Shown here: piece by piece, positions 1-64,000 of the stretch
Layout of the letters: the number at the start of each line of letters is the position of its first letter
Numbering within the stretch: position 1 is the stretch's first letter
Assembly (NCBI RefSeq): GCF_003075435.1
Contig: NZ_QCZJ01000001.1
Coordinates: 62,001-126,000 of the forward strand
Source of the DNA: Terrimonas sp.
Lineage (GTDB): Bacteria; Bacteroidota; Bacteroidia; Chitinophagales; Chitinophagaceae
Direction: 5' to 3'
DNA: 64,000 bases
Translations under genes and position numbers: made by a program
Notes under the pieces: generated by a model
The model's database searches: none
The model's input: the letters and a program-made list of their open reading frames with translations, nothing else
What the model was told of the DNA's origin: nothing

Positions 1-401
1 TTACCCGTATTATTGGAGATGAAGGTGTGATGGAACTCAGCCGTGGCTTAACGGTTCAGCATAACATATTGTCAAAAGCACCCGGTATTGGAGGTTGGGA
101 TGCGCTGAATACATATCCACAGGCAATGCAGCAAAATTTATTAGATGCTTACGATAAAAAGTATTCCAGGGAAGATAAACAACGCCCTGTAAAACCTGAT
201 GTTAGCTATAAAGCCCCTGATGGTGAAGATGAGCATGTGTTGCATTTTGCAAATTTCTTCAATGCTATCAGAACAGATAGTTCAGTATACGAAGACGCTA
301 CATTTGGCTTTCGTGCAGCAGCGCCATGTCTTGCATGTAACGATAGCTATTTTGAAAAAAAAATAATAACATGGGATGCTGAGAACATGAAGGTGATTTA
401 A
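1..401 (+). CDS. Gfo/Idh/MocA family oxidoreductase, C-terminal fragment
   Basis: The reading frame is already open at the window edge and runs to a TAA at 399-401, so only the C-terminal ~130 residues are present. The visible part contains the segment IIGDEGVMELSRG and a late stretch with NFFNAIRTD and FGFRAAAPCLACNDSY. This resembles the end of the substrate-binding domain of Bacteroidota NAD(P)-dependent sugar-type dehydrogenases of the Gfo/Idh/MocA family, in which an F..AIR segment and a final A...A.L.N.S motif are common. The cofactor domain lies outside the window, so substrate and export signal cannot be judged. A more complete member of the same family is at 57542-58846. The family call is fairly safe; the specific function is unknown. 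Confidence 0.7.
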   Translation, partial: TRIIGDEGVMELSRGLTVQHNILSKAPGIGGWDALNTYPQAMQQNLLDAYDKKYSREDKQRPVKPDVSYKAPDGEDEHVLHFANFFNAIRTDSSVYEDATFGFRAAAPCLACNDSYFEKKIITWDAENMKVI

Positions 402-466
402 TATTGAACGAACATGATCTACAACATCTGATGCAAAACATTAACCAGCAGCTAATACATTAATTG

Positions 467-1534
467 ATGAAAAAAAATCTACTGCAATGGACTACCATTA
501 TTCCTGTAATTACCTGGTTGTTATATTTTTCGGGTGTTATCCCCAATAACGGCATAATACAGGTTATTGCAGGATTACTGCTGATTTTGAGCGTAATGGC
601 TGCTGTTCATCATTCTGAAATTATAGCGCATAAAGTTGGTGAGCCTTTTGGCACTATCATTCTCGCTGTTGCGGTAACCATTATCGAGGTTTCCATTATT
701 ATATCATTGATGGTAGCCGGCGGCAAAGAAGCAGCATCATTAGCCAGGGATACCGTTTTCTCAGCCACTATGCTTATTTTGAATGGCATAATCGGTCTCT
801 GCCTTTTTATAGGATCTCTGAAATTTCATGAACAAAGCTTTTCAAAACATTCAGTAACTATTGCATTGGTCTCGCTTGTTTCCATCGTGGTACTTACCAT
901 GGTTTTCCCTTCGTATACATCAAGTGTGGCAGGCCCATATTATTCAACATCACAGCTTATACTGGTATCAGTAGCATGCCTTATTATTTATGCATTCTTT
1001 TTATTGGCACAAACAAAAAGGCACAGAGATTATTTTCTTTCAGGAGATAATGATGAGGCTCATGCAACAATGATAACCAACAGGGAAATGATCTTCAGCC
1101 TTGTTCTTTTACTGTTGAGCCTGATTATTGTAGTATTGCTCGCTAAAGAACTTTCTCCAACCATTGAAGATATTGTAGTCAGCTATAATTTACCTAAAGC
1201 ATTGGTAGGGGTTATTATAGCAGCGGTAATATTATTGCCTGAGGCTATAGCGGCAATTAATGCTGCGAGGAAGAACAAGCTGCAAACCAGTATAAATCTT
1301 GCGCTTGGATCGGCCCTTGCAAGCATTGGTTTAACCATACCTGCCGTAGCTACAGTAAGCAGCATATATGATATGAAAATCATTTTGGGGCTGGACAATA
1401 AATCAATAATCCTGTTAGGGTTGTCTGTATTTATTGTAATGTTATCGCTGATAAGTGGCAGAACAAACCTTATTTATGGCGTGGTTTTGCTGGTAAATTT
1501 ATTGACTTTTATATTCCTCATTATTCATCCATAA
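467..1534 (+). CDS. chaA: Ca2+/H+ antiporter, ChaA-like (CaCA superfamily)
   Basis: This is an integral membrane exchanger of about 355 residues expected to expel Ca2+ (or Na+/K+) in exchange for protons. Two CaCA alpha-repeats are visible. The first lies around residues 50-77, with HHSEIIAHKVGEPFG followed by AVAVTIIEV. The second, around 245-295, contains VILLPEAIAAINAARKNK and SALASIGLT. The glutamates in TIIEV and LLPEA are the expected ion-binding acids. About ten hydrophobic helices are separated by one longer hydrophilic loop (AQTKRHRDYFLSGDNDEAH). I place the start at ATG 467, because the codon before it (464) is TTG. It stands alone, with 65 bp to the upstream gene. The ion specificity is inferred from the family. 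Confidence 0.85.
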   Translation: MKKNLLQWTTIIPVITWLLYFSGVIPNNGIIQVIAGLLLILSVMAAVHHSEIIAHKVGEPFGTIILAVAVTIIEVSIIISLMVAGGKEAASLARDTVFSATMLILNGIIGLCLFIGSLKFHEQSFSKHSVTIALVSLVSIVVLTMVFPSYTSSVAGPYYSTSQLILVSVACLIIYAFFLLAQTKRHRDYFLSGDNDEAHATMITNREMIFSLVLLLLSLIIVVLLAKELSPTIEDIVVSYNLPKALVGVIIAAVILLPEAIAAINAARKNKLQTSINLALGSALASIGLTIPAVATVSSIYDMKIILGLDNKSIILLGLSVFIVMLSLISGRTNLIYGVVLLVNLLTFIFLIIHP

Positions 1535-1658
1535 TTACTTCAACCTGCTTGTTTTTCTGGCTGTATTTCATATATTTAACCATACTATCAGTATAACCAA
1601 TCTTTTGATCAGCCTGCTTAATCCTCCCCCTGGCACCAATACGCCATTACCCCGAACA

Positions 1659-1685
1659 ATACTATGTTTTGAACATAGTATGTTC
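1659..1685. promoter_or_regulatory. Overlapping palindromes upstream of the DoxX-like gene
   Basis: A perfect 15-bp palindrome GAACATAGTATGTTC (1671-1685) overlaps an 8-bp inverted repeat ATACTATG/CATAGTAT (1659-1666 and 1674-1681). It lies 35 bp before the ATG at 1721. Its position and symmetry suit a repressor site or a leader hairpin. No known operator is matched with certainty. Confidence 0.35.
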
Positions 1686-1720
1686 TGTAATATTCAGCAA
1701 GTATCAAACCTTAATAAAAG

Positions 1721-3007
1721 ATGGAATATCTACAAAGTAACCGGTACTGGTCTCCCTTAAAGAAAATAAGTTTCCGGTTCATATTCATTTTTTTTATCCT
1801 TTTCATGGTCATTCAAAACAATGGCACTTTTCCTTTTTGGGAAATTGTTATGCATTACCCTGCTGAACTATTGCAAAAACTTATTCCATGGATTGGAAAA
1901 CACGTACTCCATCTTTCATACGACATTACTGAATTTACTAACGGAAGCGGTGACACAACATATGACTACGTAGTTGTTTTTACAATTGCATGCTCTGCTT
2001 TTGCCGGAACTGTTATATGGTCTCTGTTGGACAGGAAAAGAAAAAGCTATCAAACACTCTATTACTGGTTAACTACCGCGGTACGTTACTATGTTGCTTT
2101 AATGTTATTTAACTACGGGCTTTGGAAAGTAATTAAAATGCAATTTCCTGCACCAGACTTATATCGTCTTACCCAGCCTTACGGCGACTCATCTCCTATG
2201 GGATTAGCATGGACATTTCTTGGTTTTTCCAAAGGTTATAACCTGTTTATGGGCTTTGCCGAAATTGCGGCGCTGCTATTGCTGTTCAGAAGAACAATGA
2301 CACTTGGCGCTGTCATTACCTTATGCACTACTGCAAATGTGATGGCGGTAAATTATTTTTATGATGTGCCGGTTAAGATAGTATCATCCATGTTGTTTAT
2401 TATGACATTGTTCTTATTATCAAATGATGCAACGCGCTTATTAAGATTTTTTTTAACAGACAATCCAGTTTCTCTTCCTCCAATCAAAGCACCGGTTTTT
2501 TCTAAAAAATGGATGCATATCGCGAAAGCATCATTAAAAACATTGCTGATTGGCTACACAATCATTTTTGGTATTTACGAGGCAAAACAAATGGAGAAAA
2601 AATATGGGGACACTGCTCCCAAACCCAAGCTCTATGGTTTGTACAATGTAGATACGTTTGTTATAAACAACGACACATTACCCCCTTTAATTACAGACAC
2701 AATAAGATGGAAAGAATTCCTTATAGAGTGGGAAGGATTTGCCCGTTTGCAGGATATGACAGACAGGACAAGCATGTTTACAATAATACAGGATACTATT
2801 TCAAAAAAAATTGACTTTATCCCAAAAGCCGATACTGCTTTGAAGTATACACTTTATTATGATACACCGGGCTCAAACAAACTCAACTTCAAAGGAATGA
2901 TTCAGAAAGATTCTGTTTCTATATTCATGACAAGGAAGGACACAAAAGACTTCCTGCTTATGAACAGGGGGTTTAACTGGATAAATGAATATCCCTTTAA
3001 CAGGTAG
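1721..3007 (+). CDS. DoxX-like integral membrane protein with C-terminal soluble domain
   Basis: A 428-residue protein whose first ~265 residues form about seven hydrophobic helices and whose last ~140 residues are soluble and beta-rich. The membrane part contains the segments FNYGLWKVIKMQFP and LMGFAEIAALLLLFRRT. These resemble DoxX/DoxD-type quinol-interacting or terminal-oxidase-associated membrane proteins common in Bacteroidota. The C-terminal part (FLIEWEGFARLQDMTDR, TLYYDTPGSNKLNFKG) is of unknown fold and faces one side of the membrane. The gene is preceded by a palindrome and followed within a few bases of its stop by an IS630 element. That element may have separated it from later genes or merely landed in the spacer. 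The DoxX assignment is tentative. Confidence 0.6.
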   Translation: MEYLQSNRYWSPLKKISFRFIFIFFILFMVIQNNGTFPFWEIVMHYPAELLQKLIPWIGKHVLHLSYDITEFTNGSGDTTYDYVVVFTIACSAFAGTVIWSLLDRKRKSYQTLYYWLTTAVRYYVALMLFNYGLWKVIKMQFPAPDLYRLTQPYGDSSPMGLAWTFLGFSKGYNLFMGFAEIAALLLLFRRTMTLGAVITLCTTANVMAVNYFYDVPVKIVSSMLFIMTLFLLSNDATRLLRFFLTDNPVSLPPIKAPVFSKKWMHIAKASLKTLLIGYTIIFGIYEAKQMEKKYGDTAPKPKLYGLYNVDTFVINNDTLPPLITDTIRWKEFLIEWEGFARLQDMTDRTSMFTIIQDTISKKIDFIPKADTALKYTLYYDTPGSNKLNFKGMIQKDSVSIFMTRKDTKDFLLMNRGFNWINEYPFNR

Positions 3008-3021
3008 AATATATTTAATAA

Positions 3022-3594
3022 TTAACCGGCATCAATTTTACTAAAATAGGAATAAGCATTAGTAAGTTGTTTAACGGCTGTTGTATGTTGATGATAATAA
3101 GCGAGTGCGGTTGCTAATGTATCTTCTACCTGATCAAGGGAATTAAAGATTTTGTTATGGAAGAATTTTCTTCTGGTCTCCCGCCAAAGTAATTCTACCG
3201 GGTTAAGTTCCGGCGAATAAGGTGGTAGATGTAGCAGTAAGATATTGCCTGGCAGGAGAAGGTTTTTACTGATATGCCAACCGGCTTTGTCCAACAGGAG
3301 CACTATTCTATAGCCGGCGTATTGAACAGACAATTGAGTTAAAAAACAGTTCATTGTGTCTGTATTACAATGAGGGGCTATTAGGGAAAAGCAATCTCCT
3401 GTTTGTGGCGCTATTGCACTGAAGGCATAAATATATTCCCGTACCATTTGCCTGGCAACAGCGGGTATCATATCTTTTCTTACCCAACAATACATTTCCC
3501 TGCTTATTCTTCCAAAGCGACCTTCATCTTCAAAGAAAACAACAATAGGTTTGATTGGAGCAGCTTGTTCTACTGACCATTGAAGGGAAGCCAA
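3022..3594 (-). CDS. IS630 transposase, C-terminal DDE catalytic part
   Basis: This frame encodes the catalytic half of the IS630 transposase, which cuts and joins DNA at TA targets. The three acidic residues are visible in context: Asp in VVFFEDEGRFG, Asp in VLLLDKAGWH and Glu in NPVELLWRETRRKFFHN. The motif LPPYSPELNP just before the last Glu is diagnostic of the family. It has no convincing start codon of its own near the overlap, and it overlaps the upstream frame by 25 bp. It is therefore most likely expressed only as a frameshift fusion with the helix-turn-helix part. A duplicated or free C-terminal product cannot be excluded. Confidence 0.85.
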   Translation of the reverse strand: MASLQWSVEQAAPIKPIVVFFEDEGRFGRISREMYCWVRKDMIPAVARQMVREYIYAFSAIAPQTGDCFSLIAPHCNTDTMNCFLTQLSVQYAGYRIVLLLDKAGWHISKNLLLPGNILLLHLPPYSPELNPVELLWRETRRKFFHNKIFNSLDQVEDTLATALAYYHQHTTAVKQLTNAYSYFSKIDAG

Positions 3595-4094
3595 ACGCTG
3601 GGGGAGTTTTTTTTAAACTCCTGTTGGGATGCAACATCTCTTTTGGGATGGTAAGGACGAGGCATTTTCTTTTTCCATCCATTGCGTTTTAGTAAATCCC
3701 ATAAATAATCATCCGATACCTTTTTACCAACTTTACTTTCGACCAAAGATCTTATATCTTCTGCTGTTTTTATTAATCCTTTAGCTGCCTTTTGTTCAAT
3801 ACTTTGTAATAAATGTGTTTCCTGTTCGGTACTTAATAAAAAACGATGGCGACCACCACGTGGTTTACAGTTCACACTGGAAATGCCTGATTTATTGTAG
3901 CCTTCCACTATCTTATAAACACTTTGTGTAGATAAATTAACCAATGGTGCTATTGTTGCTGCTGACGTTATCTTTCCTACTTGTACCAGATATAAAATCT
4001 GCCATCTGTTAAACTCAGGCTTGCCGGTTGCTATAGATAATTGCTTCTTCAAATCATTATCACTGAGGTGAAAAACTAATTTCAAAGTACGCAT
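3570..4094 (-). CDS. IS630 transposase, N-terminal part (helix-turn-helix)
   Basis: This 174-residue product holds the DNA-binding half of an IS630-type transposase. A helix-turn-helix lies around residues 40-75 (SAATIAPLVNLSTQSVYKIV). A second winged region follows around 105-150 (TAEDIRSLVESKVGKKVSDD, WDLLKRNGWKKKMPRPYHPK). The zero frame ends 17 codons after the start of a run of eight A residues. A -1 slip there continues as KKKLPQRLASLQWSVEQ into the downstream DDE frame, giving a fused protein of about 357 residues, which is normal for the family. The start at 4094 is an ATG and is followed by a plausible N-terminus. Confidence 0.85.
   Translation of the reverse strand: MRTLKLVFHLSDNDLKKQLSIATGKPEFNRWQILYLVQVGKITSAATIAPLVNLSTQSVYKIVEGYNKSGISSVNCKPRGGRHRFLLSTEQETHLLQSIEQKAAKGLIKTAEDIRSLVESKVGKKVSDDYLWDLLKRNGWKKKMPRPYHPKRDVASQQEFKKNSPSVWLPFNGQ
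3606..3614 (-). other. Programmed -1 ribosomal frameshift site
   Basis: On the minus strand the zero frame reads TTT AAA AAA AAC. It contains the heptamer A_AAA_AAC (3612-3606) inside an eight-A run, a well-known -1 slippery sequence. Slipping here joins the two transposase frames exactly. Confidence 0.7.
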
Positions 4095-4189
4095 AGCTTT
4101 AACTTTGAAAACAAAGTTAATAAATTTTTATATTAGTATTTTTGATAGCGGTATATTATAAATGCTAAATATACTGGTTAAAAAAAACG

Positions 4190-5365
4190 TCAACACTTCT
4201 CCAGCGCCTGAACAATATCTGCAATTATATCACCTGCATATTCAAGTCCAACAGAAATTCGTATAAGACCCGGCGTAATACTTACAGACGCCTGCTCTTC
4301 CCTGCTTAATTTTGAATGCGTTGTTGATGCAGGATGAGAAGCGATACTGCGGCTGTCGCCCAGGTTAGAAGTGAGTGAAAGCATTTGCAGGGCATCCATA
4401 AATTTCTTGCCGCTCTCTATACCACCTTTCAAATCAAAAGTAACCAGTCCTCCGCCTCTCGTCATCTGCTTTTTGGCAATATTGTACATCGGGTGTGATG
4501 GATGTGTAGGGTATTTTATCCAGTTCAATTTTGGATGGCCATCCAATGCTTTTACCAATGCCTCTGCGTTATCACAATGACGCTGTATACGTACGTCAAG
4601 CGTTTCAAGGCTTTTTGTTAACACCCACGCATTAAATGGTGATAAAGAAGGGCCTGTATTTCTGCAGAACAAATACAGATCACGTATTAATTCTTTTTTG
4701 CCAACTACTATACCACCTAATACCCTGCCCTGCCCGTCAAGCCACTTGGTAGCAGAATGCAATACAAGATCTGCACCATAATCAACCGGTTTTTGCAAAA
4801 CAGGTGTGGCGAAGCAATTATCAACCACCAGCATTACATTATGCTTTTTAGCCAAAGCACCAAGCCACTCCATATCCACTATATCCAGCCCCGGGTTGGT
4901 GGGTGTTTCCACATAAATCATTTTAGTGTTAGGTCTGATCAGGGCCTCCCAGGTTTCCGGCATTTTAATATCAGCATAACTGTATTCAATTTTCCAGCGA
5001 TGTAAATATTTGGTAACAATAGTATGTGTAGAGCCAAATACAGAACTGCAGCTCAGCAGGTGATCACCGGCACTTAAAAAAGCCATAAAAGTTCCGAATA
5101 TAGCGCTCATGCCTGAAGCAGTGGCAAAACCGGCTTCTGCACCTTCTAACATGCACATTTTATCAATAAACTCCTGCACCGTAGGGTTGCTGAAGCGGCT
5201 GTAAATATTATTATCATTCTCTTCTGCAAAAGCCGCCCGCATTTCCTCAGCATTCTCAAAACAAAAACTCGATGTTAAAAATAAAGGTGTGCTGTGCTCC
5301 ATTTCATCCGTACGCGGACTTTGTATACGCACAGCCTGCGTATTAGGATGTAAACTCATGCTCAA
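4190..5365 (-). CDS. metZ: O-succinylhomoserine sulfhydrylase-type PLP enzyme
   Basis: A 391-residue Cys/Met-metabolism PLP-dependent enzyme (fold type I). The Schiff-base lysine is K207 in LHSATKWLDGQGRVLGG. The WLDGQGR continuation is typical of MetZ-type sulfhydrylases, which make homocysteine from activated homoserine and sulfide. Phosphate- and substrate-binding segments YSRFSNPT (~55-62), TASGMSAI (~82-89) and VVDNCFATP (~180-188) are all present, and the length is normal. It is not in the met operon at 21453-25190, where a second sulfhydrylase (metY) is encoded with metX. That metX appears to be an acetyltransferase, so this enzyme could act on O-acetylhomoserine or have gamma-synthase or lyase activity instead. 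The family is certain; the exact reaction is not. Confidence 0.85.
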   Translation of the reverse strand: MSMSLHPNTQAVRIQSPRTDEMEHSTPLFLTSSFCFENAEEMRAAFAEENDNNIYSRFSNPTVQEFIDKMCMLEGAEAGFATASGMSAIFGTFMAFLSAGDHLLSCSSVFGSTHTIVTKYLHRWKIEYSYADIKMPETWEALIRPNTKMIYVETPTNPGLDIVDMEWLGALAKKHNVMLVVDNCFATPVLQKPVDYGADLVLHSATKWLDGQGRVLGGIVVGKKELIRDLYLFCRNTGPSLSPFNAWVLTKSLETLDVRIQRHCDNAEALVKALDGHPKLNWIKYPTHPSHPMYNIAKKQMTRGGGLVTFDLKGGIESGKKFMDALQMLSLTSNLGDSRSIASHPASTTHSKLSREEQASVSITPGLIRISVGLEYAGDIIADIVQALEKC

Positions 5366-5414
5366 AAATAAATTTGTTTGCTGCTCTTGTTATAAATAAT
5401 AATTGCGTGGCAAA

Positions 5415-5852
5415 TTATAAATCAACAGGCGTTCCGTTAACCACAACTTTCCATATTAATTTTGCACCGGCTCTGCGCAGGGTTTCCGCCACAGAGCAAT
5501 ATTTATTCATTGATAATTCTACTGCACGCACAGCTTTGGCAGGTTCTATTTCACCTGTCAGGTCAAAAGTAATTTCCACATCAGTCCACAGAGAAGGTTC
5601 TTTACCCTGCTCCCTTTCTCCATCAACATTTATGGAAAAGCCCTTAATGTCCTGCTTCTGCTTTTTTAAAATGCTAACTACATCCACCGCACTGCAACCG
5701 CCCAAACCGGCAAGTAACAATTGCATAGGGCGAAACCCTTTACCATCTCCCCCCTGTTCAACCGGAATATCAATAGAAAGTGTATTACCTCCTGCATCTG
5801 CAGCAAAAAACCCATAATCATTATGAGTGCGGTGTAATTGCATTAATGGCAT
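5415..5852 (-). CDS. OsmC family peroxiredoxin-like protein
   Basis: A 145-residue OsmC/Ohr-fold protein. The family carries two reactive cysteines that reduce organic hydroperoxides or bind small thiols. Here one Cys is in LAGLGGCSAVDVV (about residue 54) and the other in MNKYCSVAETLRRAGA (about residue 118). The GFRPMQLLLAGLGGC motif is typical of the OsmC subgroup rather than classical Ohr. The gene ends 50 bp before the metZ start on the same strand. It follows katG after a strong terminator hairpin, so it probably has its own promoter (TATCTTTG at 5877-5870). A role in peroxide or thiol homeostasis is inferred from family and neighbours. Confidence 0.85.
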   Translation of the reverse strand: MPLMQLHRTHNDYGFFAADAGGNTLSIDIPVEQGGDGKGFRPMQLLLAGLGGCSAVDVVSILKKQKQDIKGFSINVDGEREQGKEPSLWTDVEITFDLTGEIEPAKAVRAVELSMNKYCSVAETLRRAGAKLIWKVVVNGTPVDL

Positions 5853-5869
5853 TGCTTAAAATTTGAGCG

Positions 5870-5877
5870 CAAAGATA
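5870..5877 (-). promoter_or_regulatory. Bacteroidota -7 element for osmC
   Basis: The minus strand reads TATCTTTG, matching TAnnTTTG, 18 bp before the osmC-type ATG. I see no good -33 TTTG at the expected distance, so this is only a candidate. Confidence 0.4.
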
Positions 5878-5912
5878 CGAAGCAATTACGATTATTGAGT
5901 AATAAGAAAGAA

Positions 5913-5934
5913 GGGCGCCCGCAAAAGGGCGCCC
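5913..5934 (-). terminator. katG terminator hairpin
   Basis: GGGCGCCC, a 6-base loop and GGGCGCCC again form an 8-bp all-GC stem. On the minus strand it is followed by a T-rich stretch (TTCTTTCTTATT). It sits 27 bp beyond the katG stop and separates katG from osmC. Confidence 0.7.
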
Positions 5935-5960
5935 ACCGGTCTTTCCTCATGTAATGCGTG

Positions 5961-8255
<2,295 letters not shown>

Positions 8256-8448
8256 TTAAATATTTATATAAGATGCATTTACATATTTGTTGCTAAATGG
8301 TATTTAGCATTGGATCAAACACGCGGCCAATTTTCGTGACAAACTTATGACAATAAACATATAATTAAAATTGATTCATTCTATAACAATATAGTTTTAA
8401 ACTATACGATAAAATCTACCTGAGCTAAATCATTGGAAATATTTCTCT

Positions 8449-9810
8449 CTAAACAAACGCGCTAAAACCCGTAATAGCCCGGCCCACAATCAGCGAATTA
8501 ATTTCCTTTGTTCCTTCATAAGAATATATCGCTTCCGCGTCTGCTACAAAACGTGCAACATTATGATCAAGCAATATACCGTTGCCTCCCATTACTTCTC
8601 TCGCCCTGCTCACAATATCACGGGTACGCAGTGAACAAAATACTTTCGCCAGCGAGGCATGTTCATCTTTCAGCAAGCCTTCATCCTGCAGTTCAGACAG
8701 GCGGTATACCATTGATTGCATAGCGGTAAGATTCGACAACATTTCCACCAAATGATTTTGAATAAGCTGGAATGCAGCAATTGGTTTACCAAACTGTTTA
8801 CGTTTGCGTGTATAATCCAACGCGTTTTCATAAGCGCCCCTGGCACAGCCAACTGCCATCCAGGCTACACCGGCACGGGTCATCTGCAATATTTTAGCCG
8901 TATCCTTAAATGAATTAGCGCCGGGCAGTCTGTCGCTTTCCTGCACTACACAATCGGTAAGTGTTATCAAGCCGTTCTGCACAATGCGCAATGCCATCTT
9001 GCCTTTTATCTTTTCAACCATCATGCCGGGTGTATCTTTCCTTACAATAAACCCTTTTACTTCTCCATTATCTACATCCCTTGCCCATATAATAATCAAA
9101 TCAGCGAAAGTAGCATTGCCAATCCATTTCTTTTGCCCGTTCAGTACCCAGCCGTTTTCAGTTCGTTTAACCGTAGTAGTTAGTCCTCCTGCAGCGCCTG
9201 AGCCTACTTCCGGTTCTGTTAATCCAAATGCACCAATCTTTTTCAGTTCATGCATGGCAGGCAGCCATTCCTGTTTTTGCTCCTCAGAGCCACACAGGTA
9301 TATTGACCCCATTGCCAGCCCGCTTTGCACGCCAAAAAAGGTAGCGATAGACGCATCTATCCTACCCATTTCCATAGCAATAATGCCCTCCATCAAAAAG
9401 GATTTTCCTGGACAACCGTAACCTTTATAAGTTACTCCACATAAACCCAGCTCAGCAAATTTGGGTATCACTTCAAAAGGGAAATCATCGTGCAGCCAAT
9501 AATTATTAACTACAGGTTTAATCTCTTTCTCCATAAATTCACGCACCCGTAACTGCAATGCTTTGTCTTCATCGCTCAGGCGCAGATGCAGCTCATAAAA
9601 ATCACCATTTATTTCAGGCAGTTCTTTTTTCTTTCTTTCACCACCATCCATCATCTTCATCAGCATCTTCAGTTGATTATCATCCAGCTTTGAAAATCCT
9701 TCCATTACTTTTTGAAGATCTACCTTTTGTGAAAGTTTTGCCAACTGATCAAAATCTATACTCTTTAAAAGATTAAATGTGCTTTTGATCTTTGAAAATG
9801 TTCCGGACAT
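8449..9810 (-). CDS. Acyl-CoA dehydrogenase with N-terminal helical extension
   Basis: A 453-residue FAD-dependent acyl-CoA dehydrogenase. From about residue 76 it follows the family order. The FAD- and substrate-contacting segment FGLTEPEVGSGAAGG is followed by GQKKWIGNA, the C-terminal helical domain and AREVMGGNGIL. The end, YSYEGTKEINSLIVGRAITG, places the catalytic Glu at about residue 432. The YEGT...N.L..GR.ITG pattern is most like the glutaryl-CoA dehydrogenase/ACX4 branch. The first ~75 residues (FDQLAKLSQKVDLQKVMEGF and neighbours) are an amphipathic helical extension not found in standard members. The gene is monocistronic. Substrate is not predicted. Confidence 0.9.
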   Translation of the reverse strand: MSGTFSKIKSTFNLLKSIDFDQLAKLSQKVDLQKVMEGFSKLDDNQLKMLMKMMDGGERKKKELPEINGDFYELHLRLSDEDKALQLRVREFMEKEIKPVVNNYWLHDDFPFEVIPKFAELGLCGVTYKGYGCPGKSFLMEGIIAMEMGRIDASIATFFGVQSGLAMGSIYLCGSEEQKQEWLPAMHELKKIGAFGLTEPEVGSGAAGGLTTTVKRTENGWVLNGQKKWIGNATFADLIIIWARDVDNGEVKGFIVRKDTPGMMVEKIKGKMALRIVQNGLITLTDCVVQESDRLPGANSFKDTAKILQMTRAGVAWMAVGCARGAYENALDYTRKRKQFGKPIAAFQLIQNHLVEMLSNLTAMQSMVYRLSELQDEGLLKDEHASLAKVFCSLRTRDIVSRAREVMGGNGILLDHNVARFVADAEAIYSYEGTKEINSLIVGRAITGFSAFV

Positions 9811-10082
9811 AGCGTATCGTTTTCAGTTATTTATTAAAGATAGCACCTGAATTGCTTATGGTATTATTTTTTGATGCACAAAAAAAGGGAAATCCTATGT
9901 GTGCGCTTAGCTGCATTACTGCTATTAAGCTGCGGTTGCCACGCTCGCTTGTACTACAGTAACGCTGTTGAGCTTTCCGACGATGAATAGGTTTGTTATT
10001 TGGGTTAACCAGAAGACAGAGCCTTCGGAGAACAGAGGTATTGGAGCATTGATATTCGTTGAGAAATAGGTTGTCAAAATAA
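9811..10082. other. Intergenic region with only weak coding signals
   Basis: No gene is convincing here. A 38-codon frame at 9874-9990 (+) has a lipoprotein-like start (MHKKREILCVRLAALLLLSC). Another open stretch in a different frame runs across ~9940-10070. Both are short and unsupported. TAAAGATA at 9835-9842 is a possible degenerate -7 (TATCTTTA on the minus strand) for the acyl-CoA dehydrogenase gene. Confidence 0.3.
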
Positions 10083-10525
10083 TTAATGTATATTTTTATT
10101 AATTGTTTCTCTGTCTCTATAATCTAAAAGAAACGGCAAATAAGTTGGAAGTCGATAAATTTTAAAATCAATGGTCAGAACATGAACTAACGGAGGAAAG
10201 GCCAACTCTGAACCTAAAATTGTATTTTCAGATGACAACGTAACTAAAGTCATTATTGGTAGATTTCTAAACTGCCCCTCAGTATTTAAGTAATTAAATA
10301 CACGAAACCTATCAGGAAAATTATTCGAACCTGGATCAAGTACAAATTCTGCTGAGTCTCGATTATTCTTCGAAAATCATCATCATTAATTGAAAAAAAC
10401 ATCGATATTATTTGCTTAAAAACATTTAATGCATTAAAATCATTAATTGTCAGTTCGAATGCATTAAACTCCTTCATTCTCACAAACTCAATAAAAGTGC
10501 TGGAATATTTCTGATAGTCTGTCAC
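10083..10525 (-). pseudogene. Frameshifted gene of unknown function
   Basis: Two adjoining minus-strand frames together make about 145 codons of protein-like sequence. The first, from GTG 10525, begins MTDYQKYSSTFIEFVRMKEF and is convincing to about IINDDDF. The second continues without stops as RDSAEFVLDPGSNNFPDRF and on through LAFPPLVHVLTIDFK to a stop at 10083-10085. The switch lies between about 10380 and 10352. The downstream frame is open only from about 10380, so one indel would join them. I do not recognise the family. Codon use is more AT-rich than the flanking genes, which suggests acquired or decaying DNA. A sequencing error in an intact small gene is also possible. Confidence 0.45.
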
Positions 10526-10600
10526 ATAATTTGACCCTAAAAACTATTGCACTTTTTACATAGTGAATAGCAGCCAATTCCCCCTTGCTCTATGAGAACA

Positions 10601-10630
10601 TATAAAAAGCGAAGTTTAAAAATTTCGCTT
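10601..10630 (-). terminator. Terminator of the sulfur assimilation operon
   Basis: AAGCGAA (10607-10613) and TTCGCTT (10624-10630) form a stem. On the minus strand it is followed by TTTTTATA. It lies 18 bp after the stop of the last gene of the cys operon. Confidence 0.65.
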
Positions 10631-10647
10631 AGGAAATACAAAGCATC

Positions 10648-12159
10648 TCAAAACACTCCCACCGCTTTCAACAAAATTCTTAAACTCCATATTACCACCA
10701 TCACTCCTACAGCTATAAACATCGTCTTCATGGGGAGTTTACCTACAAGACGAGCTGCAATAGGTGCACCAATCAAGCCGCCTATAATAAGGCCGAGAAT
10801 AACCTGCCAGTGGCTTACACCAATCATAGCAAAAAAAGTAAGTGCACTGGCGAGTGTAACAAAAAATTCGGTTATGCTTACAGAACCTATTACAAACCGC
10901 GGGCTGCGTCCTTTTGAAATAAGCGTGCTGGTAACCAATGGTCCCCAACCACCACCCCCAAAAGAATCTAAAAAGCCGCCGGCGCCTGCAAGCCAGCCAA
11001 CTCTTTTTACCTTCTGCGGCTTTTTTTGTCCTTTACGAAATGCGATAATCAATATGCGTATACCCAACAGCATAGTATAGCTGGCAATCAGGGGACGAAT
11101 ATAATTTGCATATTGATCGCCAAACCGTGAAAGCAGGTAAGCACCAACAACGGCTCCAATAATTCCCGGTATCAATAATGCTTTGAATAGCTTTTTATTT
11201 ACGTTACCAAACTTATAATGGCTATAACCAGAAGCACCACTCGAAAACATTTCGGCAGTATGTATGCTGCCGCTGATAGCAGAAAGATTAACACCAAGCG
11301 ACATTAATACTGTTGTTGATACCACGCCATATCCCATCCCTAATGCACCATCTACTAATTGCGCAAAAAAACCAGCTAATATTAACCAATAAAACTTACT
11401 ATCTAAACCTGAAATACCTGTTTTAATATTATCAACAAGACTGTTGAGTGGCAGATATGACAAAATAAAATATCCAACAAACATGAAGAAAAAAGCAAAC
11501 AAACACCAGGTCGCTATACGTCGCCAATGCCTTTCTCCTTTATTTTTTTCTTCAACGTTTTCCTGCAACGAAAGTGATTTGGTAATATGATTTAACTCCT
11601 GAACCTTCTTTGCGAAGTTGCCGTTCATTTTTTTTCGTATCGCTTCCATATTATCCAGCACTTCATCTAATTCGTCTGGTAATACTTCATTCAATGTTTC
11701 TTTTATTCTTTTGGCAATGGTTGGCGATTTGCCATTGGTAGAAACCGCTACTTTAAGATTACCTTTCTTTACAATAGAACCTAAATAGAAGTCGCACAGC
11801 TCAGGGGTATCAGCCACATTTACCAGTAATCCTCGTTTTTGCGCATCTGCTTTAATTTGCGCACCTAATGATTTCTCATTCACAGCAACAATAACAATAT
11901 CTATATTATCCAGGTGCTTTGCAGCATAAGCTTCTTCCACTACTATAATGTTATCATGGCGCTCTGCTATAGCACGAACAACATTATTTACCTGCAACGC
12001 CACAATTTTTATTCGTGTAGCAGGAGAATTCGTCAACACCGCAGTCAACTTTTCTGCGCCAACATTGCCACCTCCGATAATCAACAACCTTAATTGCTCC
12101 AGTTTTAAAAAAACCGGGAAGAGTTGATTTGTTTCTTTTATGATTGTTGTTTCTGCCAT
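10648..12159 (-). CDS. Siroheme synthase-like dehydrogenase fused to TauE/SafE (TSUP) transporter
   Basis: A 503-residue two-domain protein. Residues 1 to ~200 match the N-terminal part of CysG/Met8: a Rossmann NAD-binding site (LLIIGGGNVGAEK, residues 25-37) and the segment STNGKSPTIAKRIKE. This module oxidises precorrin-2 and may insert iron to make siroheme. After a linker, hydrophobic helices begin at about residue 212. Residues ~250-503 form a TauE/SafE-type permease with two similar halves (QLVDGALGMGYGVVSTTVL; GAGGFLDSFGGGGWGPLVTS). TSUP proteins move sulfite, sulfonates or sulfate. It is the last gene of the cys operon, and cobA in the same operon supplies the preceding methylation step. 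Which way it transports, and whether the ferrochelatase step is present, are unknown. Confidence 0.85.
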   Translation of the reverse strand: MAETTIIKETNQLFPVFLKLEQLRLLIIGGGNVGAEKLTAVLTNSPATRIKIVALQVNNVVRAIAERHDNIIVVEEAYAAKHLDNIDIVIVAVNEKSLGAQIKADAQKRGLLVNVADTPELCDFYLGSIVKKGNLKVAVSTNGKSPTIAKRIKETLNEVLPDELDEVLDNMEAIRKKMNGNFAKKVQELNHITKSLSLQENVEEKNKGERHWRRIATWCLFAFFFMFVGYFILSYLPLNSLVDNIKTGISGLDSKFYWLILAGFFAQLVDGALGMGYGVVSTTVLMSLGVNLSAISGSIHTAEMFSSGASGYSHYKFGNVNKKLFKALLIPGIIGAVVGAYLLSRFGDQYANYIRPLIASYTMLLGIRILIIAFRKGQKKPQKVKRVGWLAGAGGFLDSFGGGGWGPLVTSTLISKGRSPRFVIGSVSITEFFVTLASALTFFAMIGVSHWQVILGLIIGGLIGAPIAARLVGKLPMKTMFIAVGVMVVIWSLRILLKAVGVF

Positions 12160-12236
12160 GTTGCTTTTAGCTATTAGCTTTCGTTTATCAGTTTAATCAG
12201 GCTCACTGTTTTCACATTTTCCAATTTTCCAATTAA

Positions 12237-13907
12237 TTATTTCACCAATCCTGCCCTCATTACAAAATCGCCAAAAGTTTCTTTTGTCTGGCGATCTTTA
12301 CTATATACGTTTAATAAGCTGTCTAGTTCTGTAAGTATTCCGCTTTCGTCTAAGCTTTCTTTATAAAGTCTATTCAGCCTTGTCCCTTCTCTATCTCCCC
12401 CTATCTGCAGGTTATACCGGCCGTAAGATGTGCCGATAAAAGCTATTTCAGCAGCATAAGGTCTTGCACAACCATTGGGGCAACCTGTCATACGGACGCT
12501 GATATTGTCATCATCCAATCCGTACTTGTGCATAAGGGGTTCCATTTTACCAAGCAATGTTGGTAAATAACGCTGAGCCTCTGCAAGTGCCAACGGACAT
12601 GTATTGTATGCTACACAAGCAATAGATTCTTTACGCAATGGCGTTGCCAGCTCTGTTTCTTTAATAATACCATACTTATCAAGGATGGCATGTATTTCTG
12701 CTTTATCCTTTTCGCTTACATCTGCAATAATCAGGTTCTGGTTACAGGTAAACCTGAAATTAGTTTTGCGCAATAAAGCTATTTCGAGAAATGCTGTTTT
12801 TAATGGTAAGGTCTCATCATCGTGTACACGACCATTTTCAATAAACGCTGTATAGTACCATTTACCCTCATGATTTTTATGCCAGCCATAAAAATCTGTA
12901 CGTCCTGTAAATTTATAAGGGCGCTCAGGTTCCAATGTAAATCCGCAACGTTTTTCAAGCTCTGCTTTAAACGCTTCAACCCCCATATTATCGAGCGTAT
13001 ATTTAAGGCGCGATAATTTTCTATCGCTGCGGTTGCCATAATCACGTTGCACGGTTATCATTTCGTATACTGCCTTAAATACCTTTTCGCCTGCAGGCAC
13101 AAAACCGAGTACAGTTGCCAGCCTTGGGTAAGTTGCCGCATTACCGTGCGTGGCACCCATGCCTCCACCAGCAGCAATATTAAAACCAGCCAGCTTTCCG
13201 TTTTCTTCAATGGCTATCAACCCGCAATCATTGGCAAAAACATCTACATCATTGGTAGGAGGTATAGCTATTCCTATTTTAAATTTACGGGGCAGGTATC
13301 TATCCTGGTATAATGGATCTGCCTCTTCTGTTTTATCAGCAAGTGGCTTTTCATCTAACCATACTTCATAATAAGCTTTTGTTTTAGGCTTTGCCAATTG
13401 ACTAAGCTTATCAGAATATGCAAATATTTCTTCGTGCAGCGAAGAAAATTTTGGATGCGCTGCACATATTACATTTCTGTTTACATCTCCACAGGCTGAA
13501 ATGGAATCTAATTTAGCTGTATTGAATGCCTGTATGGTTGGCTTTGCATGCGATTTAAGAATACCGTGCAATTGTACCGTTTGGCGTGTAGTAATTTTAA
13601 TAACTCCTGTTGAGTGAGCCCCGGTAATATGATGCAATGCTTCCCACTGTTCGGCTGTAATAAAACCACCCGGTATGCGAAGTCTGATCATAAACGAATA
13701 CAGCCATTCCAATTTTTTAGCGCTTCTCTCTTCTCTTCTGTCACGATCATCCTGCTGGTACATTCCATGAAATTTTACCAATGCACGATCATCTTCGCGG
13801 ATAGCACCGGTTATTTCATCTTTTAAACTTTCTTTTAAAGTGCCCCTCAGCCCGTCGCTTTTCATTTTAATATGCTCCGTAGATGAAAGGTTGTTTTTTT
13901 CAGACAT
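12237..13907 (-). CDS. cysI: Sulfite reductase hemoprotein (beta) subunit
   Basis: A 556-residue siroheme and [4Fe-4S] protein that reduces sulfite to sulfide with six electrons delivered by CysJ. The cluster cysteines are C431, C437, C476 and C480 (VAYNTCPLA and RMTGCPNGCARP). Their spacing of 6 and 4 residues is that of enterobacterial CysI. The two nitrite/sulfite reductase repeats are present, with siroheme-contacting RTRQ-like basic residues in IKITTRQTVQLHG and CGDVNRNV. Nitrite reductase is the main alternative, but the pairing with cysJ and the whole gene cluster support sulfite. The spacer upstream (13908-14024) is filled with simple repeated words rather than a promoter. Confidence 0.95.
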   Translation of the reverse strand: MSEKNNLSSTEHIKMKSDGLRGTLKESLKDEITGAIREDDRALVKFHGMYQQDDRDRREERSAKKLEWLYSFMIRLRIPGGFITAEQWEALHHITGAHSTGVIKITTRQTVQLHGILKSHAKPTIQAFNTAKLDSISACGDVNRNVICAAHPKFSSLHEEIFAYSDKLSQLAKPKTKAYYEVWLDEKPLADKTEEADPLYQDRYLPRKFKIGIAIPPTNDVDVFANDCGLIAIEENGKLAGFNIAAGGGMGATHGNAATYPRLATVLGFVPAGEKVFKAVYEMITVQRDYGNRSDRKLSRLKYTLDNMGVEAFKAELEKRCGFTLEPERPYKFTGRTDFYGWHKNHEGKWYYTAFIENGRVHDDETLPLKTAFLEIALLRKTNFRFTCNQNLIIADVSEKDKAEIHAILDKYGIIKETELATPLRKESIACVAYNTCPLALAEAQRYLPTLLGKMEPLMHKYGLDDDNISVRMTGCPNGCARPYAAEIAFIGTSYGRYNLQIGGDREGTRLNRLYKESLDESGILTELDSLLNVYSKDRQTKETFGDFVMRAGLVK

Positions 13908-14024
13908 ACGTTATTTGAAATTGGATATTTGAAATTTGTTATTTGATATTTAAAATTTTGCAATCGGCAGTACCCTATGAGCACTAATTGCTGACAGCTG
14001 AAAGCTGATTGCTGACTCCTTTCC

Positions 14025-15740
14025 TTAATACACATCCAGTAAATATCTTCCTTCTTCTTTCATCTTATCAAAATAGGCAATGGCTTCGCCTATTGACTTT
14101 CCGCTATAGCGTTCTATGATCTGCAATAATGTATTTTCAACATCAGTGCTCATAGGAGCTTTAGCGCCACAGATATAAATATATGCGCCATTGTCAATCC
14201 ATTGCCACAATTCATCTGCCTGTTCCAGCATTTTATGCTGCACATATATTTTTGATTTCTGGTCTCTCGAAAAAGCAAGATTTACTCTTGTAAGCACACT
14301 TGTATCAACCCAGTTCTGTATTTCGGTTTGATACAAGAAGTCTGTGGTGAATTTCTGATCTCCAAAAAATAACCAGTTACGGCCAGAAGCGCCAACAGCA
14401 TCTCTTTGTGCTATGAAAGAACGGAAGGGAGCTATACCTGTTCCTGGTCCGATCATGATCACATCCTTATCTGCAGCCGGTAATTTAAACTGGTTGTTTT
14501 TGTGAACATAAAAATCAATATTTGAGTCAACATCAAGATGCGTAAGAAAATCAGAACAGAACCCGTATTTTTCTTCACCGTTGATGATGAATTTATCTCT
14601 TGCTACCGTAATATGCACTTCACCGCTATGCGCTTCAGGAGAAGATGAGATAGAATACAAACGTGGCGCAATAGGTTCCATTACCTGCAATACCTGTTCA
14701 AACTGACCCGCGTCTTTTACAGGATAAATCCTTAACAGGTCAAGCAGGTCAATTCTTGTATCAGGAATTTCCTGTTGTATTACCGACGCATATTGCTTTA
14801 CCACTCTTTCAGGTAAATGAATAATATTTATTTTTCTTGTCAGCGCTTCAGCTATGGTATATCTTTCTTTCCTGAACTCTATTACAGTATCAGCATCAGC
14901 ACCGGTAAGTGCAATGATCGTATCAACTGTTTCTTTTTTATTATGCGGAATAAGCCCGATAGAATCGCCTGGCTCATAATGCACTTCATCTTCTACCCCT
15001 ATTTCTATATGATGCGTTTGTTTACCTGATCCCCTGTCGTTAAGGTTCAGATTGGTAATGATGGTACCGGTATAATTCTTTTTACCCTTAGGCTTTGCGA
15101 CAGCAGATGAAGTTGTTACAGTATTCCCCCCCTGGTCGCTCAGCACCTTCATTACATTGGCAAACCATGCCGCGGCATCTGTAGCATAATCGGTATCGCA
15201 TTTCTGTAAAGGTGCCACACGTTTAGCGCCTAATTTAGCCAATTGTGTATCCACATCTTCACCTGCCTTACAAAAAAGCGGGTACGATGTATCACCAAGC
15301 GCCAGCACGCTGAACTTCATTTTATCGAGCGCTATATTCTGCTGGTGAATATGATCGTAGAATTTTTTCGCGGTGGCCGGTGGTTCGCCATCCCCCTGTG
15401 TGCTGATCACTAAAAAAGTATATTCTTCTTTAGCCAGGTCATTTACGCGGTATTGATCAAGCGAAGTAAGCTTAACATTTACGCCCTGCTTTTTTGCCTG
15501 CGCGGCAAATTCGGTAGCAACTTTTTTGGAGTTACCTGTTTCCGTTCCAAACAGGATAGATATTTTATTCACTTTTGGTGCAGCAGGTTGTGCAACAGCA
15601 GTTACACCGGCGCCGGCAGCACCAACGCCATTTTCAGCGGAAACCAGTCCAGCCAAAAATCCGTTCATCCAAATCAGTTCCTCGCGGGATGACTGCGTTA
15701 CCAGTTCCTGGAAAGCTTTTAACTTATGCTCTGCTAACAT
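14025..15740 (-). CDS. cysJ: Sulfite reductase flavoprotein (alpha) subunit
   Basis: A 571-residue diflavin reductase that passes electrons from NADPH via FAD and FMN to CysI. In order there is an N-terminal flavodoxin domain (ILFGTETGNSKKVATEF, ~62-78; STQGDGEPP, ~113-121), a linker, an FAD domain (PRLYSISSSPE, ~365-375) and an NADPH domain (MIGPGTGIAPFRSF, ~430-443; YICGAKAPM, ~525). The terminus ends in RYLLDVY, whose final aromatic residue is typical for stacking on FAD. The start codon overlaps the end of cobA by 17 bp, implying translational coupling. The first ~55 residues form a helical extension ending in an Ala/Pro-rich stretch. Confidence 0.95.
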   Translation of the reverse strand: MLAEHKLKAFQELVTQSSREELIWMNGFLAGLVSAENGVGAAGAGVTAVAQPAAPKVNKISILFGTETGNSKKVATEFAAQAKKQGVNVKLTSLDQYRVNDLAKEEYTFLVISTQGDGEPPATAKKFYDHIHQQNIALDKMKFSVLALGDTSYPLFCKAGEDVDTQLAKLGAKRVAPLQKCDTDYATDAAAWFANVMKVLSDQGGNTVTTSSAVAKPKGKKNYTGTIITNLNLNDRGSGKQTHHIEIGVEDEVHYEPGDSIGLIPHNKKETVDTIIALTGADADTVIEFRKERYTIAEALTRKINIIHLPERVVKQYASVIQQEIPDTRIDLLDLLRIYPVKDAGQFEQVLQVMEPIAPRLYSISSSPEAHSGEVHITVARDKFIINGEEKYGFCSDFLTHLDVDSNIDFYVHKNNQFKLPAADKDVIMIGPGTGIAPFRSFIAQRDAVGASGRNWLFFGDQKFTTDFLYQTEIQNWVDTSVLTRVNLAFSRDQKSKIYVQHKMLEQADELWQWIDNGAYIYICGAKAPMSTDVENTLLQIIERYSGKSIGEAIAYFDKMKEEGRYLLDVY

Positions 15741-16572
15741 GGGCCTTCTTATTGTTGTTTGAATTGTTCTGAATAGTAGCTACAGGTTTAAAATAATGCT
15801 TCCTTTCTTCACTGTTCTTGAGCCATGCAAACTCATGATGCAAGGCTGCTACCCTGCCAACCACTACCAATGACGGAGAAAGAAAATGTATATCCTGTAT
15901 TTTTTCAAAGTCGTAAATATTCACTGCATGCACCTGCTGTAATGGCGTGGTTGCCTGCTCAATCACAGCTATAAAAGTATCGTTACTAACACCGTTGCGT
16001 ATTAATTTAGTTACTATACCTTCCACTGTTTCGGCAGACATGTAAAATACCAGCGTATCTTTTGTGGAAGCCAGCTCCTTCCAGTAATCATCCGGCACAA
16101 TATCACTTTTATAATAGGTCATCAACCTTACCGCTGTTGAATAACCACGGGCTGTTAATGGCATGCCTGCATAAGCCGCAGCGCCAAGCGCCGAAGTAAC
16201 GCCGGGCACTATTTCGTAAGCAATATTGCTTTCTTTCAACACTTGCAGTTCGTCCAGTATATTGGAGAACACAGAAACATCTCCGCCTTTTAACCGTACC
16301 ACCAGCTTACCGGCGAGGGCATGCGTGCACATTAATGCGTTAATGATTTCCTGGGGAGTTGAATTCCCCTTACGGCATTGTTTGCCCACGTATATGATTT
16401 CCGCAGATGGATTTACATACGATGTGAGAATATCGTTGCTCACCAGCCTGTCTGTTAATACCACATCAGCCTGCTGCAGCCAGCGTGTAGCCTTCACTGT
16501 TATAAGATCAGGATCACCCGGACCGGCAGCTGCCAGTATCACTTTTCCCTGTATGTTAGTTGGTATTGCCAT
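15724..16572 (-). CDS. cobA: Uroporphyrinogen-III C-methyltransferase
   Basis: A 282-residue SAM-dependent methyltransferase that makes precorrin-2 from uroporphyrinogen III, the first committed step to siroheme. Family motifs are GKVILAAAGPGDPDLITVKA near residues 9-28, the LVSNDIL and GKQCRKGNSTPQEIINALM region, VVRLKGGDVSVFSN (~92-105), IVPGVTSALGAAAYAGMPLT (~122-141) and the later TLVFYMSAETVEGI. It lacks a CysG N-terminal half; that activity is encoded separately by the fused gene at 10648-12159. It overlaps cysJ and lies 20 bp after cysE, well inside the operon. Its product serves CysI directly. Confidence 0.93.
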   Translation of the reverse strand: MAIPTNIQGKVILAAAGPGDPDLITVKATRWLQQADVVLTDRLVSNDILTSYVNPSAEIIYVGKQCRKGNSTPQEIINALMCTHALAGKLVVRLKGGDVSVFSNILDELQVLKESNIAYEIVPGVTSALGAAAYAGMPLTARGYSTAVRLMTYYKSDIVPDDYWKELASTKDTLVFYMSAETVEGIVTKLIRNGVSNDTFIAVIEQATTPLQQVHAVNIYDFEKIQDIHFLSPSLVVVGRVAALHHEFAWLKNSEERKHYFKPVATIQNNSNNNKKAHVSRA

Positions 16573-16592
16573 TATATCTTTTAAACAGCATA

Positions 16593-17405
16593 TTATAAAG
16601 CCGCCTTTTTTTCTTTTTGAATGATATCACTTTTGTGTTCAACGCGAACATTGGCTGGCACCGCTTCTGTAATCCATACATTACCGCCAATCACGCTGTT
16701 TTTACCAATGATGGTTTCACCACCCAATATAGTAGCGCCGGAATAAATGATCACATTATCTTCAATAGTCGGATGTCTTTTACCGGTTGCTTTCTCACGT
16801 GAAACACTCAACGCGCCGATGGTAACACCCTGGTATATTTTTACGTTTTTTCCAATTACAGTTGTTTCTCCAATCACAATTCCGGTTCCGTGGTCTATAA
16901 AAAATGATTCACCTATAGTAGCGCCGGGATGAATATCAACACCGGTTTTGCTATGCGCATATTCAGTTAGCAATCTTGGTAAAATACCTATCTCCTGTTT
17001 CCACAACTGGTTAGAGAACCTGTATACTGCTATCGCGAAAAATCCGGGATAAGCAACAATCACTTCTTCTACTGATTCTGCTGCAGGATCAAATTTCAAA
17101 ATGGCTTCTGCGTCTTTCAGTAAAGTATTATAAATGTCAGGAAGATTTTCAAAAAAAACATCTGTGGCTTTTTGTGCAGCCTTACCATCGCGCAATACTT
17201 CATATACCAATGTTGATAAATGACTCTTCAATGATTCAAAAGCTTTTTCCAGCTCATAGGTATTTTGCTGGCGCAATGTAGCCGGCAAAAAAAGCAGTGC
17301 AAATAAATCATCAATAAACAATTTTGCCAGTTCCCTGTCAGGGAAGGCAAGGAAAGTTTTCTTCTTTCGCTCTGCTAACTGTTGTATGAATTTATTTTGT
17401 GCCAA
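16593..17405 (-). CDS. cysE: Serine O-acetyltransferase
   Basis: A 270-residue left-handed beta-helix acetyltransferase that converts serine and acetyl-CoA to O-acetylserine, the acceptor for sulfide. The hexapeptide-repeat region spans about residues 155-250. It contains GVDIHPGATIG, FIDHGTGIVIGETTVIG (His expected in catalysis) and GKRHPTIEDNVIIYSGATILGG. The N-terminal ~150 residues are helical and longer than in minimal bacterial CysE, as in the EpsC/plant-type group. No cysteine synthase (cysK) lies in this window; metY could do that step or cysK may be elsewhere. CysE is often feedback-inhibited by cysteine, which cannot be judged from this sequence. Confidence 0.92.
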   Translation of the reverse strand: MAQNKFIQQLAERKKKTFLAFPDRELAKLFIDDLFALLFLPATLRQQNTYELEKAFESLKSHLSTLVYEVLRDGKAAQKATDVFFENLPDIYNTLLKDAEAILKFDPAAESVEEVIVAYPGFFAIAVYRFSNQLWKQEIGILPRLLTEYAHSKTGVDIHPGATIGESFFIDHGTGIVIGETTVIGKNVKIYQGVTIGALSVSREKATGKRHPTIEDNVIIYSGATILGGETIIGKNSVIGGNVWITEAVPANVRVEHKSDIIQKEKKAAL

Positions 17406-17515
17406 TATTTTGTTTGTGGTTTGAGGTTTACTGTTTCACATTTCAATACTCACATAATCCAGGTTTTTCAACTATAAACTAAAAACAATACACTTTATAC
17501 AATCAGACTTCCAAC

Positions 17516-18760
17516 TCACTGTATCATACACGCCCCCACGGTTACATTACTTGTTTCATCAATTAATACTGCCCCGCCGTTTGCCCTTAATGATTTGTAA
17601 CTATCAAACACAACAGGTTGCGCTGTTTTAATGGTTGCTTTTACTATATCATTTAATCCGACCTGGTCGGGTGAATATTTTCTTTCAAGCGAATTAACAT
17701 CCAGCCTGTATTCAATGTCTTTCACTACGCTTCTTACTCTTGTACTATTGATCTGCAATAAATATTTGTTGCCGGATACCAATGGTTTGCTATCCATCCA
17801 GCACAACAATACTTCAAGCTCCTGCGAAGTTTGAGGCACATCTTTATGTAGCACGATAACATCACCACGGCTGATATCAACATCATCTTCAAGATGTAAT
17901 ACAACAGCCTGCGGTGCAAAAGCTTCTTCTGCTTCTTTACCGCCATCTGTTTCAATTTTCTGAATGGTTGACGTTAAACCTGACGGTAAAACTGTTACCT
18001 TGTCTCCCTTTTTATAAATACCGCTGATGATCTTACCCGCGTATCCACGGTAATCATGCAACGCTTCTGTTTGAGGACGAATTACATATTGTACAGGGAA
18101 CCTGGCATGTGCAAGATCAATCGCCTTTTCAACCTCTACATCTTCCAGCAGCTGTAATAATGAAGATCCTTCGTACCAGGAAAACACTTCAGACTTTTCA
18201 ACAATATTATCGCCATTTAAAGCGCTGATAGGAATATAGGTAACATCTTCAAGACCTAATGCTTTTGCCAGGTCGGCATATTCAATCACTATATTATTAT
18301 ACACATCCTGTGAATAATCAACCAGGTCCATTTTGTTTACAGCAACAATCACCTGCGGCATATTCAGCAGGGAAGCAATGATAGAATGCCTGCGTGTTTG
18401 TTCCACCACGCCGTTACGCGCATCAATCAATATGATAATAAGATCAGAGTTTGAAGCGCCGGTAACCATGTTGCGTGTATACTGTATATGCCCCGGTGCA
18501 TCGGCAATAATAAACTTGCGTTTAGGTGTAGTAAAATATTTATATGCTACATCTATAGTAATACCCTGCTCTCTTTCAGCACGCAAACCATCTGTAAGCA
18601 ATGCCAGATCAATCTCGCCGTCTTCACGGTTCCTGGTTTGCTTTTCAATCGCCTCCAGCTGGTCTATCATTATACTTTTACTATCGTATAATAAACGGCC
18701 AATAAGTGTACTCTTGCCATCATCAACACTGCCTGCGGTTATAAATCTTAATATGTCCAT
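17516..18760 (-). CDS. cysN: Sulfate adenylyltransferase subunit 1 (GTPase)
   Basis: A 414-residue EF-Tu-like GTPase that couples GTP hydrolysis to APS formation by CysD. The G motifs are visible: GSVDDGKSTLIGRLLYDSK (~10-28), DAPGHIQYTRNM (~92-103), NKMDLV (~147-152) and an ISAL segment (~205). Two beta-barrel domains follow. It ends without a CysC (APS kinase) fusion, and no separate cysC is present in the window. This agrees with the downstream enzyme being an APS reductase. Upstream it is separated from cysD by 106 bp containing a strong hairpin at 18807-18854. Confidence 0.95.
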   Translation of the reverse strand: MDILRFITAGSVDDGKSTLIGRLLYDSKSIMIDQLEAIEKQTRNREDGEIDLALLTDGLRAEREQGITIDVAYKYFTTPKRKFIIADAPGHIQYTRNMVTGASNSDLIIILIDARNGVVEQTRRHSIIASLLNMPQVIVAVNKMDLVDYSQDVYNNIVIEYADLAKALGLEDVTYIPISALNGDNIVEKSEVFSWYEGSSLLQLLEDVEVEKAIDLAHARFPVQYVIRPQTEALHDYRGYAGKIISGIYKKGDKVTVLPSGLTSTIQKIETDGGKEAEEAFAPQAVVLHLEDDVDISRGDVIVLHKDVPQTSQELEVLLCWMDSKPLVSGNKYLLQINSTRVRSVVKDIEYRLDVNSLERKYSPDQVGLNDIVKATIKTAQPVVFDSYKSLRANGGAVLIDETSNVTVGACMIQ

Positions 18761-18806
18761 TGAATAGTTGGTGGTTTAATGTTTGTTGTTTGGCTGTCAG
18801 ATGTCA

Positions 18807-18854
18807 GCGATCAGCTATCAGGTGTCAGCTGGCTGACCGCTGAAAGCTGATCGC
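18807..18854. repeat. Hairpin-forming intergenic repeat, cysD-cysN spacer
   Basis: Two 23-base arms (18807-18829 and 18832-18854) match at 20 of 23 positions when one is reversed and complemented, leaving a 2-base loop. They are built from the words GATCAGCT and TCAGC. The same words recur near 13990, 20620-20680, 31235 and 59757. Confidence 0.75.
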
Positions 18855-18866
18855 CGATACCTATAT

Positions 18867-19775
18867 TTAGAAATACCCATTCTTCTTCCTGTCCTCCATT
18901 GCTGCTTCAGATACTTTATCATCAATTCTTGTTTCGCCGCGTTCGCTTGTTTTGGTAGCAATGATCTCGCTGATGATATCATCAATAGTAGAGGCATCAG
19001 AAGCAACAGCGGCAGTACAGGTCATGTCGCCCACTGTGCGGTAACGCACTTTTTTATTAATGATAATATCTGTTTCATCAATGCGGATGAATTCAGAAAT
19101 CGCTACAAACTGACCTTCATATTCCAGCACCTGTCTTTCATGAGCGAAGTATATGGAAGGCAGTTCAATCTTTTCGCGGCGTATATAGTTCCATACATCA
19201 AGCTCTGTCCAGTTGCTGATAGGGAACACACGCACATTCTCTCCCTTGTTTATCTTACCATTATAAGTATTCCATAATTCAGGGCGTTGTTTTTTAGGAT
19301 CCCACTGGCCGAACTCATCTCTCACAGAAAATATTCTTTCTTTCGCCCTGGCCTTTTCTTCATCTCTTCTTGCGCCACCGATGCATGCATCAAAACCAAA
19401 CTCTTCAATAGTATCAAGCAGCGTATATGTCTGCAGTTGGTTACGGCTTGCAAATTTTCCTTTTTGCTCAGTGAGTTTTTTTGCCTTGATGGTATCTTCC
19501 ACTTTTCTTACCACCAGTTTCTCTCCAATTTTTTCAGCAAGCTGATCCCTGAAATCGAGTGCTTCCGGGAAATTGTGTCCCGTATCAATATGCACTAATG
19601 GAAAGGGGAATTTACCGGGGCGAAAAGCCTTCAATGCAAGATGCACCAATACTATAGAATCCTTTCCGCCGCTGAATAACAATGCAGGTTTCTCAAACTG
19701 CCCGGCTACTTCACGAAAAATATGAATCGCTTCCGACTCCAGCTCGTCTAAATAATCAAGATGATGTACGCTCAT
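18867..19775 (-). CDS. cysD: Sulfate adenylyltransferase subunit 2
   Basis: A 302-residue ATP sulfurylase catalytic subunit of the PP-loop superfamily. It makes adenylyl sulfate from ATP and sulfate together with CysN. The PP-loop is LLFSGGKDSIVLVHLA at about residues 32-47. The segments LVHIDTGHNFPEALDFRD (~59-76), DACIGGARRDEEKARAKERI and FPISNWTELDVWNYIRRE are typical, and the end RKKNGYF is conserved in the family. Length is normal. It is the second gene of the operon, after cysH and a 66-bp spacer with a 13-bp perfect hairpin. Confidence 0.96.
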   Translation of the reverse strand: MSVHHLDYLDELESEAIHIFREVAGQFEKPALLFSGGKDSIVLVHLALKAFRPGKFPFPLVHIDTGHNFPEALDFRDQLAEKIGEKLVVRKVEDTIKAKKLTEQKGKFASRNQLQTYTLLDTIEEFGFDACIGGARRDEEKARAKERIFSVRDEFGQWDPKKQRPELWNTYNGKINKGENVRVFPISNWTELDVWNYIRREKIELPSIYFAHERQVLEYEGQFVAISEFIRIDETDIIINKKVRYRTVGDMTCTAAVASDASTIDDIISEIIATKTSERGETRIDDKVSEAAMEDRKKNGYF

Positions 19776-19791
19776 GTATTAAATAATTTGA

Positions 19792-19825
19792 AGTTTGTGG
19801 TTTATGGTTTCGTAAACCACAAACT
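19792..19825. repeat. Perfect hairpin in the cysH-cysD spacer
   Basis: AGTTTGTGGTTTA (19792-19804) and TAAACCACAAACT (19813-19825) form a 13-bp perfect stem with an 8-base loop. The GTTTATGG/ATAAAC wording is shared with the hairpin at 22770-22819. No U-tract follows on the minus strand, so it is not a standard terminator; mRNA stability or processing is possible. Confidence 0.75.
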
Positions 19826-19840
19826 ATAAACTGTAAACAA

Positions 19841-20572
19841 TTAACTTTTAACTTCTGCATGCACATGCAACCCGCATTCCTTCTTCGATGCATCTTCCCA
19901 CCACCATCTGCCGGCTCTGAAATCTTCACCGGGGCGAATGGCTCTTGTGCAGGGAGCGCAGCCTATACTTACAAAACCTTTATCATGTAAAGGATTGTAA
20001 GGAATATTATTTGTATTGATGAAAGCAATCGTTTCATCTGTTGTCCAATGCAAAATGGGGTGATACTTCACCACGTTATTTGAGCCATCCCATTCTACCT
20101 GCGTCATATCATGCCGATTAGGTGAATGCTCTGCGCGTATCCCTGTGATCCATACCTTCTTTCCATTTAATGCTCTTTGTAAAGGTTCAACCTTGCGTAT
20201 ATGGCAACATTGTTTGCGGTTTTCCACAGATTCATAAAAACTGTTAGGCCCTTTTTCTGCAATAAATTTTTGTAAGGAAAGCGCATCGGGATAATACGCA
20301 GTGATGGGATGATTGTATTTTTCCAGTGTGCGGCTCCAGGTAGAATAGGTTTCCGGAAACATACGACCGGTGTCTAAAGTAAAAACCTGTATATCGAGAT
20401 TTTCACTGAATATAATATGAGAGATCGCCTGGTCTTCCCAGCTGAAGCTGGTAGAAAAAATCACCTGGCCTGGATATTGCGCAGCTATATCACGAAGATT
20501 CTGAGCAATGTCAGCACTTTGTGCTAATTGTGAAATCTGCTGAATTTCGCTTTGTGGATCCGTCTGAGTCAT
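19841..20572 (-). CDS. cysH: Assimilatory adenylyl-sulfate (APS) reductase
   Basis: A 243-residue thioredoxin-dependent reductase that makes sulfite from APS. The cysteine pairs C122-C123 (RKQCCHIRKVEPL) and C205/C208 (IGCAPCTRAI) are the [4Fe-4S] ligands that distinguish APS reductases from the cluster-free PAPS enzymes. C233 in KKECGLHVH is the catalytic nucleophile. The PP-loop-like region is around FSTSFSWEDQAI (~39-50), and LDTGRMFPETY (~66-76) is conserved. It is the first gene of the eight-gene minus operon. The absence of cysC in the window agrees with use of APS rather than PAPS. Confidence 0.94.
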   Translation of the reverse strand: MTQTDPQSEIQQISQLAQSADIAQNLRDIAAQYPGQVIFSTSFSWEDQAISHIIFSENLDIQVFTLDTGRMFPETYSTWSRTLEKYNHPITAYYPDALSLQKFIAEKGPNSFYESVENRKQCCHIRKVEPLQRALNGKKVWITGIRAEHSPNRHDMTQVEWDGSNNVVKYHPILHWTTDETIAFINTNNIPYNPLHDKGFVSIGCAPCTRAIRPGEDFRAGRWWWEDASKKECGLHVHAEVKS

Positions 20573-20583
20573 AGTACACTTAA

Positions 20584-20694
20584 TTGATGGGTAGTTCCTT
20601 AGCTGTAAGCTATTAGCCTTCAGCTACCAGCCACCAGGTATTTGCTTGCTTTAATAGCTGAAAGCTGATACCAGGAAGCTCAATTCCCCATCAA
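20584..20694 (-). other. Structured 5' leader of the cysH operon
   Basis: The segment between the candidate promoter and cysH is enclosed by a perfect 8-bp inverted repeat, TTGATGGG at 20584-20591 and CCCATCAA at 20687-20694. Inside are further pairable words (TTCC/GGAA, TCAGCTA/TAGCTGA) of the AGCTGATAG repeat type. The closing arm ends 11 bp before the cysH start codon, so folding could affect ribosome access. It resembles no riboswitch known to me. Confidence 0.4.
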
Positions 20695-20726
20695 AGCGAA
20701 TTTTTATACCCTACTAAACTGGTGGA

Positions 20727-20734
20727 CAAAGATA
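20727..20734 (-). promoter_or_regulatory. cysH: -7 element for the cys operon
   Basis: The minus strand reads TATCTTTG, a full match to TAnnTTTG, about 155 bp upstream of cysH. No clear -33 TTTG is seen. It lies back-to-back with the plus-strand promoter at 20775-20807, leaving a shared control region of about 65 bp. Confidence 0.5.
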
Positions 20735-20774
20735 ATGACTATAATTTTATTTTTTCTCTTTGTCCTAATATTTT

Positions 20775-20807
20775 TTTGAGTTTTTAGAAGATTTGCATTT
20801 ACCTTTG
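20775..20807 (+). promoter_or_regulatory. Promoter of the SAM riboswitch-metY operon
   Basis: TTTG at 20775-20778, 21 bp of spacer and TACCTTTG at 20800-20807 match the Bacteroidota promoter pattern. Transcription would start about 10-15 bases before the riboswitch P1 stem at 20828. Confidence 0.7.
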
Positions 20808-20827
20808 CGCCAGTTCTTTAAAAATCG

Positions 20828-20943
20828 CTTATCAAGAAAGGCTGAGGGACTGGCCCAATGAAGCCTTGACAACCTGTTCCGTGCCGCACAATGCGGTATG
20901 GGGAAAGGTGCCAACTCCATCACGCTGAGGCGTGACAGATAAG
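20828..20943 (+). ncRNA. SAM-I (S-box) riboswitch
   Basis: The core S-box landmarks occur in order: CTTATCAAGAAAGG, GAGGGACTGGCCCAATGAAG, GACAACCTG, AAAGGTGCCAACTCC and GACAGATAAG. P1 pairs CTTATC (20828-20833) with GATAAG (20938-20943). SAM binding should stabilise P1 and allow the terminator at 20988-21019 to form. The bases GAAGA just after P1 can instead pair with TCTTC in the left terminator arm, a plausible antiterminator. It precedes metY-metX-hom, a typical S-box regulon. Confidence 0.93.
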
Positions 20944-20987
20944 TCAGAAGACCAGCTGATATTATACCACTTCAATGATATATTAAG

Positions 20988-21019
20988 CTCTTCCGATGAC
21001 CTGTTGGAAGAGTTTTTTT
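20988..21019 (+). terminator. Riboswitch-controlled intrinsic terminator
   Basis: CTCTTCC (20988-20994) and GGAAGAG (21006-21012) form a 7-bp stem followed directly by seven T residues. It lies 45 bp after the SAM-I aptamer and is its expression platform. Confidence 0.85.
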
Positions 21020-21214
21020 ATGCCCGGCCCGCATATTAAATTCCTCCGCACAACAAAGTTTCTGATAGGTGTGTTTGATAAAACATATTGTTTAACAATG
21101 TTCTGCCAAAACCGGAACGCAAAAAACAGTTTACATCAAAGCGAACACAACATTATAACTACTAAACTGATTTCCATACGTATAATGAGGTGAGCTAATA
21201 ATTAACAAATAAAA

Positions 21215-21247
21215 ATTGGGTAATTAATAGTAAGTCTATTAAATTTA
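21215..21247 (+). promoter_or_regulatory. Possible second promoter before the Cys-rich leader
   Basis: ATTG (21215-21218), a 21-bp spacer and TAAATTTA (21240-21247) approximate the Bacteroidota promoter, with one mismatch in the -7 element. If active it would bypass the SAM riboswitch and start transcripts close to the leader ORF at 21272. Confidence 0.3.
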
Positions 21248-21271
21248 TAGGCTATTTCCAAGAACCAGGCA

Positions 21272-21349
21272 ATGGTATCAATTAATAACAATAACAAATT
21301 TAATTACAACGCATTCTTACGCGCCTGTTATTGTTGTTGTATGCCGTAA
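21272..21349 (+). CDS. Putative cysteine-rich leader peptide upstream of metY
   Basis: A 25-codon frame (ATG 21272, TAA 21347-21349) encodes a peptide ending FLRACYCCCMP. Four of its last seven residues are Cys, all encoded by TGT, followed by Met. Such a run next to the stop codon is what a ribosome-stalling leader sensing charged Cys-tRNA would look like. The stop codon lies in the loop of a small perfect hairpin, ATGCC-GTAA-GGCAT (21341-21354). A second weaker hairpin (GCGCACC/GGTGAGC) follows at about 21377-21395. There is no clear U-tract, so translational coupling or folding around the metY start, 103 bp on, is as likely as transcription attenuation. Poly-Cys upstream ORFs regulate sulfur genes in mycobacteria; the function here is inference. 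Confidence 0.6.
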   Translation: MVSINNNNKFNYNAFLRACYCCCMP

Positions 21350-21392
21350 GGCATATAATCTATTCCTGCGCACCCTGAAGGTGAGCCTTTAA

Positions 21393-22760
<1,368 letters not shown>

Positions 22761-22769
22761 TGATTTATA

Positions 22770-22819
22770 GTTTATGGTTTGAAGTTTATGGTCCAAACTA
22801 TAAACTTCAAACTATAAAC
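22770..22819. repeat. Long hairpin in the metY-metX spacer
   Basis: Arms 22770-22792 and 22797-22819 pair over about 23 bp, with only G-U type mismatches and a CCAA loop. They are built from the words GTTTATGG and AAACTATAAAC. It occupies much of the 101-bp spacer and could mark an mRNA processing or stability point inside the operon. Confidence 0.75.
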
Positions 22820-22861
22820 CTCAAACCTGAAAGCACCAAATCCTTAAACGAAGCATAATGC

Positions 22862-23929
22862 ATGGCGACAGAGATTTTTGAATATAAACAACCATTTACG
22901 CTGGAGAACGGCACTGTATTACCCGGGTATCATTTGGCTTATACCACGTTAGGAAAGCTGAATGCCAGAAAGGATAATGTAGTATGGGTTTTTCATGCGC
23001 TTACCGCTAACAGTAATCCTGCTGACTGGTGGCCCGGGCTGGTAGGCGAAGGCAGGTTTTTTGATCCGGCTAAATACTTTATTATTTGTGTGAACATGCC
23101 GGGCAGTTGTTACGGAAGCATTGGACCGCTGGAAATTAATCCGCAAACAGGCGAAAGATGGTATCATAGTTTTCCGCTGTTTACCACCAGAGATATGGTA
23201 AGAGCCTATAAACCTTTAAAAGATTTTCTTGGTATTGAAAAGATAGATATTGGTATAGGAGGTTCAATGGGCGGGCAACAATTACTAGAGTGGGCAGTTG
23301 AGGAGCCGCAATTATTTGATCACATTGTGGCGCTCGCTACCAATGCGCAGCATTCACCATGGGGTATTGCACTCAATGCATCGCAACGCATGTGTATTGA
23401 AACTGATGCCACATGGCAAACCAATACACAGGAAGCAGGCATTAATGGCATGAAAGCTGCCAGGAGTGTTGCATTGTTAAGTTACAGGAATTACAACACC
23501 TATAATCTTACGCAACCGCGTGACAAGAAAACAGCCTGGCCGGTATCACATAATTTTGGTGGCGAAGCCGCTGAAAGTTACCAGCGTTACCAGGGAGAAA
23601 AATTAGCTAACCGTTTCAATGCATTCAGCTATTACCGCCTGGGGCAGGGTATGGATGCGCATGATCTTGGCAGAGGCAGAGGCTCCGTTGAAGAGGCATT
23701 ACGCCGTATTACCGCTAAAACATTGGTAATAGGAATAACAAGTGATTTGCTTTTTCCACCGGAGGAACAGGTCAGGATTGCTGATGGTATACCTGGCGCT
23801 ATATATCAATTGATAGAATCGCTGTATGGACATGATGGTTTTTTGCTGGAATATGAAAAGATTGAACAGGCATTGCGGCATTTTATCCGTGAAGATGTTT
23901 TGAGTTATTTAAAAATTATAAATCGATAA
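22862..23929 (+). CDS. metX: Homoserine O-acetyltransferase
   Basis: A 355-residue alpha/beta-hydrolase-fold acyltransferase that activates homoserine for sulfhydrylation. The catalytic triad is visible: S135 in IGGSMGGQQLLEWA, D295 in ITSDLLFPPEE and H324 in YGHDGFLLE. The segments NMPGSCYGSIGP (~78-89) and YRLGQGMDAHDLGRGRG are typical of the family. Whether a MetX uses acetyl-CoA or succinyl-CoA depends on few residues; pairing with metY favours acetyl. The ATG at 22862 follows the hairpin-bearing spacer. Four bases separate its stop from the hom start, so the two are translationally close. Confidence 0.94.
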   Translation: MATEIFEYKQPFTLENGTVLPGYHLAYTTLGKLNARKDNVVWVFHALTANSNPADWWPGLVGEGRFFDPAKYFIICVNMPGSCYGSIGPLEINPQTGERWYHSFPLFTTRDMVRAYKPLKDFLGIEKIDIGIGGSMGGQQLLEWAVEEPQLFDHIVALATNAQHSPWGIALNASQRMCIETDATWQTNTQEAGINGMKAARSVALLSYRNYNTYNLTQPRDKKTAWPVSHNFGGEAAESYQRYQGEKLANRFNAFSYYRLGQGMDAHDLGRGRGSVEEALRRITAKTLVIGITSDLLFPPEEQVRIADGIPGAIYQLIESLYGHDGFLLEYEKIEQALRHFIREDVLSYLKIINR

Positions 23930-23933
23930 TATA

Positions 23934-25190
23934 ATGGATGCACATAAGCAATTAACAATCGGGCTATTTGGTTTTGGAGTGGTGGGTGAAGGTTTATATA
24001 AAGTGCTTGAACAAACACCATCATTGCAAGCTACTATTAAGAAGGTTTGTATAAAACATGCAGGTAAAAAAAGAAATGCACCGGAAAGCTTATTCACCAC
24101 AGATCGTTTCAGCCTGCTGAATGATCCGGAAATAAATGTGATCGTAGAAGTAATCAATGAATCCGAGCCTGCATTTGAAATTGTGTCAACAGCCTTGAAG
24201 AATGGCAAAGCAGTAGTGAGCGCCAGTAAAAAAATGATCGCTGAGCATTTGCCCGATATACTGGATCTGCAGAAAAAATACAACCAGCCATTCCTGTGTG
24301 AATCTGCCGCCTGTGCTTCCATACCCGTTATCAGGAATCTTGAAGAATATTACGACAATGATCTGCTCCATTCCATCCGCGCTATCGTTAACGGATCAAC
24401 GAATTTTATTCTCACCAAGATGTTTGAAGATAAACTTGACTTTAAACAGGCATTGATACTTGCCCAGCAATTGGGCTTCGCGGAAGCAGATCCTTCTTTA
24501 GATGTTGATGGCTGGGATGCGCTGAATAAATGGACATTCCTCCTTACACATGCTTATGGTATAGTAGAAAAACCGGAAAATATTGTTTTCAATGGTATTC
24601 AAAACATAAAACTGAGTGATGCTGCTGTTGCCAAAGAAAAAAGTCACGAAATAAAATTAGTAGCCCAGGCAAAAAAGCTCAACAACGGGAAAGTGGCGGC
24701 TTTTGTATTACCCCAGTTTGTAACGCATGATGACCCACTGGCATTTGTAAAGAATGAATTTAATGGAGTAGTAATTGAAAGCTCTTTTGCTGATAAACAA
24801 TTTTTTTATGGCAAAGGCGCAGGAAGTTTTCCTACCGCATCCGCAGTATTGAGTGATATTTCCGCATTACGCTATGATTACCGCTACGAATATAAAAAGC
24901 TATATCATCACAAGCCGCTTCAGCTTACAGACGATTTTTACGTTCGCACTTATGTAAGCTTTGATGATCTGAAAAATATTCCCCGCGAAAAATTTGAATG
25001 GATTGAAGAATGGCATGCCGGCGAAAGAAAGTACCTGGTGGGTGTACTGCGTTTTAAAGAACTGAAAGAAAACACCTGGTGGAAGGAAAATAATGTATCG
25101 CTCATTCTTGCACCCGACGCTATTATTGAAGATATAGAAATAAGAAAATTGAAAAAGAAAAGTTTGGAGCTGGCCGGCATATTGGATTAA
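23934..25190 (+). CDS. hom: Homoserine dehydrogenase
   Basis: A 418-residue NAD(P)-dependent enzyme that reduces aspartate semialdehyde to homoserine, the substrate of MetX. The nucleotide-binding site is IGLFGFGVVGEGLYKVL near residues 8-24. The catalytic region includes AIVNGSTNFILTKM (~147-160) and AEADPSLDVDGWDALNKW (~180-197). It is not fused to an aspartate kinase. The last ~90 residues (YVRTYVSFDDL onward) look like a regulatory ACT-type domain, as in many bacterial homoserine dehydrogenases. Placement directly after metX shows it is dedicated to methionine supply, and SAM control of the whole operon would limit it. Confidence 0.93.
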   Translation: MDAHKQLTIGLFGFGVVGEGLYKVLEQTPSLQATIKKVCIKHAGKKRNAPESLFTTDRFSLLNDPEINVIVEVINESEPAFEIVSTALKNGKAVVSASKKMIAEHLPDILDLQKKYNQPFLCESAACASIPVIRNLEEYYDNDLLHSIRAIVNGSTNFILTKMFEDKLDFKQALILAQQLGFAEADPSLDVDGWDALNKWTFLLTHAYGIVEKPENIVFNGIQNIKLSDAAVAKEKSHEIKLVAQAKKLNNGKVAAFVLPQFVTHDDPLAFVKNEFNGVVIESSFADKQFFYGKGAGSFPTASAVLSDISALRYDYRYEYKKLYHHKPLQLTDDFYVRTYVSFDDLKNIPREKFEWIEEWHAGERKYLVGVLRFKELKENTWWKENNVSLILAPDAIIEDIEIRKLKKKSLELAGILD

Positions 25191-25210
25191 TAACCCAATA
25201 AGCAGCCTGT

Positions 25211-25270
25211 CGCTCTTACCGCTTTCCAAAATTGCCGGGAATTTTGGCCTTCCCCACTCCGTGAAGAGCG
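25211..25270. repeat. Nested inverted repeats after hom
   Basis: CGCTCTT (25211-25217) pairs with AAGAGCG (25264-25270), enclosing a perfect CCAAAATT-GCCGGG-AATTTTGG hairpin (25226-25247). It may end metY-metX-hom transcription, although no U-tract follows. Confidence 0.45.
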
Positions 25271-25323
25271 TTTGGGGTGAAGGATGCAGCCTGAATAATA
25301 AAGATGTGCATACAGGCTAACTT

Positions 25324-25427
25324 CCGGTAGATGGGGAAGCAAAATCAGCAAAAAATCTTCCTGCATCTCCATATTCTTCCTGCCCTGTAGCTCAAAATTT
25401 TAAAATACGCTTTCGCCCATCTACCGG
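25324..25427. repeat. 12-bp inverted repeat with 80-bp interior
   Basis: CCGGTAGATGGG (25324-25335) and CCCATCTACCGG (25416-25427) are perfect inverted copies. The interior has no coding potential. The 25191-25529 gap has no gene that I can support; this pair and the repeat at 25211-25270 are its only clear structures. Confidence 0.5.
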
Positions 25428-25529
25428 CACAATTTGCCTTCGCGACTTTTCTGCGGGCTCACTACACTTAACCAATAACAGTTTTTCTTCATTCTGTATC
25501 TGTAAAGCCTTTTGTGCCTGGCATACACT

Positions 25530-26237
25530 CTACTTATAATCCGCTATCTCAATCAGCCTGGTTACATCCTGCACTATAATCTTTCTGCCTTTGGTTTCAA
25601 CTATACCCTTCTCTTTAAATTCAGATAACAGCCGCACCACATTTTCCCTTGCTGTACCAACAAGATTCGCCAGGTCATCCCTGCTCATATTAATTTCCAC
25701 AGCCATTCCTGGCTTAAAATTCACCTTGTATTTTTCACGCATTACAATTAGCTGAAGTGCCAATCGCTCCCTCACCGACTTTTGCGCAAATAAAGAAAGA
25801 CTGTTTGCCAGCACGGCAAATTCGTGACTCAGTGTTTTCAGCAATCGCTTATTAAGAATTTCAGACTGCCTTACCGCTTCCAAAAAATTTTGCCGCGGTA
25901 TAAAAGCAATCGTACTCTCTTCCAATGCAGCCGCAGAATCGGGGTAACGGTCTTCTGCAAGAATAGCATGATAGCCTATCAACTCACCGGTATTGGCAAC
26001 ATAAATGATATATTCCTTTCCCTCCGGGTCAAGTTTATACTTTTTTACTTTGCCCGATACGATAAAAAAAATACCATCAGGAAATGTACCTTCTTTAAAA
26101 ATAACTTCTCCTTTCCTGTACAACTTTTCAGTTCTGTTGGCGATAAGCAATCCATATTCCTGTCCCGGCAAATTTGCAAGAACGGATTCACTCTTAAAAT
26201 CCCATTTATCTATTGGAAATATGCCCTTAATACTCAT
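25530..26237 (-). CDS. Crp/Fnr family transcription regulator
   Basis: A 235-residue cytoplasmic regulator with an N-terminal cyclic-nucleotide-binding-type beta-barrel. The segments EVIFKEGTFPDGIFFIVSGKVK (two halves of the barrel) and GELIGYHAILAEDRYPDSA are at about residues 43-105. A C-terminal winged helix-turn-helix lies at about 175-225 (MSRDDLANLVGTARENVVRL, then LSEFKEKGIVETKGRKIIV). No cysteines are placed as in Fnr, so oxygen sensing by a 4Fe-4S cluster is unlikely. It is divergent from the methyltransferase gene at 26359, with 121 bp between. Targets are unknown. Confidence 0.88.
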   Translation of the reverse strand: MSIKGIFPIDKWDFKSESVLANLPGQEYGLLIANRTEKLYRKGEVIFKEGTFPDGIFFIVSGKVKKYKLDPEGKEYIIYVANTGELIGYHAILAEDRYPDSAAALEESTIAFIPRQNFLEAVRQSEILNKRLLKTLSHEFAVLANSLSLFAQKSVRERLALQLIVMREKYKVNFKPGMAVEINMSRDDLANLVGTARENVVRLLSEFKEKGIVETKGRKIIVQDVTRLIEIADYK

Positions 26238-26314
26238 TCATACAAAAATACCGTTTAAAGCATATAACCTTAGCAAAAGTGATAAAGTTTACTGTTCTGC
26301 GTTTATATCCCCGA

Positions 26315-26322
26315 TACCTTTG
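26315..26322 (+). promoter_or_regulatory. -7 element for the methyltransferase gene
   Basis: TACCTTTG fully matches TAnnTTTG and lies 37 bp before the ATG at 26359. The -33 region is poor (TTTA near 26288). Confidence 0.45.
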
Positions 26323-26358
26323 CACATTGTAATATAACATCAGGTTCCCGCTGTTTTT

Positions 26359-26964
26359 ATGCTTTATACATACAAAAAAGAATCACCGGATATATGGTTT
26401 ACCTCTGACACCAGGTTTAATGGATTATATCCGGAATATATTCAAACACTTGCACGCCGCCATTGGACTCCGCTGAACATTGCAAAAATGGCTGCCGGCT
26501 TTCTTGCAGCAGATGACAATGTAAGCGTACTGGATATAGGCAGTGGAGTTGGAAAGTTTTGCCTGGGAGCTGCATACTTTAAACCCAATGCAATGTTTTA
26601 CGGGGTAGAGCAACGGAAAAACCTTATTCAGTATGCAGAAAGTGCCGCTAATATTCTCGGACTTGATAATGTAGATTTTATACACGGTAATTTCACACAA
26701 TTGTCGTTTAAAGATTTTGATCATTTCTATTTCTATAATTCGTTTTATGAAAACCTTGTAGACACCGACAAAATTGATGACAGCATTGATTACTCGGGAG
26801 AACTATACCATTATTACAGCCGCTACCTGTGCAGGCAACTTTCCGATACCGTTAGTGGAACAAGGCTTTGCACTTACCATAGTATGGAAGATGAAATACC
26901 CAGCGATTTTTGTGAAGTGGGCGGTGCTTTGAATGGCTTATTAAAGTTCTGGATAAAACCTTAA
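26359..26964 (+). CDS. SAM-dependent methyltransferase-like protein
   Basis: A 201-residue class I methyltransferase-fold protein. The SAM-binding motif I is VSVLDIGSGVGKFCLGAAYF at about residues 54-73. An acidic residue after strand 2 (FYGVEQRKNLI) and motif II-like NVDFIHGNFTQLSF follow in order. The later FYFYNSFYENL replaces the usual motif IV loop. The protein is close to the minimum length for the fold and lacks a recognisable substrate domain. It is alone on this strand, divergent from a Crp/Fnr gene. Substrate (protein, RNA or small molecule) cannot be inferred. Confidence 0.75.
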   Translation: MLYTYKKESPDIWFTSDTRFNGLYPEYIQTLARRHWTPLNIAKMAAGFLAADDNVSVLDIGSGVGKFCLGAAYFKPNAMFYGVEQRKNLIQYAESAANILGLDNVDFIHGNFTQLSFKDFDHFYFYNSFYENLVDTDKIDDSIDYSGELYHYYSRYLCRQLSDTVSGTRLCTYHSMEDEIPSDFCEVGGALNGLLKFWIKP

Positions 26965-27019
26965 TTACGAAGTTGATTAATGACCTAACCCTGACCTCTT
27001 GAAAGCGTAACATTCCGGC

Positions 27020-27047
27020 AAAGGAAGTATTCATATATACTTCCTTT
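27020..27047. terminator. Possible terminator before the SulP gene
   Basis: AAAGGAAGTAT, a 6-base loop and ATACTTCCTTT form an 11-bp perfect stem. The T-run is short on both strands. It lies between the methyltransferase and SulP genes. Confidence 0.45.
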
Positions 27048-27106
27048 AAGTCGGTAAGCCCAACGAACGATTTGTCGTCTGATTTTTATTGTAGAATTTT
27101 TTTCCG

Positions 27107-28795
27107 ATGCTTAAGCCCAAATTACTTGATACATTAAAAGGTTATACCGCCGGTCAATTCCGGAAAGATGCGATGGCAGGGGTCATTGTGGGCATTGTAG
27201 CGTTGCCACTTGCTATCGCGTTTGCGATAGCAAGTGGCGTTACACCCGAAAAAGGATTATATACGGCTGTAATAGCCGGCTTTATTATTTCCGCGCTTGG
27301 AGGCAGCCGCGTACAAATTGGAGGACCAACCGGCGCATTCATCGTAATTGTATTTGGCATTGTGCAGCAGTACGGCGTTAATGGTTTGATCATCGCTACA
27401 CTTATTGCAGGCGTAATGCTTATTATAATGGGATTTGCAAAGCTCGGTTCCGTTATTAAATTCATACCACACCCTTTAATTGTGGGTTTTACCAGTGGTA
27501 TAGCGCTTCTTATTTTTTCATCGCAGATAAAAGATTTTTTTGGATTGCAGATGGGTACTGTGCCCGCTGAGTTTGTTGAAAAATGGGAAAGCTATTTTAT
27601 GCATTTTGGCAGCTTGAATATATATGCAGTGATAATTGCAGCAGCAACCGTTATTATTATATTGTTTTCACCAAAAGTTACAAGAGTTATTCCAGGTTCG
27701 TTGTTTGCTATTTTACTCAGTACTGTTGCGGTACAATTGTTTCACCTGCCGGTTGAAACCATTGGCAGCAAATTCGGCGACATCCCTTCTTCACTGCCGA
27801 ATCCGGTAATACCTCACCTTGATTTTGCTACTGTAAAAGCGATGATACAACCGGCATTTACCATTGCTTTACTGGCAGGCATAGAATCCTTATTATCCGC
27901 TGTAGTTGCAGATGGTATGATCGGTGGAAATCACCGCTCAAACATGGAACTGGTTGGGCAGGGAACAGCAAATATATTTTCAGCGCTTTTCGGAGGCATT
28001 CCTGCAACAGGCGCTATTGCCAGAACTGCCACCAATATCAAAAATGGCGGACGTACACCTGTTGCCGGTATTATTCATGCATTAACGCTTTTGGTGATCA
28101 TGCTTTTTGTAGGCAAATGGGTAGCATTGATACCTTTAGCATCATTAGCCGGTATATTGATGGTTGTAGCGTATAATATGAGCGAGTGGGAAAGCTTTGT
28201 TTCAATCTTAAAAGGTCCAAAAAGTGATGCCGCTGTATTACTGGTTACATTTTTACTAACGGTATTTATTGATTTAACTGTAGCCATTGAAATAGGAATG
28301 GTGCTGGCAGCTTTTTTATTTATGCGAAAAATGGTACAGTTCAGCGGGGTGAATGTTTTTACAAAAGCCATTGATGATGGAGAGCAGGTGAAAAGTAAAG
28401 AGGATATTGAAAACTTTACCATACCCAAACATGTACAGGTATTTGAAATTACAGGACCAATGTTTTTTGCTGCCGCCTATAAATTTAAAGAAGCGATGCG
28501 GATACTGGAAACACCTCCTAAAGTTCTCATCATACGTATGCGGCAGGTGCCGATGATTGATGCTACAGGTATAAAAACACTAAGAGATGTTTTGCATCAA
28601 ACCAAACAAAGGAAAACAAAACTGATTTTATCCGGAGTAACAGAAGGGCAGGTATTGACTGAATTACAAAAATCAAGATTACTGTTTGCCATAGGCAAGG
28701 CGAATGTTTTACCAACGTTTACTTTAGCAATGGAACGGGCTCAACAATATTTATTACAGGAAGCAGCAGATAACACACCTGCAGATAAAATATAA
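27107..28795 (+). CDS. SulP family anion transporter with STAS domain
   Basis: A 562-residue SLC26/SulP inner-membrane transporter for sulfate, bicarbonate or another anion. The first ~430 residues hold the transmembrane domain, with the signature stretch ALPLAIAFAIASGVTPEKGL (~36-55) and GGSRVQIGGPTGAFIVIV (~63-80). The C-terminal cytoplasmic STAS domain spans about 440-550 and includes VLIIRMRQVPMIDATGIKTL. It lies 2 kb after the sulfur/methionine locus, so sulfate uptake is attractive. However, SulP proteins with these motifs also move bicarbonate, and no cys-type control element is visible upstream. A 79-residue protein gene follows two bases after its stop. Confidence 0.9.
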   Translation: MLKPKLLDTLKGYTAGQFRKDAMAGVIVGIVALPLAIAFAIASGVTPEKGLYTAVIAGFIISALGGSRVQIGGPTGAFIVIVFGIVQQYGVNGLIIATLIAGVMLIIMGFAKLGSVIKFIPHPLIVGFTSGIALLIFSSQIKDFFGLQMGTVPAEFVEKWESYFMHFGSLNIYAVIIAAATVIIILFSPKVTRVIPGSLFAILLSTVAVQLFHLPVETIGSKFGDIPSSLPNPVIPHLDFATVKAMIQPAFTIALLAGIESLLSAVVADGMIGGNHRSNMELVGQGTANIFSALFGGIPATGAIARTATNIKNGGRTPVAGIIHALTLLVIMLFVGKWVALIPLASLAGILMVVAYNMSEWESFVSILKGPKSDAAVLLVTFLLTVFIDLTVAIEIGMVLAAFLFMRKMVQFSGVNVFTKAIDDGEQVKSKEDIENFTIPKHVQVFEITGPMFFAAAYKFKEAMRILETPPKVLIIRMRQVPMIDATGIKTLRDVLHQTKQRKTKLILSGVTEGQVLTELQKSRLLFAIGKANVLPTFTLAMERAQQYLLQEAADNTPADKI

Positions 28796-28797
28796 TT

Positions 28798-29037
28798 ATG
28801 GAATCAAAAACAACTTCAGCTAAAAAAGCATTTATCATCCATTATAAAGAAGAAAAACTAAAAGTAAGCTCGTCCGACCAGATCGTATTTTCGTTAGAAT
28901 TTCCTGATGGCAAACAAAAACAGATAACTTTTGAGTTAGACTCAGATATGGATCTCCAATGGAAATATGTTTCCGGAGAAACTACTGTCGCCACCAAGGA
29001 AATAGGCGGGTTAATCGAGAAAGAGATGATGGCGTAG
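28798..29037 (+). CDS. Small protein of unknown function downstream of SulP
   Basis: A 79-residue acidic/basic mixed, soluble protein without signal peptide or membrane helix. The predicted content is mostly beta (KAFIIHYKEEKLKVSSSD, QIVFSLEFPDGKQKQITFEL) with a short C-terminal helix (IGGLIEKEMMA). The start lies two bases after the SulP stop, so it is almost certainly co-transcribed and coupled. I do not recognise the family. A regulatory or accessory role to the transporter is only an inference from position. Confidence 0.65.
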   Translation: MESKTTSAKKAFIIHYKEEKLKVSSSDQIVFSLEFPDGKQKQITFELDSDMDLQWKYVSGETTVATKEIGGLIEKEMMA

Positions 29038-29254
29038 AAATTTTTACGGATTTCAAAAATTGAGATGACTTCCTCACTCAAAACGACCTGGTGTTTATTA
29101 AACAATTGAGGCGGGATTATTATGAAAGTAAGCGTATGAGTAATTACAAGCCCCCCTTTAATGCCGGCAATAAAATCAAAACACGCTTACCATTAAATTT
29201 CAAATCTCAAATCTTTAATTATTTACGCTTTCACCATTATCTTTACGTACTGCC

Positions 29255-29830
29255 ATGCACGAGCTTTTACTCAAACATATCGCTATGCACATATCCTTGT
29301 CGCCAGACGAGGAGCAATATTTTCTCAAAGCAGTTACATTAAGAAAGTTAAGGAAAAAACAGTTTTTGTTGCAGGAAGGAGACATAAGCAAGGGAACCGC
29401 TTTTGTAATCAAAGGCCTCCTGAAAGTATACTCTATGGATAGAAATGGCGTAGAGCATATCATACAATTTGCTCCACCCGGCTGGTGGGCCGGAGATATG
29501 AAGAGCTATAAAACCCGGCAACCCGCCACATTGTTCATTGATGCAATTGAAGACACCGAAATATTATGGATACGAAGAGAAGATCTTGACCAACTTTACA
29601 CACAGATACCTGTGTTAGAACGTTTTTTCAGAATACTGGCTGAAAATTCCGTTATCAATTACCAGGAAAGACTCATCGGAACTCTAAGCCTGCCGGCTGC
29701 TGAAAGATATTATGCGTTTTGTTCAAAATACCCTTCTCTTATTGAGCAATTACCTCAAAAATATGTGGCTTCCTATATTGGTGTTACACCCGAATTTTTA
29801 AGCAAAATGCTTAAAAACAAAACCGCTTAA
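29255..29830 (+). CDS. Crp/Fnr family regulator, short Bacteroidota type
   Basis: A 191-residue regulator with a cyclic-nucleotide-binding-type beta-barrel (FLLQEGDISKGTAFVIKGLLK, ~residues 36-56) and the segment APPGWWAGDMKSY (~70-82). Its short helical C-terminus has a degenerate helix-turn-helix, KYVASYIGVTPEFLSKMLKN. This layout is common in Bacteroidota. A weak -7-like TATCTTTA (29238-29245) sits only 9 bp before the ATG, which would give an almost leaderless mRNA. It is followed by the receiver-like gene, two pirins and two small enzymes on the same strand, so it may control that set. Confidence 0.85.
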   Translation: MHELLLKHIAMHISLSPDEEQYFLKAVTLRKLRKKQFLLQEGDISKGTAFVIKGLLKVYSMDRNGVEHIIQFAPPGWWAGDMKSYKTRQPATLFIDAIEDTEILWIRREDLDQLYTQIPVLERFFRILAENSVINYQERLIGTLSLPAAERYYAFCSKYPSLIEQLPQKYVASYIGVTPEFLSKMLKNKTA

Positions 29831-29928
29831 CCTGTTTTCTTAATCTACATTAAGCATCCGGCTTAACATACATTATTTACTTTGGTTTTCTGTCGTAGTA
29901 GTTTTGTGTGTTAAAAAAAAGGAGCGAT

Positions 29929-30291
29929 ATGAAAACAAACATTATGCTGGTATCATTCAACACTTCAATATTAGAAAATATCGGGAAAGGAGTGAACAGA
30001 AAAGATGTTGCATTGCATATTACCGGCAGCATTGAAAACGCTATAGAAAAATTTCAGCAAAATGGCATTGATATTGTTTTTGTAAGCGGTGACATTGATA
30101 CTACAGGTAAACGCAAGCTGATGAAAATATTGAACCTGCATGATGAAAATGTGAATATTATAGTATTTGACAGCAGTGCCGATATTAGGACGATCATCAC
30201 AAACACATTATATCATAAAATGAAAAACAATTTTTCATTTATTGACGATGCGCTGACTGATGCAAGGTTTAATATAAGAGTGGAAGAATAG
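29929..30291 (+). CDS. Receiver-like protein lacking the usual phosphoacceptor
   Basis: About 120 residues with the alternating strand/helix pattern of a CheY-type receiver (TNIMLVSFNTSILENI, then GIDIVFVSGDIDTTGKRKL, then NVNIIVFDSSADIRTI). At the place where receivers carry the phosphorylated Asp (xxDLVLLDxxMP), this protein has VFVSGDI, with Ser/Gly instead. The conserved acidic pair at the N-terminus is also absent. I chose ATG 29929 because GGAG lies 5 bp upstream. An earlier in-frame start at 29908 is possible. If it is a degenerate receiver it may bind a partner without phosphorylation. Confidence 0.5.
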   Translation: MKTNIMLVSFNTSILENIGKGVNRKDVALHITGSIENAIEKFQQNGIDIVFVSGDIDTTGKRKLMKILNLHDENVNIIVFDSSADIRTIITNTLYHKMKNNFSFIDDALTDARFNIRVEE

Positions 30292-30348
30292 GCAATGGGC
30301 AACAGTGAATAGTGAATTATTTTAAAACATTTTATTAAAATCAACGAT

Positions 30349-31218
30349 ATGAAAAAGCAAATTGAAGCAATAATAAAAAAGCCCTTAAGGCCAGGAATGG
30401 TTGGTGACGGTTTCAGGGTATACAATTATATTCCGGCTGCAGGTATAGCACAGCAAAGAATGAGCCCTTTCCTGATGCTTGATTTTAACGCGGCCTACGA
30501 CTTTGGCGCGTCAGATCATATACGCGGCGTGGATGTACATCCACATAAGGGATTTGAAACAGTAACCATTGCTTACAAAGGCAGTGTTGCGCACCATGAT
30601 AGCGCCGGCAACAGCGGTGTAATTAACCCGGGTGATGTACAATGGATGACGGCAGGCTCGGGTATCCTGCACAAAGAATACCACGAAGAAAATTTTTCTA
30701 AAAAAGGTGGGGTATTTGAGATGGTGCAGTTGTGGGTAAATCTTCCTAAAAAAGATAAATTAACAAAGCCGCATTACCAATCGCTTACAAAAGATAATAT
30801 AGCTAAAGTTCAATTGCCTGGTAATGCAGGAGAAGTTAACGTTATTGCAGGAGTATTTAATGGAACAAAAGGCGCTGCAACTACTTACTCTCCGCTGAAT
30901 GTATATGATATAAAACTGAACAAAGAAGGAGAGGTAAAGATTGACTTACCGGCAGTATACAATACCGCTTTATTAATGGTAAACGGCAGCGCGGTTGTAA
31001 ATGATGAAGCAGCTCCGGAACACAGCTTTTTATTATTTAAAAATGAAGGCGAGCAGGTTATTATAAGAGCTACAGGAGATGCAGTAATATTAGTATTGAG
31101 CGGAGAATCATTGAATGAACCCATAGCAAGCTATGGACCTTTTGTAATGAATACACAGGAAGAGATTATAGAAAGCATTAATGAATACCAGGCAGGGAAA
31201 TTCGGGGTCTTGGTGTGA
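30349..31218 (+). CDS. Pirin family protein
   Basis: A 289-residue bicupin. The N-terminal cupin carries the pirin metal-binding set: H64 and H66 in VDVHPHKGFETVTI, and H108 and E110 in GSGILHKEYHEE. Pirins bind iron, and some bacterial members oxidise quercetin or modulate metabolic enzymes. The C-terminal cupin ends in a typical GPFVMNTQEEI segment. It lies between the receiver-like gene and a second pirin gene (100 bp away, with a repeat-rich spacer). No signal peptide is seen. The specific substrate is unknown. Confidence 0.92.
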   Translation: MKKQIEAIIKKPLRPGMVGDGFRVYNYIPAAGIAQQRMSPFLMLDFNAAYDFGASDHIRGVDVHPHKGFETVTIAYKGSVAHHDSAGNSGVINPGDVQWMTAGSGILHKEYHEENFSKKGGVFEMVQLWVNLPKKDKLTKPHYQSLTKDNIAKVQLPGNAGEVNVIAGVFNGTKGAATTYSPLNVYDIKLNKEGEVKIDLPAVYNTALLMVNGSAVVNDEAAPEHSFLLFKNEGEQVIIRATGDAVILVLSGESLNEPIASYGPFVMNTQEEIIESINEYQAGKFGVLV

Positions 31219-31318
31219 TGGGCTTTGGGGTGTCGACAGTCAGCTATCAGCTGTCGATGGACCTGCAACCTGAAACCTGTAACTTGCAACCGTTACGCTG
31301 CTTTTAAAAACATACACT

Positions 31319-32173
31319 ATGCAAAAGAATATAGACTATATACTGGCGGGTAGAGAAAAAAACATAACCAAAGAAGAAGTAGTGCTGCAGCCTTTGCCTC
31401 ATAAGGATTTCAGGTTTGCAAATCCATTTATTGTACTGCATCACAAGTTGCCGGGAACAATTCCGCCAGGCGCTAAGCAACGTATACATCCACATCCGCA
31501 TAGGGGCTTTGCACCTGTTACTATAATGTTGCAGGGAGAAGGTTATCATAAGGATAATGCCGGGCATGACGAAACCGTATATGCCGGCGATGTGCAATGG
31601 ATGTTTGCCGGAAAGGGATTATTGCATAGCGAAGGGCCTACAGATAAAATACTGAAAGAAGGCGGTGTGCAGGAATTTATACAATTGTGGATCAATGTGC
31701 CGGCCAGTCATAAGTGGGATGAGCCGGCATATCAATCCGCAAGGCAATCTTCATTGCCCCGGGTGCTTGTGCAGCAAGGGGCTTCATTCTATCTTATCAG
31801 TGGTGAATATGATGGCAATACCGGGCCATTAAAAAGCTTTACGCCTGTTATTTTAATTAACGGAACAATACAGGCAGGTAACCGTGTGCAGTTTTCGGCT
31901 ACTCCCGGTTACTGGACACTGATATATATAATAAGCGGCAGCATTTGTATTAATAACGAAACTATAGCAGCACATAACCTTATTGTTTTTGAAAAAAACA
32001 ATGAAGAAGTTATTGTACACGCGAAGGAAGATGCAAGATTATTATTTCTTTCTGCAGAACCTATTAATGAACCTGTTGCCGCTAAAGATAATTTTGTGAT
32101 GAACACCGCCGAAGAGGTTAACCAGGCAATAGAAGATTATAAAAAAGGAATTTTCGGAATTTTAAATTATTAA
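31319..32173 (+). CDS. Pirin family protein, second copy
   Basis: A 284-residue pirin paralogue with the same metal motifs (RIHPHPHRGFAPVTI; GKGLLHSEGPTD). It has the same end segment (DNFVMNTAEEVNQAIEDY) as the neighbouring pirin. It differs enough from the neighbour to be an old duplication or a separate subfamily. Its stop is three bases before the GNAT gene, so the two are co-transcribed. The pair probably works in the same redox or stress setting as the downstream FMN reductase. That link is inference from gene order. Confidence 0.92.
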   Translation: MQKNIDYILAGREKNITKEEVVLQPLPHKDFRFANPFIVLHHKLPGTIPPGAKQRIHPHPHRGFAPVTIMLQGEGYHKDNAGHDETVYAGDVQWMFAGKGLLHSEGPTDKILKEGGVQEFIQLWINVPASHKWDEPAYQSARQSSLPRVLVQQGASFYLISGEYDGNTGPLKSFTPVILINGTIQAGNRVQFSATPGYWTLIYIISGSICINNETIAAHNLIVFEKNNEEVIVHAKEDARLLFLSAEPINEPVAAKDNFVMNTAEEVNQAIEDYKKGIFGILNY

Positions 32174-32176
32174 ACA

Positions 32177-32482
32177 ATGAACGAACAATTCATTTCTTTG
32201 CCACTCATCAACAATACCAGGGAAAACCGTTTTGAAATGGTAGTTGACGGTGCTACATCTATTATTGAATACAGGCAATTACCCGGAGCACTGGCTTTGC
32301 TGCATACAGAAGTACCTCAAATACTGGAAGGCAAAGGAGTAGCCGCAGCTATTGTTGAAAAAACATTCAATTATGCTAAAGAAAATAATGTAAAAATTAT
32401 TCCTTTATGCCCGTATGTGCTGGTTTATTTAAAGAAACACCCTGAATGGAATATCCTTATTCACGAAGATTATAAAAAATAA
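32177..32482 (+). CDS. Small GNAT-fold N-acetyltransferase (YjdJ/NATD1-like)
   Basis: A 101-residue protein with the minimal GNAT core. The substrate strand region SIIEYRQLPGALALLHTEVP is followed by the acetyl-CoA-binding turn LEGKGVAAAIVEKTFNYAKE (about residues 50-69). IIPLCPYVLVYLKKHPEW is the typical end of the DUF1508-free, YjdJ/GCN5-related small group. Targets of this group are mostly unknown. It starts three bases after pirin 2 and stops three bases before the FMN reductase. Confidence 0.85.
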   Translation: MNEQFISLPLINNTRENRFEMVVDGATSIIEYRQLPGALALLHTEVPQILEGKGVAAAIVEKTFNYAKENNVKIIPLCPYVLVYLKKHPEWNILIHEDYKK

Positions 32483-32485
32483 AAG

Positions 32486-33052
32486 ATGATACAACTGAAA
32501 GTAATTACTGCAAGTACAAGACCTTCCCGAAAAGGCCCTGCTATATCGCACTGGATACTGGAATTATTGAAACAATATGACGCTGTACAGGTTGAGCACC
32601 TTGATCTGAAAGAGATAAATCTTCCATTCCTGGATGAGCCACATCACCCGAGGTTAAGAAAATATACTAAAGAGCATACCATACAATGGAGTAAAACCAT
32701 TGACAGTACAGATGCTTTCATTTTTGTTACACCTGAATATAATTATGGTTTTCCTGCCACATTAAAAAATGCGCTGGATTATTTGTTTGAAGAATGGGCA
32801 TATAAACCGGTTGGTATTATTAGTTACGGAGGCTTATCTGCCGGCACCAGGTCTGCACAAATGCTGAAGCAGGTAATAACCACCCTCAGAATGATGCCGC
32901 TTACAGAAAGCGTTGCTATCCCCTTCTTTACAAAGCATATTAATGAGGATGAAAAATTCATAAGCGATGAAGCGCTTGATAAATCAGCAAATACCATGAT
33001 TGCTGAATTAATAAAATGGACAAACGCATTGAAGACAATGAGAAATAAATAA
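32486..33052 (+). CDS. NADPH-dependent FMN reductase family protein
   Basis: A 188-residue flavodoxin-like quinone/azo-type reductase. The FMN phosphate-binding loop is TASTRPSRKGPAIS at about residues 8-21. The characteristic VTPEYNYGFPATLKNALDYL (~78-97) and a GIISYGGLSAGTRS (~110-123) segment follow. Members reduce flavins, quinones, chromate or other acceptors with NAD(P)H. It is the last gene of the pirin cluster and is followed by a hairpin at 33100-33128. The physiological acceptor cannot be predicted. Confidence 0.9.
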   Translation: MIQLKVITASTRPSRKGPAISHWILELLKQYDAVQVEHLDLKEINLPFLDEPHHPRLRKYTKEHTIQWSKTIDSTDAFIFVTPEYNYGFPATLKNALDYLFEEWAYKPVGIISYGGLSAGTRSAQMLKQVITTLRMMPLTESVAIPFFTKHINEDEKFISDEALDKSANTMIAELIKWTNALKTMRNK

Positions 33053-33099
33053 GCATTTTCCTGGTGTATGACTTGTTTCATTGTCGAAAAATTAACAGT

Positions 33100-33128
33100 G
33101 GTTCCGAACCTTTGGAAGGTTCGGAACC
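33100..33128. terminator. Perfect hairpin after the pirin cluster
   Basis: GGTTCCGAACCTT and AAGGTTCGGAACC form a 13-bp perfect stem with a TGG loop, 48 bp after the FMN reductase stop. There is no U-tract, so it may be a REP-like element or a weak terminator. Confidence 0.5.
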
Positions 33129-33232
33129 CTATTAATGTATATATAGCTGGGTACTCCCGGAAAATTTACACTTCACCCGGTATTAATTACCAATAATCCA
33201 CTCTATATTTCATGTACTTAAAGCACTTGTAT

Positions 33233-34990
33233 ATGAAATATATTTCTTCAACACTCATCTTCCTTCTCTTTTGCAGCACCCAACTCCTGTTTGCAGATCA
33301 ATCATCTTTTCAAAAAGATGCTGAACCTGCCGCTTACAGAATAATATTAAGCCCCACCGCTTCTGAATCTGAAACATGGGCTGCGGAAGAACTGCAGCAT
33401 TGGCTGTACGAAATAAGCGGAGAGTATCTCCCTGTGCAAAGAAATGCAGATTATGCCGGACCAAAAATTGTAATCGGTTACCAGGATATCATCTCAACAA
33501 CAGGCACCGAAATGCCTGCCGAAAACGATGAATCATTTCAATATTTCAGTAAAGGCAAGGACATTTTTATATACGGCGGAAAACAAAGAGGCACCATGTA
33601 TGGCGTATTTTCCTTCCTGGAAAATGAATTCGGCTGCCGCTGGTATACGCCACGTGTAACTGTTATTCCTAAAAAAGAAAAACTTGTTTTTGGGCAATAC
33701 AATTACAAAAGCGCTCCCGGTATACAGGTTCGTAATGATTTTTATTTTGAAGCATTTGACCCTATATGGGCGGCAAGAAATAAAATGAACGGAAGAATGA
33801 ATTATGTGAAACAGCCGGGAGGAGTTGAAGCTTTTTGGGCTGTGCATACCTTCTACCCGTTGATGCCACCTGCTGAGTTTTTTGACAGGCATCCTGAATA
33901 CTACAGCCTGATCAATGGGAAAAGAACTTTTGAAATAATTAAAAACGATCATCACCAATTGGCACAATTATGCCTCAGCAATAAAAACGTGCTGCGCATA
34001 ATAACTGAGCGCATCAAACAAAAAATACGGCAGAATCCAGAATACATGATCTATGATGTATCGCAGAATGATTATTACAATGCCTGCGAATGCGATAAAT
34101 GCCAGGCTATCGTAAAAAAAGAAGAAGCCGAATCAGGCCTGATGATATGGTTTGTAAACCAGGTAGCCGAAGCGGTAGAAAAGGAATATCCCGGTAAGTA
34201 TATTGGTACGCTTGCTTACCAATATACCCGCAAACCACCGCTGAACATAAAGCCACGTAAGAATGTTGTAGTAAGGTTATGCCCGATAGAAGCCTGTGTA
34301 GCACATGATCTGAAATCATGCGAAAGAAATACATCGTTTTTAGATGATATGCAGAAATGGGCAACCATCTCTCCTCAACTGTATATATGGGATTATGTAG
34401 TAAATTTTGCTCATTACATTATGCCATATCCAAATTTTGCAGTGCTGCAGTCCAATATCAAAACATTTAAAGAAAACAAATGTATCGGCATTATGGAGCA
34501 GGCAGCATATCAAAGTCGCGGCGGAGAATTTTCTGAATTAAAAGCCTATCTTATCGCAAAACTTTTATGGAATCCCGATACTAATACCGGCGATGTTATT
34601 GATGATTTTATGTATGGTTATTATGGGCACTCCGGCAGGTTAATAAAACAATATTTTACTCTTGCACAAAGTTTGATTACGCCACAACAGCATATCAAAA
34701 TTGGGCTAAGACCTACCGATGCAATTTTTACTGATGAGTTTGTAAATACATCTGTACAGATCTTTAACGAAGCAATAAAGGTTGCCGACAATGAATCCAT
34801 AAAATCACGGGTTGAACTTACCGCTTTACCGGTATATTATTTAAAATGCAGGAGAGATCCTGCAGGATCGCGAAGTGACGGCACATATGATAAAGCAATG
34901 AATATTATTCAGCGGGAAGGCATTACCCACCTGGCTGAATCTGAACAAACCATTGAGCGGTTCAAAACATTTGTAGAAGAAGCTAAATAA
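33233..34990 (+). CDS. Exported DUF4838 protein
   Basis: About 585 residues with a Sec signal peptide (MKYISSTLIFLLFCS, then cleavage near LLFADQ). I chose ATG 33233 because the signal peptide starts there; an in-frame ATG at 33212 is also possible. The N-terminal ~130 residues resemble the small domain that precedes the barrel in alpha-glucuronidase-type glycosidases (AAEELQHWLYEISGEYLPV). A large central region follows, with a C..C.KC cluster (YNACECDKCQAIVKKEEAE, about residues 280-300) that may bind a metal. DUF4838 proteins are frequent near polysaccharide utilisation genes. The enzyme activity has not been assigned. It is the first of two large exported proteins. Confidence 0.8.
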   Translation: MKYISSTLIFLLFCSTQLLFADQSSFQKDAEPAAYRIILSPTASESETWAAEELQHWLYEISGEYLPVQRNADYAGPKIVIGYQDIISTTGTEMPAENDESFQYFSKGKDIFIYGGKQRGTMYGVFSFLENEFGCRWYTPRVTVIPKKEKLVFGQYNYKSAPGIQVRNDFYFEAFDPIWAARNKMNGRMNYVKQPGGVEAFWAVHTFYPLMPPAEFFDRHPEYYSLINGKRTFEIIKNDHHQLAQLCLSNKNVLRIITERIKQKIRQNPEYMIYDVSQNDYYNACECDKCQAIVKKEEAESGLMIWFVNQVAEAVEKEYPGKYIGTLAYQYTRKPPLNIKPRKNVVVRLCPIEACVAHDLKSCERNTSFLDDMQKWATISPQLYIWDYVVNFAHYIMPYPNFAVLQSNIKTFKENKCIGIMEQAAYQSRGGEFSELKAYLIAKLLWNPDTNTGDVIDDFMYGYYGHSGRLIKQYFTLAQSLITPQQHIKIGLRPTDAIFTDEFVNTSVQIFNEAIKVADNESIKSRVELTALPVYYLKCRRDPAGSRSDGTYDKAMNIIQREGITHLAESEQTIERFKTFVEEAK

Positions 34991-35090
34991 AACATACGGT
35001 TAATAACGCTGCATTCCCATAAGCATTTCATTTATATAAATTATCAATTGTAAAGTTTGTACAAGAGGAATGGTACATCTATATTAAACC

Positions 35091-35134
35091 ATTACATTTA
35101 CAGGATAGTGCAGGACGCCTGTTTTAAATGTAAT
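35091..35134. repeat. Hairpin in the 34991-35423 gap
   Basis: ATTACATTTACAGG and CCTGTTTTAAATGTAAT pair over 14-15 bp around a 13-base loop. The rest of this 433-bp gap has no gene I can support. A 72-codon frame at 35215-35433 overlaps the next gene and looks random. Confidence 0.45.
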
Positions 35135-35423
35135 ATTTAGCTTACAGCCTCTGTTGCAATTGTATTCAGTTCCACAGAATTGTTGCACACAATAATCGAC
35201 TTGAATGACTTGCCATGATTAAAAAAGTATATTCTTGTATTCCTGTTTCAGTTTGGGTCATCTTCTGCTATTGTGTATTTCAGCAAAGCATATTTTCGTT
35301 ATGTAAGGTATTTAGCAACAATGTTTTTCTCAGGCCTTTTATGCAACCCAATAAAATGCAATCAGCTTATTCATATTCAACTTCAATAAATAATAAATTT
35401 ATACGCAAATCAATTTTCCACTT

Positions 35424-38099
35424 ATGCAAGTAAACAATTATTCCCTGAAGCTGTCTTTGCTTTCTTTAATGGCACTTTTCGTGATGTTCTCATGCAAAGG
35501 CCCAGGAACAGAAAAAAAAGATGGTGCTCAAAATGCAAATCCCAAAATTGACAAACTGAAATTACCTACAGGGTTTCATGCTGAGCATTTATTTGGACCT
35601 TCTGAAAACGGAGATGGCTCATGGGTAGCTATGACGTTTGATGATAAAGGCAGGCTGATCGCATCTGACCAGTATGGTACTTTATACCGCATGCAACTGG
35701 CGCCGATAGGTGATACAACTCCTCCCAAAGTTGAAAAGCTAATTATTGCAAAAGATACTGCTGCTGTCAGCATGGGATATGCTCATGGTTTATTGTATGC
35801 ATTTAATAGTTTGTATGTAATGATCAACCATCGCAGTGATGATAAATTTTCCAAAGGAAGTGGTTTATACCGCCTCCAGGATACCGATGGCGATGATCAG
35901 TTTGATAAAGTAACCTTACTAAAAGCTTTAGAGGGTGAAGGTGAGCATGGACCTCATAGTATTATCTTGTCTCCTGACAAACAATCGCTTTATGTAGTTG
36001 CAGGAAATTTCACCAAAATTCCTCAAATGGATAACTATGCCGGATCCGGCCCTTCTAACTGGCAGATTGATAATTTATTCCCGCTGGTAAAAGACCCTAA
36101 CGGGCACGATGATGTGGTAAATACACACGGCGGATGGGTTGCACATGTTGACTCTACCGGTTCAAAATGGGAATTGATAAGCTCCGGGTTCCGCAATCCC
36201 TATGATATAGCGTTTAACGAATACGGTGATTTGTTTACATATGATTCTGATATGGAATGGGATTTTGGTACTCCCTGGTACAGGCCAACACGTATATGCC
36301 ATGTAACAAACGGCAGCGAATTTGGCTGGCGACAGGGCACTGATAAATGGGCTCCTTATTTTCCGGATAATCTGCCCGCAATTCTCAATATCGGTCAGGG
36401 TTCTCCTACCAATGTTGTTTCAGGGCTTGACGCCCGTTTTCCTGAAAAATACCGCAAAGCAATTTTTGCCTTCGACTGGAGCTTTGGTATCATTTACGCT
36501 ATTCACCTGGAGCGTGATGGTTCATCATATAAAGCAAAAGGAGAAGAATTTATTTCCGGTGCGCCGTTGCCTTTAACAGATGGCGTAATAGGACCTGACG
36601 GCGCTTTGTATTTTATGACAGGAGGCCGCAGACTTGAATCTGACCTGTACAGGGTATATTATAAAGATAACAAAGAAGACAACAGCCCATTAACCGCTCC
36701 TGCCTTAAGCGAAGAACAAAAAATACGCAGGCAGCTGGAAGCCTACCATGGTGCACCTAAAGCTGATGCACTTGCGGTGGCATGGCCACAACTAAAAAGC
36801 AGTGACCAGTTCATCAGGTTTGCTGCACGCATTGCGGTAGAACATCAACCGGTAAATGAATGGCAGGAAAAAGTCTTGCAGGAAAAAGACCCTGTTGCTT
36901 TAACCCAGGGTGCTATCGCTCTGGCAAGACAAGGCAAACCTGCTGTAAAGAATCAATTGATAGCAGCATTAACCACTATTGATTATGCGGCGCTTTCCGA
37001 ATCTCAGCAACTGGATTTATTGCGTGCATTTGAATTAGTGCTGCTGCGCATGGGAAAACCAGATGCAGCAATGACAGCAAGGATCGCAGCATATTTTGAT
37101 GCGCATTATCCTGCTAAAACCAATAATCTCAACAGGAGCCTGAGCAAACTACTGGTATATATTGATGCACCTAAGGCAGTAGATAAAACAATGAGTTTAC
37201 TGGCCACTGCAAAAGATGATGCTGATGATCAAAAAACATTGACCAACTCATCAGACTTAATCATGCGTAATCCGCAATACGGAATGGATATTGCCGGTAT
37301 GTTGTCGAAAGTTCCTCCATTCCAGCAAACCTATTATGCAATTGTATTAAGCCAGGCAAAAAATGGCTGGACGCCGGAATTGAGAGATAAATATTTTGGA
37401 TGGTTCTATACAGCCTTCAGTTATAAAGGGGGTCACAGCTTCAGAGGCTTTATTAACAACACCAGAAAAACGGCTTTAGCCAATGCACCCAAGGCTGATT
37501 TCGCACATTTGAATACTATTTCCGGTGATTCAATTTCCAACAGAAGTGGTTTTCAGATGGCAGATGATGCTCCTCAACCGAAAGGTCCGGGCAGAAGATG
37601 GAAAATGGAAGATGCCGTAGCTGTGATAGATAGTGGTATTAATAACCGCAACTTTGAAAATGGTAAAGCAATGTTTGCGGCTTCACTATGTATTTCCTGT
37701 CATACTATGAAAGGTGAAGGTGGTGTTGCAGGTCCGGATCTAACACAACTGGGTACACGCTTTTCGCCAAAAGATATGCTGGAAGCTATTATTGAGCCCA
37801 ACAAAACCATTTCTGATCAATATGGTTCTACTGTATTTTTCCTTAAGGATGGCAGTTCGGTTACAGGTAGAATTGTAAACCAGGATAATGAGAATTATTC
37901 TATCTCACAAAATCCTTTTGCCCCACAAATAGTAAGAAGCATTGCAAAGAAAGATGTTGAACGTACACGTGTATCTGATGTTTCTCCCATGTTGCCCGGT
38001 ATGATTAACCGGTTAAACAGTGATGAACTGAGAGATCTTATCGCTTACCTGATGGCTGGTGGTAATAAAGACAGTGAAATCTATACCGGAAAAAAATAA
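35424..38099 (+). CDS. Lipoprotein with beta-propeller, HEAT-like region and C-terminal cytochrome c domain
   Basis: An 891-residue exported protein. A lipobox (SLMALFVMFSCKGPG) points to lipidation at about Cys25. Residues ~45-420 form a membrane-bound-dehydrogenase-type beta-propeller (FHAEHLFGP, DTDGDDQFDKVTLL, GWVAHVDSTGSKW, SGFRNPYDIAFNEYGDLF). A helical HEAT-like stretch spans ~430-740. The C-terminus has one c-type heme motif, CISCHTMKGEGG (about residue 757), followed by GRIVNQDNENYSIS and the conserved end LRDLIAYLMAGG. This architecture is the putative heme-binding family common in Bacteroidota and Planctomycetes. The substrate is probably a sugar or alcohol, but is not known. It follows the DUF4838 gene and may act on the same polymer-derived material. 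Confidence 0.85.
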   Translation: MQVNNYSLKLSLLSLMALFVMFSCKGPGTEKKDGAQNANPKIDKLKLPTGFHAEHLFGPSENGDGSWVAMTFDDKGRLIASDQYGTLYRMQLAPIGDTTPPKVEKLIIAKDTAAVSMGYAHGLLYAFNSLYVMINHRSDDKFSKGSGLYRLQDTDGDDQFDKVTLLKALEGEGEHGPHSIILSPDKQSLYVVAGNFTKIPQMDNYAGSGPSNWQIDNLFPLVKDPNGHDDVVNTHGGWVAHVDSTGSKWELISSGFRNPYDIAFNEYGDLFTYDSDMEWDFGTPWYRPTRICHVTNGSEFGWRQGTDKWAPYFPDNLPAILNIGQGSPTNVVSGLDARFPEKYRKAIFAFDWSFGIIYAIHLERDGSSYKAKGEEFISGAPLPLTDGVIGPDGALYFMTGGRRLESDLYRVYYKDNKEDNSPLTAPALSEEQKIRRQLEAYHGAPKADALAVAWPQLKSSDQFIRFAARIAVEHQPVNEWQEKVLQEKDPVALTQGAIALARQGKPAVKNQLIAALTTIDYAALSESQQLDLLRAFELVLLRMGKPDAAMTARIAAYFDAHYPAKTNNLNRSLSKLLVYIDAPKAVDKTMSLLATAKDDADDQKTLTNSSDLIMRNPQYGMDIAGMLSKVPPFQQTYYAIVLSQAKNGWTPELRDKYFGWFYTAFSYKGGHSFRGFINNTRKTALANAPKADFAHLNTISGDSISNRSGFQMADDAPQPKGPGRRWKMEDAVAVIDSGINNRNFENGKAMFAASLCISCHTMKGEGGVAGPDLTQLGTRFSPKDMLEAIIEPNKTISDQYGSTVFFLKDGSSVTGRIVNQDNENYSISQNPFAPQIVRSIAKKDVERTRVSDVSPMLPGMINRLNSDELRDLIAYLMAGGNKDSEIYTGKK

Positions 38100-38121
38100 A
38101 ATACAATATCCACTTTTGAAA

Positions 38122-38150
38122 GGGCCGCTCCATATGGGGCGGCTATTTTA
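38122..38150 (+). terminator. Terminator after the propeller/cytochrome gene
   Basis: GCCGCTCC, an ATAT loop and GGGGCGGC form an 8-bp stem (one G-T pair), followed by TATTTTATT. It lies 30 bp after the stop. Confidence 0.65.
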
Positions 38151-38358
38151 TTGAGCTTATCGTTTTATAATAATGCAATACACCCGCTCAACATATACAA
38201 ATTTTCTTTCAAAAATAAAACACATTTGTCTGTAGCAACTATTACAACGATCCACTTGCTTTCCCTATCCCCAAACCCTATTATATCCTTTGGAGAGATT
38301 CTGCCCTGCGGAATTAAGAAAACGGGTAATAATATTCCTTCCTTGTAAGTATCAAAAG

Positions 38359-38387
38359 GCAGACCGGGCTTTTTTGGCCCGGTCTGC
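38359..38387. terminator. Strong hairpin in the 38100-38660 gap
   Basis: GCAGACCGGGC and GCCCGGTCTGC form an 11-bp perfect stem around a T-rich loop. No gene lies directly before it on either strand; the 65-codon frame at 38151-38348 starts with TTG and looks random. The rest of the 561-bp gap shows no gene. Confidence 0.55.
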
Positions 38388-38617
38388 TATATAAAACCCC
38401 TAAACTAAACTACCCGTTTCTATGTTATATGTAAAAACAGTGCCATTCCTATAAAAGGCGTAATTTTAAATAGAAAAAAGGCAGTATACGGGCTATATTA
38501 CCCATAGCGTGGAATTAATTTCTCAAGGCCAAGCATAAACTGCCCGGGTAATTTATATTAACAAACACTTATTCATTCAACCTGATTTTTGGCAGGATAA
38601 TGTATATAGTATTAAAG

Positions 38618-38625
38618 TAAATTTG
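38618..38625 (+). promoter_or_regulatory. -7 element for the YtxH-like gene
   Basis: TAAATTTG matches TAnnTTTG, 36 bp before the ATG at 38661. TTTG at 38588-38591 is 26 bp upstream, longer than ideal. Confidence 0.4.
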
Positions 38626-38660
38626 ATAAACTAATCTATTGACAATTAAAATCAATCATT

Positions 38661-38930
38661 ATGAAAGTAGATTCAAAAGTGTTATTGGGCTTATTAGCCG
38701 GAGCAGCTATTGGAGCAATCGCAGGTATATTATTCGCTCCTGACAAAGGTTCTGAAACGCGTAACAAAATAAAGAAAAGCGCAGGTGATGCAGGTGATAG
38801 CCTTAAGCATTCCTTCAATGATTTTGTTGACACCGTGAAAGATAAATACCGCAAGGCGAAACATGACGCAGAAGATCTGGCAGAAACTGGTGCTGCTAAA
38901 TTCAACCAGGTTAAAAACTCTGTAAGCTAA
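38661..38930 (+). CDS. YtxH domain protein
   Basis: An 89-residue protein of the YtxH (gas-vesicle/general-stress-like) family. It has a Gly/Ala-rich membrane-spanning N-terminus, VLLGLLAGAAIGAIAGILFA (about residues 7-26). This is followed by the family signature PDKGSETRNKIKKSAGDAGD and a charged, helical C-terminus. Such proteins are usually stress-induced and membrane-associated, and their function is poorly defined. It starts a three-gene cassette with the holin-like and 124-residue proteins, all in the same direction and closely spaced. An own promoter element is seen upstream. Confidence 0.85.
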   Translation: MKVDSKVLLGLLAGAAIGAIAGILFAPDKGSETRNKIKKSAGDAGDSLKHSFNDFVDTVKDKYRKAKHDAEDLAETGAAKFNQVKNSVS

Positions 38931-38970
38931 ATTAAAATTAATTAAACCGGCGACAACTTAAAAAGAACAG

Positions 38971-39318
38971 ATGAGAGAAGAAACCATTTCCGAAAGCATA
39001 GAAGATCTGCTTGGTGATACAGGCAAATACATAGAGGCAAAGGCAGAATTATGGAAATTGAAGGTTGCTGACAGAACTACTGAAGCAACTGCGTCCATTG
39101 CAACACAATTAATATTGGTTTTTATAGCTATTATAGCATTAACCTTACTTAATATTGCTGTGGCCTTGCTTATAGGCAAATGGTTAGGAGAACTGCATTA
39201 TGGATTTTTTATTGTCGCCGGTTTTTATATTCTGCTGGGGATTATTGTTTATGCCTTTCGTAAACAAATCATTCAAACGCCTCTATACAATGTTATTATA
39301 AATAAGATTTTAAAATGA
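38971..39318 (+). CDS. Holin-X-like (phage holin superfamily III) membrane protein
   Basis: A 115-residue protein with an N-terminal helix (SIEDLLGDTGKYIEAKAELWKL, in two parts) and two membrane helices (ATQLILVFIAIIALTLLN; YGFFIVAGFYILLGIIVY). This is the pattern of the putative actinobacterial Holin-X family, which is widespread outside phages and often paired with YtxH genes in Bacteroidota. Despite the name there is no sign of a prophage here. The ATG of the next gene overlaps its stop (ATGA), implying coupled translation. Confidence 0.8.
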   Translation: MREETISESIEDLLGDTGKYIEAKAELWKLKVADRTTEATASIATQLILVFIAIIALTLLNIAVALLIGKWLGELHYGFFIVAGFYILLGIIVYAFRKQIIQTPLYNVIINKILK

Positions 39319-39689
39319 GCGAAAAAAAAACAGCGGGAGATATCAGGGCAAGAATAGCACTGCTTGAGGAGCAAACACATTTAATGGAAGATAACCTGAA
39401 AGAGCGTTTTCATGCTACCTACAAAAAAATTACCCCGGGCAATATATTAAAAAACACCCTTTCTGATTTTAATGATACACCCGGACTTAAATCAACGCTG
39501 CTTTCTACAGTCCTTAACCTGGGTTTAGGTTTTGTTGGAGGAAGAATGATGCTGGGCAAAGGTGGTATAGCAAAAAAAGCCGCCGGCGCGGCACTTCAAT
39601 TTGGCGCAGGTAAATTTATGGGACTTGGAAAAAAATTAAATGTGCTGAAACGATTTACAACAAGTTTATTTTCTAAAGAAAAAGCATAG
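39315..39689 (+). CDS. Small membrane-associated protein of unknown function
   Basis: A 124-residue protein. It has an N-terminal helical part (DIRARIALLEEQTHLMEDNL) and a central hydrophobic, glycine-rich segment (STVLNLGLGFVGGRMMLG). The C-terminus is basic (KKLNVLKRFTTSLFSKEKA). It overlaps the holin-like gene by four bases and closes the cassette. The same three-gene arrangement is typical of cell-envelope stress cassettes in related bacteria. I do not recognise a named family. A role in envelope stress is inferred from the partners. Confidence 0.7.
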   Translation: MSEKKTAGDIRARIALLEEQTHLMEDNLKERFHATYKKITPGNILKNTLSDFNDTPGLKSTLLSTVLNLGLGFVGGRMMLGKGGIAKKAAGAALQFGAGKFMGLGKKLNVLKRFTTSLFSKEKA

Positions 39690-40264
39690 CGTATTACTCA
39701 AAATATTTTAACTGATTTCATAGAGTGAAAGCTGTTTATACTAATAATTTTTCCGCTGTTATTTAACCTGCTTAAACGAGCTATATTTTAAAGCGCTGTT
39801 AAGCGGAATAATAGCTACATGCAGCACTTAAGCATCCGAAAATTCATGTAAGGCTTGTAAGTGCAGTTAAAAAATAATCAGGAGCTTATCTTGTCCATAA
39901 CTTTTATTCCTTTTTGATTTGCGCAGGTAATTGTTTTATAATGTGCATACATCGCTAAAAAAGGGGGATTGCCTGATTTATCTTCACCAAATGAGCTTGC
40001 TTCCATTAATCATCCATAAAACCAGGCTGTAACTATACTCAATTAAAAAGACTTAAAATTTATGACACTTCCCTATAATTAAACTTTAGCCGTTAAATGA
40101 ATACTATGTAAAAACGTTAGCCAATTTGAGCCGCAAAGCAACCAGACTTACCAGCACAAAATATTAATATTGCATTATAATATGGGAAAAAAAATTCCCT
40201 GTTTTAATAAATACCTGTTTTAAAATTTACGGAACACTTTTAGACTTAAAGCAGGTAACCATTT
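39690..40264. other. 575-bp intergenic region without a gene
   Basis: No frame of convincing composition was found on either strand. Small inverted repeats occur (for example GGGAA...TTCCC near 40183-40198), but no terminator or promoter I would assign firmly. The region is strongly AT-rich and precedes the Mla-type operon. Confidence 0.4.
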
Positions 40265-41047
40265 ATGAAGACAAACCAACGTACGTACATAATTTCCAAA
40301 AAACTTGATGGCTTTTTCAGCGGTGTATATGCAATTATGAATTTTATAGGGAGGTTTTTCAGGGAACTGGGACCGCCTTATGAATGGAGAGAAATCGTTC
40401 GCCAATGTTATATGGTAGGCTGGAAATCTTTGCCACTGATATCTGTAACAAGCTTCGTGGTAGGAATAGTGTTTACAAAACAGTCCCGCCCATCGTTGGC
40501 AGAATTTGGTGCAACATCATGGCTACCATCACTTGTTGCCATTGCTATATTCAGAGCCCTGGCGCCACTGGTTACAGCGCTTATAGCTGCCGGAAAAGTT
40601 GGCTCCAATATCGGCGCTGAATTAGGCTCTATGCGGGTAACAGAACAAATTGACGCGATGGAAGTTTCGGCAACAAATCCTTTTAAATTTCTTGTAGTAA
40701 GCCGCGTGTTGGCCACAAGCTTTATGCTGCCGGTATTAATGTTTTATATGGCATTCATCAGCATGATAGGGGCGTATCTGAATATTCTTGTTAATGAAGA
40801 CACAAGCTTTACAGCTTTCTTTATAAAAGCTTTGGAAAAAATATCCTTTCTTGATTTTTTTTCTTCCCTGATAAAAACCATTGTTTTTGGATTCAGCATC
40901 GGTATTATTGGATGCTACCAGGGATACAATGCAACGCAGGGTACACAGGGTGTTGGACGTGCTGCCAATTTTGCAGTAGTAACTGCAATGTTTGTTGTTT
41001 TTATTGAGGAGATCATAGCTGTTCAAATTACAAACTGGTTCAGGTAA
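40265..41047 (+). CDS. mlaE: MlaE-type ABC permease (phospholipid/lipid transport)
   Basis: A 260-residue permease of the MlaE/YrbE family. Visible segments are WREIVRQCYMVGWKSLPLIS (~42-61), a domain with FRALAPLVTALIAAGKVGSNIGAELGSM split around residues 97-124, and VTEQIDAMEVSATNPF. About five to six membrane helices are expected. In diderm bacteria this protein, with MlaF and MlaD, moves phospholipids between the inner and outer membranes. It is followed by mlaF (6 bp) and mlaD (overlapping). No mlaB or mlaC homologue is in this operon, which is usual for Bacteroidota. Confidence 0.93.
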   Translation: MKTNQRTYIISKKLDGFFSGVYAIMNFIGRFFRELGPPYEWREIVRQCYMVGWKSLPLISVTSFVVGIVFTKQSRPSLAEFGATSWLPSLVAIAIFRALAPLVTALIAAGKVGSNIGAELGSMRVTEQIDAMEVSATNPFKFLVVSRVLATSFMLPVLMFYMAFISMIGAYLNILVNEDTSFTAFFIKALEKISFLDFFSSLIKTIVFGFSIGIIGCYQGYNATQGTQGVGRAANFAVVTAMFVVFIEEIIAVQITNWFR

Positions 41048-41053
41048 TGTATT

Positions 41054-41833
41054 ATGCATAAAAAGAGGCGATATAATAACACAGAGCAGCAGCATGCTGA
41101 TATTGTGATCAGGGATCTGTATAAATCCTTTGGTACAAACACTGTATTGAAAGGAGTAAATCTTGATGTGTACCGCGGAGAGAATGTTGTAGTACTGGGA
41201 AGATCAGGAACCGGTAAATCAGTATTAATAAAAATTATAGTTGGATTACTAAAACCTGATAGCGGTACTGTTATGGTATTGGATCAGAACGTGGCAGAAC
41301 TTAATGATAAGGCCTTATTACAATTAAGGCTGAAGATTGGTTTTTCATTTCAGAACAGCGCATTATACGACAGTATGACGGTAAGAGAGAATCTTGAATT
41401 TCCACTATTGCGTAACTCAAGAAATCTTACAAGAGCGGAAATAAATACAGATGTAGAAGAGGCACTGGATGCCGTTGGGTTAAAGCAAACCGTTAATCAG
41501 TATCCTTCAGAATTATCAGGCGGGCAACGTAAGAGAATAGGCATAGCGCGAACGCTTATTATGCGGCCGTCTATTATGTTATATGATGAACCAACCGCCG
41601 GGCTTGACCCGGTTACAAGTGTTGAGATAAATAGTCTTATTAATGAAGTGCAGGAAAGATATAATACTTCTTCCATCATTATTACGCACGATCTCACCTG
41701 CGCTAAAGCTACTGGAGACAGGGTAGCGGTTTTACTGGATGGAAGTTTTGCACAAACAGGAAGCTTTGAAGAAGTATTTTCTACCAAAGATGAAAGAATA
41801 AACAGTTTTTACGAATATAATTTTATAGAATAA
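41054..41833 (+). CDS. mlaF: MlaF-type ABC ATPase
   Basis: A 259-residue ABC ATPase that powers MlaE. Walker A is GRSGTGKSVLIK (about residues 47-58). The signature is ELSGGQRKRIGIAR (~155-168), Walker B is IMLYDEPTAGLDP (~175-187) and the switch His is in IIITHD (~208-213). The segment IRDLYKSFGTNTVLKGVNLD at the start and the MlaF-like QLRLKIGFSFQNSALYDSM are typical. Its stop codon overlaps the start of mlaD. Length is normal. Confidence 0.94.
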   Translation: MHKKRRYNNTEQQHADIVIRDLYKSFGTNTVLKGVNLDVYRGENVVVLGRSGTGKSVLIKIIVGLLKPDSGTVMVLDQNVAELNDKALLQLRLKIGFSFQNSALYDSMTVRENLEFPLLRNSRNLTRAEINTDVEEALDAVGLKQTVNQYPSELSGGQRKRIGIARTLIMRPSIMLYDEPTAGLDPVTSVEINSLINEVQERYNTSSIIITHDLTCAKATGDRVAVLLDGSFAQTGSFEEVFSTKDERINSFYEYNFIE

Positions 41834-42834
41834 TGGAAGCGCAAAAAAACAGGAAAGCGGTTATTACAGGAATATTTGTGACCATTGGCATGGCTATATT
41901 TATTGCAGGCATATTCACGCTTGGCGGGCAACAGAAAACTTTTGTAAAATCCGTAAACGTATATGCTGTTTTTGATGATGTAAGTGGTTTACAGCAGGGA
42001 AATAATATCTGGTTCTCGGGGGTAAAAATCGGTATAGTAAAGAAAATAGAATTCTATAATAGTTCTCAGGTAAAAGTTACACTTCATATAGAAGAAAAAG
42101 CACGTGAATTTATTCGTGCAGATGCAAAAGCAAAAATCAGTACAGATGGTTTGATAGGCAATAAAATTATTGTTATATACGGCGGAACACAAAAAGTACC
42201 GGCAATAAAAGGAGACGAAAATCTTGCGGTGGAAAAGACAACCAGCAATGATGAAATGTTTGCCACATTGCAGGAAAGCAATGATAACCTGGCTGATATT
42301 ACACGTAATATTAAAACAGTGAGCAAGCAATTGATAGACGGGCAGGGTACATTAACTGCATTATTGAATGAGCGCACCATGTATAACGAGTTGAACAGTG
42401 TAATTGCAATTTTGAAACGGGCGGCTAACAACAGCGAAAAACTTACGGAAAGTATTGCAGCATACAGCACCAGGCTTCAAACACCAGGTACGCTTGCATC
42501 AGATCTTGTCAGTGATACTACTATTATTCCCAATTTAAGAGAAACCTCCCGCCAGATTCATATGGCGTCAGATGCTATTGTTGCCTTAAGTGATAATATT
42601 AAAGACGCATCCCGCGCATTAAACGACAGCAGTAATGTAATAAGCGTATTGCTTCGCGATAAAAAAACTGCCGATAATTTAAAATCTACCATTAAAAACC
42701 TTAACAGCGGCAGCAAAAAACTGGATGAAGATCTTGAAGCATTGCAGCATAACTTTCTATTACGCGGTTTCTTCAGAAAAAAAGCCAAAAATGAAGCAAA
42801 GGCTGCAGCAGATAGTATTTCAGCTAATCAATAA
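41833..42834 (+). CDS. mlaD: MlaD/MCE family lipid-binding protein
   Basis: A 333-residue protein anchored by an N-terminal helix (AVITGIFVTIGMAIFIAGIF) with the periplasmic MCE domain at about residues 38-120. The MCE core GLQQGNNIWFSGVKIGIVKK is followed by DGLIGNKIIVIYGG. The remaining ~200 residues are a long helical, coiled-coil-like tail (TLQESNDNLADITRNI; LNDSSNVISVLLRDK). Such tails form bridges or needles in MCE complexes. It starts one base inside the mlaF stop and ends the operon before the terminator at 42991-43018. Substrate is presumed to be phospholipid. Confidence 0.92.
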   Translation: MEAQKNRKAVITGIFVTIGMAIFIAGIFTLGGQQKTFVKSVNVYAVFDDVSGLQQGNNIWFSGVKIGIVKKIEFYNSSQVKVTLHIEEKAREFIRADAKAKISTDGLIGNKIIVIYGGTQKVPAIKGDENLAVEKTTSNDEMFATLQESNDNLADITRNIKTVSKQLIDGQGTLTALLNERTMYNELNSVIAILKRAANNSEKLTESIAAYSTRLQTPGTLASDLVSDTTIIPNLRETSRQIHMASDAIVALSDNIKDASRALNDSSNVISVLLRDKKTADNLKSTIKNLNSGSKKLDEDLEALQHNFLLRGFFRKKAKNEAKAAADSISANQ

Positions 42835-42990
42835 CACAGATCTGGATTAATTTTTACCGAAATTCCGGTAAAATCACTCATTTGGGTGAGAGAGTGTAAT
42901 GCAAAGTATTTCTACTTTTAGCAAACGTTATTACTATATTATAACAGTATTCAATATAAACATTTTTAATTTCACAGGATAAGGTAGGTC

Positions 42991-43018
42991 GCCTGGATTT
43001 TTCAATCCGGGCTTTTTT
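42991..43018 (+). terminator. Terminator of the Mla-type operon
   Basis: GCCTGGATT, a 4-base loop and AATCCGGGC form a 9-bp stem followed by six T residues. Confidence 0.8.
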
Positions 43019-43198
43019 ATACAAACAATAAAAAAAGAAAATGAGATATCGCCGCTTTTCTAAATTTTACACCTCAATACAGCCCTTATCATAATAAACT
43101 ACTTCCATATTTCTCCCAACCTGTCATTAAATAAAAAAATGTGCAGATGTGAATAAAAAGTTAATCTGTGAACGGGAATTTTATGTATTTTAACAAAT

Positions 43199-43426
43199 AT
43201 GAACCCTACACATTTTATACTTCTGAACGAATTGCAACAGATGGAGCTTATCTGGGAAAAAGCCGTATACATTGGTGAAAAACAAAGTGAATTCTTTAAA
43301 TACATTCTTTACAGGCTGGATGAGATGTATGTTGAAGAAACAAGGTATATCAGTTATAATTTTATGCATAAATTCAGATGCATTGAAGACAAGGAATTAT
43401 TATCCACCTATACTCAGCCGCAGTAA
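43199..43426 (+). CDS. Small protein of unknown function, 75 residues
   Basis: A short, soluble, mostly helical protein (NPTHFILLNELQQMELIWEK, AVYIGEKQSEFFKYILYRLD, MYVEETRYISYNFMHKFRCI). It has no signal peptide, membrane helix or recognised motif. The residue mix is protein-like, with many aromatic and charged residues. Its ATG follows an AT-rich stretch, and a small hairpin TGCTT-TCAG-AAGCA (43461-43474) with a T-rich tail lies after the stop, so it may be a free-standing gene. I do not recognise a family. Confidence 0.5.
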   Translation: MNPTHFILLNELQQMELIWEKAVYIGEKQSEFFKYILYRLDEMYVEETRYISYNFMHKFRCIEDKELLSTYTQPQ

Positions 43427-43694
43427 CTCAACAGCTATTACATAGAAGAATTATGCCTGATGCTTTCAGAAGCAAATTTTCTTTTATACCAGAATAATCT
43501 ATCCCTAACATAGCTTACCTGGCAAATTATAACTTCCGCTATCTGCACAATTGTGTTCTCCTGCGCACATCATATGTTCGATAACGGACAGTTGCACCCC
43601 TGCTTTTTCTTTTAAATTACTACAAATCAGATGATTGTATATTGGCATACGCATTGGGCTCTTTTTACAGCAAATAAAAATTTGCACCTCCAAC

Positions 43695-46094
43695 ATGCTC
43701 AGAAACTATATTAAAACCGCCTGGCGGAATATAACACGCCATAAAATTTATTCAATTATAAATATCACCGGGTTAGCGATGGGGCTTGCTGCTTTCTGGC
43801 TGATCACGTTGTATATTGGTGATGAGTGGAGCTATGACAGGTTTAATGTAAATGCCGAAAGGATTGTGCGCGTTACACAACAGGCAAGATGGAACAATAA
43901 CGAAATTAAGCAGGCAAATACTTCTCCCCCCTTTGCTGCTGCGCTTAAAAGCAGGTTCCCGGAAATTGAAGATGCAGCAAGAATAGATCTTGAAGGAGGA
44001 GGCATTATTACATATAATGAAAAGAAGATTAAACAGGAGGATATCTTTTTTGCAGACAAATCCTTACTGAAAATATTTACATACCATTTTTTATATGGCA
44101 GCGCTGCTACAGGGTTAAGCTCACCCGAATCAATTGTAATTACAGAAAGCCTTGCAAACAAAATTTTTGGCACTGCGGAAAAAGGTTATAATCAAACCAT
44201 CATTTTCGATGGAAAATTTCCCGCTGTTGTTACCGGTATAATAAAAGATATACCTGGAAATTCGCATCTGCGGTTTAGTGCAGTTCGCGCAATGCCTGCT
44301 GATTATGGCGCTGACAACTGGCAAAACTTCAGCATATATACTTACCTGCTGTTGAAAAAAGAAGCTGATTACAAATTACTGCAATCAAAACTTCCGGCAT
44401 TTGCAAAAGAAACCATACAGAAAATAATGAAGGTGGATGATTACAAGATGGAATTGCAACCACTTACTTCTATCCACCTGCATTCTGACCTTGAGTTTGA
44501 GCTTAGTTCAAATGGCAATATCAAACGGGTATATATATTTATGGCTATCGCCGCGCTCATATTGCTCATCGCCATCATCAATTATATGAACCTTTCTACA
44601 GCACGGTCTTCCACGCGGCTAAAGGAAATTGGCGTTCGTAAAGTTATAGGTTCAGAAAAGAAGCATATAGCAGGAATGTTTATGGCTGAGGCGATTCTGA
44701 TTACATGCATATCTGCTGTTATTGCCGCGCTGCTTGTGCAACTTTTACTGCCGTTTTTCAATAATCTCACCGAAAAAAATTTATCTGTAAACCATTTTGG
44801 AATATATGTTACAGTTATCAGTCTTATTGGTTTTTCAATATTAACAGGTACGATAAGCGGTATATATCCTTCCTTTCTTCTTTCCCGTTTTAAAACAATT
44901 CCAGCATTAAAAGGACAGATGGGAAATATGTCGGGGAATGTTTTGTTCAGGAAGTCGTTGGTAGTATTACAATTTGTTATAACAGTAATAATGATAGCTG
45001 CGTCCATTATTATTTACCAGCAATTAAGTTATGTAAAAACAACTAATCTTGGTTTTAATAAAGACCAGGTATTGACTTTTCATATTGACGACAGGAATGT
45101 ACGTACACAAATTGCTGCTATAAAAAATCAATTACTTCAGAACCCGGTGATAGAGGGTGCTGCCGCCGCTGGTAATCCTATTGGCAATAATGACCTTGGC
45201 GGCATGGGTTACCGGTTTGAAAAAGAAGGTGGAGGATTTTCAACAGCAACAACACTTGCCCAGGAATTAATGATTGATGCTGATTTTATCCCGACTATGG
45301 ATGTTAAACTTTTACAGGGAAGGAATTTTTCTGCAGCAAATCCATCAGATAAATATGGATCGGCGCTGATCAATGAAACCCTGATGAAAAAATTAGGATG
45401 GAAAGATGCAACCGGCAAGAGATTGCAGTTTTCTATTGATAGTGATGGAACAACTATTGAGAGAACAATAGTGGGTGTAATCAAAGATTTCCATACTTAT
45501 TCATTACAACATACCATTGAGCCGCTTGTAATGGTTATGCCGCCTGCCCCACAAACAGAAGATAATTTATATGTAAAGATTGCCAAAGGTAATACAGCAG
45601 AAGGCCTGGCATATATAACGGCTGTGTATAACCGCTTTGATAAAACCAACCAGGCCACCTATCATTTTCTTGATCAGAATTTTGCAAAGCAATATAAGGC
45701 GGAAGAAAAACAAGGCGAAATCGCTCTGATCTTCGCTATTCTGGCTGTTGCTATCGCCTGCCTTGGATTATTCGGGCTTGTAACATTTACCGCTGCCCAA
45801 CGTACCAAGGAAATAGGTATTCGCAAAGTGCTGGGCGCTACTATTCCGGGAATTGTCGCGATGTTATCCTCAGATTTTTTAAAACTGATAGGTATAGCTA
45901 TAATAATAGCTATACCGGTGGCATGGTGGGCAATGCATAAATGGCTGCAGGATTTTCCCTATCGCATACATGTACAGGGATGGGTATTGATATCAGCAGG
46001 CGCTATAGCTGTTATTATTGCTTTATGCACTGTTTGTATCCGTGCTATACAGGCAGCGATTGCTAGCCCGGTGAAGGCGTTACGGTCGGAGTAA
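43695..46094 (+). CDS. FtsX/MacB-type ABC transporter permease
   Basis: A large (~800-residue) permease with two FtsX/MacB halves. I start at the MLRNYIKTAWRNITRHK segment (43695), which is the usual N-terminus of this Bacteroidota family. A first membrane helix is followed by a large periplasmic domain (~60-280) and a first FtsX core with ARSSTRLKEIGVRKVIG (~295-315). A second periplasmic domain (~430-660) and a second core TAAQRTKEIGIRKVLGATIPG (~710-730) then follow. No ATP-binding partner gene is in this window. Such permeases are often linked to two-component or stress systems and export peptides or signal through the envelope. The substrate is unknown. Its 3' spacer is a repeat related to the one after the gene at 47396. 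Confidence 0.88.
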   Translation: MLRNYIKTAWRNITRHKIYSIINITGLAMGLAAFWLITLYIGDEWSYDRFNVNAERIVRVTQQARWNNNEIKQANTSPPFAAALKSRFPEIEDAARIDLEGGGIITYNEKKIKQEDIFFADKSLLKIFTYHFLYGSAATGLSSPESIVITESLANKIFGTAEKGYNQTIIFDGKFPAVVTGIIKDIPGNSHLRFSAVRAMPADYGADNWQNFSIYTYLLLKKEADYKLLQSKLPAFAKETIQKIMKVDDYKMELQPLTSIHLHSDLEFELSSNGNIKRVYIFMAIAALILLIAIINYMNLSTARSSTRLKEIGVRKVIGSEKKHIAGMFMAEAILITCISAVIAALLVQLLLPFFNNLTEKNLSVNHFGIYVTVISLIGFSILTGTISGIYPSFLLSRFKTIPALKGQMGNMSGNVLFRKSLVVLQFVITVIMIAASIIIYQQLSYVKTTNLGFNKDQVLTFHIDDRNVRTQIAAIKNQLLQNPVIEGAAAAGNPIGNNDLGGMGYRFEKEGGGFSTATTLAQELMIDADFIPTMDVKLLQGRNFSAANPSDKYGSALINETLMKKLGWKDATGKRLQFSIDSDGTTIERTIVGVIKDFHTYSLQHTIEPLVMVMPPAPQTEDNLYVKIAKGNTAEGLAYITAVYNRFDKTNQATYHFLDQNFAKQYKAEEKQGEIALIFAILAVAIACLGLFGLVTFTAAQRTKEIGIRKVLGATIPGIVAMLSSDFLKLIGIAIIIAIPVAWWAMHKWLQDFPYRIHVQGWVLISAGAIAVIIALCTVCIRAIQAAIASPVKALRSE

Positions 46095-46235
46095 TTCCTC
46101 ACCCCCTACCCCTCTCCACTCCGTGGGGTGCCTGGTTCAAAACAGGTTGATAAAATGTAGAGAGCGGGCGGTTGTGAATACGAAAATGAGAGCGAATATT
46201 TGAACGCTTTGCCTGGATATATTTTGTGGCTGCTG
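46095..46235. repeat. Intergenic repeat after the first permease
   Basis: It begins CCTCACCCCCTACCCCTCTCCAC and ends with TTTGCCTGGATATATTTTGT. Both features recur at 49811-49985 after the second permease gene. The GC-rich hairpin has a degraded right arm here (GTGGGGTGCC). Confidence 0.55.
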
Positions 46236-46333
46236 TGGTAGATAATATAGACTGGGTTTATTATGTAATACTTCTCTATTTCTACGGAAAGGAAGAGGAA
46301 AGCTTTAAGTCAAACACTTTAATAAATATAAAT

Positions 46334-47365
46334 ATGAAAAAAATACACTTGTTGTTAGCACTAGCTATAGCCTCCCTTGGCGTAAACGCACAATCTGGTA
46401 AAGAGCCTTTTATTACAAAATCTCTTGGTAACCAGGCATTGAAAAATGTACGCGCTGAAACTTCAGGCGGCTCTATCAGCCTAACAGGTAATAGTTCTGA
46501 TCCAAGAATTGAAGTATATGTACATGCCGGCAATAGCAATGATAAGCTCAGTAAAGAAGAACTTCAGCAAAGGCTTAATGAAAATTATACGCTTGACATT
46601 GATATAAAAAATAATGAACTGGTTGCTGTGGCAAAACAAAAAAACAAGATCACCAACTGGAAAAAAGGATTAAGTATATCCTTTAAAATTTATACCGGCA
46701 ATAAAATTGACAGCAAACTTTCTACAAGCGGAGGAAGCATTGCTATAGAAAATGTTACAGGCACACAGGATTTTGCTACAAGTGGCGGCAGCCTGCAGGT
46801 AAGTACCGTAAGCGGAAATATATACGGAAAAACATCGGGTGGAAGTATTTCACTGAAAAATGCCGAAGGAAATATAGATATGTCAACCAGTGGCGGAAGC
46901 ATTACGGCCGCAGATTCAAAAGGTACACTTACACTCCATACTTCAGGAGGATCAGTACGGTTTCAAAATCTTGATGGAAAAATAAATATCGGAACAAGCG
47001 GCGGCTCACTGAACGGTGATAATATACAGGGGGATTTACTTGCGAAAACTTCCGGCGGCAGCATTGATCTTAAACAATTGTCGTGCAGCTTTGAAACAGC
47101 CACCAGCGGCGGTAATATCAATGTAGAAATAAAAGCGTTTGGCAAATATGCCAAGATAGAAAATTCAGGTGGCAATATTACTTTAAATATGCCCGGTGAT
47201 AAAGGTGTTGATCTTGATTTGCACGGTAATAAAATTTCAACAGACAGGATAAATAATTTCAGCGGAAAACAGGATAGTGATAAAATGGTAGGCACATTAA
47301 ACGGAGGTGGGATACCGGTAAATGTAAGCGCCGGTAGCGGAAGAATATCTCTTTACCTGAAATAA
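46334..47365 (+). CDS. Exported beta-solenoid-like protein with 18-residue SGGS repeats (DUF4097-like)
   Basis: About 343 residues from ATG 46334, which starts a clear signal peptide (MKKIHLLLALAIASLGVNAQ); upstream in-frame codons run through the intergenic repeat and are ignored. From about residue 130, motifs of the type TSGGSI recur at exactly 18-residue spacing: IAIENV, LQVSTV, ISLKNA, ITAADS, VRFQNL, LNGDNI and IDLKQL follow successive copies. A less regular pair (TSGGNINVE, NSGGNITLN) closes the array. This suggests a regular right-handed parallel beta-helix, as in DUF4097 or polymer-like adhesin domains. It lies between two permease genes and may be secreted or anchored; no cell-wall signal is seen. 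Confidence 0.75.
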   Translation: MKKIHLLLALAIASLGVNAQSGKEPFITKSLGNQALKNVRAETSGGSISLTGNSSDPRIEVYVHAGNSNDKLSKEELQQRLNENYTLDIDIKNNELVAVAKQKNKITNWKKGLSISFKIYTGNKIDSKLSTSGGSIAIENVTGTQDFATSGGSLQVSTVSGNIYGKTSGGSISLKNAEGNIDMSTSGGSITAADSKGTLTLHTSGGSVRFQNLDGKINIGTSGGSLNGDNIQGDLLAKTSGGSIDLKQLSCSFETATSGGNINVEIKAFGKYAKIENSGGNITLNMPGDKGVDLDLHGNKISTDRINNFSGKQDSDKMVGTLNGGGIPVNVSAGSGRISLYLK

Positions 47366-47395
47366 TATTTTCCAAGATAATATCCAGTCTCATTT

Positions 47396-49810
47396 ATGCT
47401 AAAGAATTATTTCAAAATTGCGGTAAGACATCTTACAAAACACAAGCTGTTTTCCATCATTAATATTTTATGCCTGGGCATAGGCATTACATTCGCCATG
47501 CTTATTGGTGAATATATCCTTCATGAAAAGCAGGTAAATATTGATATCCGCAATGTTGAGCAGCAATATATTATTAAGAGCAACTGGAAGGTAAAAGAGA
47601 TGGGGTTGGATATTACTACATTGGGACCATTAGCGCAAACGCTGCGAAAGGAATATCCCGGCCTTGTTGCTGATTATTACAGGTATAACCCGGTTACCAA
47701 TGTGGTTTCAGCAGGAGATAATTACTTTAAAGAAAATATAGCTATTGGTGATACCAGTTTCGTGAACATGTATGGATTGGCATTATTATATGGCAATCCA
47801 CAGCAGCCTTTCACCAATAACAGTTCGGCTATAATTACAGAATCCTTTGCACTGAAACTCTTTGGACGGAAAGATGCTGTTGGACAAATACTCAGCGTAC
47901 AGGGCGTTAATAATGAAAAGCAGGTTTATACTGTTTCCGCAGTCTTAAAAAATAAGCCCTATAATTCAGTACTTGATATTCTGGGTGATGAATATAGTGT
48001 TTTCGTGCCAACCGTTGGAAACCGGTATTATCCCGGCGGTGATCCGGCAGATAATTGGGCGCAGATATACGAAATAGGCGCGATTGAATTACAAAAAGGC
48101 GTGCAGCCAAAAGATCTTACTGAGCCAATAAAACAAGTGCTTGCCAAATATGCTTCTGCAGACATTAATAAAACTCTCACGGTAGAACTCGCTGCTGTAA
48201 AAGATTATTACATAAAATCAAATAATGGCGCGGTTCAGAAAATGATATTCACACTATCACTGGTGGTAATATTTATTATAGCGATGGCAGTGATCAACTT
48301 CATTAATATTAATATCGGCACCTCTTCATACCGCATTAAGGAGATAGGGCTGAGGAAAGTATTTGGCGGGGAGAGAAAGCAACTGATCATACAACATCTC
48401 ACAGAATCATTATTACTTACTTTCCTGTCCGCTTTATTCTCTTTCATATTATATGAATTGTTGCGCCCATATTTTTCATCCATGCTAAATACACCTTTAT
48501 CGCCGGTATGGAAATTTGACAATTACAGAATATTATTGTTAACAACACTGGTTATTATCGTAGGCTTTATTGCCGGCATATATCCTGCATTTGTTCTTAG
48601 CGCTGCTGATACCATAAATGCAGTTAAAGGCAAGATAGACGCTGCAAAGGGTGGACTTACTTTACGCAAAGCCTTGCTTATTGTTCAGTTCACACTGGCT
48701 ATTGTAATATTCATCAGTGCGTTAAATGTATCTGACCAGGTTACTTATTTTTTCAAAAAAGACCTGGGATATAATAAAGAGCAGTTGCTGGTAGCCACTG
48801 CTTTTCCAAAGCAATGGGATTCTGCAGGCGTAGCTAAAATGGAAACCATAAGAAATGGATTACTTACTTTGAAAGGTGTGCATGATGCGAGTATTGCATT
48901 TGAAATACCTGATAGAAAACCACCAAATACAATAGGCATGATGCCGGTTGGCGCATCTTCAGGTCAGCCGTATTTTATAGCCACAACTTCGGCTGACGAA
49001 CATTATGCTAAAACATTCGGATTGCAGCTTTTATCCGGAAATTTTTTTAACGATGGCAAGAATGGGCATATACCTGCACAAATTGTATTGAACGAATCTG
49101 CCGCCAAAGCACTGGGAATTGATATATTAAAAGCGCCGGGGCAGCAGGTAAAAGTTCTTTCATTTAACAATGCCATATTCACCGTAGCAGGTGTGGTAAA
49201 GGATTTTAACTACTCAAGCCTTCATGAAAAAATTGACCCGCTGGCTTTTATGCATACAAAAGATATGCTGTCGTATCGTTTTCTTACTATTAAGCTCAAC
49301 TCCTCTGATATACATAAAACAATTGACGACATAAAAGAAAAATGGGCAGCATTGTCTCCCGGCGCCCCTTTCGAATATTTTTTTATGGACGAAAAATTTC
49401 AGAAGCTGTATCAATCTGAATTGCAGTTAAAAAAAGCAACACAAACAGCAACCGTACTTAACCTCATCATTGTATTTATGGGCATTTTTGGCGTTGTGGC
49501 CTTTACGCTAGTTAAGAGAAATAAAGAGATAGCTGTACGAAAGGTTCTCGGTGCTTCGGTCAAAAATATAATAACGCTTTTTCTTAAAGATTACGCATGG
49601 CTCATATTAATTGCAAATATTATAGCATGGCCACTGGCGTATTATGCTACCAATTACTGGCTGCAGAATTTCGCATATCGTATGCCACAGCATATAGACA
49701 CCTATTTGTTTGTAATGCTGTTTGTATTTGGCGGGGCGTTTACATTTATTATAATGCAATGTTTAAAAACCGCTCAGGCTAACCCGGTGAAGGCACTTCG
49801 GACGGAGTAG
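47396..49810 (+). CDS. FtsX/MacB-type ABC transporter permease, second
   Basis: An 804-residue paralogue of the permease at 43695, with the same two-half layout. The N-terminal MLKNYFKIAVRHLTKHKLFS is typical. Conserved cores occur in SSYRIKEIGLRKVFG (~309-323) and KRNKEIAVRKVLGASVKN (~702-719). It ends in ...AQANPVKALRTE, as does the first (ASPVKALRSE). No ATPase partner lies nearby. The exported 18-repeat protein gene just upstream (30 bp) may share its transcript. Sequence identity between the two permeases appears modest, so they are not a recent duplication. Confidence 0.88.
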   Translation: MLKNYFKIAVRHLTKHKLFSIINILCLGIGITFAMLIGEYILHEKQVNIDIRNVEQQYIIKSNWKVKEMGLDITTLGPLAQTLRKEYPGLVADYYRYNPVTNVVSAGDNYFKENIAIGDTSFVNMYGLALLYGNPQQPFTNNSSAIITESFALKLFGRKDAVGQILSVQGVNNEKQVYTVSAVLKNKPYNSVLDILGDEYSVFVPTVGNRYYPGGDPADNWAQIYEIGAIELQKGVQPKDLTEPIKQVLAKYASADINKTLTVELAAVKDYYIKSNNGAVQKMIFTLSLVVIFIIAMAVINFININIGTSSYRIKEIGLRKVFGGERKQLIIQHLTESLLLTFLSALFSFILYELLRPYFSSMLNTPLSPVWKFDNYRILLLTTLVIIVGFIAGIYPAFVLSAADTINAVKGKIDAAKGGLTLRKALLIVQFTLAIVIFISALNVSDQVTYFFKKDLGYNKEQLLVATAFPKQWDSAGVAKMETIRNGLLTLKGVHDASIAFEIPDRKPPNTIGMMPVGASSGQPYFIATTSADEHYAKTFGLQLLSGNFFNDGKNGHIPAQIVLNESAAKALGIDILKAPGQQVKVLSFNNAIFTVAGVVKDFNYSSLHEKIDPLAFMHTKDMLSYRFLTIKLNSSDIHKTIDDIKEKWAALSPGAPFEYFFMDEKFQKLYQSELQLKKATQTATVLNLIIVFMGIFGVVAFTLVKRNKEIAVRKVLGASVKNIITLFLKDYAWLILIANIIAWPLAYYATNYWLQNFAYRMPQHIDTYLFVMLFVFGGAFTFIIMQCLKTAQANPVKALRTE

Positions 49811-50060
49811 TCCCTCACCCCCGACCCCTCTCCACGGAGTGGAGAGGGGTGCCTAAGTTCAGAGCATGCTGATGGAATGCGAGGTGGGGAGGCTGAGAAT
49901 GTTTGGAGAGTGTGGAAATATGAGCATATGAAAATGTGCAAATTGGGAAACATTTGCCCGGATATATTTTGTAGATGATGTGGAAGAACAAAAAATTTGG
50001 GATTATTCTGCTGCACCGCTCCCTCTCCGTTGCACGGAGAGGGGGAAGGAGGGTGAGGCT
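49811..50060. repeat. Intergenic element bounded by inverted GC-rich repeats
   Basis: A hairpin CCCCTCTCCAC-GGA-GTGGAGAGGGG (49825-49849) near the left end and CCCTCTCCGT-TGC-ACGGAGAGGG (50021-50043) near the right end face each other. The outer words CCTCACCC and GGGTGAGG (50051-50058) are inverted. The ~100-bp middle (TTTGCCCGGATATATTTTGT) matches part of 46150-46235. No gene lies here; this covers the 49811-50134 gap. Confidence 0.6.
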
Positions 50061-50134
50061 TTAACATTAATTAACCTACACTAAACCCATTTAAACAGGC
50101 TTTTCATCTGCAAATTGTATTAGTTTCGCAGTTG

Positions 50135-51184
50135 ATGAGAAAGTTATATTTACCATTACTTATTAGTATTGCCTGTTTGTTTGCCTGCTCTCAAAAAAAA
50201 GAAGAGAAGCCCGCAACAACCCAACCCGCCCCATCCAGAAATCGCCCTGTACAAGCCGATGCATATGTTGTAAAAGCACGCCCTATCAGTGAAGATATAC
50301 AGGTGGCAGGTTCCCTTGCACCTGCAGAAGGAACTGATATCCGTCCGGAAATATCAGGACGTGTTGTAAGCATTAATTTCCAGGAAGGCAGTTTTGTAAG
50401 AAGGGGTACCTTACTTGTTAAACTTTTTGATGATGACCTGCAGGCGCAGTTAAAAAAACTGGAAGTGCAGTTAGCCATTAATGAAAAAACGCTTGAACGT
50501 TATAATGAGTTATTGAAAATTCAGGGTATCAGCCAGCAGGAGGTAGACCTGAGCCAGTTGCAGGTAAACAATAATAAAGCTGATATACAATTGGTAAAGG
50601 TCAACATCGGTAAAACTGAAATAAGAGCTCCTTATGATGGAAGAATAGGTTTAAGGAACGTGAGCCTGGGAGCCTATGTTTCACCTACTGATATTATCGC
50701 TACCATACGCCAGGTAAATCAACTGAAACTGGAATTTACCGTTCCTGAAAAATACAGTAATCTTTTTAAGCCCGGCAAGCAAATATCGTTTAGCATTGAT
50801 GGCGTTGAAAAAAAATTTTCATCCACTGTACTTGCAACAGAATATTTTATTGACGCAAATACAAGAAGCCTTACAGTAAAAGGAATAGTAAAAGGCAATG
50901 ATGCGGCTCTGGTGCCTGGCGCTTTTGCAAAGGTTGACCTTGATCTGGATAAAAATGACAATGCGATCATCATTCCTACCCAGGCGGTAATACCTCTTTC
51001 GCGGGGCAAGCAGGTAATAGTATACAAAGGAGGAGCGCCCAGTTTTGTGCAGGTAACCACCGGTATCAGGGATTCAGCTTATGTGCAGGTGCTCACTGGC
51101 GTTAGTTTAGGGGATACCGTGCTTATCAGCGGATTAATGGCTGTTAAACCAAATTCCCAGGTACAACTCAGTAAAGTAAAATAA
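50135..51184 (+). CDS. RND efflux periplasmic adaptor lipoprotein
   Basis: A ~349-residue membrane-fusion protein. The start is ATG 50135; the previous codon is TTG. A lipoprotein signal (LPLLISIACLFACSQKKEE) places the lipid Cys near residue 19. The typical order of domains is visible: a biotinyl-lipoyl half (GRVVSINFQEGSFVRRGTLL), a helical hairpin (LQAQLKKLEVQLAINEK to QQEVDLSQLQVN), the second lipoyl half (EIRAPYDGRIGLRNVSLGAY) and beta-barrel regions. It connects the RND pump (51184, overlapping by one base) to TolC. Typical substrates are drugs or detergents, not predicted here. Confidence 0.95.
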   Translation: MRKLYLPLLISIACLFACSQKKEEKPATTQPAPSRNRPVQADAYVVKARPISEDIQVAGSLAPAEGTDIRPEISGRVVSINFQEGSFVRRGTLLVKLFDDDLQAQLKKLEVQLAINEKTLERYNELLKIQGISQQEVDLSQLQVNNNKADIQLVKVNIGKTEIRAPYDGRIGLRNVSLGAYVSPTDIIATIRQVNQLKLEFTVPEKYSNLFKPGKQISFSIDGVEKKFSSTVLATEYFIDANTRSLTVKGIVKGNDAALVPGAFAKVDLDLDKNDNAIIIPTQAVIPLSRGKQVIVYKGGAPSFVQVTTGIRDSAYVQVLTGVSLGDTVLISGLMAVKPNSQVQLSKVK

Positions 51185-54100
51185 TGAATATTTCGGAATT
51201 GAGTTTGAGAAGGCCGGTACTGGCTACCGTTTCAAGCATTTTAATTGTAGTGTTTGGAATAATAGGTTTTACATTCCTGGGGGTAAGAGACTATCCTGCC
51301 ATTGATCCTCCCATCATTAATGTGCGCACCAGCTATGCGGGCGCCAATGCTGATATTATTGAATCGCAGATAACCGAGCCGCTGGAGAAATCTATCAATG
51401 GCGTACCAGGTATTAAGAACCTTACCTCTTCAAGCAGCCAGGGCACCAGCAATATTACCGTAGAATTTGATTTGGGTGTTGATCTTGAAACTGCGGCCAA
51501 TGATGTTCGCGACAAAGCATCTCAGGCACAACGAAATTTGCCAAAAGATCTTGATGCGCCCCCCGTGGTTACTAAAGCTGATGCCAGCTCAGATGCCATT
51601 ATTTCCATGACGGTTCAAAGCAATACCCGGAACCAGTTGCAGATAACAGAATATGCCACAAATGTGCTGCAGGAAAGGTTACAGACTATACCAGGGGTAA
51701 GTGGCTTACAAATATGGGGAGAAAAGAAATACGCGATGCGTATATGGTTTGACCCATCCAAACTAAATTCATACGGGCTTACATTCAACGATGTACAAAC
51801 GGCACTCAACAGGGAAAACATAGAATTACCCTCAGGTAAAATAGCCGGAGACAATACTGAACTCACCGTACGAACTTTTGGCAGACTTACAACAGAAGAA
51901 GAATTTAATAATATTATTATAAGAAGCACCGGTACCAGCATAGTACGTTTAAAAGACGTTGGCGAAGCGGTGCTCGGCCCCGAGAATGAAGAAACCGTAT
52001 TAAAGCTGAATGGAGTGCCGATGATTGCGCTGGCCCTGATACCTCAACCCGGGTCTAATTATGTTGCCATTGCAGATGAATTTTACAAACGGTTTGAGCA
52101 ACTCAAAAAAGAAATCCCCGATGATATCAAACTGGATATAGCGCTGGATCAAACCGTATTTATCAAGCGTTCAATTACTGAGGTAGAAGAAACCCTGATC
52201 ATTGCCGTTGTACTGGTTATACTCATCATTTATCTGTTCTTCCGCGACTGGATTATAGCAATACGTCCATTAATAGATATCCCGGTTTCGCTGATTGCCG
52301 CTTTTTTCATAATGTACCTGTCAGGGTTTACGATAAATGTACTTAGCCTGTTAGGTATTGTACTTGCTACAGGGCTTGTGGTGGATGACGGTATAGTAGT
52401 AACGGAAAACATCTATAAAAAGATGGAACAGGGCATGAACAAATGGCAGGCAGCGCTTCAAGGCTCAAAAGAAATATACTTCGCGGTAATCGCCACTTCT
52501 ATCACCCTGGCAGTAATATTTTTACCCATCATCTTTTTACAGGGCTTTGTGGGAAGGCTTTTCCGTGAGTTTGGTATAGTAGTAGCAGGCGCAGTATTGG
52601 TTTCAGCTTTTGTATCGCTTACTATTACACCGGTGCTGAATGTAAAAATGACCAAAACCGTTCACAAACATGGATGGTTTTACCGTAAAACAGAACCATT
52701 TTTCAGGGGAATGGAAAACGGCTACCACCGTTTGCTCGCAACTTTTATGAAATTTAAATGGCTGGCGCTTGTTGTTATTGCAATTTGCGGTGGTATAATC
52801 TGGGGCATAGGCAAAGATCTTAAATCTGAGCTTGCTCCGATGGAAGACAGAAACCAGTTCAGGCTGCAGGTTACTATGCCGGAAGGTTCTTCTTTTGAGT
52901 ATACAGATCAATTTATAGATAAGCTCACCGGGTTTGTAATGGATTCTGTGCAGGGGTTGAAATCTGCGCTTACAGTAACGGCTCCGGGCTTTTCGGGTGC
53001 AGGTTCCGTAAATACAGGTTTTGTTCGCGTGATGCTGGTTGATCCCAATCAGCGCACAAAATCGCAACAACAGATCGTTGATATGGTGAACAGAAATCTG
53101 CCTAAATTTTCTGAAGGAAGGGCTTTTGCCATACAGGAGCAAACTATTTCGGTTAATCGCAGAGGAGGTTTGCCTGTGCAGTTTGTGATACAAAATAACA
53201 ATTTTGACAAGCTCACGGAAATGTTGCCCAAATTTTTGGAAGAGGCTAATAAAAACCCTGTGTTCCAGGGCGTGGATATTGATCTGAAATTTAATAAACC
53301 CGAACTATCGGTAACGGTTGACCGCATAAAAGCCAGTGCACTTGGCGTAAGTATTGATGCAGTTTCTGAGGCTTTGCAATTAGCATATAGTAACAGGAGG
53401 CTTGGCTATTTTACAAAAGATGGAAAGCAATACCAGGTAATCGGCCAGGTGCCACGCGACGACAGGAATAACCCAACCGATCTCCGCAATATATATGTGC
53501 GCAACAGCCGCAATGAAAGTATTTCGCTCGACAATCTTGTATCTATAGAGGAAAGTACTACACCTCCAACTATATATCATTTTAACCGCTATAAATCGGC
53601 TACTATTTCCGCAGGACTTGCAGAAGGCAGAACATTGGGAGAAGGTATACAGGCAATGCAGGGTATTGCTGATAAAATGCTTGATGATACTTTTGCCACC
53701 TCCCTATCAGGTTCTTCAAGAGATTTTGCAGAAAGCTCTGGTAATACGATGTTCGCTTTTGTGCTTGCATTGCTGCTGATATTTTTGGTGCTTGCCGCGC
53801 AATTTGAAAGTTTTATTGATCCTTTCATCATTATGTTTACCGTTCCCCTTGCTATTGCCGGGGCTGTATTATCATTATGGATATTTGGCCAAACACTTAA
53901 TATATTTTCACAGATAGGTATGATCATGCTGATCGGCCTTGTAACAAAAAATGGTATCCTGATAGTGGAATTTGCCAATCAGAAACAAATTGCCGGATTA
54001 TCAAAAGGGCAGGCGGTTGTGGAAGCGGCAGTAGCGAGGTTACGCCCAATTTTAATGACAAGCCTTGCCATGGCCCTGGGTGCTTTACCAATTGCGATGT

Positions 54101-54273
54101 CTATCGGCGCAGCATCAACCAGCCGTATACCTTTGGGTATTGTAATTGTGGGTGGTATTATTTTTTCGCTGGTACTAACATTGTTTGTAATTCCGGCCAT
54201 GTATAGTTTTCTTTCTGCAAGAAAACATGAAAGCCATATTGACGAATATTTCACGGAAGAAAAAAGAGCATGA
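51184..54273 (+). CDS. RND efflux pump (AcrB/HAE1-like)
   Basis: A 1029-residue proton-driven inner-membrane pump. Twelve membrane helices flank two large periplasmic loops, as in the HAE1 group. The N-terminal helix has LRRPVLATVSSILIVVFGII (~7-26). The proton-relay region in TM4 is GIVLATGLVVDDGIVVTENI (~391-410), with paired Asp residues. The second half has IGLVTKNGILIVEFANQ, and RPILMTSLAMALGALPIA follows. The start overlaps the adaptor stop, and tolC overlaps its end by four bases, so the three form one unit. The absence of heavy-metal-type motifs favours organic substrates. Confidence 0.96.
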   Translation: MNISELSLRRPVLATVSSILIVVFGIIGFTFLGVRDYPAIDPPIINVRTSYAGANADIIESQITEPLEKSINGVPGIKNLTSSSSQGTSNITVEFDLGVDLETAANDVRDKASQAQRNLPKDLDAPPVVTKADASSDAIISMTVQSNTRNQLQITEYATNVLQERLQTIPGVSGLQIWGEKKYAMRIWFDPSKLNSYGLTFNDVQTALNRENIELPSGKIAGDNTELTVRTFGRLTTEEEFNNIIIRSTGTSIVRLKDVGEAVLGPENEETVLKLNGVPMIALALIPQPGSNYVAIADEFYKRFEQLKKEIPDDIKLDIALDQTVFIKRSITEVEETLIIAVVLVILIIYLFFRDWIIAIRPLIDIPVSLIAAFFIMYLSGFTINVLSLLGIVLATGLVVDDGIVVTENIYKKMEQGMNKWQAALQGSKEIYFAVIATSITLAVIFLPIIFLQGFVGRLFREFGIVVAGAVLVSAFVSLTITPVLNVKMTKTVHKHGWFYRKTEPFFRGMENGYHRLLATFMKFKWLALVVIAICGGIIWGIGKDLKSELAPMEDRNQFRLQVTMPEGSSFEYTDQFIDKLTGFVMDSVQGLKSALTVTAPGFSGAGSVNTGFVRVMLVDPNQRTKSQQQIVDMVNRNLPKFSEGRAFAIQEQTISVNRRGGLPVQFVIQNNNFDKLTEMLPKFLEEANKNPVFQGVDIDLKFNKPELSVTVDRIKASALGVSIDAVSEALQLAYSNRRLGYFTKDGKQYQVIGQVPRDDRNNPTDLRNIYVRNSRNESISLDNLVSIEESTTPPTIYHFNRYKSATISAGLAEGRTLGEGIQAMQGIADKMLDDTFATSLSGSSRDFAESSGNTMFAFVLALLLIFLVLAAQFESFIDPFIIMFTVPLAIAGAVLSLWIFGQTLNIFSQIGMIMLIGLVTKNGILIVEFANQKQIAGLSKGQAVVEAAVARLRPILMTSLAMALGALPIAMSIGAASTSRIPLGIVIVGGIIFSLVLTLFVIPAMYSFLSARKHESHIDEYFTEEKRA

Positions 54274-55601
54274 CCTTTATGAGTGGAAAAAGAATTTTCA
54301 GCTTTATTATAGTTTTTGTTTTTTGCACAGGTGTTGCAAGGTCGCAGCAAATGATCACACTGGAAGAAGCAATTGCGGCTACCTTAAAAAACAATTATGA
54401 TATTTTACTGGCAGAAAATGATTCTGCGGCTGCCGCTATAGACAAGAAATATATTTTCGGAGGCTTTTTGCCGACAGTGAACGGTACGCTCGGGAGAACG
54501 CAAACTACATCTGCACAGAAACAGGAATTTGATGGAAGACCTGAGGTAGAAGGCAAAGGCATCAGAGCCAGAAATCTTAGTGCTGCAATTAATTTAAACC
54601 TTGTTTTATTTGACGGGTTAAAAATGTTTGCCACCAGAGACAGGATCAATGAGCTATTCGCCCTCGGTCAGATCAACTTAAAAAACCAGGTAATAAATTC
54701 AACGGCTGCTGTTATTAACGCTTATTATATCATCGTTCGCCAAAAACAACAATTAAAGGCTATTGATGAGCAAATGTCTATTAACGAAGAAAGAGTAAAA
54801 TTAGCAGACAGAAAATTATCAGTGGGCTTAGGCACCAAGCCGGAATTATTGCAGGCCAAAGTTGACCTTAATGCTCAAAAAGCGACACGGCTGCAACAAC
54901 AATCAATTATGGCGCAATCGAAAGAGCAACTCAATCAATTAACAGGTATGCAATTACCTGAGTCGTTTGAAGTTTCGGATAGTATTCCCATAAAAGACGA
55001 TATGACCATTGAAAACATCCAGAATAATATTCAATCTACCAGCCCGGCAATTTTACTGGCACTTAAAAACGTTGATATTTCCAGGATAATGCTTAAAGAA
55101 GTAAAGGCTACACGCTGGCCTATTATTTCTTTTGGATCCGCATACAATTTCACGCAAAACAATAACTACAATAACATAAACCCTTATGCTGCTATTTTCA
55201 GCAGTAACAAAGGTTTTAATTTTGGTTTTACAGCTTCTGTGCCTATACTTAATTACATGAATGTTAACCGCAACATCAAACAGGCACAACTGGATGTTAC
55301 CTACCAGGAAATAGCATTAAAACAACAAAAAAACGCAGTTGATGTGCTGGTTAAAGCAGGCTTTTACAATTATCAATACCAGGTAAGTTTATTAAAGCTG
55401 GAAGAAGAAAACATTCAACTCGCCAAAGAAAATGTTTCCATCGCACTCGAACGTTTTAAGCTCGGGGTATCTACCTTTCTCGAATTACGCGAAGCGCAAA
55501 AAAGCCTTGAAGATGCTTATGACCGCCTGATTGCCGCACGCTACAATACCAAGCTTTCTGAAACAGAACTATTACGGCTTAAAGGTGAATTGGTAAAATA
55601 A
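54270..55601 (+). CDS. TolC family outer-membrane efflux channel
   Basis: A 443-residue outer-membrane factor. It has an N-terminal signal peptide (FSFIIVFVFCTGVARS). It continues into the TolC repeat ITLEEAIAATLKNNYDILLA (~34-53) and long helical hairpins (NEERVKLADRKLSVGLGTKP; YITLSETE-type end region KLSETELLRLKGEL). The start ATG 54270 lies in the last codons of the pump gene; an alternative ATG is nine bases later. It completes the tripartite efflux system. The strand count and specific pump partner cannot be tested here. Confidence 0.93.
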   Translation: MTFMSGKRIFSFIIVFVFCTGVARSQQMITLEEAIAATLKNNYDILLAENDSAAAAIDKKYIFGGFLPTVNGTLGRTQTTSAQKQEFDGRPEVEGKGIRARNLSAAINLNLVLFDGLKMFATRDRINELFALGQINLKNQVINSTAAVINAYYIIVRQKQQLKAIDEQMSINEERVKLADRKLSVGLGTKPELLQAKVDLNAQKATRLQQQSIMAQSKEQLNQLTGMQLPESFEVSDSIPIKDDMTIENIQNNIQSTSPAILLALKNVDISRIMLKEVKATRWPIISFGSAYNFTQNNNYNNINPYAAIFSSNKGFNFGFTASVPILNYMNVNRNIKQAQLDVTYQEIALKQQKNAVDVLVKAGFYNYQYQVSLLKLEEENIQLAKENVSIALERFKLGVSTFLELREAQKSLEDAYDRLIAARYNTKLSETELLRLKGELVK

Positions 55602-55704
55602 AAAAGATATAGCAAAGGACTGCCATAAACTAGCCTAAACAGGAGACTGCTCATTTCCATAGAAAATCTCCTCTAAAAAAACTATATTTAAGAAAAACAG
55701 CGCT

Positions 55705-57429
55705 ATGAAAAAATGGTTATTCATTTTTTTACCTGTTGCCCTGGTTTTCACAGTAATCGTACAAAAAAGATATTTCGATAACCATTATATTATTGCAACT
55801 GTTCAATCAGATATACCGGGTATAAGTTGCGGACCTGCAAACTACAATGTGATACTCCCTGACGAAAATGGCAAATACATCACGCTTCTTCCGGGTTGGG
55901 GAAATCATTTTTATACAATAACTACCAACAGCGACAGTGCCCAGGTATATTTTGACCAGGGGCTGACAATGTATTACAGCTATCATCCGCGTGAAGCTAT
56001 GGCTTCCTTTAAAGAGGCAGCCAGGTTTGACAGCAGTTGCGCCATGGCTTACTGGGGACAGGCTTTGGCCAAAGGGCCACCTTACAATTTTGGTCACCAG
56101 TATATAATGGATAAAAACATTTTCGGCATTATCAGCCTCATGAATAAATATGTTTCAACGGCTTCAGCCAGGGAAAAAGACCTGGTAGCCGCGATGAACA
56201 GGCGCTACGATAAATCTGACATTGATGATAAAGATAGAAAAGCACATAATATTGCTTATGCTGCCGCATTAAAACAATTGATCAGCCGCTACAACGATGA
56301 TAATGATATAAAAGCTTTATATACCGATGCAATGATGCTGATCCATCCATGGGATTTTTGGTACAATAACGGCGAACCTAAACCCTGGACTATGGAACTT
56401 ATTCAATATACCAGGAACATAATGAATGACGATCCGCATCATCCCGCTGCACTGCATTATTTCATTCATCTTACAGAAGCTTCACATCAGCCCGGCGTGG
56501 CATTGCAAAATGCTGATTCACTAAAAAAACTATTCCCGTCAGTTGCACATATGGTTCATATGGCAAGCCATGAATATGAACGAAGCGGGTATTATATGGA
56601 AGGAGTGGATGTAAATCAAAAAGCTGACAGCAGTGTTGTACAATATAGTAATCTTACAAAGGGATTAATTCAATCTGTACATGTTCCCCATTATGATGCG
56701 GTAAGCGCTTATTGTGCGCTGAGTGGCGGAATGTATACCATAGCAATGGAAAAAGCAATGGAGTGCCGCAGCCATGTAAATCCTGATGCACGAAATACCT
56801 ACCAGCAATACCTTTATATGTTCCCGTATTTTCCAATGGTACGATCAGGAAAATGGCAAAACATCCTGAGTGACAGTACATATATTGCCAATGATTGGAC
56901 CTATGCAAAAATTATCAGGGATTTTGCAAGAGGAATGGCTTACGCAAGATCAAAAAATATTCCTGATGCTGTTAAATGCCTTGAACAGCTAAAGCATGAA
57001 AAAAATGATACCATACTTCGTATTCCATTCACTCCATATATGAGCAGTCCTTTTGAATGTGCCTCAATTGCTGAACATATTCTGGCAGCAGCAATATTTT
57101 CTGAACAAAAAAAATACCCGGCGGCAATAAAAGCATTAGAGCTGGCGATAAAGGCAGAAGATGGTTTATTGTATACTGAACCTAAAATATGGATGCTTCC
57201 TGCCCGGCAGTATCTTGGTGCATTGTTATTGCAAATACAGCAACCGGCTAAAGCAGAAAAAATTTACAGGGACGATATCAGGCGCAATCCTGGCAATGGA
57301 TGGTCGCGGCTCGGGCTTTACCAATCTTTACAACAACAGCAAAAAACAACAGAACTATTTTCTGCAAAACAGGGATATACTCAATCGTTTGCACATGCTG
57401 ATGCCGTTCCCGCAGCATCAGTATATTAA
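55705..57429 (+). CDS. TPR-containing exported or membrane protein
   Basis: A 574-residue protein with an N-terminal hydrophobic segment (WLFIFLPVALVFTVIVQKRY) that may be a signal anchor. Helical pairs throughout contain tetratricopeptide-type positions (MTMYYSYHPREAMASFKEAAR, AMAYWGQALAKGPPYNF; the C-terminal KYPAAIKALELAIKAEDG and AKAEKIYRDDIRRNPGN). His-rich motifs recur, for example PHHPAALHYFIHLTEASHQP and MVHMASHEYERSGYY, which could bind a metal. Such proteins are common in Bacteroidota, with unknown role. It follows the efflux operon by 103 bp, so a shared function is not evident. Confidence 0.7.
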   Translation: MKKWLFIFLPVALVFTVIVQKRYFDNHYIIATVQSDIPGISCGPANYNVILPDENGKYITLLPGWGNHFYTITTNSDSAQVYFDQGLTMYYSYHPREAMASFKEAARFDSSCAMAYWGQALAKGPPYNFGHQYIMDKNIFGIISLMNKYVSTASAREKDLVAAMNRRYDKSDIDDKDRKAHNIAYAAALKQLISRYNDDNDIKALYTDAMMLIHPWDFWYNNGEPKPWTMELIQYTRNIMNDDPHHPAALHYFIHLTEASHQPGVALQNADSLKKLFPSVAHMVHMASHEYERSGYYMEGVDVNQKADSSVVQYSNLTKGLIQSVHVPHYDAVSAYCALSGGMYTIAMEKAMECRSHVNPDARNTYQQYLYMFPYFPMVRSGKWQNILSDSTYIANDWTYAKIIRDFARGMAYARSKNIPDAVKCLEQLKHEKNDTILRIPFTPYMSSPFECASIAEHILAAAIFSEQKKYPAAIKALELAIKAEDGLLYTEPKIWMLPARQYLGALLLQIQQPAKAEKIYRDDIRRNPGNGWSRLGLYQSLQQQQKTTELFSAKQGYTQSFAHADAVPAASVY

Positions 57430-57541
57430 TATAGCGCCATGTGTTAATACTTCTTCTGTTTAATCTATAAGGTCCAGATACAGGACGCATATTCCCGAAT
57501 AAAATTTTATATTGCGTTTCACCTAAAAATAATTGTAAGCC

Positions 57542-58846
57542 ATGAGCAATCAGAAGAGAAGAACTTTTCTTAAACTTTCGGGAATGGCAGTAACCGCCAG
57601 TGCCCTGCCATTTAACATTATCCAGGCAAAAGCTATTTCAAAAAATATAAATGCCGATACTTTAAAAGTAGGTTTAATTGGCTGTGGAGGCAGGGGATCC
57701 GGCGCTGCAAACCAGGCATTAAATGCCGACCCGAATGTTGTGCTTCATGCAATGGCTGACCTTTTTCCGGACAGGATGCAAAAATCTTTAACCAATCTTA
57801 AAGAAATACATGGCGATAAAGCTAATGTAAGCCCCGAGCATCAGTACATTGGTTTTGATGCCTATAAAAAAGTGCTGGATTCTGGTGTTGATGTAGTGAT
57901 ACTTGCCACTACGCCTGCGTTTCGCCCTTTGCATCTTGAAGCTGCTGTTGAAGCAGGTAAACATATTTTTTGTGAAAAGCCTGTAGCAGTTGATGCCGCG
58001 GGAATAAAAAGAGTACTGGAAGCCGCCAAAAAAGCCAAAGCCAAAAATATAAGTATTGTTTCCGGTTTTTGCTGGCGTTTTCATGAGCCCAAAAGAGCCG
58101 CATTCGGAAAAATTAATGATGGAGCAATCGGCGATGTACTGACTGTATACAATACGTATAACACCGGAGATACATACCGCACATATCAATTTGAAGCTCC
58201 CAGGTTAGATAATGCTGAGTGGCAGTTACGCAACTGGCCACTGTTCAACTGGCTGTCTGGCGATCATATAGTAGAACAGGCTGTACACAGTATAGATATG
58301 ATGAGTTGGGCTTTTGGTAACCAGTTACCCATAAGTGCAGTAGGCACAGGGGGAAGACAGGTAAGAATAGGTGAAAAGAACGGTAATATTTTTGATCACT
58401 TTGCAATAACATATGAATTTGCCAATGGAGCCAAAGGCTTTCATATGTCGCGCCAGCAGGAGGGATGCGAGAGAAGTTATGCGGTAGAATCATGGGGAAC
58501 AAAAGGCAGAGCCCTGGTTGATTGTGCGGCTAATATTCACCGGATAGACACAGGCAAAAAACAATGGACTTACAATGGCCAGAATAATGATATGTACCAG
58601 ACAGAACACAACGAACTGTTTGCGGCTATACGTAAGGGTAATACCATTAGCCAGGGAGAAGATGTAGCATTAAGCTCCATGATTGCCATAATGGGAAGAA
58701 TGGTAGCTTATACCGGCAAAAAAATAACATGGGATGAAGCAATGAACAGCAAAGAAATACTAGGACCATCTACTGACGGCTATACATTTGATCTTGCCAT
58801 TCCTGTAACAGAAGTAGCTAAACCCGGCATCACTCCATTTAAATAA
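57542..58846 (+). CDS. Tat-exported Gfo/Idh/MocA family oxidoreductase
   Basis: A 434-residue NAD(P)-dependent oxidoreductase. The N-terminus has a twin-arginine signal (KRRTFLKLSGMAVTASALP, positions 5-23). It is followed by a Rossmann site VGLIGCGGRGSGAANQAL (~43-60), ICEKPVAVD-like HIFCEKPVAVDAAG (~141-154) and the substrate domain with WLSGDHIVEQAVHSIDMM (~236-253). Family members act on sugars or inositol. It is directly followed (4 bp) by a xylose-isomerase-like protein with its own Tat-type signal, so the two probably process the same carbohydrate. The substrate is unknown. A related protein is truncated at the left edge of the window. Confidence 0.9.
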   Translation: MSNQKRRTFLKLSGMAVTASALPFNIIQAKAISKNINADTLKVGLIGCGGRGSGAANQALNADPNVVLHAMADLFPDRMQKSLTNLKEIHGDKANVSPEHQYIGFDAYKKVLDSGVDVVILATTPAFRPLHLEAAVEAGKHIFCEKPVAVDAAGIKRVLEAAKKAKAKNISIVSGFCWRFHEPKRAAFGKINDGAIGDVLTVYNTYNTGDTYRTYQFEAPRLDNAEWQLRNWPLFNWLSGDHIVEQAVHSIDMMSWAFGNQLPISAVGTGGRQVRIGEKNGNIFDHFAITYEFANGAKGFHMSRQQEGCERSYAVESWGTKGRALVDCAANIHRIDTGKKQWTYNGQNNDMYQTEHNELFAAIRKGNTISQGEDVALSSMIAIMGRMVAYTGKKITWDEAMNSKEILGPSTDGYTFDLAIPVTEVAKPGITPFK

Positions 58847-58850
58847 CCTT

Positions 58851-59747
58851 ATGCAAAGAAGAACATTTATCAAAAACAGCAGTCTTATTGCTGCAGGCGC
58901 CACTATTGGTTTTCCGGCAACAGCATTGCATCAGGGAAACTCCTTCAAACCAAAAATTAAAAAAAGTTTGAAGATTGAAATGGTCAAGGGCGAAATGTCC
59001 ATTATGGACAAATTTAAAATGCTGAAAGAGTTGGGTTATGATGGTGTGGAATTCAGCTCACCTCATAATTATGATCATAAAGAAATTTTAGCCGCAAGAG
59101 ATAGAACAGGATTACTGATACCGGGTGTGGTTAACTCCGAACACTGGAAATCACCCCTCTCCTCTCCGGATCCTGCCGTACGAGACAAATGTTTTAATAC
59201 CGTTATTCAGTCATTGAACGATTGTAAAATGTATGGCGGCACAACAGTACTGCTGGTTGCGGGTGTGGTGAATGATAAGATAAGTTATGCAGATGCCTAT
59301 AAGCACACGCAGGAGCAGATCAGAAAGCTGATCCCTCATGCCGAAAAAACAGGAATTAAAATAGCCATTGAAAATGTATGGAATAATTTTTTGATCAGCC
59401 CGCTTGAAGCAGCAAGATATGTTGACGAGATAAACCACCCGCTTGTTGGCTGGTATTTTGATATAGGTAATATTTTGAGATACGGCTGGCCGGAGCAGTG
59501 GATAGAAATTTTGAACAAGCGCATCATGAAGCTTGATGTAAAAGAATATAGCCGGAAAAAGATGAACGAAGAAGGATTATGGAAAGGATTTGATGTGGAA
59601 TTAATGGAAGGAGATAATAATTGGCCGGTGATTATTGATGCGCTGCAAAAAATCGGGTATAATGGCTGGGCTTCTGCCGAAGTACCCGGCGGCGGCAAGG
59701 ATAGATTAAAAGTGGTTATTGACAGGATGAATAAGATATTTGATTAG
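58851..59747 (+). CDS. Xylose isomerase-like sugar isomerase/epimerase
   Basis: A 298-residue TIM-barrel protein of the AP-endonuclease-2/xylose isomerase-like family. An N-terminal QRRTFIKNSSLIAAGATIGF segment looks like a short Tat signal. Metal/substrate positions are suggested by ELGYDGVEFSSPHNYDH (~58-74), IAIENVWNNFLISP (~171-184), WYFDIGNI (~201-208) and WASAEVPGGGKDR near the end. It starts four bases after the oxidoreductase. The likely product is an isomerised keto-sugar, but no specific substrate can be named. Confidence 0.88.
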   Translation: MQRRTFIKNSSLIAAGATIGFPATALHQGNSFKPKIKKSLKIEMVKGEMSIMDKFKMLKELGYDGVEFSSPHNYDHKEILAARDRTGLLIPGVVNSEHWKSPLSSPDPAVRDKCFNTVIQSLNDCKMYGGTTVLLVAGVVNDKISYADAYKHTQEQIRKLIPHAEKTGIKIAIENVWNNFLISPLEAARYVDEINHPLVGWYFDIGNILRYGWPEQWIEILNKRIMKLDVKEYSRKKMNEEGLWKGFDVELMEGDNNWPVIIDALQKIGYNGWASAEVPGGGKDRLKVVIDRMNKIFD

Positions 59748-59793
59748 GGGCTGGGGGCTGTCAGCTATGGGCTATCAGCAGTTTATGTAATTC

Positions 59794-59828
59794 AAAGGCT
59801 TTCCGCATCTGGTGTGGAAAGCCTTTTT
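59794..59828 (+). terminator. Intrinsic terminator abutting the DUF4139 start codon
   Basis: AAAGGCTTTCC (59794-59804), a loop and GGAAAGCC (59816-59823) form a strong stem followed by five T residues. The T-run ends one base before the ATG at 59829. The same GGAAAG can serve as the ribosome binding site of the next gene. Confidence 0.75.
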
Positions 59829-61643
59829 ATGTATACAAAAACAAGCTGCTTGGCAGCCTTTCTTTTAATTGCCGGTTTTGCTGTTGCAACTGAAGAACCG
59901 CTTAAAATTTCCTCATCTCTTAAAACAGTTACCGTTTACCGGAATGGGGCAGAAATGCTGCACAATGCCAGCGCCCAGCTAACACAGGGTTCAACCGAAC
60001 TTATCATTGAGGGTATCAGCAATACCATAGATATTAACAGCATACAGGTCAATTGCACTGCGGCTGTTACGCTGATGGGCGTTGAATTTTCCAATAATTA
60101 TATGGTAGCACCAGCCGACAATCAAAGGATCCGGCAATTGAAAGATTCAGCGGAACACATAACTGATGAAATTGAAAAAATAAAGGTACAGGTAACTACG
60201 ATTAACGAACTTCTTGACGTACTAAAAACCAATAAGGATATTAAAGGCGCTCAAACAGGATTGAGCGTAGCTGAATTAATGAAATTGATGGATTATTATA
60301 AAAGCAAATCAAATGAACTGCAGGAAGAACTGAAGCAGCAGCAGGAAAAGCAAAAAAAACGGAGGGACCTTCTCATCAAAATAAACAACCAGGTAGCTGA
60401 AGAAGAAAAGAAGAATACCAAAAATGAAGGAAGGATAAGTTTACAACTATCCGTAGCCGTTAGTGGCAAATATGATTTCGTGGTATCTTATATCACTCCC
60501 AACGCGTATTGGACTCCCTATTACGATATCCGTATAGACGATATTAAAAGCCCGTTAAAAGTAGTGTACAAATCAAAAATCAGCCAGACAACAGGTATTG
60601 ACTGGAAAAAGGTAAAACTTTCACTTTCAACTTCCATACCCAACCAGTGGGGTAACGCGCCGGTATTGAATACATGGTTTCTTGCCTATATTAACCCGGT
60701 AACTATTTTAGAGCAATCACTCGCAGGAAAAGCTGCGGGTGTAAAGATCCGTGGTATAAATAGTATGAGCAATTTAGATGAAGTGGTGGTGGTTGGTTAT
60801 GGCACAAACAGCAACACAGACAGAACATTGGAAGAAAAAGCGCCGGTATATATTGTAAACGGTGCAGAGATGACAAAACAGGAATTTTCAAAAATCAATA
60901 CAATAGCCATTAAAAAGATGGAAGTTTTGAAGGCTGATGCCGCAACTTCCTTATATGGATCAAGAGCTTCCGGAGGAGCTGTAATAATTACTTTAAAAGA
61001 AGGCCTGGGAGACTATGTAACCGTAAGCGATAATGAGTTGAATGTGACTTTCGACATAGATATTCCTTTTGATGTACCTACTAATGGTAAAGCGCAAACA
61101 GCAGTACTGAAAGAATATGCTGTTGATGCCAATTATAAATTCTATGCTGTTCCCAGGCTTGATAAAGATGCTTACCTGCTGGCAGATATTGCGGAGTGGG
61201 AAAAGTTAAACCTTGTACCCGGCGACGCTAATATTATTTTTGAAGGCACGTATGTAGGCAAATCTTTTATTGATCCCAATGCTACGCTTGATACATTAAA
61301 CCTAACACTTGGCAGAGATAAACGGGTTGTAGTAAAAAAGGAAAAGCTGGCAGACTATAGCAGCGTAAAATTTTTGGGCAGTAATAAGCTTCAAAAGATT
61401 ACTTATGAAATTACCGTTAAGAACAATAAGAAAGACGCGGTGGAGATTACCCTGAAAGATCAGTACCCTTTATCTACCAATAAAGATATAGAAGCAGCAC
61501 TCACAGAAGATAGCGGCGCTTCAGTAAACAAAGAAACCGGTGTATTAAGCTGGCAACTTAAACTTGCGCCTGGAGAAACCAGGAAAATACGCTTTGGATA
61601 CAGTGTTAAATACGCGAAAGACAGGCAGGTTAATCTGAATTAA
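59829..61643 (+). CDS. DUF4139 (mucoidy-inhibitor MuiA-like) protein with inserted TonB-plug-like segment
   Basis: A ~604-residue exported protein with signal peptide (MYTKTSCLAAFLLIAGFAVA). I choose ATG 59829, since the earlier GTG at 59814 lies in the terminator stem. The N-terminal DUF4140-like domain (LKTVTVYRNGAEMLHNASAQ) is followed by a coiled coil (~95-190) and the DUF4139 core (YDFVVSYITPNAYWTPYYDI). Near residues 295-392 an insert resembles SusC-type plug pieces: LAGKAAGVKIRG, LDEVVVVGYG, KAPVYIVNGAEMT and SLYGSRASGGAVIITLKEG. The order AGV first, then VVVGYG, differs from a normal SusC plug. DUF4139 sequence resumes afterwards to the end. Function is unknown. Confidence 0.8.
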   Translation: MYTKTSCLAAFLLIAGFAVATEEPLKISSSLKTVTVYRNGAEMLHNASAQLTQGSTELIIEGISNTIDINSIQVNCTAAVTLMGVEFSNNYMVAPADNQRIRQLKDSAEHITDEIEKIKVQVTTINELLDVLKTNKDIKGAQTGLSVAELMKLMDYYKSKSNELQEELKQQQEKQKKRRDLLIKINNQVAEEEKKNTKNEGRISLQLSVAVSGKYDFVVSYITPNAYWTPYYDIRIDDIKSPLKVVYKSKISQTTGIDWKKVKLSLSTSIPNQWGNAPVLNTWFLAYINPVTILEQSLAGKAAGVKIRGINSMSNLDEVVVVGYGTNSNTDRTLEEKAPVYIVNGAEMTKQEFSKINTIAIKKMEVLKADAATSLYGSRASGGAVIITLKEGLGDYVTVSDNELNVTFDIDIPFDVPTNGKAQTAVLKEYAVDANYKFYAVPRLDKDAYLLADIAEWEKLNLVPGDANIIFEGTYVGKSFIDPNATLDTLNLTLGRDKRVVVKKEKLADYSSVKFLGSNKLQKITYEITVKNNKKDAVEITLKDQYPLSTNKDIEAALTEDSGASVNKETGVLSWQLKLAPGETRKIRFGYSVKYAKDRQVNLN

Positions 61644-61694
61644 ACCTGCACCACAGGAGTTCAGCGGCCCGCAAATATTTAATACATTCGCAAT

Positions 61695-62281
61695 GTGATT
61701 GACAAAAACCTTTACATTATTGCGGGCTGCAACGGAGCAGGAAAAACAACTGCATCTTTTACAATTCTGCCCGAGATGCTGAATTGTAAAGAGTTTGTAA
61801 ATGCAGACGAAATAGCAAAGGGATTATCGCCGTTTCAGCCTGAAAAAGTTGCATTTGAAGCAGGGAGAATAATGTTGCAAAGAATAGATCAATTGCTTAA
61901 TAATAATGAGACCTTGCGTTTGAAACAACGCTTTCGACAAGAAGCTATAAAAATAAAATTAACGATGCCAAGAAAAAGGGATACACTGTAACTTTACTTT
62001 TCTTTTGGCTACAAAATATTGAATTAGCAGTAGAACGCGTTAAAATGAGAGTTACAGATGGCGGACATAATATTGACCGTGAAGTAATTGAGAGACGATA
62101 TAAAAGAGGAATTAATAACTTGTTTAGTATATACTGGACTATGGTAGATGGACTAATAATCTTTGATAACTCGAGTGGAACCCCTGAGTGGATTGTTCAA
62201 AAATTATTCGATGGATTAACAATTATTATTGATAACAAAAAATTTGACATACTAACACATTATTATGAATCCCATAGATAA
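61695..62281 (+). pseudogene. Zeta-toxin-like P-loop kinase, disrupted by a one-base frameshift
   Basis: The 5' frame (GTG 61695) encodes IIAGCNGAGKTTASFTILPE (Walker A) and FVNADEIAKGLSPFQPEKVA. It derails after NNNET near 61914. In the other frame, sequence continues as FETTLSTRSYKNKINDAKKK and IELAVERVKMRVTDGGHNID to the stop at 62281. The expected codons ACC TTT GCG read ACC TT GCG, a single missing T. The restored protein has ~195 residues, normal for this family. Zeta toxins phosphorylate UDP-amino sugars; this chromosomal group is little studied. The frameshift could be real, recent inactivation, or a sequencing error, since the rest looks intact. Confidence 0.8.
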
Positions 62282-62438
62282 ACAGAAAGAGCTTCACAAT
62301 AAAATCTTTTTAGGGTTAAGAAAATCCTTTCAACAATTGATTGAATTCAAAAAGCAAAGAAAATCTGAATTGGTTATATTAAAAGATAATAAAATTGTAA
62401 AAGTAAAGCCTGAACAATTTGATTCCTTATCTCATTAA
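62265..62438 (+). CDS. Small partner protein of the zeta-like kinase
   Basis: A 57-residue frame (ATG 62265, TAA 62436-62438) that overlaps the end of the kinase frame by 17 bp, implying translational coupling. The product is basic and helical at first (KQKELHNKIFLGLRKSFQQL), followed by a short beta-type end (ELVILKDNKIVKVKPEQF). Small proteins in this position next to zeta-like kinases may be antitoxins or cofactors. Its last codons overlap the stop of the convergent gene by four bases. The family is not recognised, so the role is inferred only from position. Confidence 0.6.
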   Translation: MNPIDKQKELHNKIFLGLRKSFQQLIEFKKQRKSELVILKDNKIVKVKPEQFDSLSH

Positions 62439-63673
62439 TGAAAGAATAAATACCCCACAAATATAGCCGTAATAATCCCTACCATGTCTGCCAGCAGCAT
62501 AGCCGGAATAGCATAACGGGTATTCTTAACCGAAACAGCGCCGAAATAAACAGCGATCACATAAAAAGTAGTATCGCTTGTTCCCTGGAAAATGCACGAC
62601 AATCTTCCGATAAAAGAATCAGTACCATAAGTTTCCATGGCTGTTACCATCATACCTCTTGCGCCGGCGCCACTTAAAGGTTTCATTAAAGCGGTAGGCA
62701 AGGCTTCAACAAAATCTGTATTCATGCCTGTTAGCCCCAACAGGTACCTCAATCCATCTATAAGATAGGTAAACACCCCGGAATTGCGCAGCACACTAAT
62801 AGCAATCAACATAGCAATTAAGTATGGAATAATACGGATAGCTACTTCAAAGCCGCCCTTTGCACCATCAACAAAAGCTTCAAACATATTCACTTTTTTG
62901 CGTAAGCCACCGAGGAGAAACAATAGAAAGATCAGTAAAATCAACCCGCTGCTTAAAGTATTGGAGAACAATTTCAGGCCTTCCTTATCAAGTGTAGTCA
63001 GATACCAGACCAGCAAACCAATCAGCGCAGACAAGCCAAGTATCCAGCCCAGTAATACCGGCTGCAGCAAATTTATTTTTTGTTTGAACGACATGATAGT
63101 CAGGGCTGCCAGCGTTGCTACAAACGTTACGATCATGCAGGGCACAAAAATATCTGTTGGGTTAGCTGCCGGAATTTTCATAGAAGCTCTCATAGCAATG
63201 ATGCTTACCGGTATTAAAGTAAGCCCGCTGGCGTGCAAAGCCATAAACATGATCTGCGCATTACTGGCAGTATCTTTATTAGGATTAAGCTCCTGCAGAC
63301 TCTGCATCGCTTTTATACCGAATGGAGTTGCGGCATTATCCAATCCTAAAAGATTAGCAGAAAAGTTCATCATCATCTGCCCCGTAGCCGGATGATTCTT
63401 AGGGATATCAGGAAATAATTTTGAAAAGAAAGGACTTACAATTCTTGACAAAAAACGGATAGCGCCTGCCTTCTCCCCTATACTCATAAAACCCAGGAAT
63501 AAAGCCATTACCCCTACCAGCTTAAGCGAAATATCGAAACCATCATTGGCGGCTTTGAAAATACCTTCCACTAAAGCCGGCAATATCTGCTGATCACCTA
63601 AAAACGCCCATTTAATAAAGGCAACGGCGAATGCCAGCAGAAAAAATGCCAGCCATATATAAGTCAATGTCAT
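62435..63673 (-). CDS. SpmA/SpmB-like (nucleoside recognition domain) membrane protein
   Basis: A 412-residue integral membrane protein in which spore-maturation-protein A and B-type halves are fused. Each half has the nucleoside-recognition (Gate) motif: VGVMALFLGFMSIGEKAGAI (~53-72) with ANLLGLDNAATPFGIKAM (~109-126), and AIRIIPYLIAMLIAISVLRN (~281-300) with ALMKPLSGAGARGMMVTAM. Despite the name, such proteins occur in non-sporulating bacteria; a transport or envelope role is likely. The gene converges on the zeta-like locus. The minus strand has TACCTTTT (63698-63691), a near match to the -7 element, upstream of the ATG. Confidence 0.9.
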   Translation of the reverse strand: MTLTYIWLAFFLLAFAVAFIKWAFLGDQQILPALVEGIFKAANDGFDISLKLVGVMALFLGFMSIGEKAGAIRFLSRIVSPFFSKLFPDIPKNHPATGQMMMNFSANLLGLDNAATPFGIKAMQSLQELNPNKDTASNAQIMFMALHASGLTLIPVSIIAMRASMKIPAANPTDIFVPCMIVTFVATLAALTIMSFKQKINLLQPVLLGWILGLSALIGLLVWYLTTLDKEGLKLFSNTLSSGLILLIFLLFLLGGLRKKVNMFEAFVDGAKGGFEVAIRIIPYLIAMLIAISVLRNSGVFTYLIDGLRYLLGLTGMNTDFVEALPTALMKPLSGAGARGMMVTAMETYGTDSFIGRLSCIFQGTSDTTFYVIAVYFGAVSVKNTRYAIPAMLLADMVGIITAIFVGYLFFH

Positions 63674-63746
63674 AGTTGAAGTTAATTGCTAAAAGGTAAA
63701 CGCACAAAATGTTTCCGCATTGTTTTTTAAATCTGTTGTGTAATGT

Positions 63747-63754
63747 TACCTTTG
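63747..63754 (+). promoter_or_regulatory. ychF: -7 element for ychF
   Basis: TACCTTTG fully matches TAnnTTTG, 32 bp before the ychF ATG. A TTG at 63720-63722 is 24 bp upstream, slightly longer than ideal. Confidence 0.5.
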
Positions 63755-63786
63755 CCGCCTCAAAAATTACCCTTAAAGGAATTATT

Positions 63787-64000
63787 ATGGCATTACAAGC
63801 AGGTATTGTGGGGTTGCCCAATGTAGGAAAATCAACTTTATTCAATGCGCTCAGCAGCGCCAAGGCGCAGGCTGCCAATTTTCCATTCTGTACCATTGAG
63901 CCCAATGTGGGCGTAATAACCGTGCCCGATGACAGGCTGATTGAACTGGAAAAGCTGGTTAAACCGAATAAGGTAGTGCCTACAACCGTGGAAATTGTAG
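63787..64000 (+). CDS. ychF: GTP/ATP-binding protein YchF (OLA1), N-terminal fragment
   Basis: The first 71 codons of a universally conserved Obg-family P-loop protein run off the window edge. The G1 motif is [18 protein letters not shown] (residues 5-22). It is followed by [20 protein letters not shown], a stretch that is almost invariant in YchF. YchF hydrolyses ATP and binds ribosomes, and affects oxidative stress responses. No fusion or disruption is seen in the visible part. A -7 element lies 32 bp upstream. Confidence 0.95.

Follow-up and report, generated by a model that had tools for sequence, protein, structure and literature searches.

The stretch of Terrimonas sp. DNA analysed here (64,000 nucleotides, hereafter the window) contains, on its forward strand, a short open reading frame (ORF) at 21272-21349 that ends in a run of cysteine codons and lies upstream of metY (21453-22760), its presumed target, which encodes an O-acetylhomoserine sulfhydrylase (NCBIfam TIGR01326, 694.5 bits). 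Downstream of metY on the same strand are genes for a metX-like homoserine O-acetyltransferase (22862-23929; TIGR01392, 346.7 bits, under the model cut-off of 500) and a homoserine dehydrogenase (hom, 23934-25190; NF004976, 303 bits). An inverted repeat with 23-nt arms, 91% complementary and 4 nt apart, occupies 22770-22819 between metY and metX. The opposite strand carries cysH, cysD and cysN as well as genes for a serine acetyltransferase, a tetrapyrrole methylase, a CysJ-like flavoprotein and a sulfite reductase, and a sulfate permease is encoded at 27107-28795; the window therefore holds a sulfur-assimilation island. Upstream of the ORF, also on the forward strand, a SAM-I riboswitch aptamer (20826-20945; Rfam RF00162, 76.8 bits, E 2.8e-16), the only one above gathering score in the window, is followed by its predicted intrinsic terminator (20985-21015), a 14-pair stem and then a T run. 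The frame is accordingly placed, as had been claimed from the letters of this DNA alone (the sequence-only reading), between a SAM riboswitch and a sulfhydrylase gene, and no Rfam family matched 20946-21460 at up to E 5.

The ORF translates to the 25-residue peptide MVSINNNNKFNYNAFLRACYCCCMP, followed by a TAA stop (21347-21349). Its Cys codons are numbers 19, 21, 22 and 23 (21326-21328 and 21332-21340), so that the four TGT-only Cys codons of the sequence-only reading are present in a short frame before metY, although they span five consecutive positions and not the seven given there. The minimum free energy (MFE) fold predicts a hairpin at 21338-21357 (UGUAUGCC-GUAA-GGCAUAUA; hairpin 1), in which 21338-21345 pairs with 21350-21357 and which contains both the last Cys codon and the stop. 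The stop lies in its GUAA loop, closed by eight pairs, one of them G-U.

Taken alone, and in one genome, the Cys run is weak evidence for function. On the two strands of the window, seven ORFs (8-75 codons) reach four or more Cys in eight codons, as against 0-1 in each of five block-shuffled windows; five of the six others overlap an ORF of at least 150 codons. The question is settled by comparison of metY leaders, for which we took the best 80 of 589 confirmed metY loci together with 30 from relatives and dropped six loci that duplicated another over the last 200 nt, leaving 104 distinct loci. Under a fixed rule (ATG and stop, 12-75 codons, at least four Cys in eight codons, within the last 350 nt before metY), a Cys ORF was found in 54 of these 104 leaders, compared with a mean of 0.25 and a maximum of 2 among shuffled leaders (20 runs, 104 loci) and with 2/104 upstream regions in a reverse-strand control. 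Applied to the other ORFs of the same loci, the rule was passed in four of 274 cases, three of them cysH and one (L061) beginning inside the metY leader. The earlier argument that such a run is unlikely to arise by chance is thus upheld by the set of leaders, whilst the seven ORFs of the window count against it.

Codon usage within the run could be examined in the 34 of the 104 loci that share a hairpin of the form TGCC-N3..6-GGCA in the last 300 nt, with codons anchored on the hairpin. In the seven-codon stretch that precedes the ATG of the hairpin, all 155 TGN codons specify Cys (119 TGT, 36 TGC, no TGA, no TGG), and the restriction of their third positions to T or C establishes a constraint at the protein level; an alignment of relatives' metY leaders for a kept frame and kept Cys codons, the check suggested together with the sequence-only reading, therefore gave a positive answer. 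The rest of the peptide drifts, length included. It ends in MP-stop in 22 of the 34 loci and the frame continues past that point in the other 12; the stop thus varies more in position than the hairpin does. Compared with long ORFs of these loci, which have 166 TGT and 168 TGC, the run favours TGT (119:36), chiefly at codons -1, -2, -5 and -6, with a 1:1 ratio at codons -4 and -7; as codon -1 lies inside the hairpin, some RNA-level constraint is superimposed, most clearly at the last codon. Base-paired sequence variants of hairpin 1 occur in four further loci (L041, L057, L102 and L103). RNAalifold found none of five pairs changed on both sides across the 34 loci, which is expected because these loci were picked by that very hairpin sequence. 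That the frame is a chance ORF, or an RNA structure that happens to read TGT TGT TGT, would fit the several equally Cys-dense ORFs of the window and the excess of TGT; set against the frequency of the ORF among metY loci relative to shuffles, the exclusive use of T or C in 155 third positions and the recurrence of the trait before cysH and cysS in different surrounding sequence, this explanation is scarcely credible.

Conservation is uneven at the level of individual loci. L083, the relative closest in metY (97%), keeps the frame and its length and has five Cys, and a locus from the same genus (L086) has lost both hairpin and Cys run. Fifty of the 104 leaders (best 80 of 589 plus 30 from relatives) fail the strict rule, five of which (L002, L005, L006, L008 and L047) retain the hairpin with 1-3 Cys. 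A search of 298 genomes of the order with the pattern TGYTGYATGCCNNNNGGCAT returned 17 places, of which 12 are metY leaders and the remaining five show no Cys run past the two Cys that the pattern requires. The exact DNA string coding for CYCCCMP was found only in the organism's own genome among 148 genomes; such a search would suggest no conservation, and it was the alignment of metY leaders that revealed it instead. A CCCCC-stop pattern matched in 99 of 296 Bacteroidota genomes; among 30 such loci examined, many were TGC/TGT repeats without a start codon, and L136, L137, L144, L145 and L148 were leader-like.

Similar ORFs also precede other genes of sulfur metabolism. Of 30 cysH loci from relatives, 15 have a polyCys ORF under the same rule (shuffles 0.1; reverse strand 0/30), with peptides such as MVKIDIYCCCCC, MVMNRIYCCCCCCM and MEKMKKYMCCCCCCR; this strict count excludes L182, whose first ATG makes the ORF too long, and includes L174 through an ORF 284 nt upstream that the rule selects over the one at 84 nt. 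Neither the cysH leader of the window nor those of its two nearest relatives (L159-L161) have a Cys run; by eye, they appear to be filled with AGCTGAAAGC-type repeats. Inspection by eye also showed that in several cysH leaders (L162-L168) a TTGATGG at the start of the upstream ORF (uORF) complements CCATCAA or YTATCAA near the cysH start, and that at 20573-20735 of the window (minus strand) this type of complementarity is kept, together with AGCTGAAAGC-like repeats and no Cys run. Before cysS the ORF was found in three of 30 loci (L210, L218 and L214, the last of these long and doubtful; shuffles 0.1), and the pattern search added L136, with the peptide MFFLSHTCCCCCCC. Near the cysE, cysK and cysS loci of the organism's own genome no convincing polyCys ORF was seen. 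In L144, L145 and L148 a polyCys ORF (up to nine Cys) stands 52-53 nt before another ORF, which in L148 is PhyH (PF05721, phytanoyl-CoA dioxygenase family), for which we know of no link to cysteine.

These data also bear on whether the peptide is itself the product, either as a Cys-rich metal- or redox-binding peptide or as a metal-sensing nascent chain. Its richness in Cys and the conservation of that content would agree with such a role, but length and non-Cys residues drift, the number of Cys per leader peptide ranges from one (L047) to nine (L069), and the linked genes are metY, cysH and cysS with PhyH as the one exception. Moreover, five leader peptides compared with Pfam and NCBIfam gave no credible family match (best E 0.2), and we regard a function of the mature or nascent peptide as very improbable. 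The features found are those of an amino-acid leader peptide, namely a run of codons for the pathway amino acid held under coding constraint and a location before genes of the pathway.

Two promoters are predicted in the window, both on the forward strand. That of the SAM-riboswitch transcript (P1, 20776-20807) consists of TTG at 20776-20778 and TACCTTTG at 20800-20807, read by eye against the Bacteroidota consensus TTG - about 20 nt - TAnnTTTG, and that of the Cys-ORF transcript (P2, 21216-21247) of TTG at 21216-21218 and TAAATTTA at 21240-21247. A TAnnTTTR-type box is found 7-28 nt before an in-frame ATG of the Cys ORF in 30 of the 34 hairpin loci (including the doubtful L028, where the chosen ATG is internal), as against 4.7 of 34 in shuffled leaders (maximum 11, 50 runs); the box together with a TTG 18-22 nt upstream is present in 25 of 34, with 0.42 expected from shuffling (maximum 3). 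An A-rich stretch and a C are conserved immediately 5' of the box. In Flavobacterium psychrophilum the TAnnTTTG element is placed at -12 to -5 in the available text of one report (PMC9723704), from which the predicted RNA start lies 3-24 nt before the ATG in the 30 loci and near 21252 in the window, which would leave a 5' untranslated region (UTR) of some 20 nt there. It follows that the Cys ORF is probably near-leaderless and does not depend on the SAM riboswitch, the terminator of which lies upstream of P2; with a promoter of its own, the ORF would be more than an additional element on the transcript that SAM controls.

The -7 box of P2 is overlapped by the palindrome CTATTAAATTTATAG (21236-21250, forward strand), a possible repressor site, and the columns around the box are conserved. 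Palindromes of this CTAC-N7-GTAG type (CTACTAAATTTGTAG) were noted by eye at a second position in the window (20711-20725) and in L020, L024, L174, L177 and L178. At cysH such a site follows closely on the -7 box, and in some loci that have no Cys ORF one immediately precedes metY. The element looks like a candidate sulfur-repressor site.

The relation of the Cys ORF to the SAM riboswitch takes two forms. Rfam identified a SAM aptamer in the available sequence of 31 of 40 loci, mostly from Chitinophagaceae (18/20 and 13/20), at 307-644 nt from metY in the 17 measured; in other loci of the 40 the aptamer precedes a different upstream gene. In the window, the leader would be carried on its own short transcript from P2, and there would therefore be two sensors on two promoters, SAM being read from P1 through the riboswitch terminator and cysteine from P2 through the leader peptide. 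The second arrangement was seen in 18 Cytophagales-type loci (Cytophagales, Solitalea, a Flavobacteriales metagenome-assembled genome (MAG) and unplaced Bacteroidetes), which were given to Rfam because they carry the Cys ORF. In each of the 18 the ORF is preceded by a SAM-I aptamer, with the 3' end of the aptamer 3-10 nt from the ATG in every case measured, a gap that leaves no room for a terminator. A nineteenth such locus, L063, has its aptamer at 2620-2737, and L065 has a second SAM element, of the terminator type, elsewhere in the locus. In a consensus fold of nine of these leaders, an RCAACA segment further downstream is paired with the Cys codons, mostly through invariant pairs. With the aptamer this close to the start codon, SAM would therefore gate the reading of the cysteine sensor. 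A comparable placement is described in M. tuberculosis, where a B12 riboswitch acts on the start of a uORF before ppe2; ligand and organism are different, and the available text of that report (PMC11260477) does not describe a series of pathway amino-acid codons in the uORF. We give even odds to the broader proposition that Bacteroidota join SAM and cysteine status at metY, by separate promoters in Chitinophagaceae or in fused form in Cytophagales, Solitalea and the Flavobacteriales MAG, within a phylum-wide cysteine regulon of polyCys leaders (metY, cysH and cysS). Were it true, the fused form would make a two-input logic gate that is switched on only by low levels of both SAM and cysteine, and a natural example of a riboswitch feeding a leader peptide.

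How the state of the leader would be passed on to metY was approached by folding and by composition. Downstream of hairpin 1 the MFE fold contains a weak second hairpin (hairpin 2, GC.CACC-CUGAA-GGUG.GC, 21368-21386, forward strand) with no T run 3' of its stem; across the 34 hairpin loci the stability of hairpin 2 exceeds that of shuffles by a narrow margin only (mean z -0.35, s.e.m. 0.17). A terminator scan found no intrinsic terminator between 21350 and 21453, and hairpin 2 was rejected as a terminator in the window, having neither a T run nor a terminator-like site. A classical transcription attenuator, in which the leader peptide determines whether an antiterminator forms or hairpin 2 acts as an intrinsic terminator, would draw support from the terminator-like hairpins of the 34 spacers, which on average score above shuffles (4.4 against 1.3), and from the ten spacers with a candidate terminator (a stem whose following eight bases include four or more T), the clearest being L099, where a perfect hairpin is followed by six T. 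However, the other 24 spacers have no such stem (scores below 11), the window itself has none, the stability of hairpin 2 barely exceeds that of shuffles, and no conserved alternative pairing was found among the hairpin-sharing Chitinophagaceae-type loci, so that this mechanism appears unlikely. Pairing of the N-terminal part of the ORF with the Cys run, which is present in the MFE fold of the window (whole-leader z -1.67), was likewise set aside as a switch: its mean z of about -0.84 is not relied on because a control with reversed sequences also gives -0.60.

In L059 and L079 (Bernardetia and Flexibacter MAGs), the polyCys ORFs end about 275 nt before metY and the SAM aptamer lies farther upstream (607-694 and 2382-2516, respectively); in L059 a T-rich, terminator-like stretch was seen by eye after the ORF. 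These two leaders may be true transcription attenuators.

A translational attenuator, in which the leader masks the ribosome entry region of metY until a ribosome stalled on the Cys codons exposes it, has precedent in mycobacterial polyCys ORFs, which are so described in the available text of two reports (PMC13236596, PMC9031893), and would suit the complementarity between uORF start and cysH start in several relatives' cysH leaders. Simulated stalling nevertheless did not alter the accessibility of the metY start (0.57 against 0.58, 29 loci), and the changes at single loci had no consistent direction (seven up, three down). Occlusion of the metY start is thus not supported by folding, and we consider translational attenuation doubtful. 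The spacer between hairpin 1 and metY (21358-21440, forward strand) is C-rich and G-poor (C 26%, G 13% in the window; C 24%, G 11% over the 34 hairpin loci), compared with C 16% and G 14% in 18 spacers chosen from the 50 loci without a Cys ORF, and such a composition is consistent with a Rho loading region. Because an intrinsic terminator is not a general feature of these leaders and folding predicts no masking of the metY start, we lean towards Rho-dependent or coupling-dependent control of transcription as the output step in Chitinophagaceae.

Our main reading, to which we assign a probability of roughly 0.84, is that the ORF encodes a cysteine-responsive leader peptide acting in cis on metY-metX-hom; it builds on the ORF, its coding constraint, hairpin, position and promoter motif, which sequence analysis establishes, and from these we infer translation, stalling and the direction of control. 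The function of the peptide would be that of being translated. When Cys-tRNA is scarce, ribosomes would slow or stop at the Cys codons, and where such a ribosome sits relative to hairpin 1 would determine, in cis, how strongly metY-metX-hom is expressed. Characterised amino-acid leader peptides suggest, by analogy, that expression would rise when cysteine is low. The proposal of the sequence-only reading that translation of the Cys codons reports cysteine supply is in this respect supported by the coding constraint and by the related ORFs before cysH and cysS.

Attenuators of the trp and his type combine leader-peptide codons for the pathway amino acid with a hairpin around the stop codon. The present leader resembles them in both respects and differs in that no terminator/antiterminator pair was found, the window having no intrinsic terminator after the leader ORF. 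Leader ORFs with polyCys runs precede cys operons in Actinobacteria (PMC1262725), and those of mycobacteria are reported to be cysteine-responsive (PMC13236596 and PMC9031893, citing Canestrari 2020). As far as the available text of these reports describes them, the actinobacterial leaders share with ours a Cys run near the stop, the linked sulfur genes, the lack of an obvious terminator and, if the promoter prediction holds here, a leaderless or near-leaderless message; the closeness of Cys codons to the stop by which mycobacterial polyCys small ORFs are recognised is found here too. Our leader differs from that description in its phylum, its metY target, the constant hairpin in which the ORF ends, the companion SAM riboswitch and a predicted 5' UTR of about 20 nt (3-24 nt in relatives). 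The uORFC-8-2 motif before cysS in Rhodobacterales is similarly a uORF with Cys codons, read as a case of ribosome-mediated attenuation, but as described in the available text (PMC8632094) it has two tandem Cys codons and in all cases a U run that is read as an intrinsic terminator, and it concerns another phylum and gene. For Bacteroidota, the available text of PMC9723704 mentions leader-peptide attenuation before amino-acid operons of F. psychrophilum and does not name cysteine there. Among the open-licence PMC titles listed and the text available, polyCys leaders were named in Actinobacteria and Rhodobacterales and none in Bacteroidota, in keeping with the earlier statement that no established equivalent was known from this phylum.

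If the main reading is correct, it would add the sensing of cysteine-tRNA to the control of sulfur metabolism in Bacteroidota, through an element compact enough to be tested with reporters. The occurrence in two phyla of a similar design, a Cys run at the end of the frame and a short 5' UTR, bears on whether leaderless or near-leaderless uORFs are a preferred solution. To judge from these comparisons, a tiny gene ending in Cys codons probably lets the cell tune its use of sulfur to the supply of cysteine.
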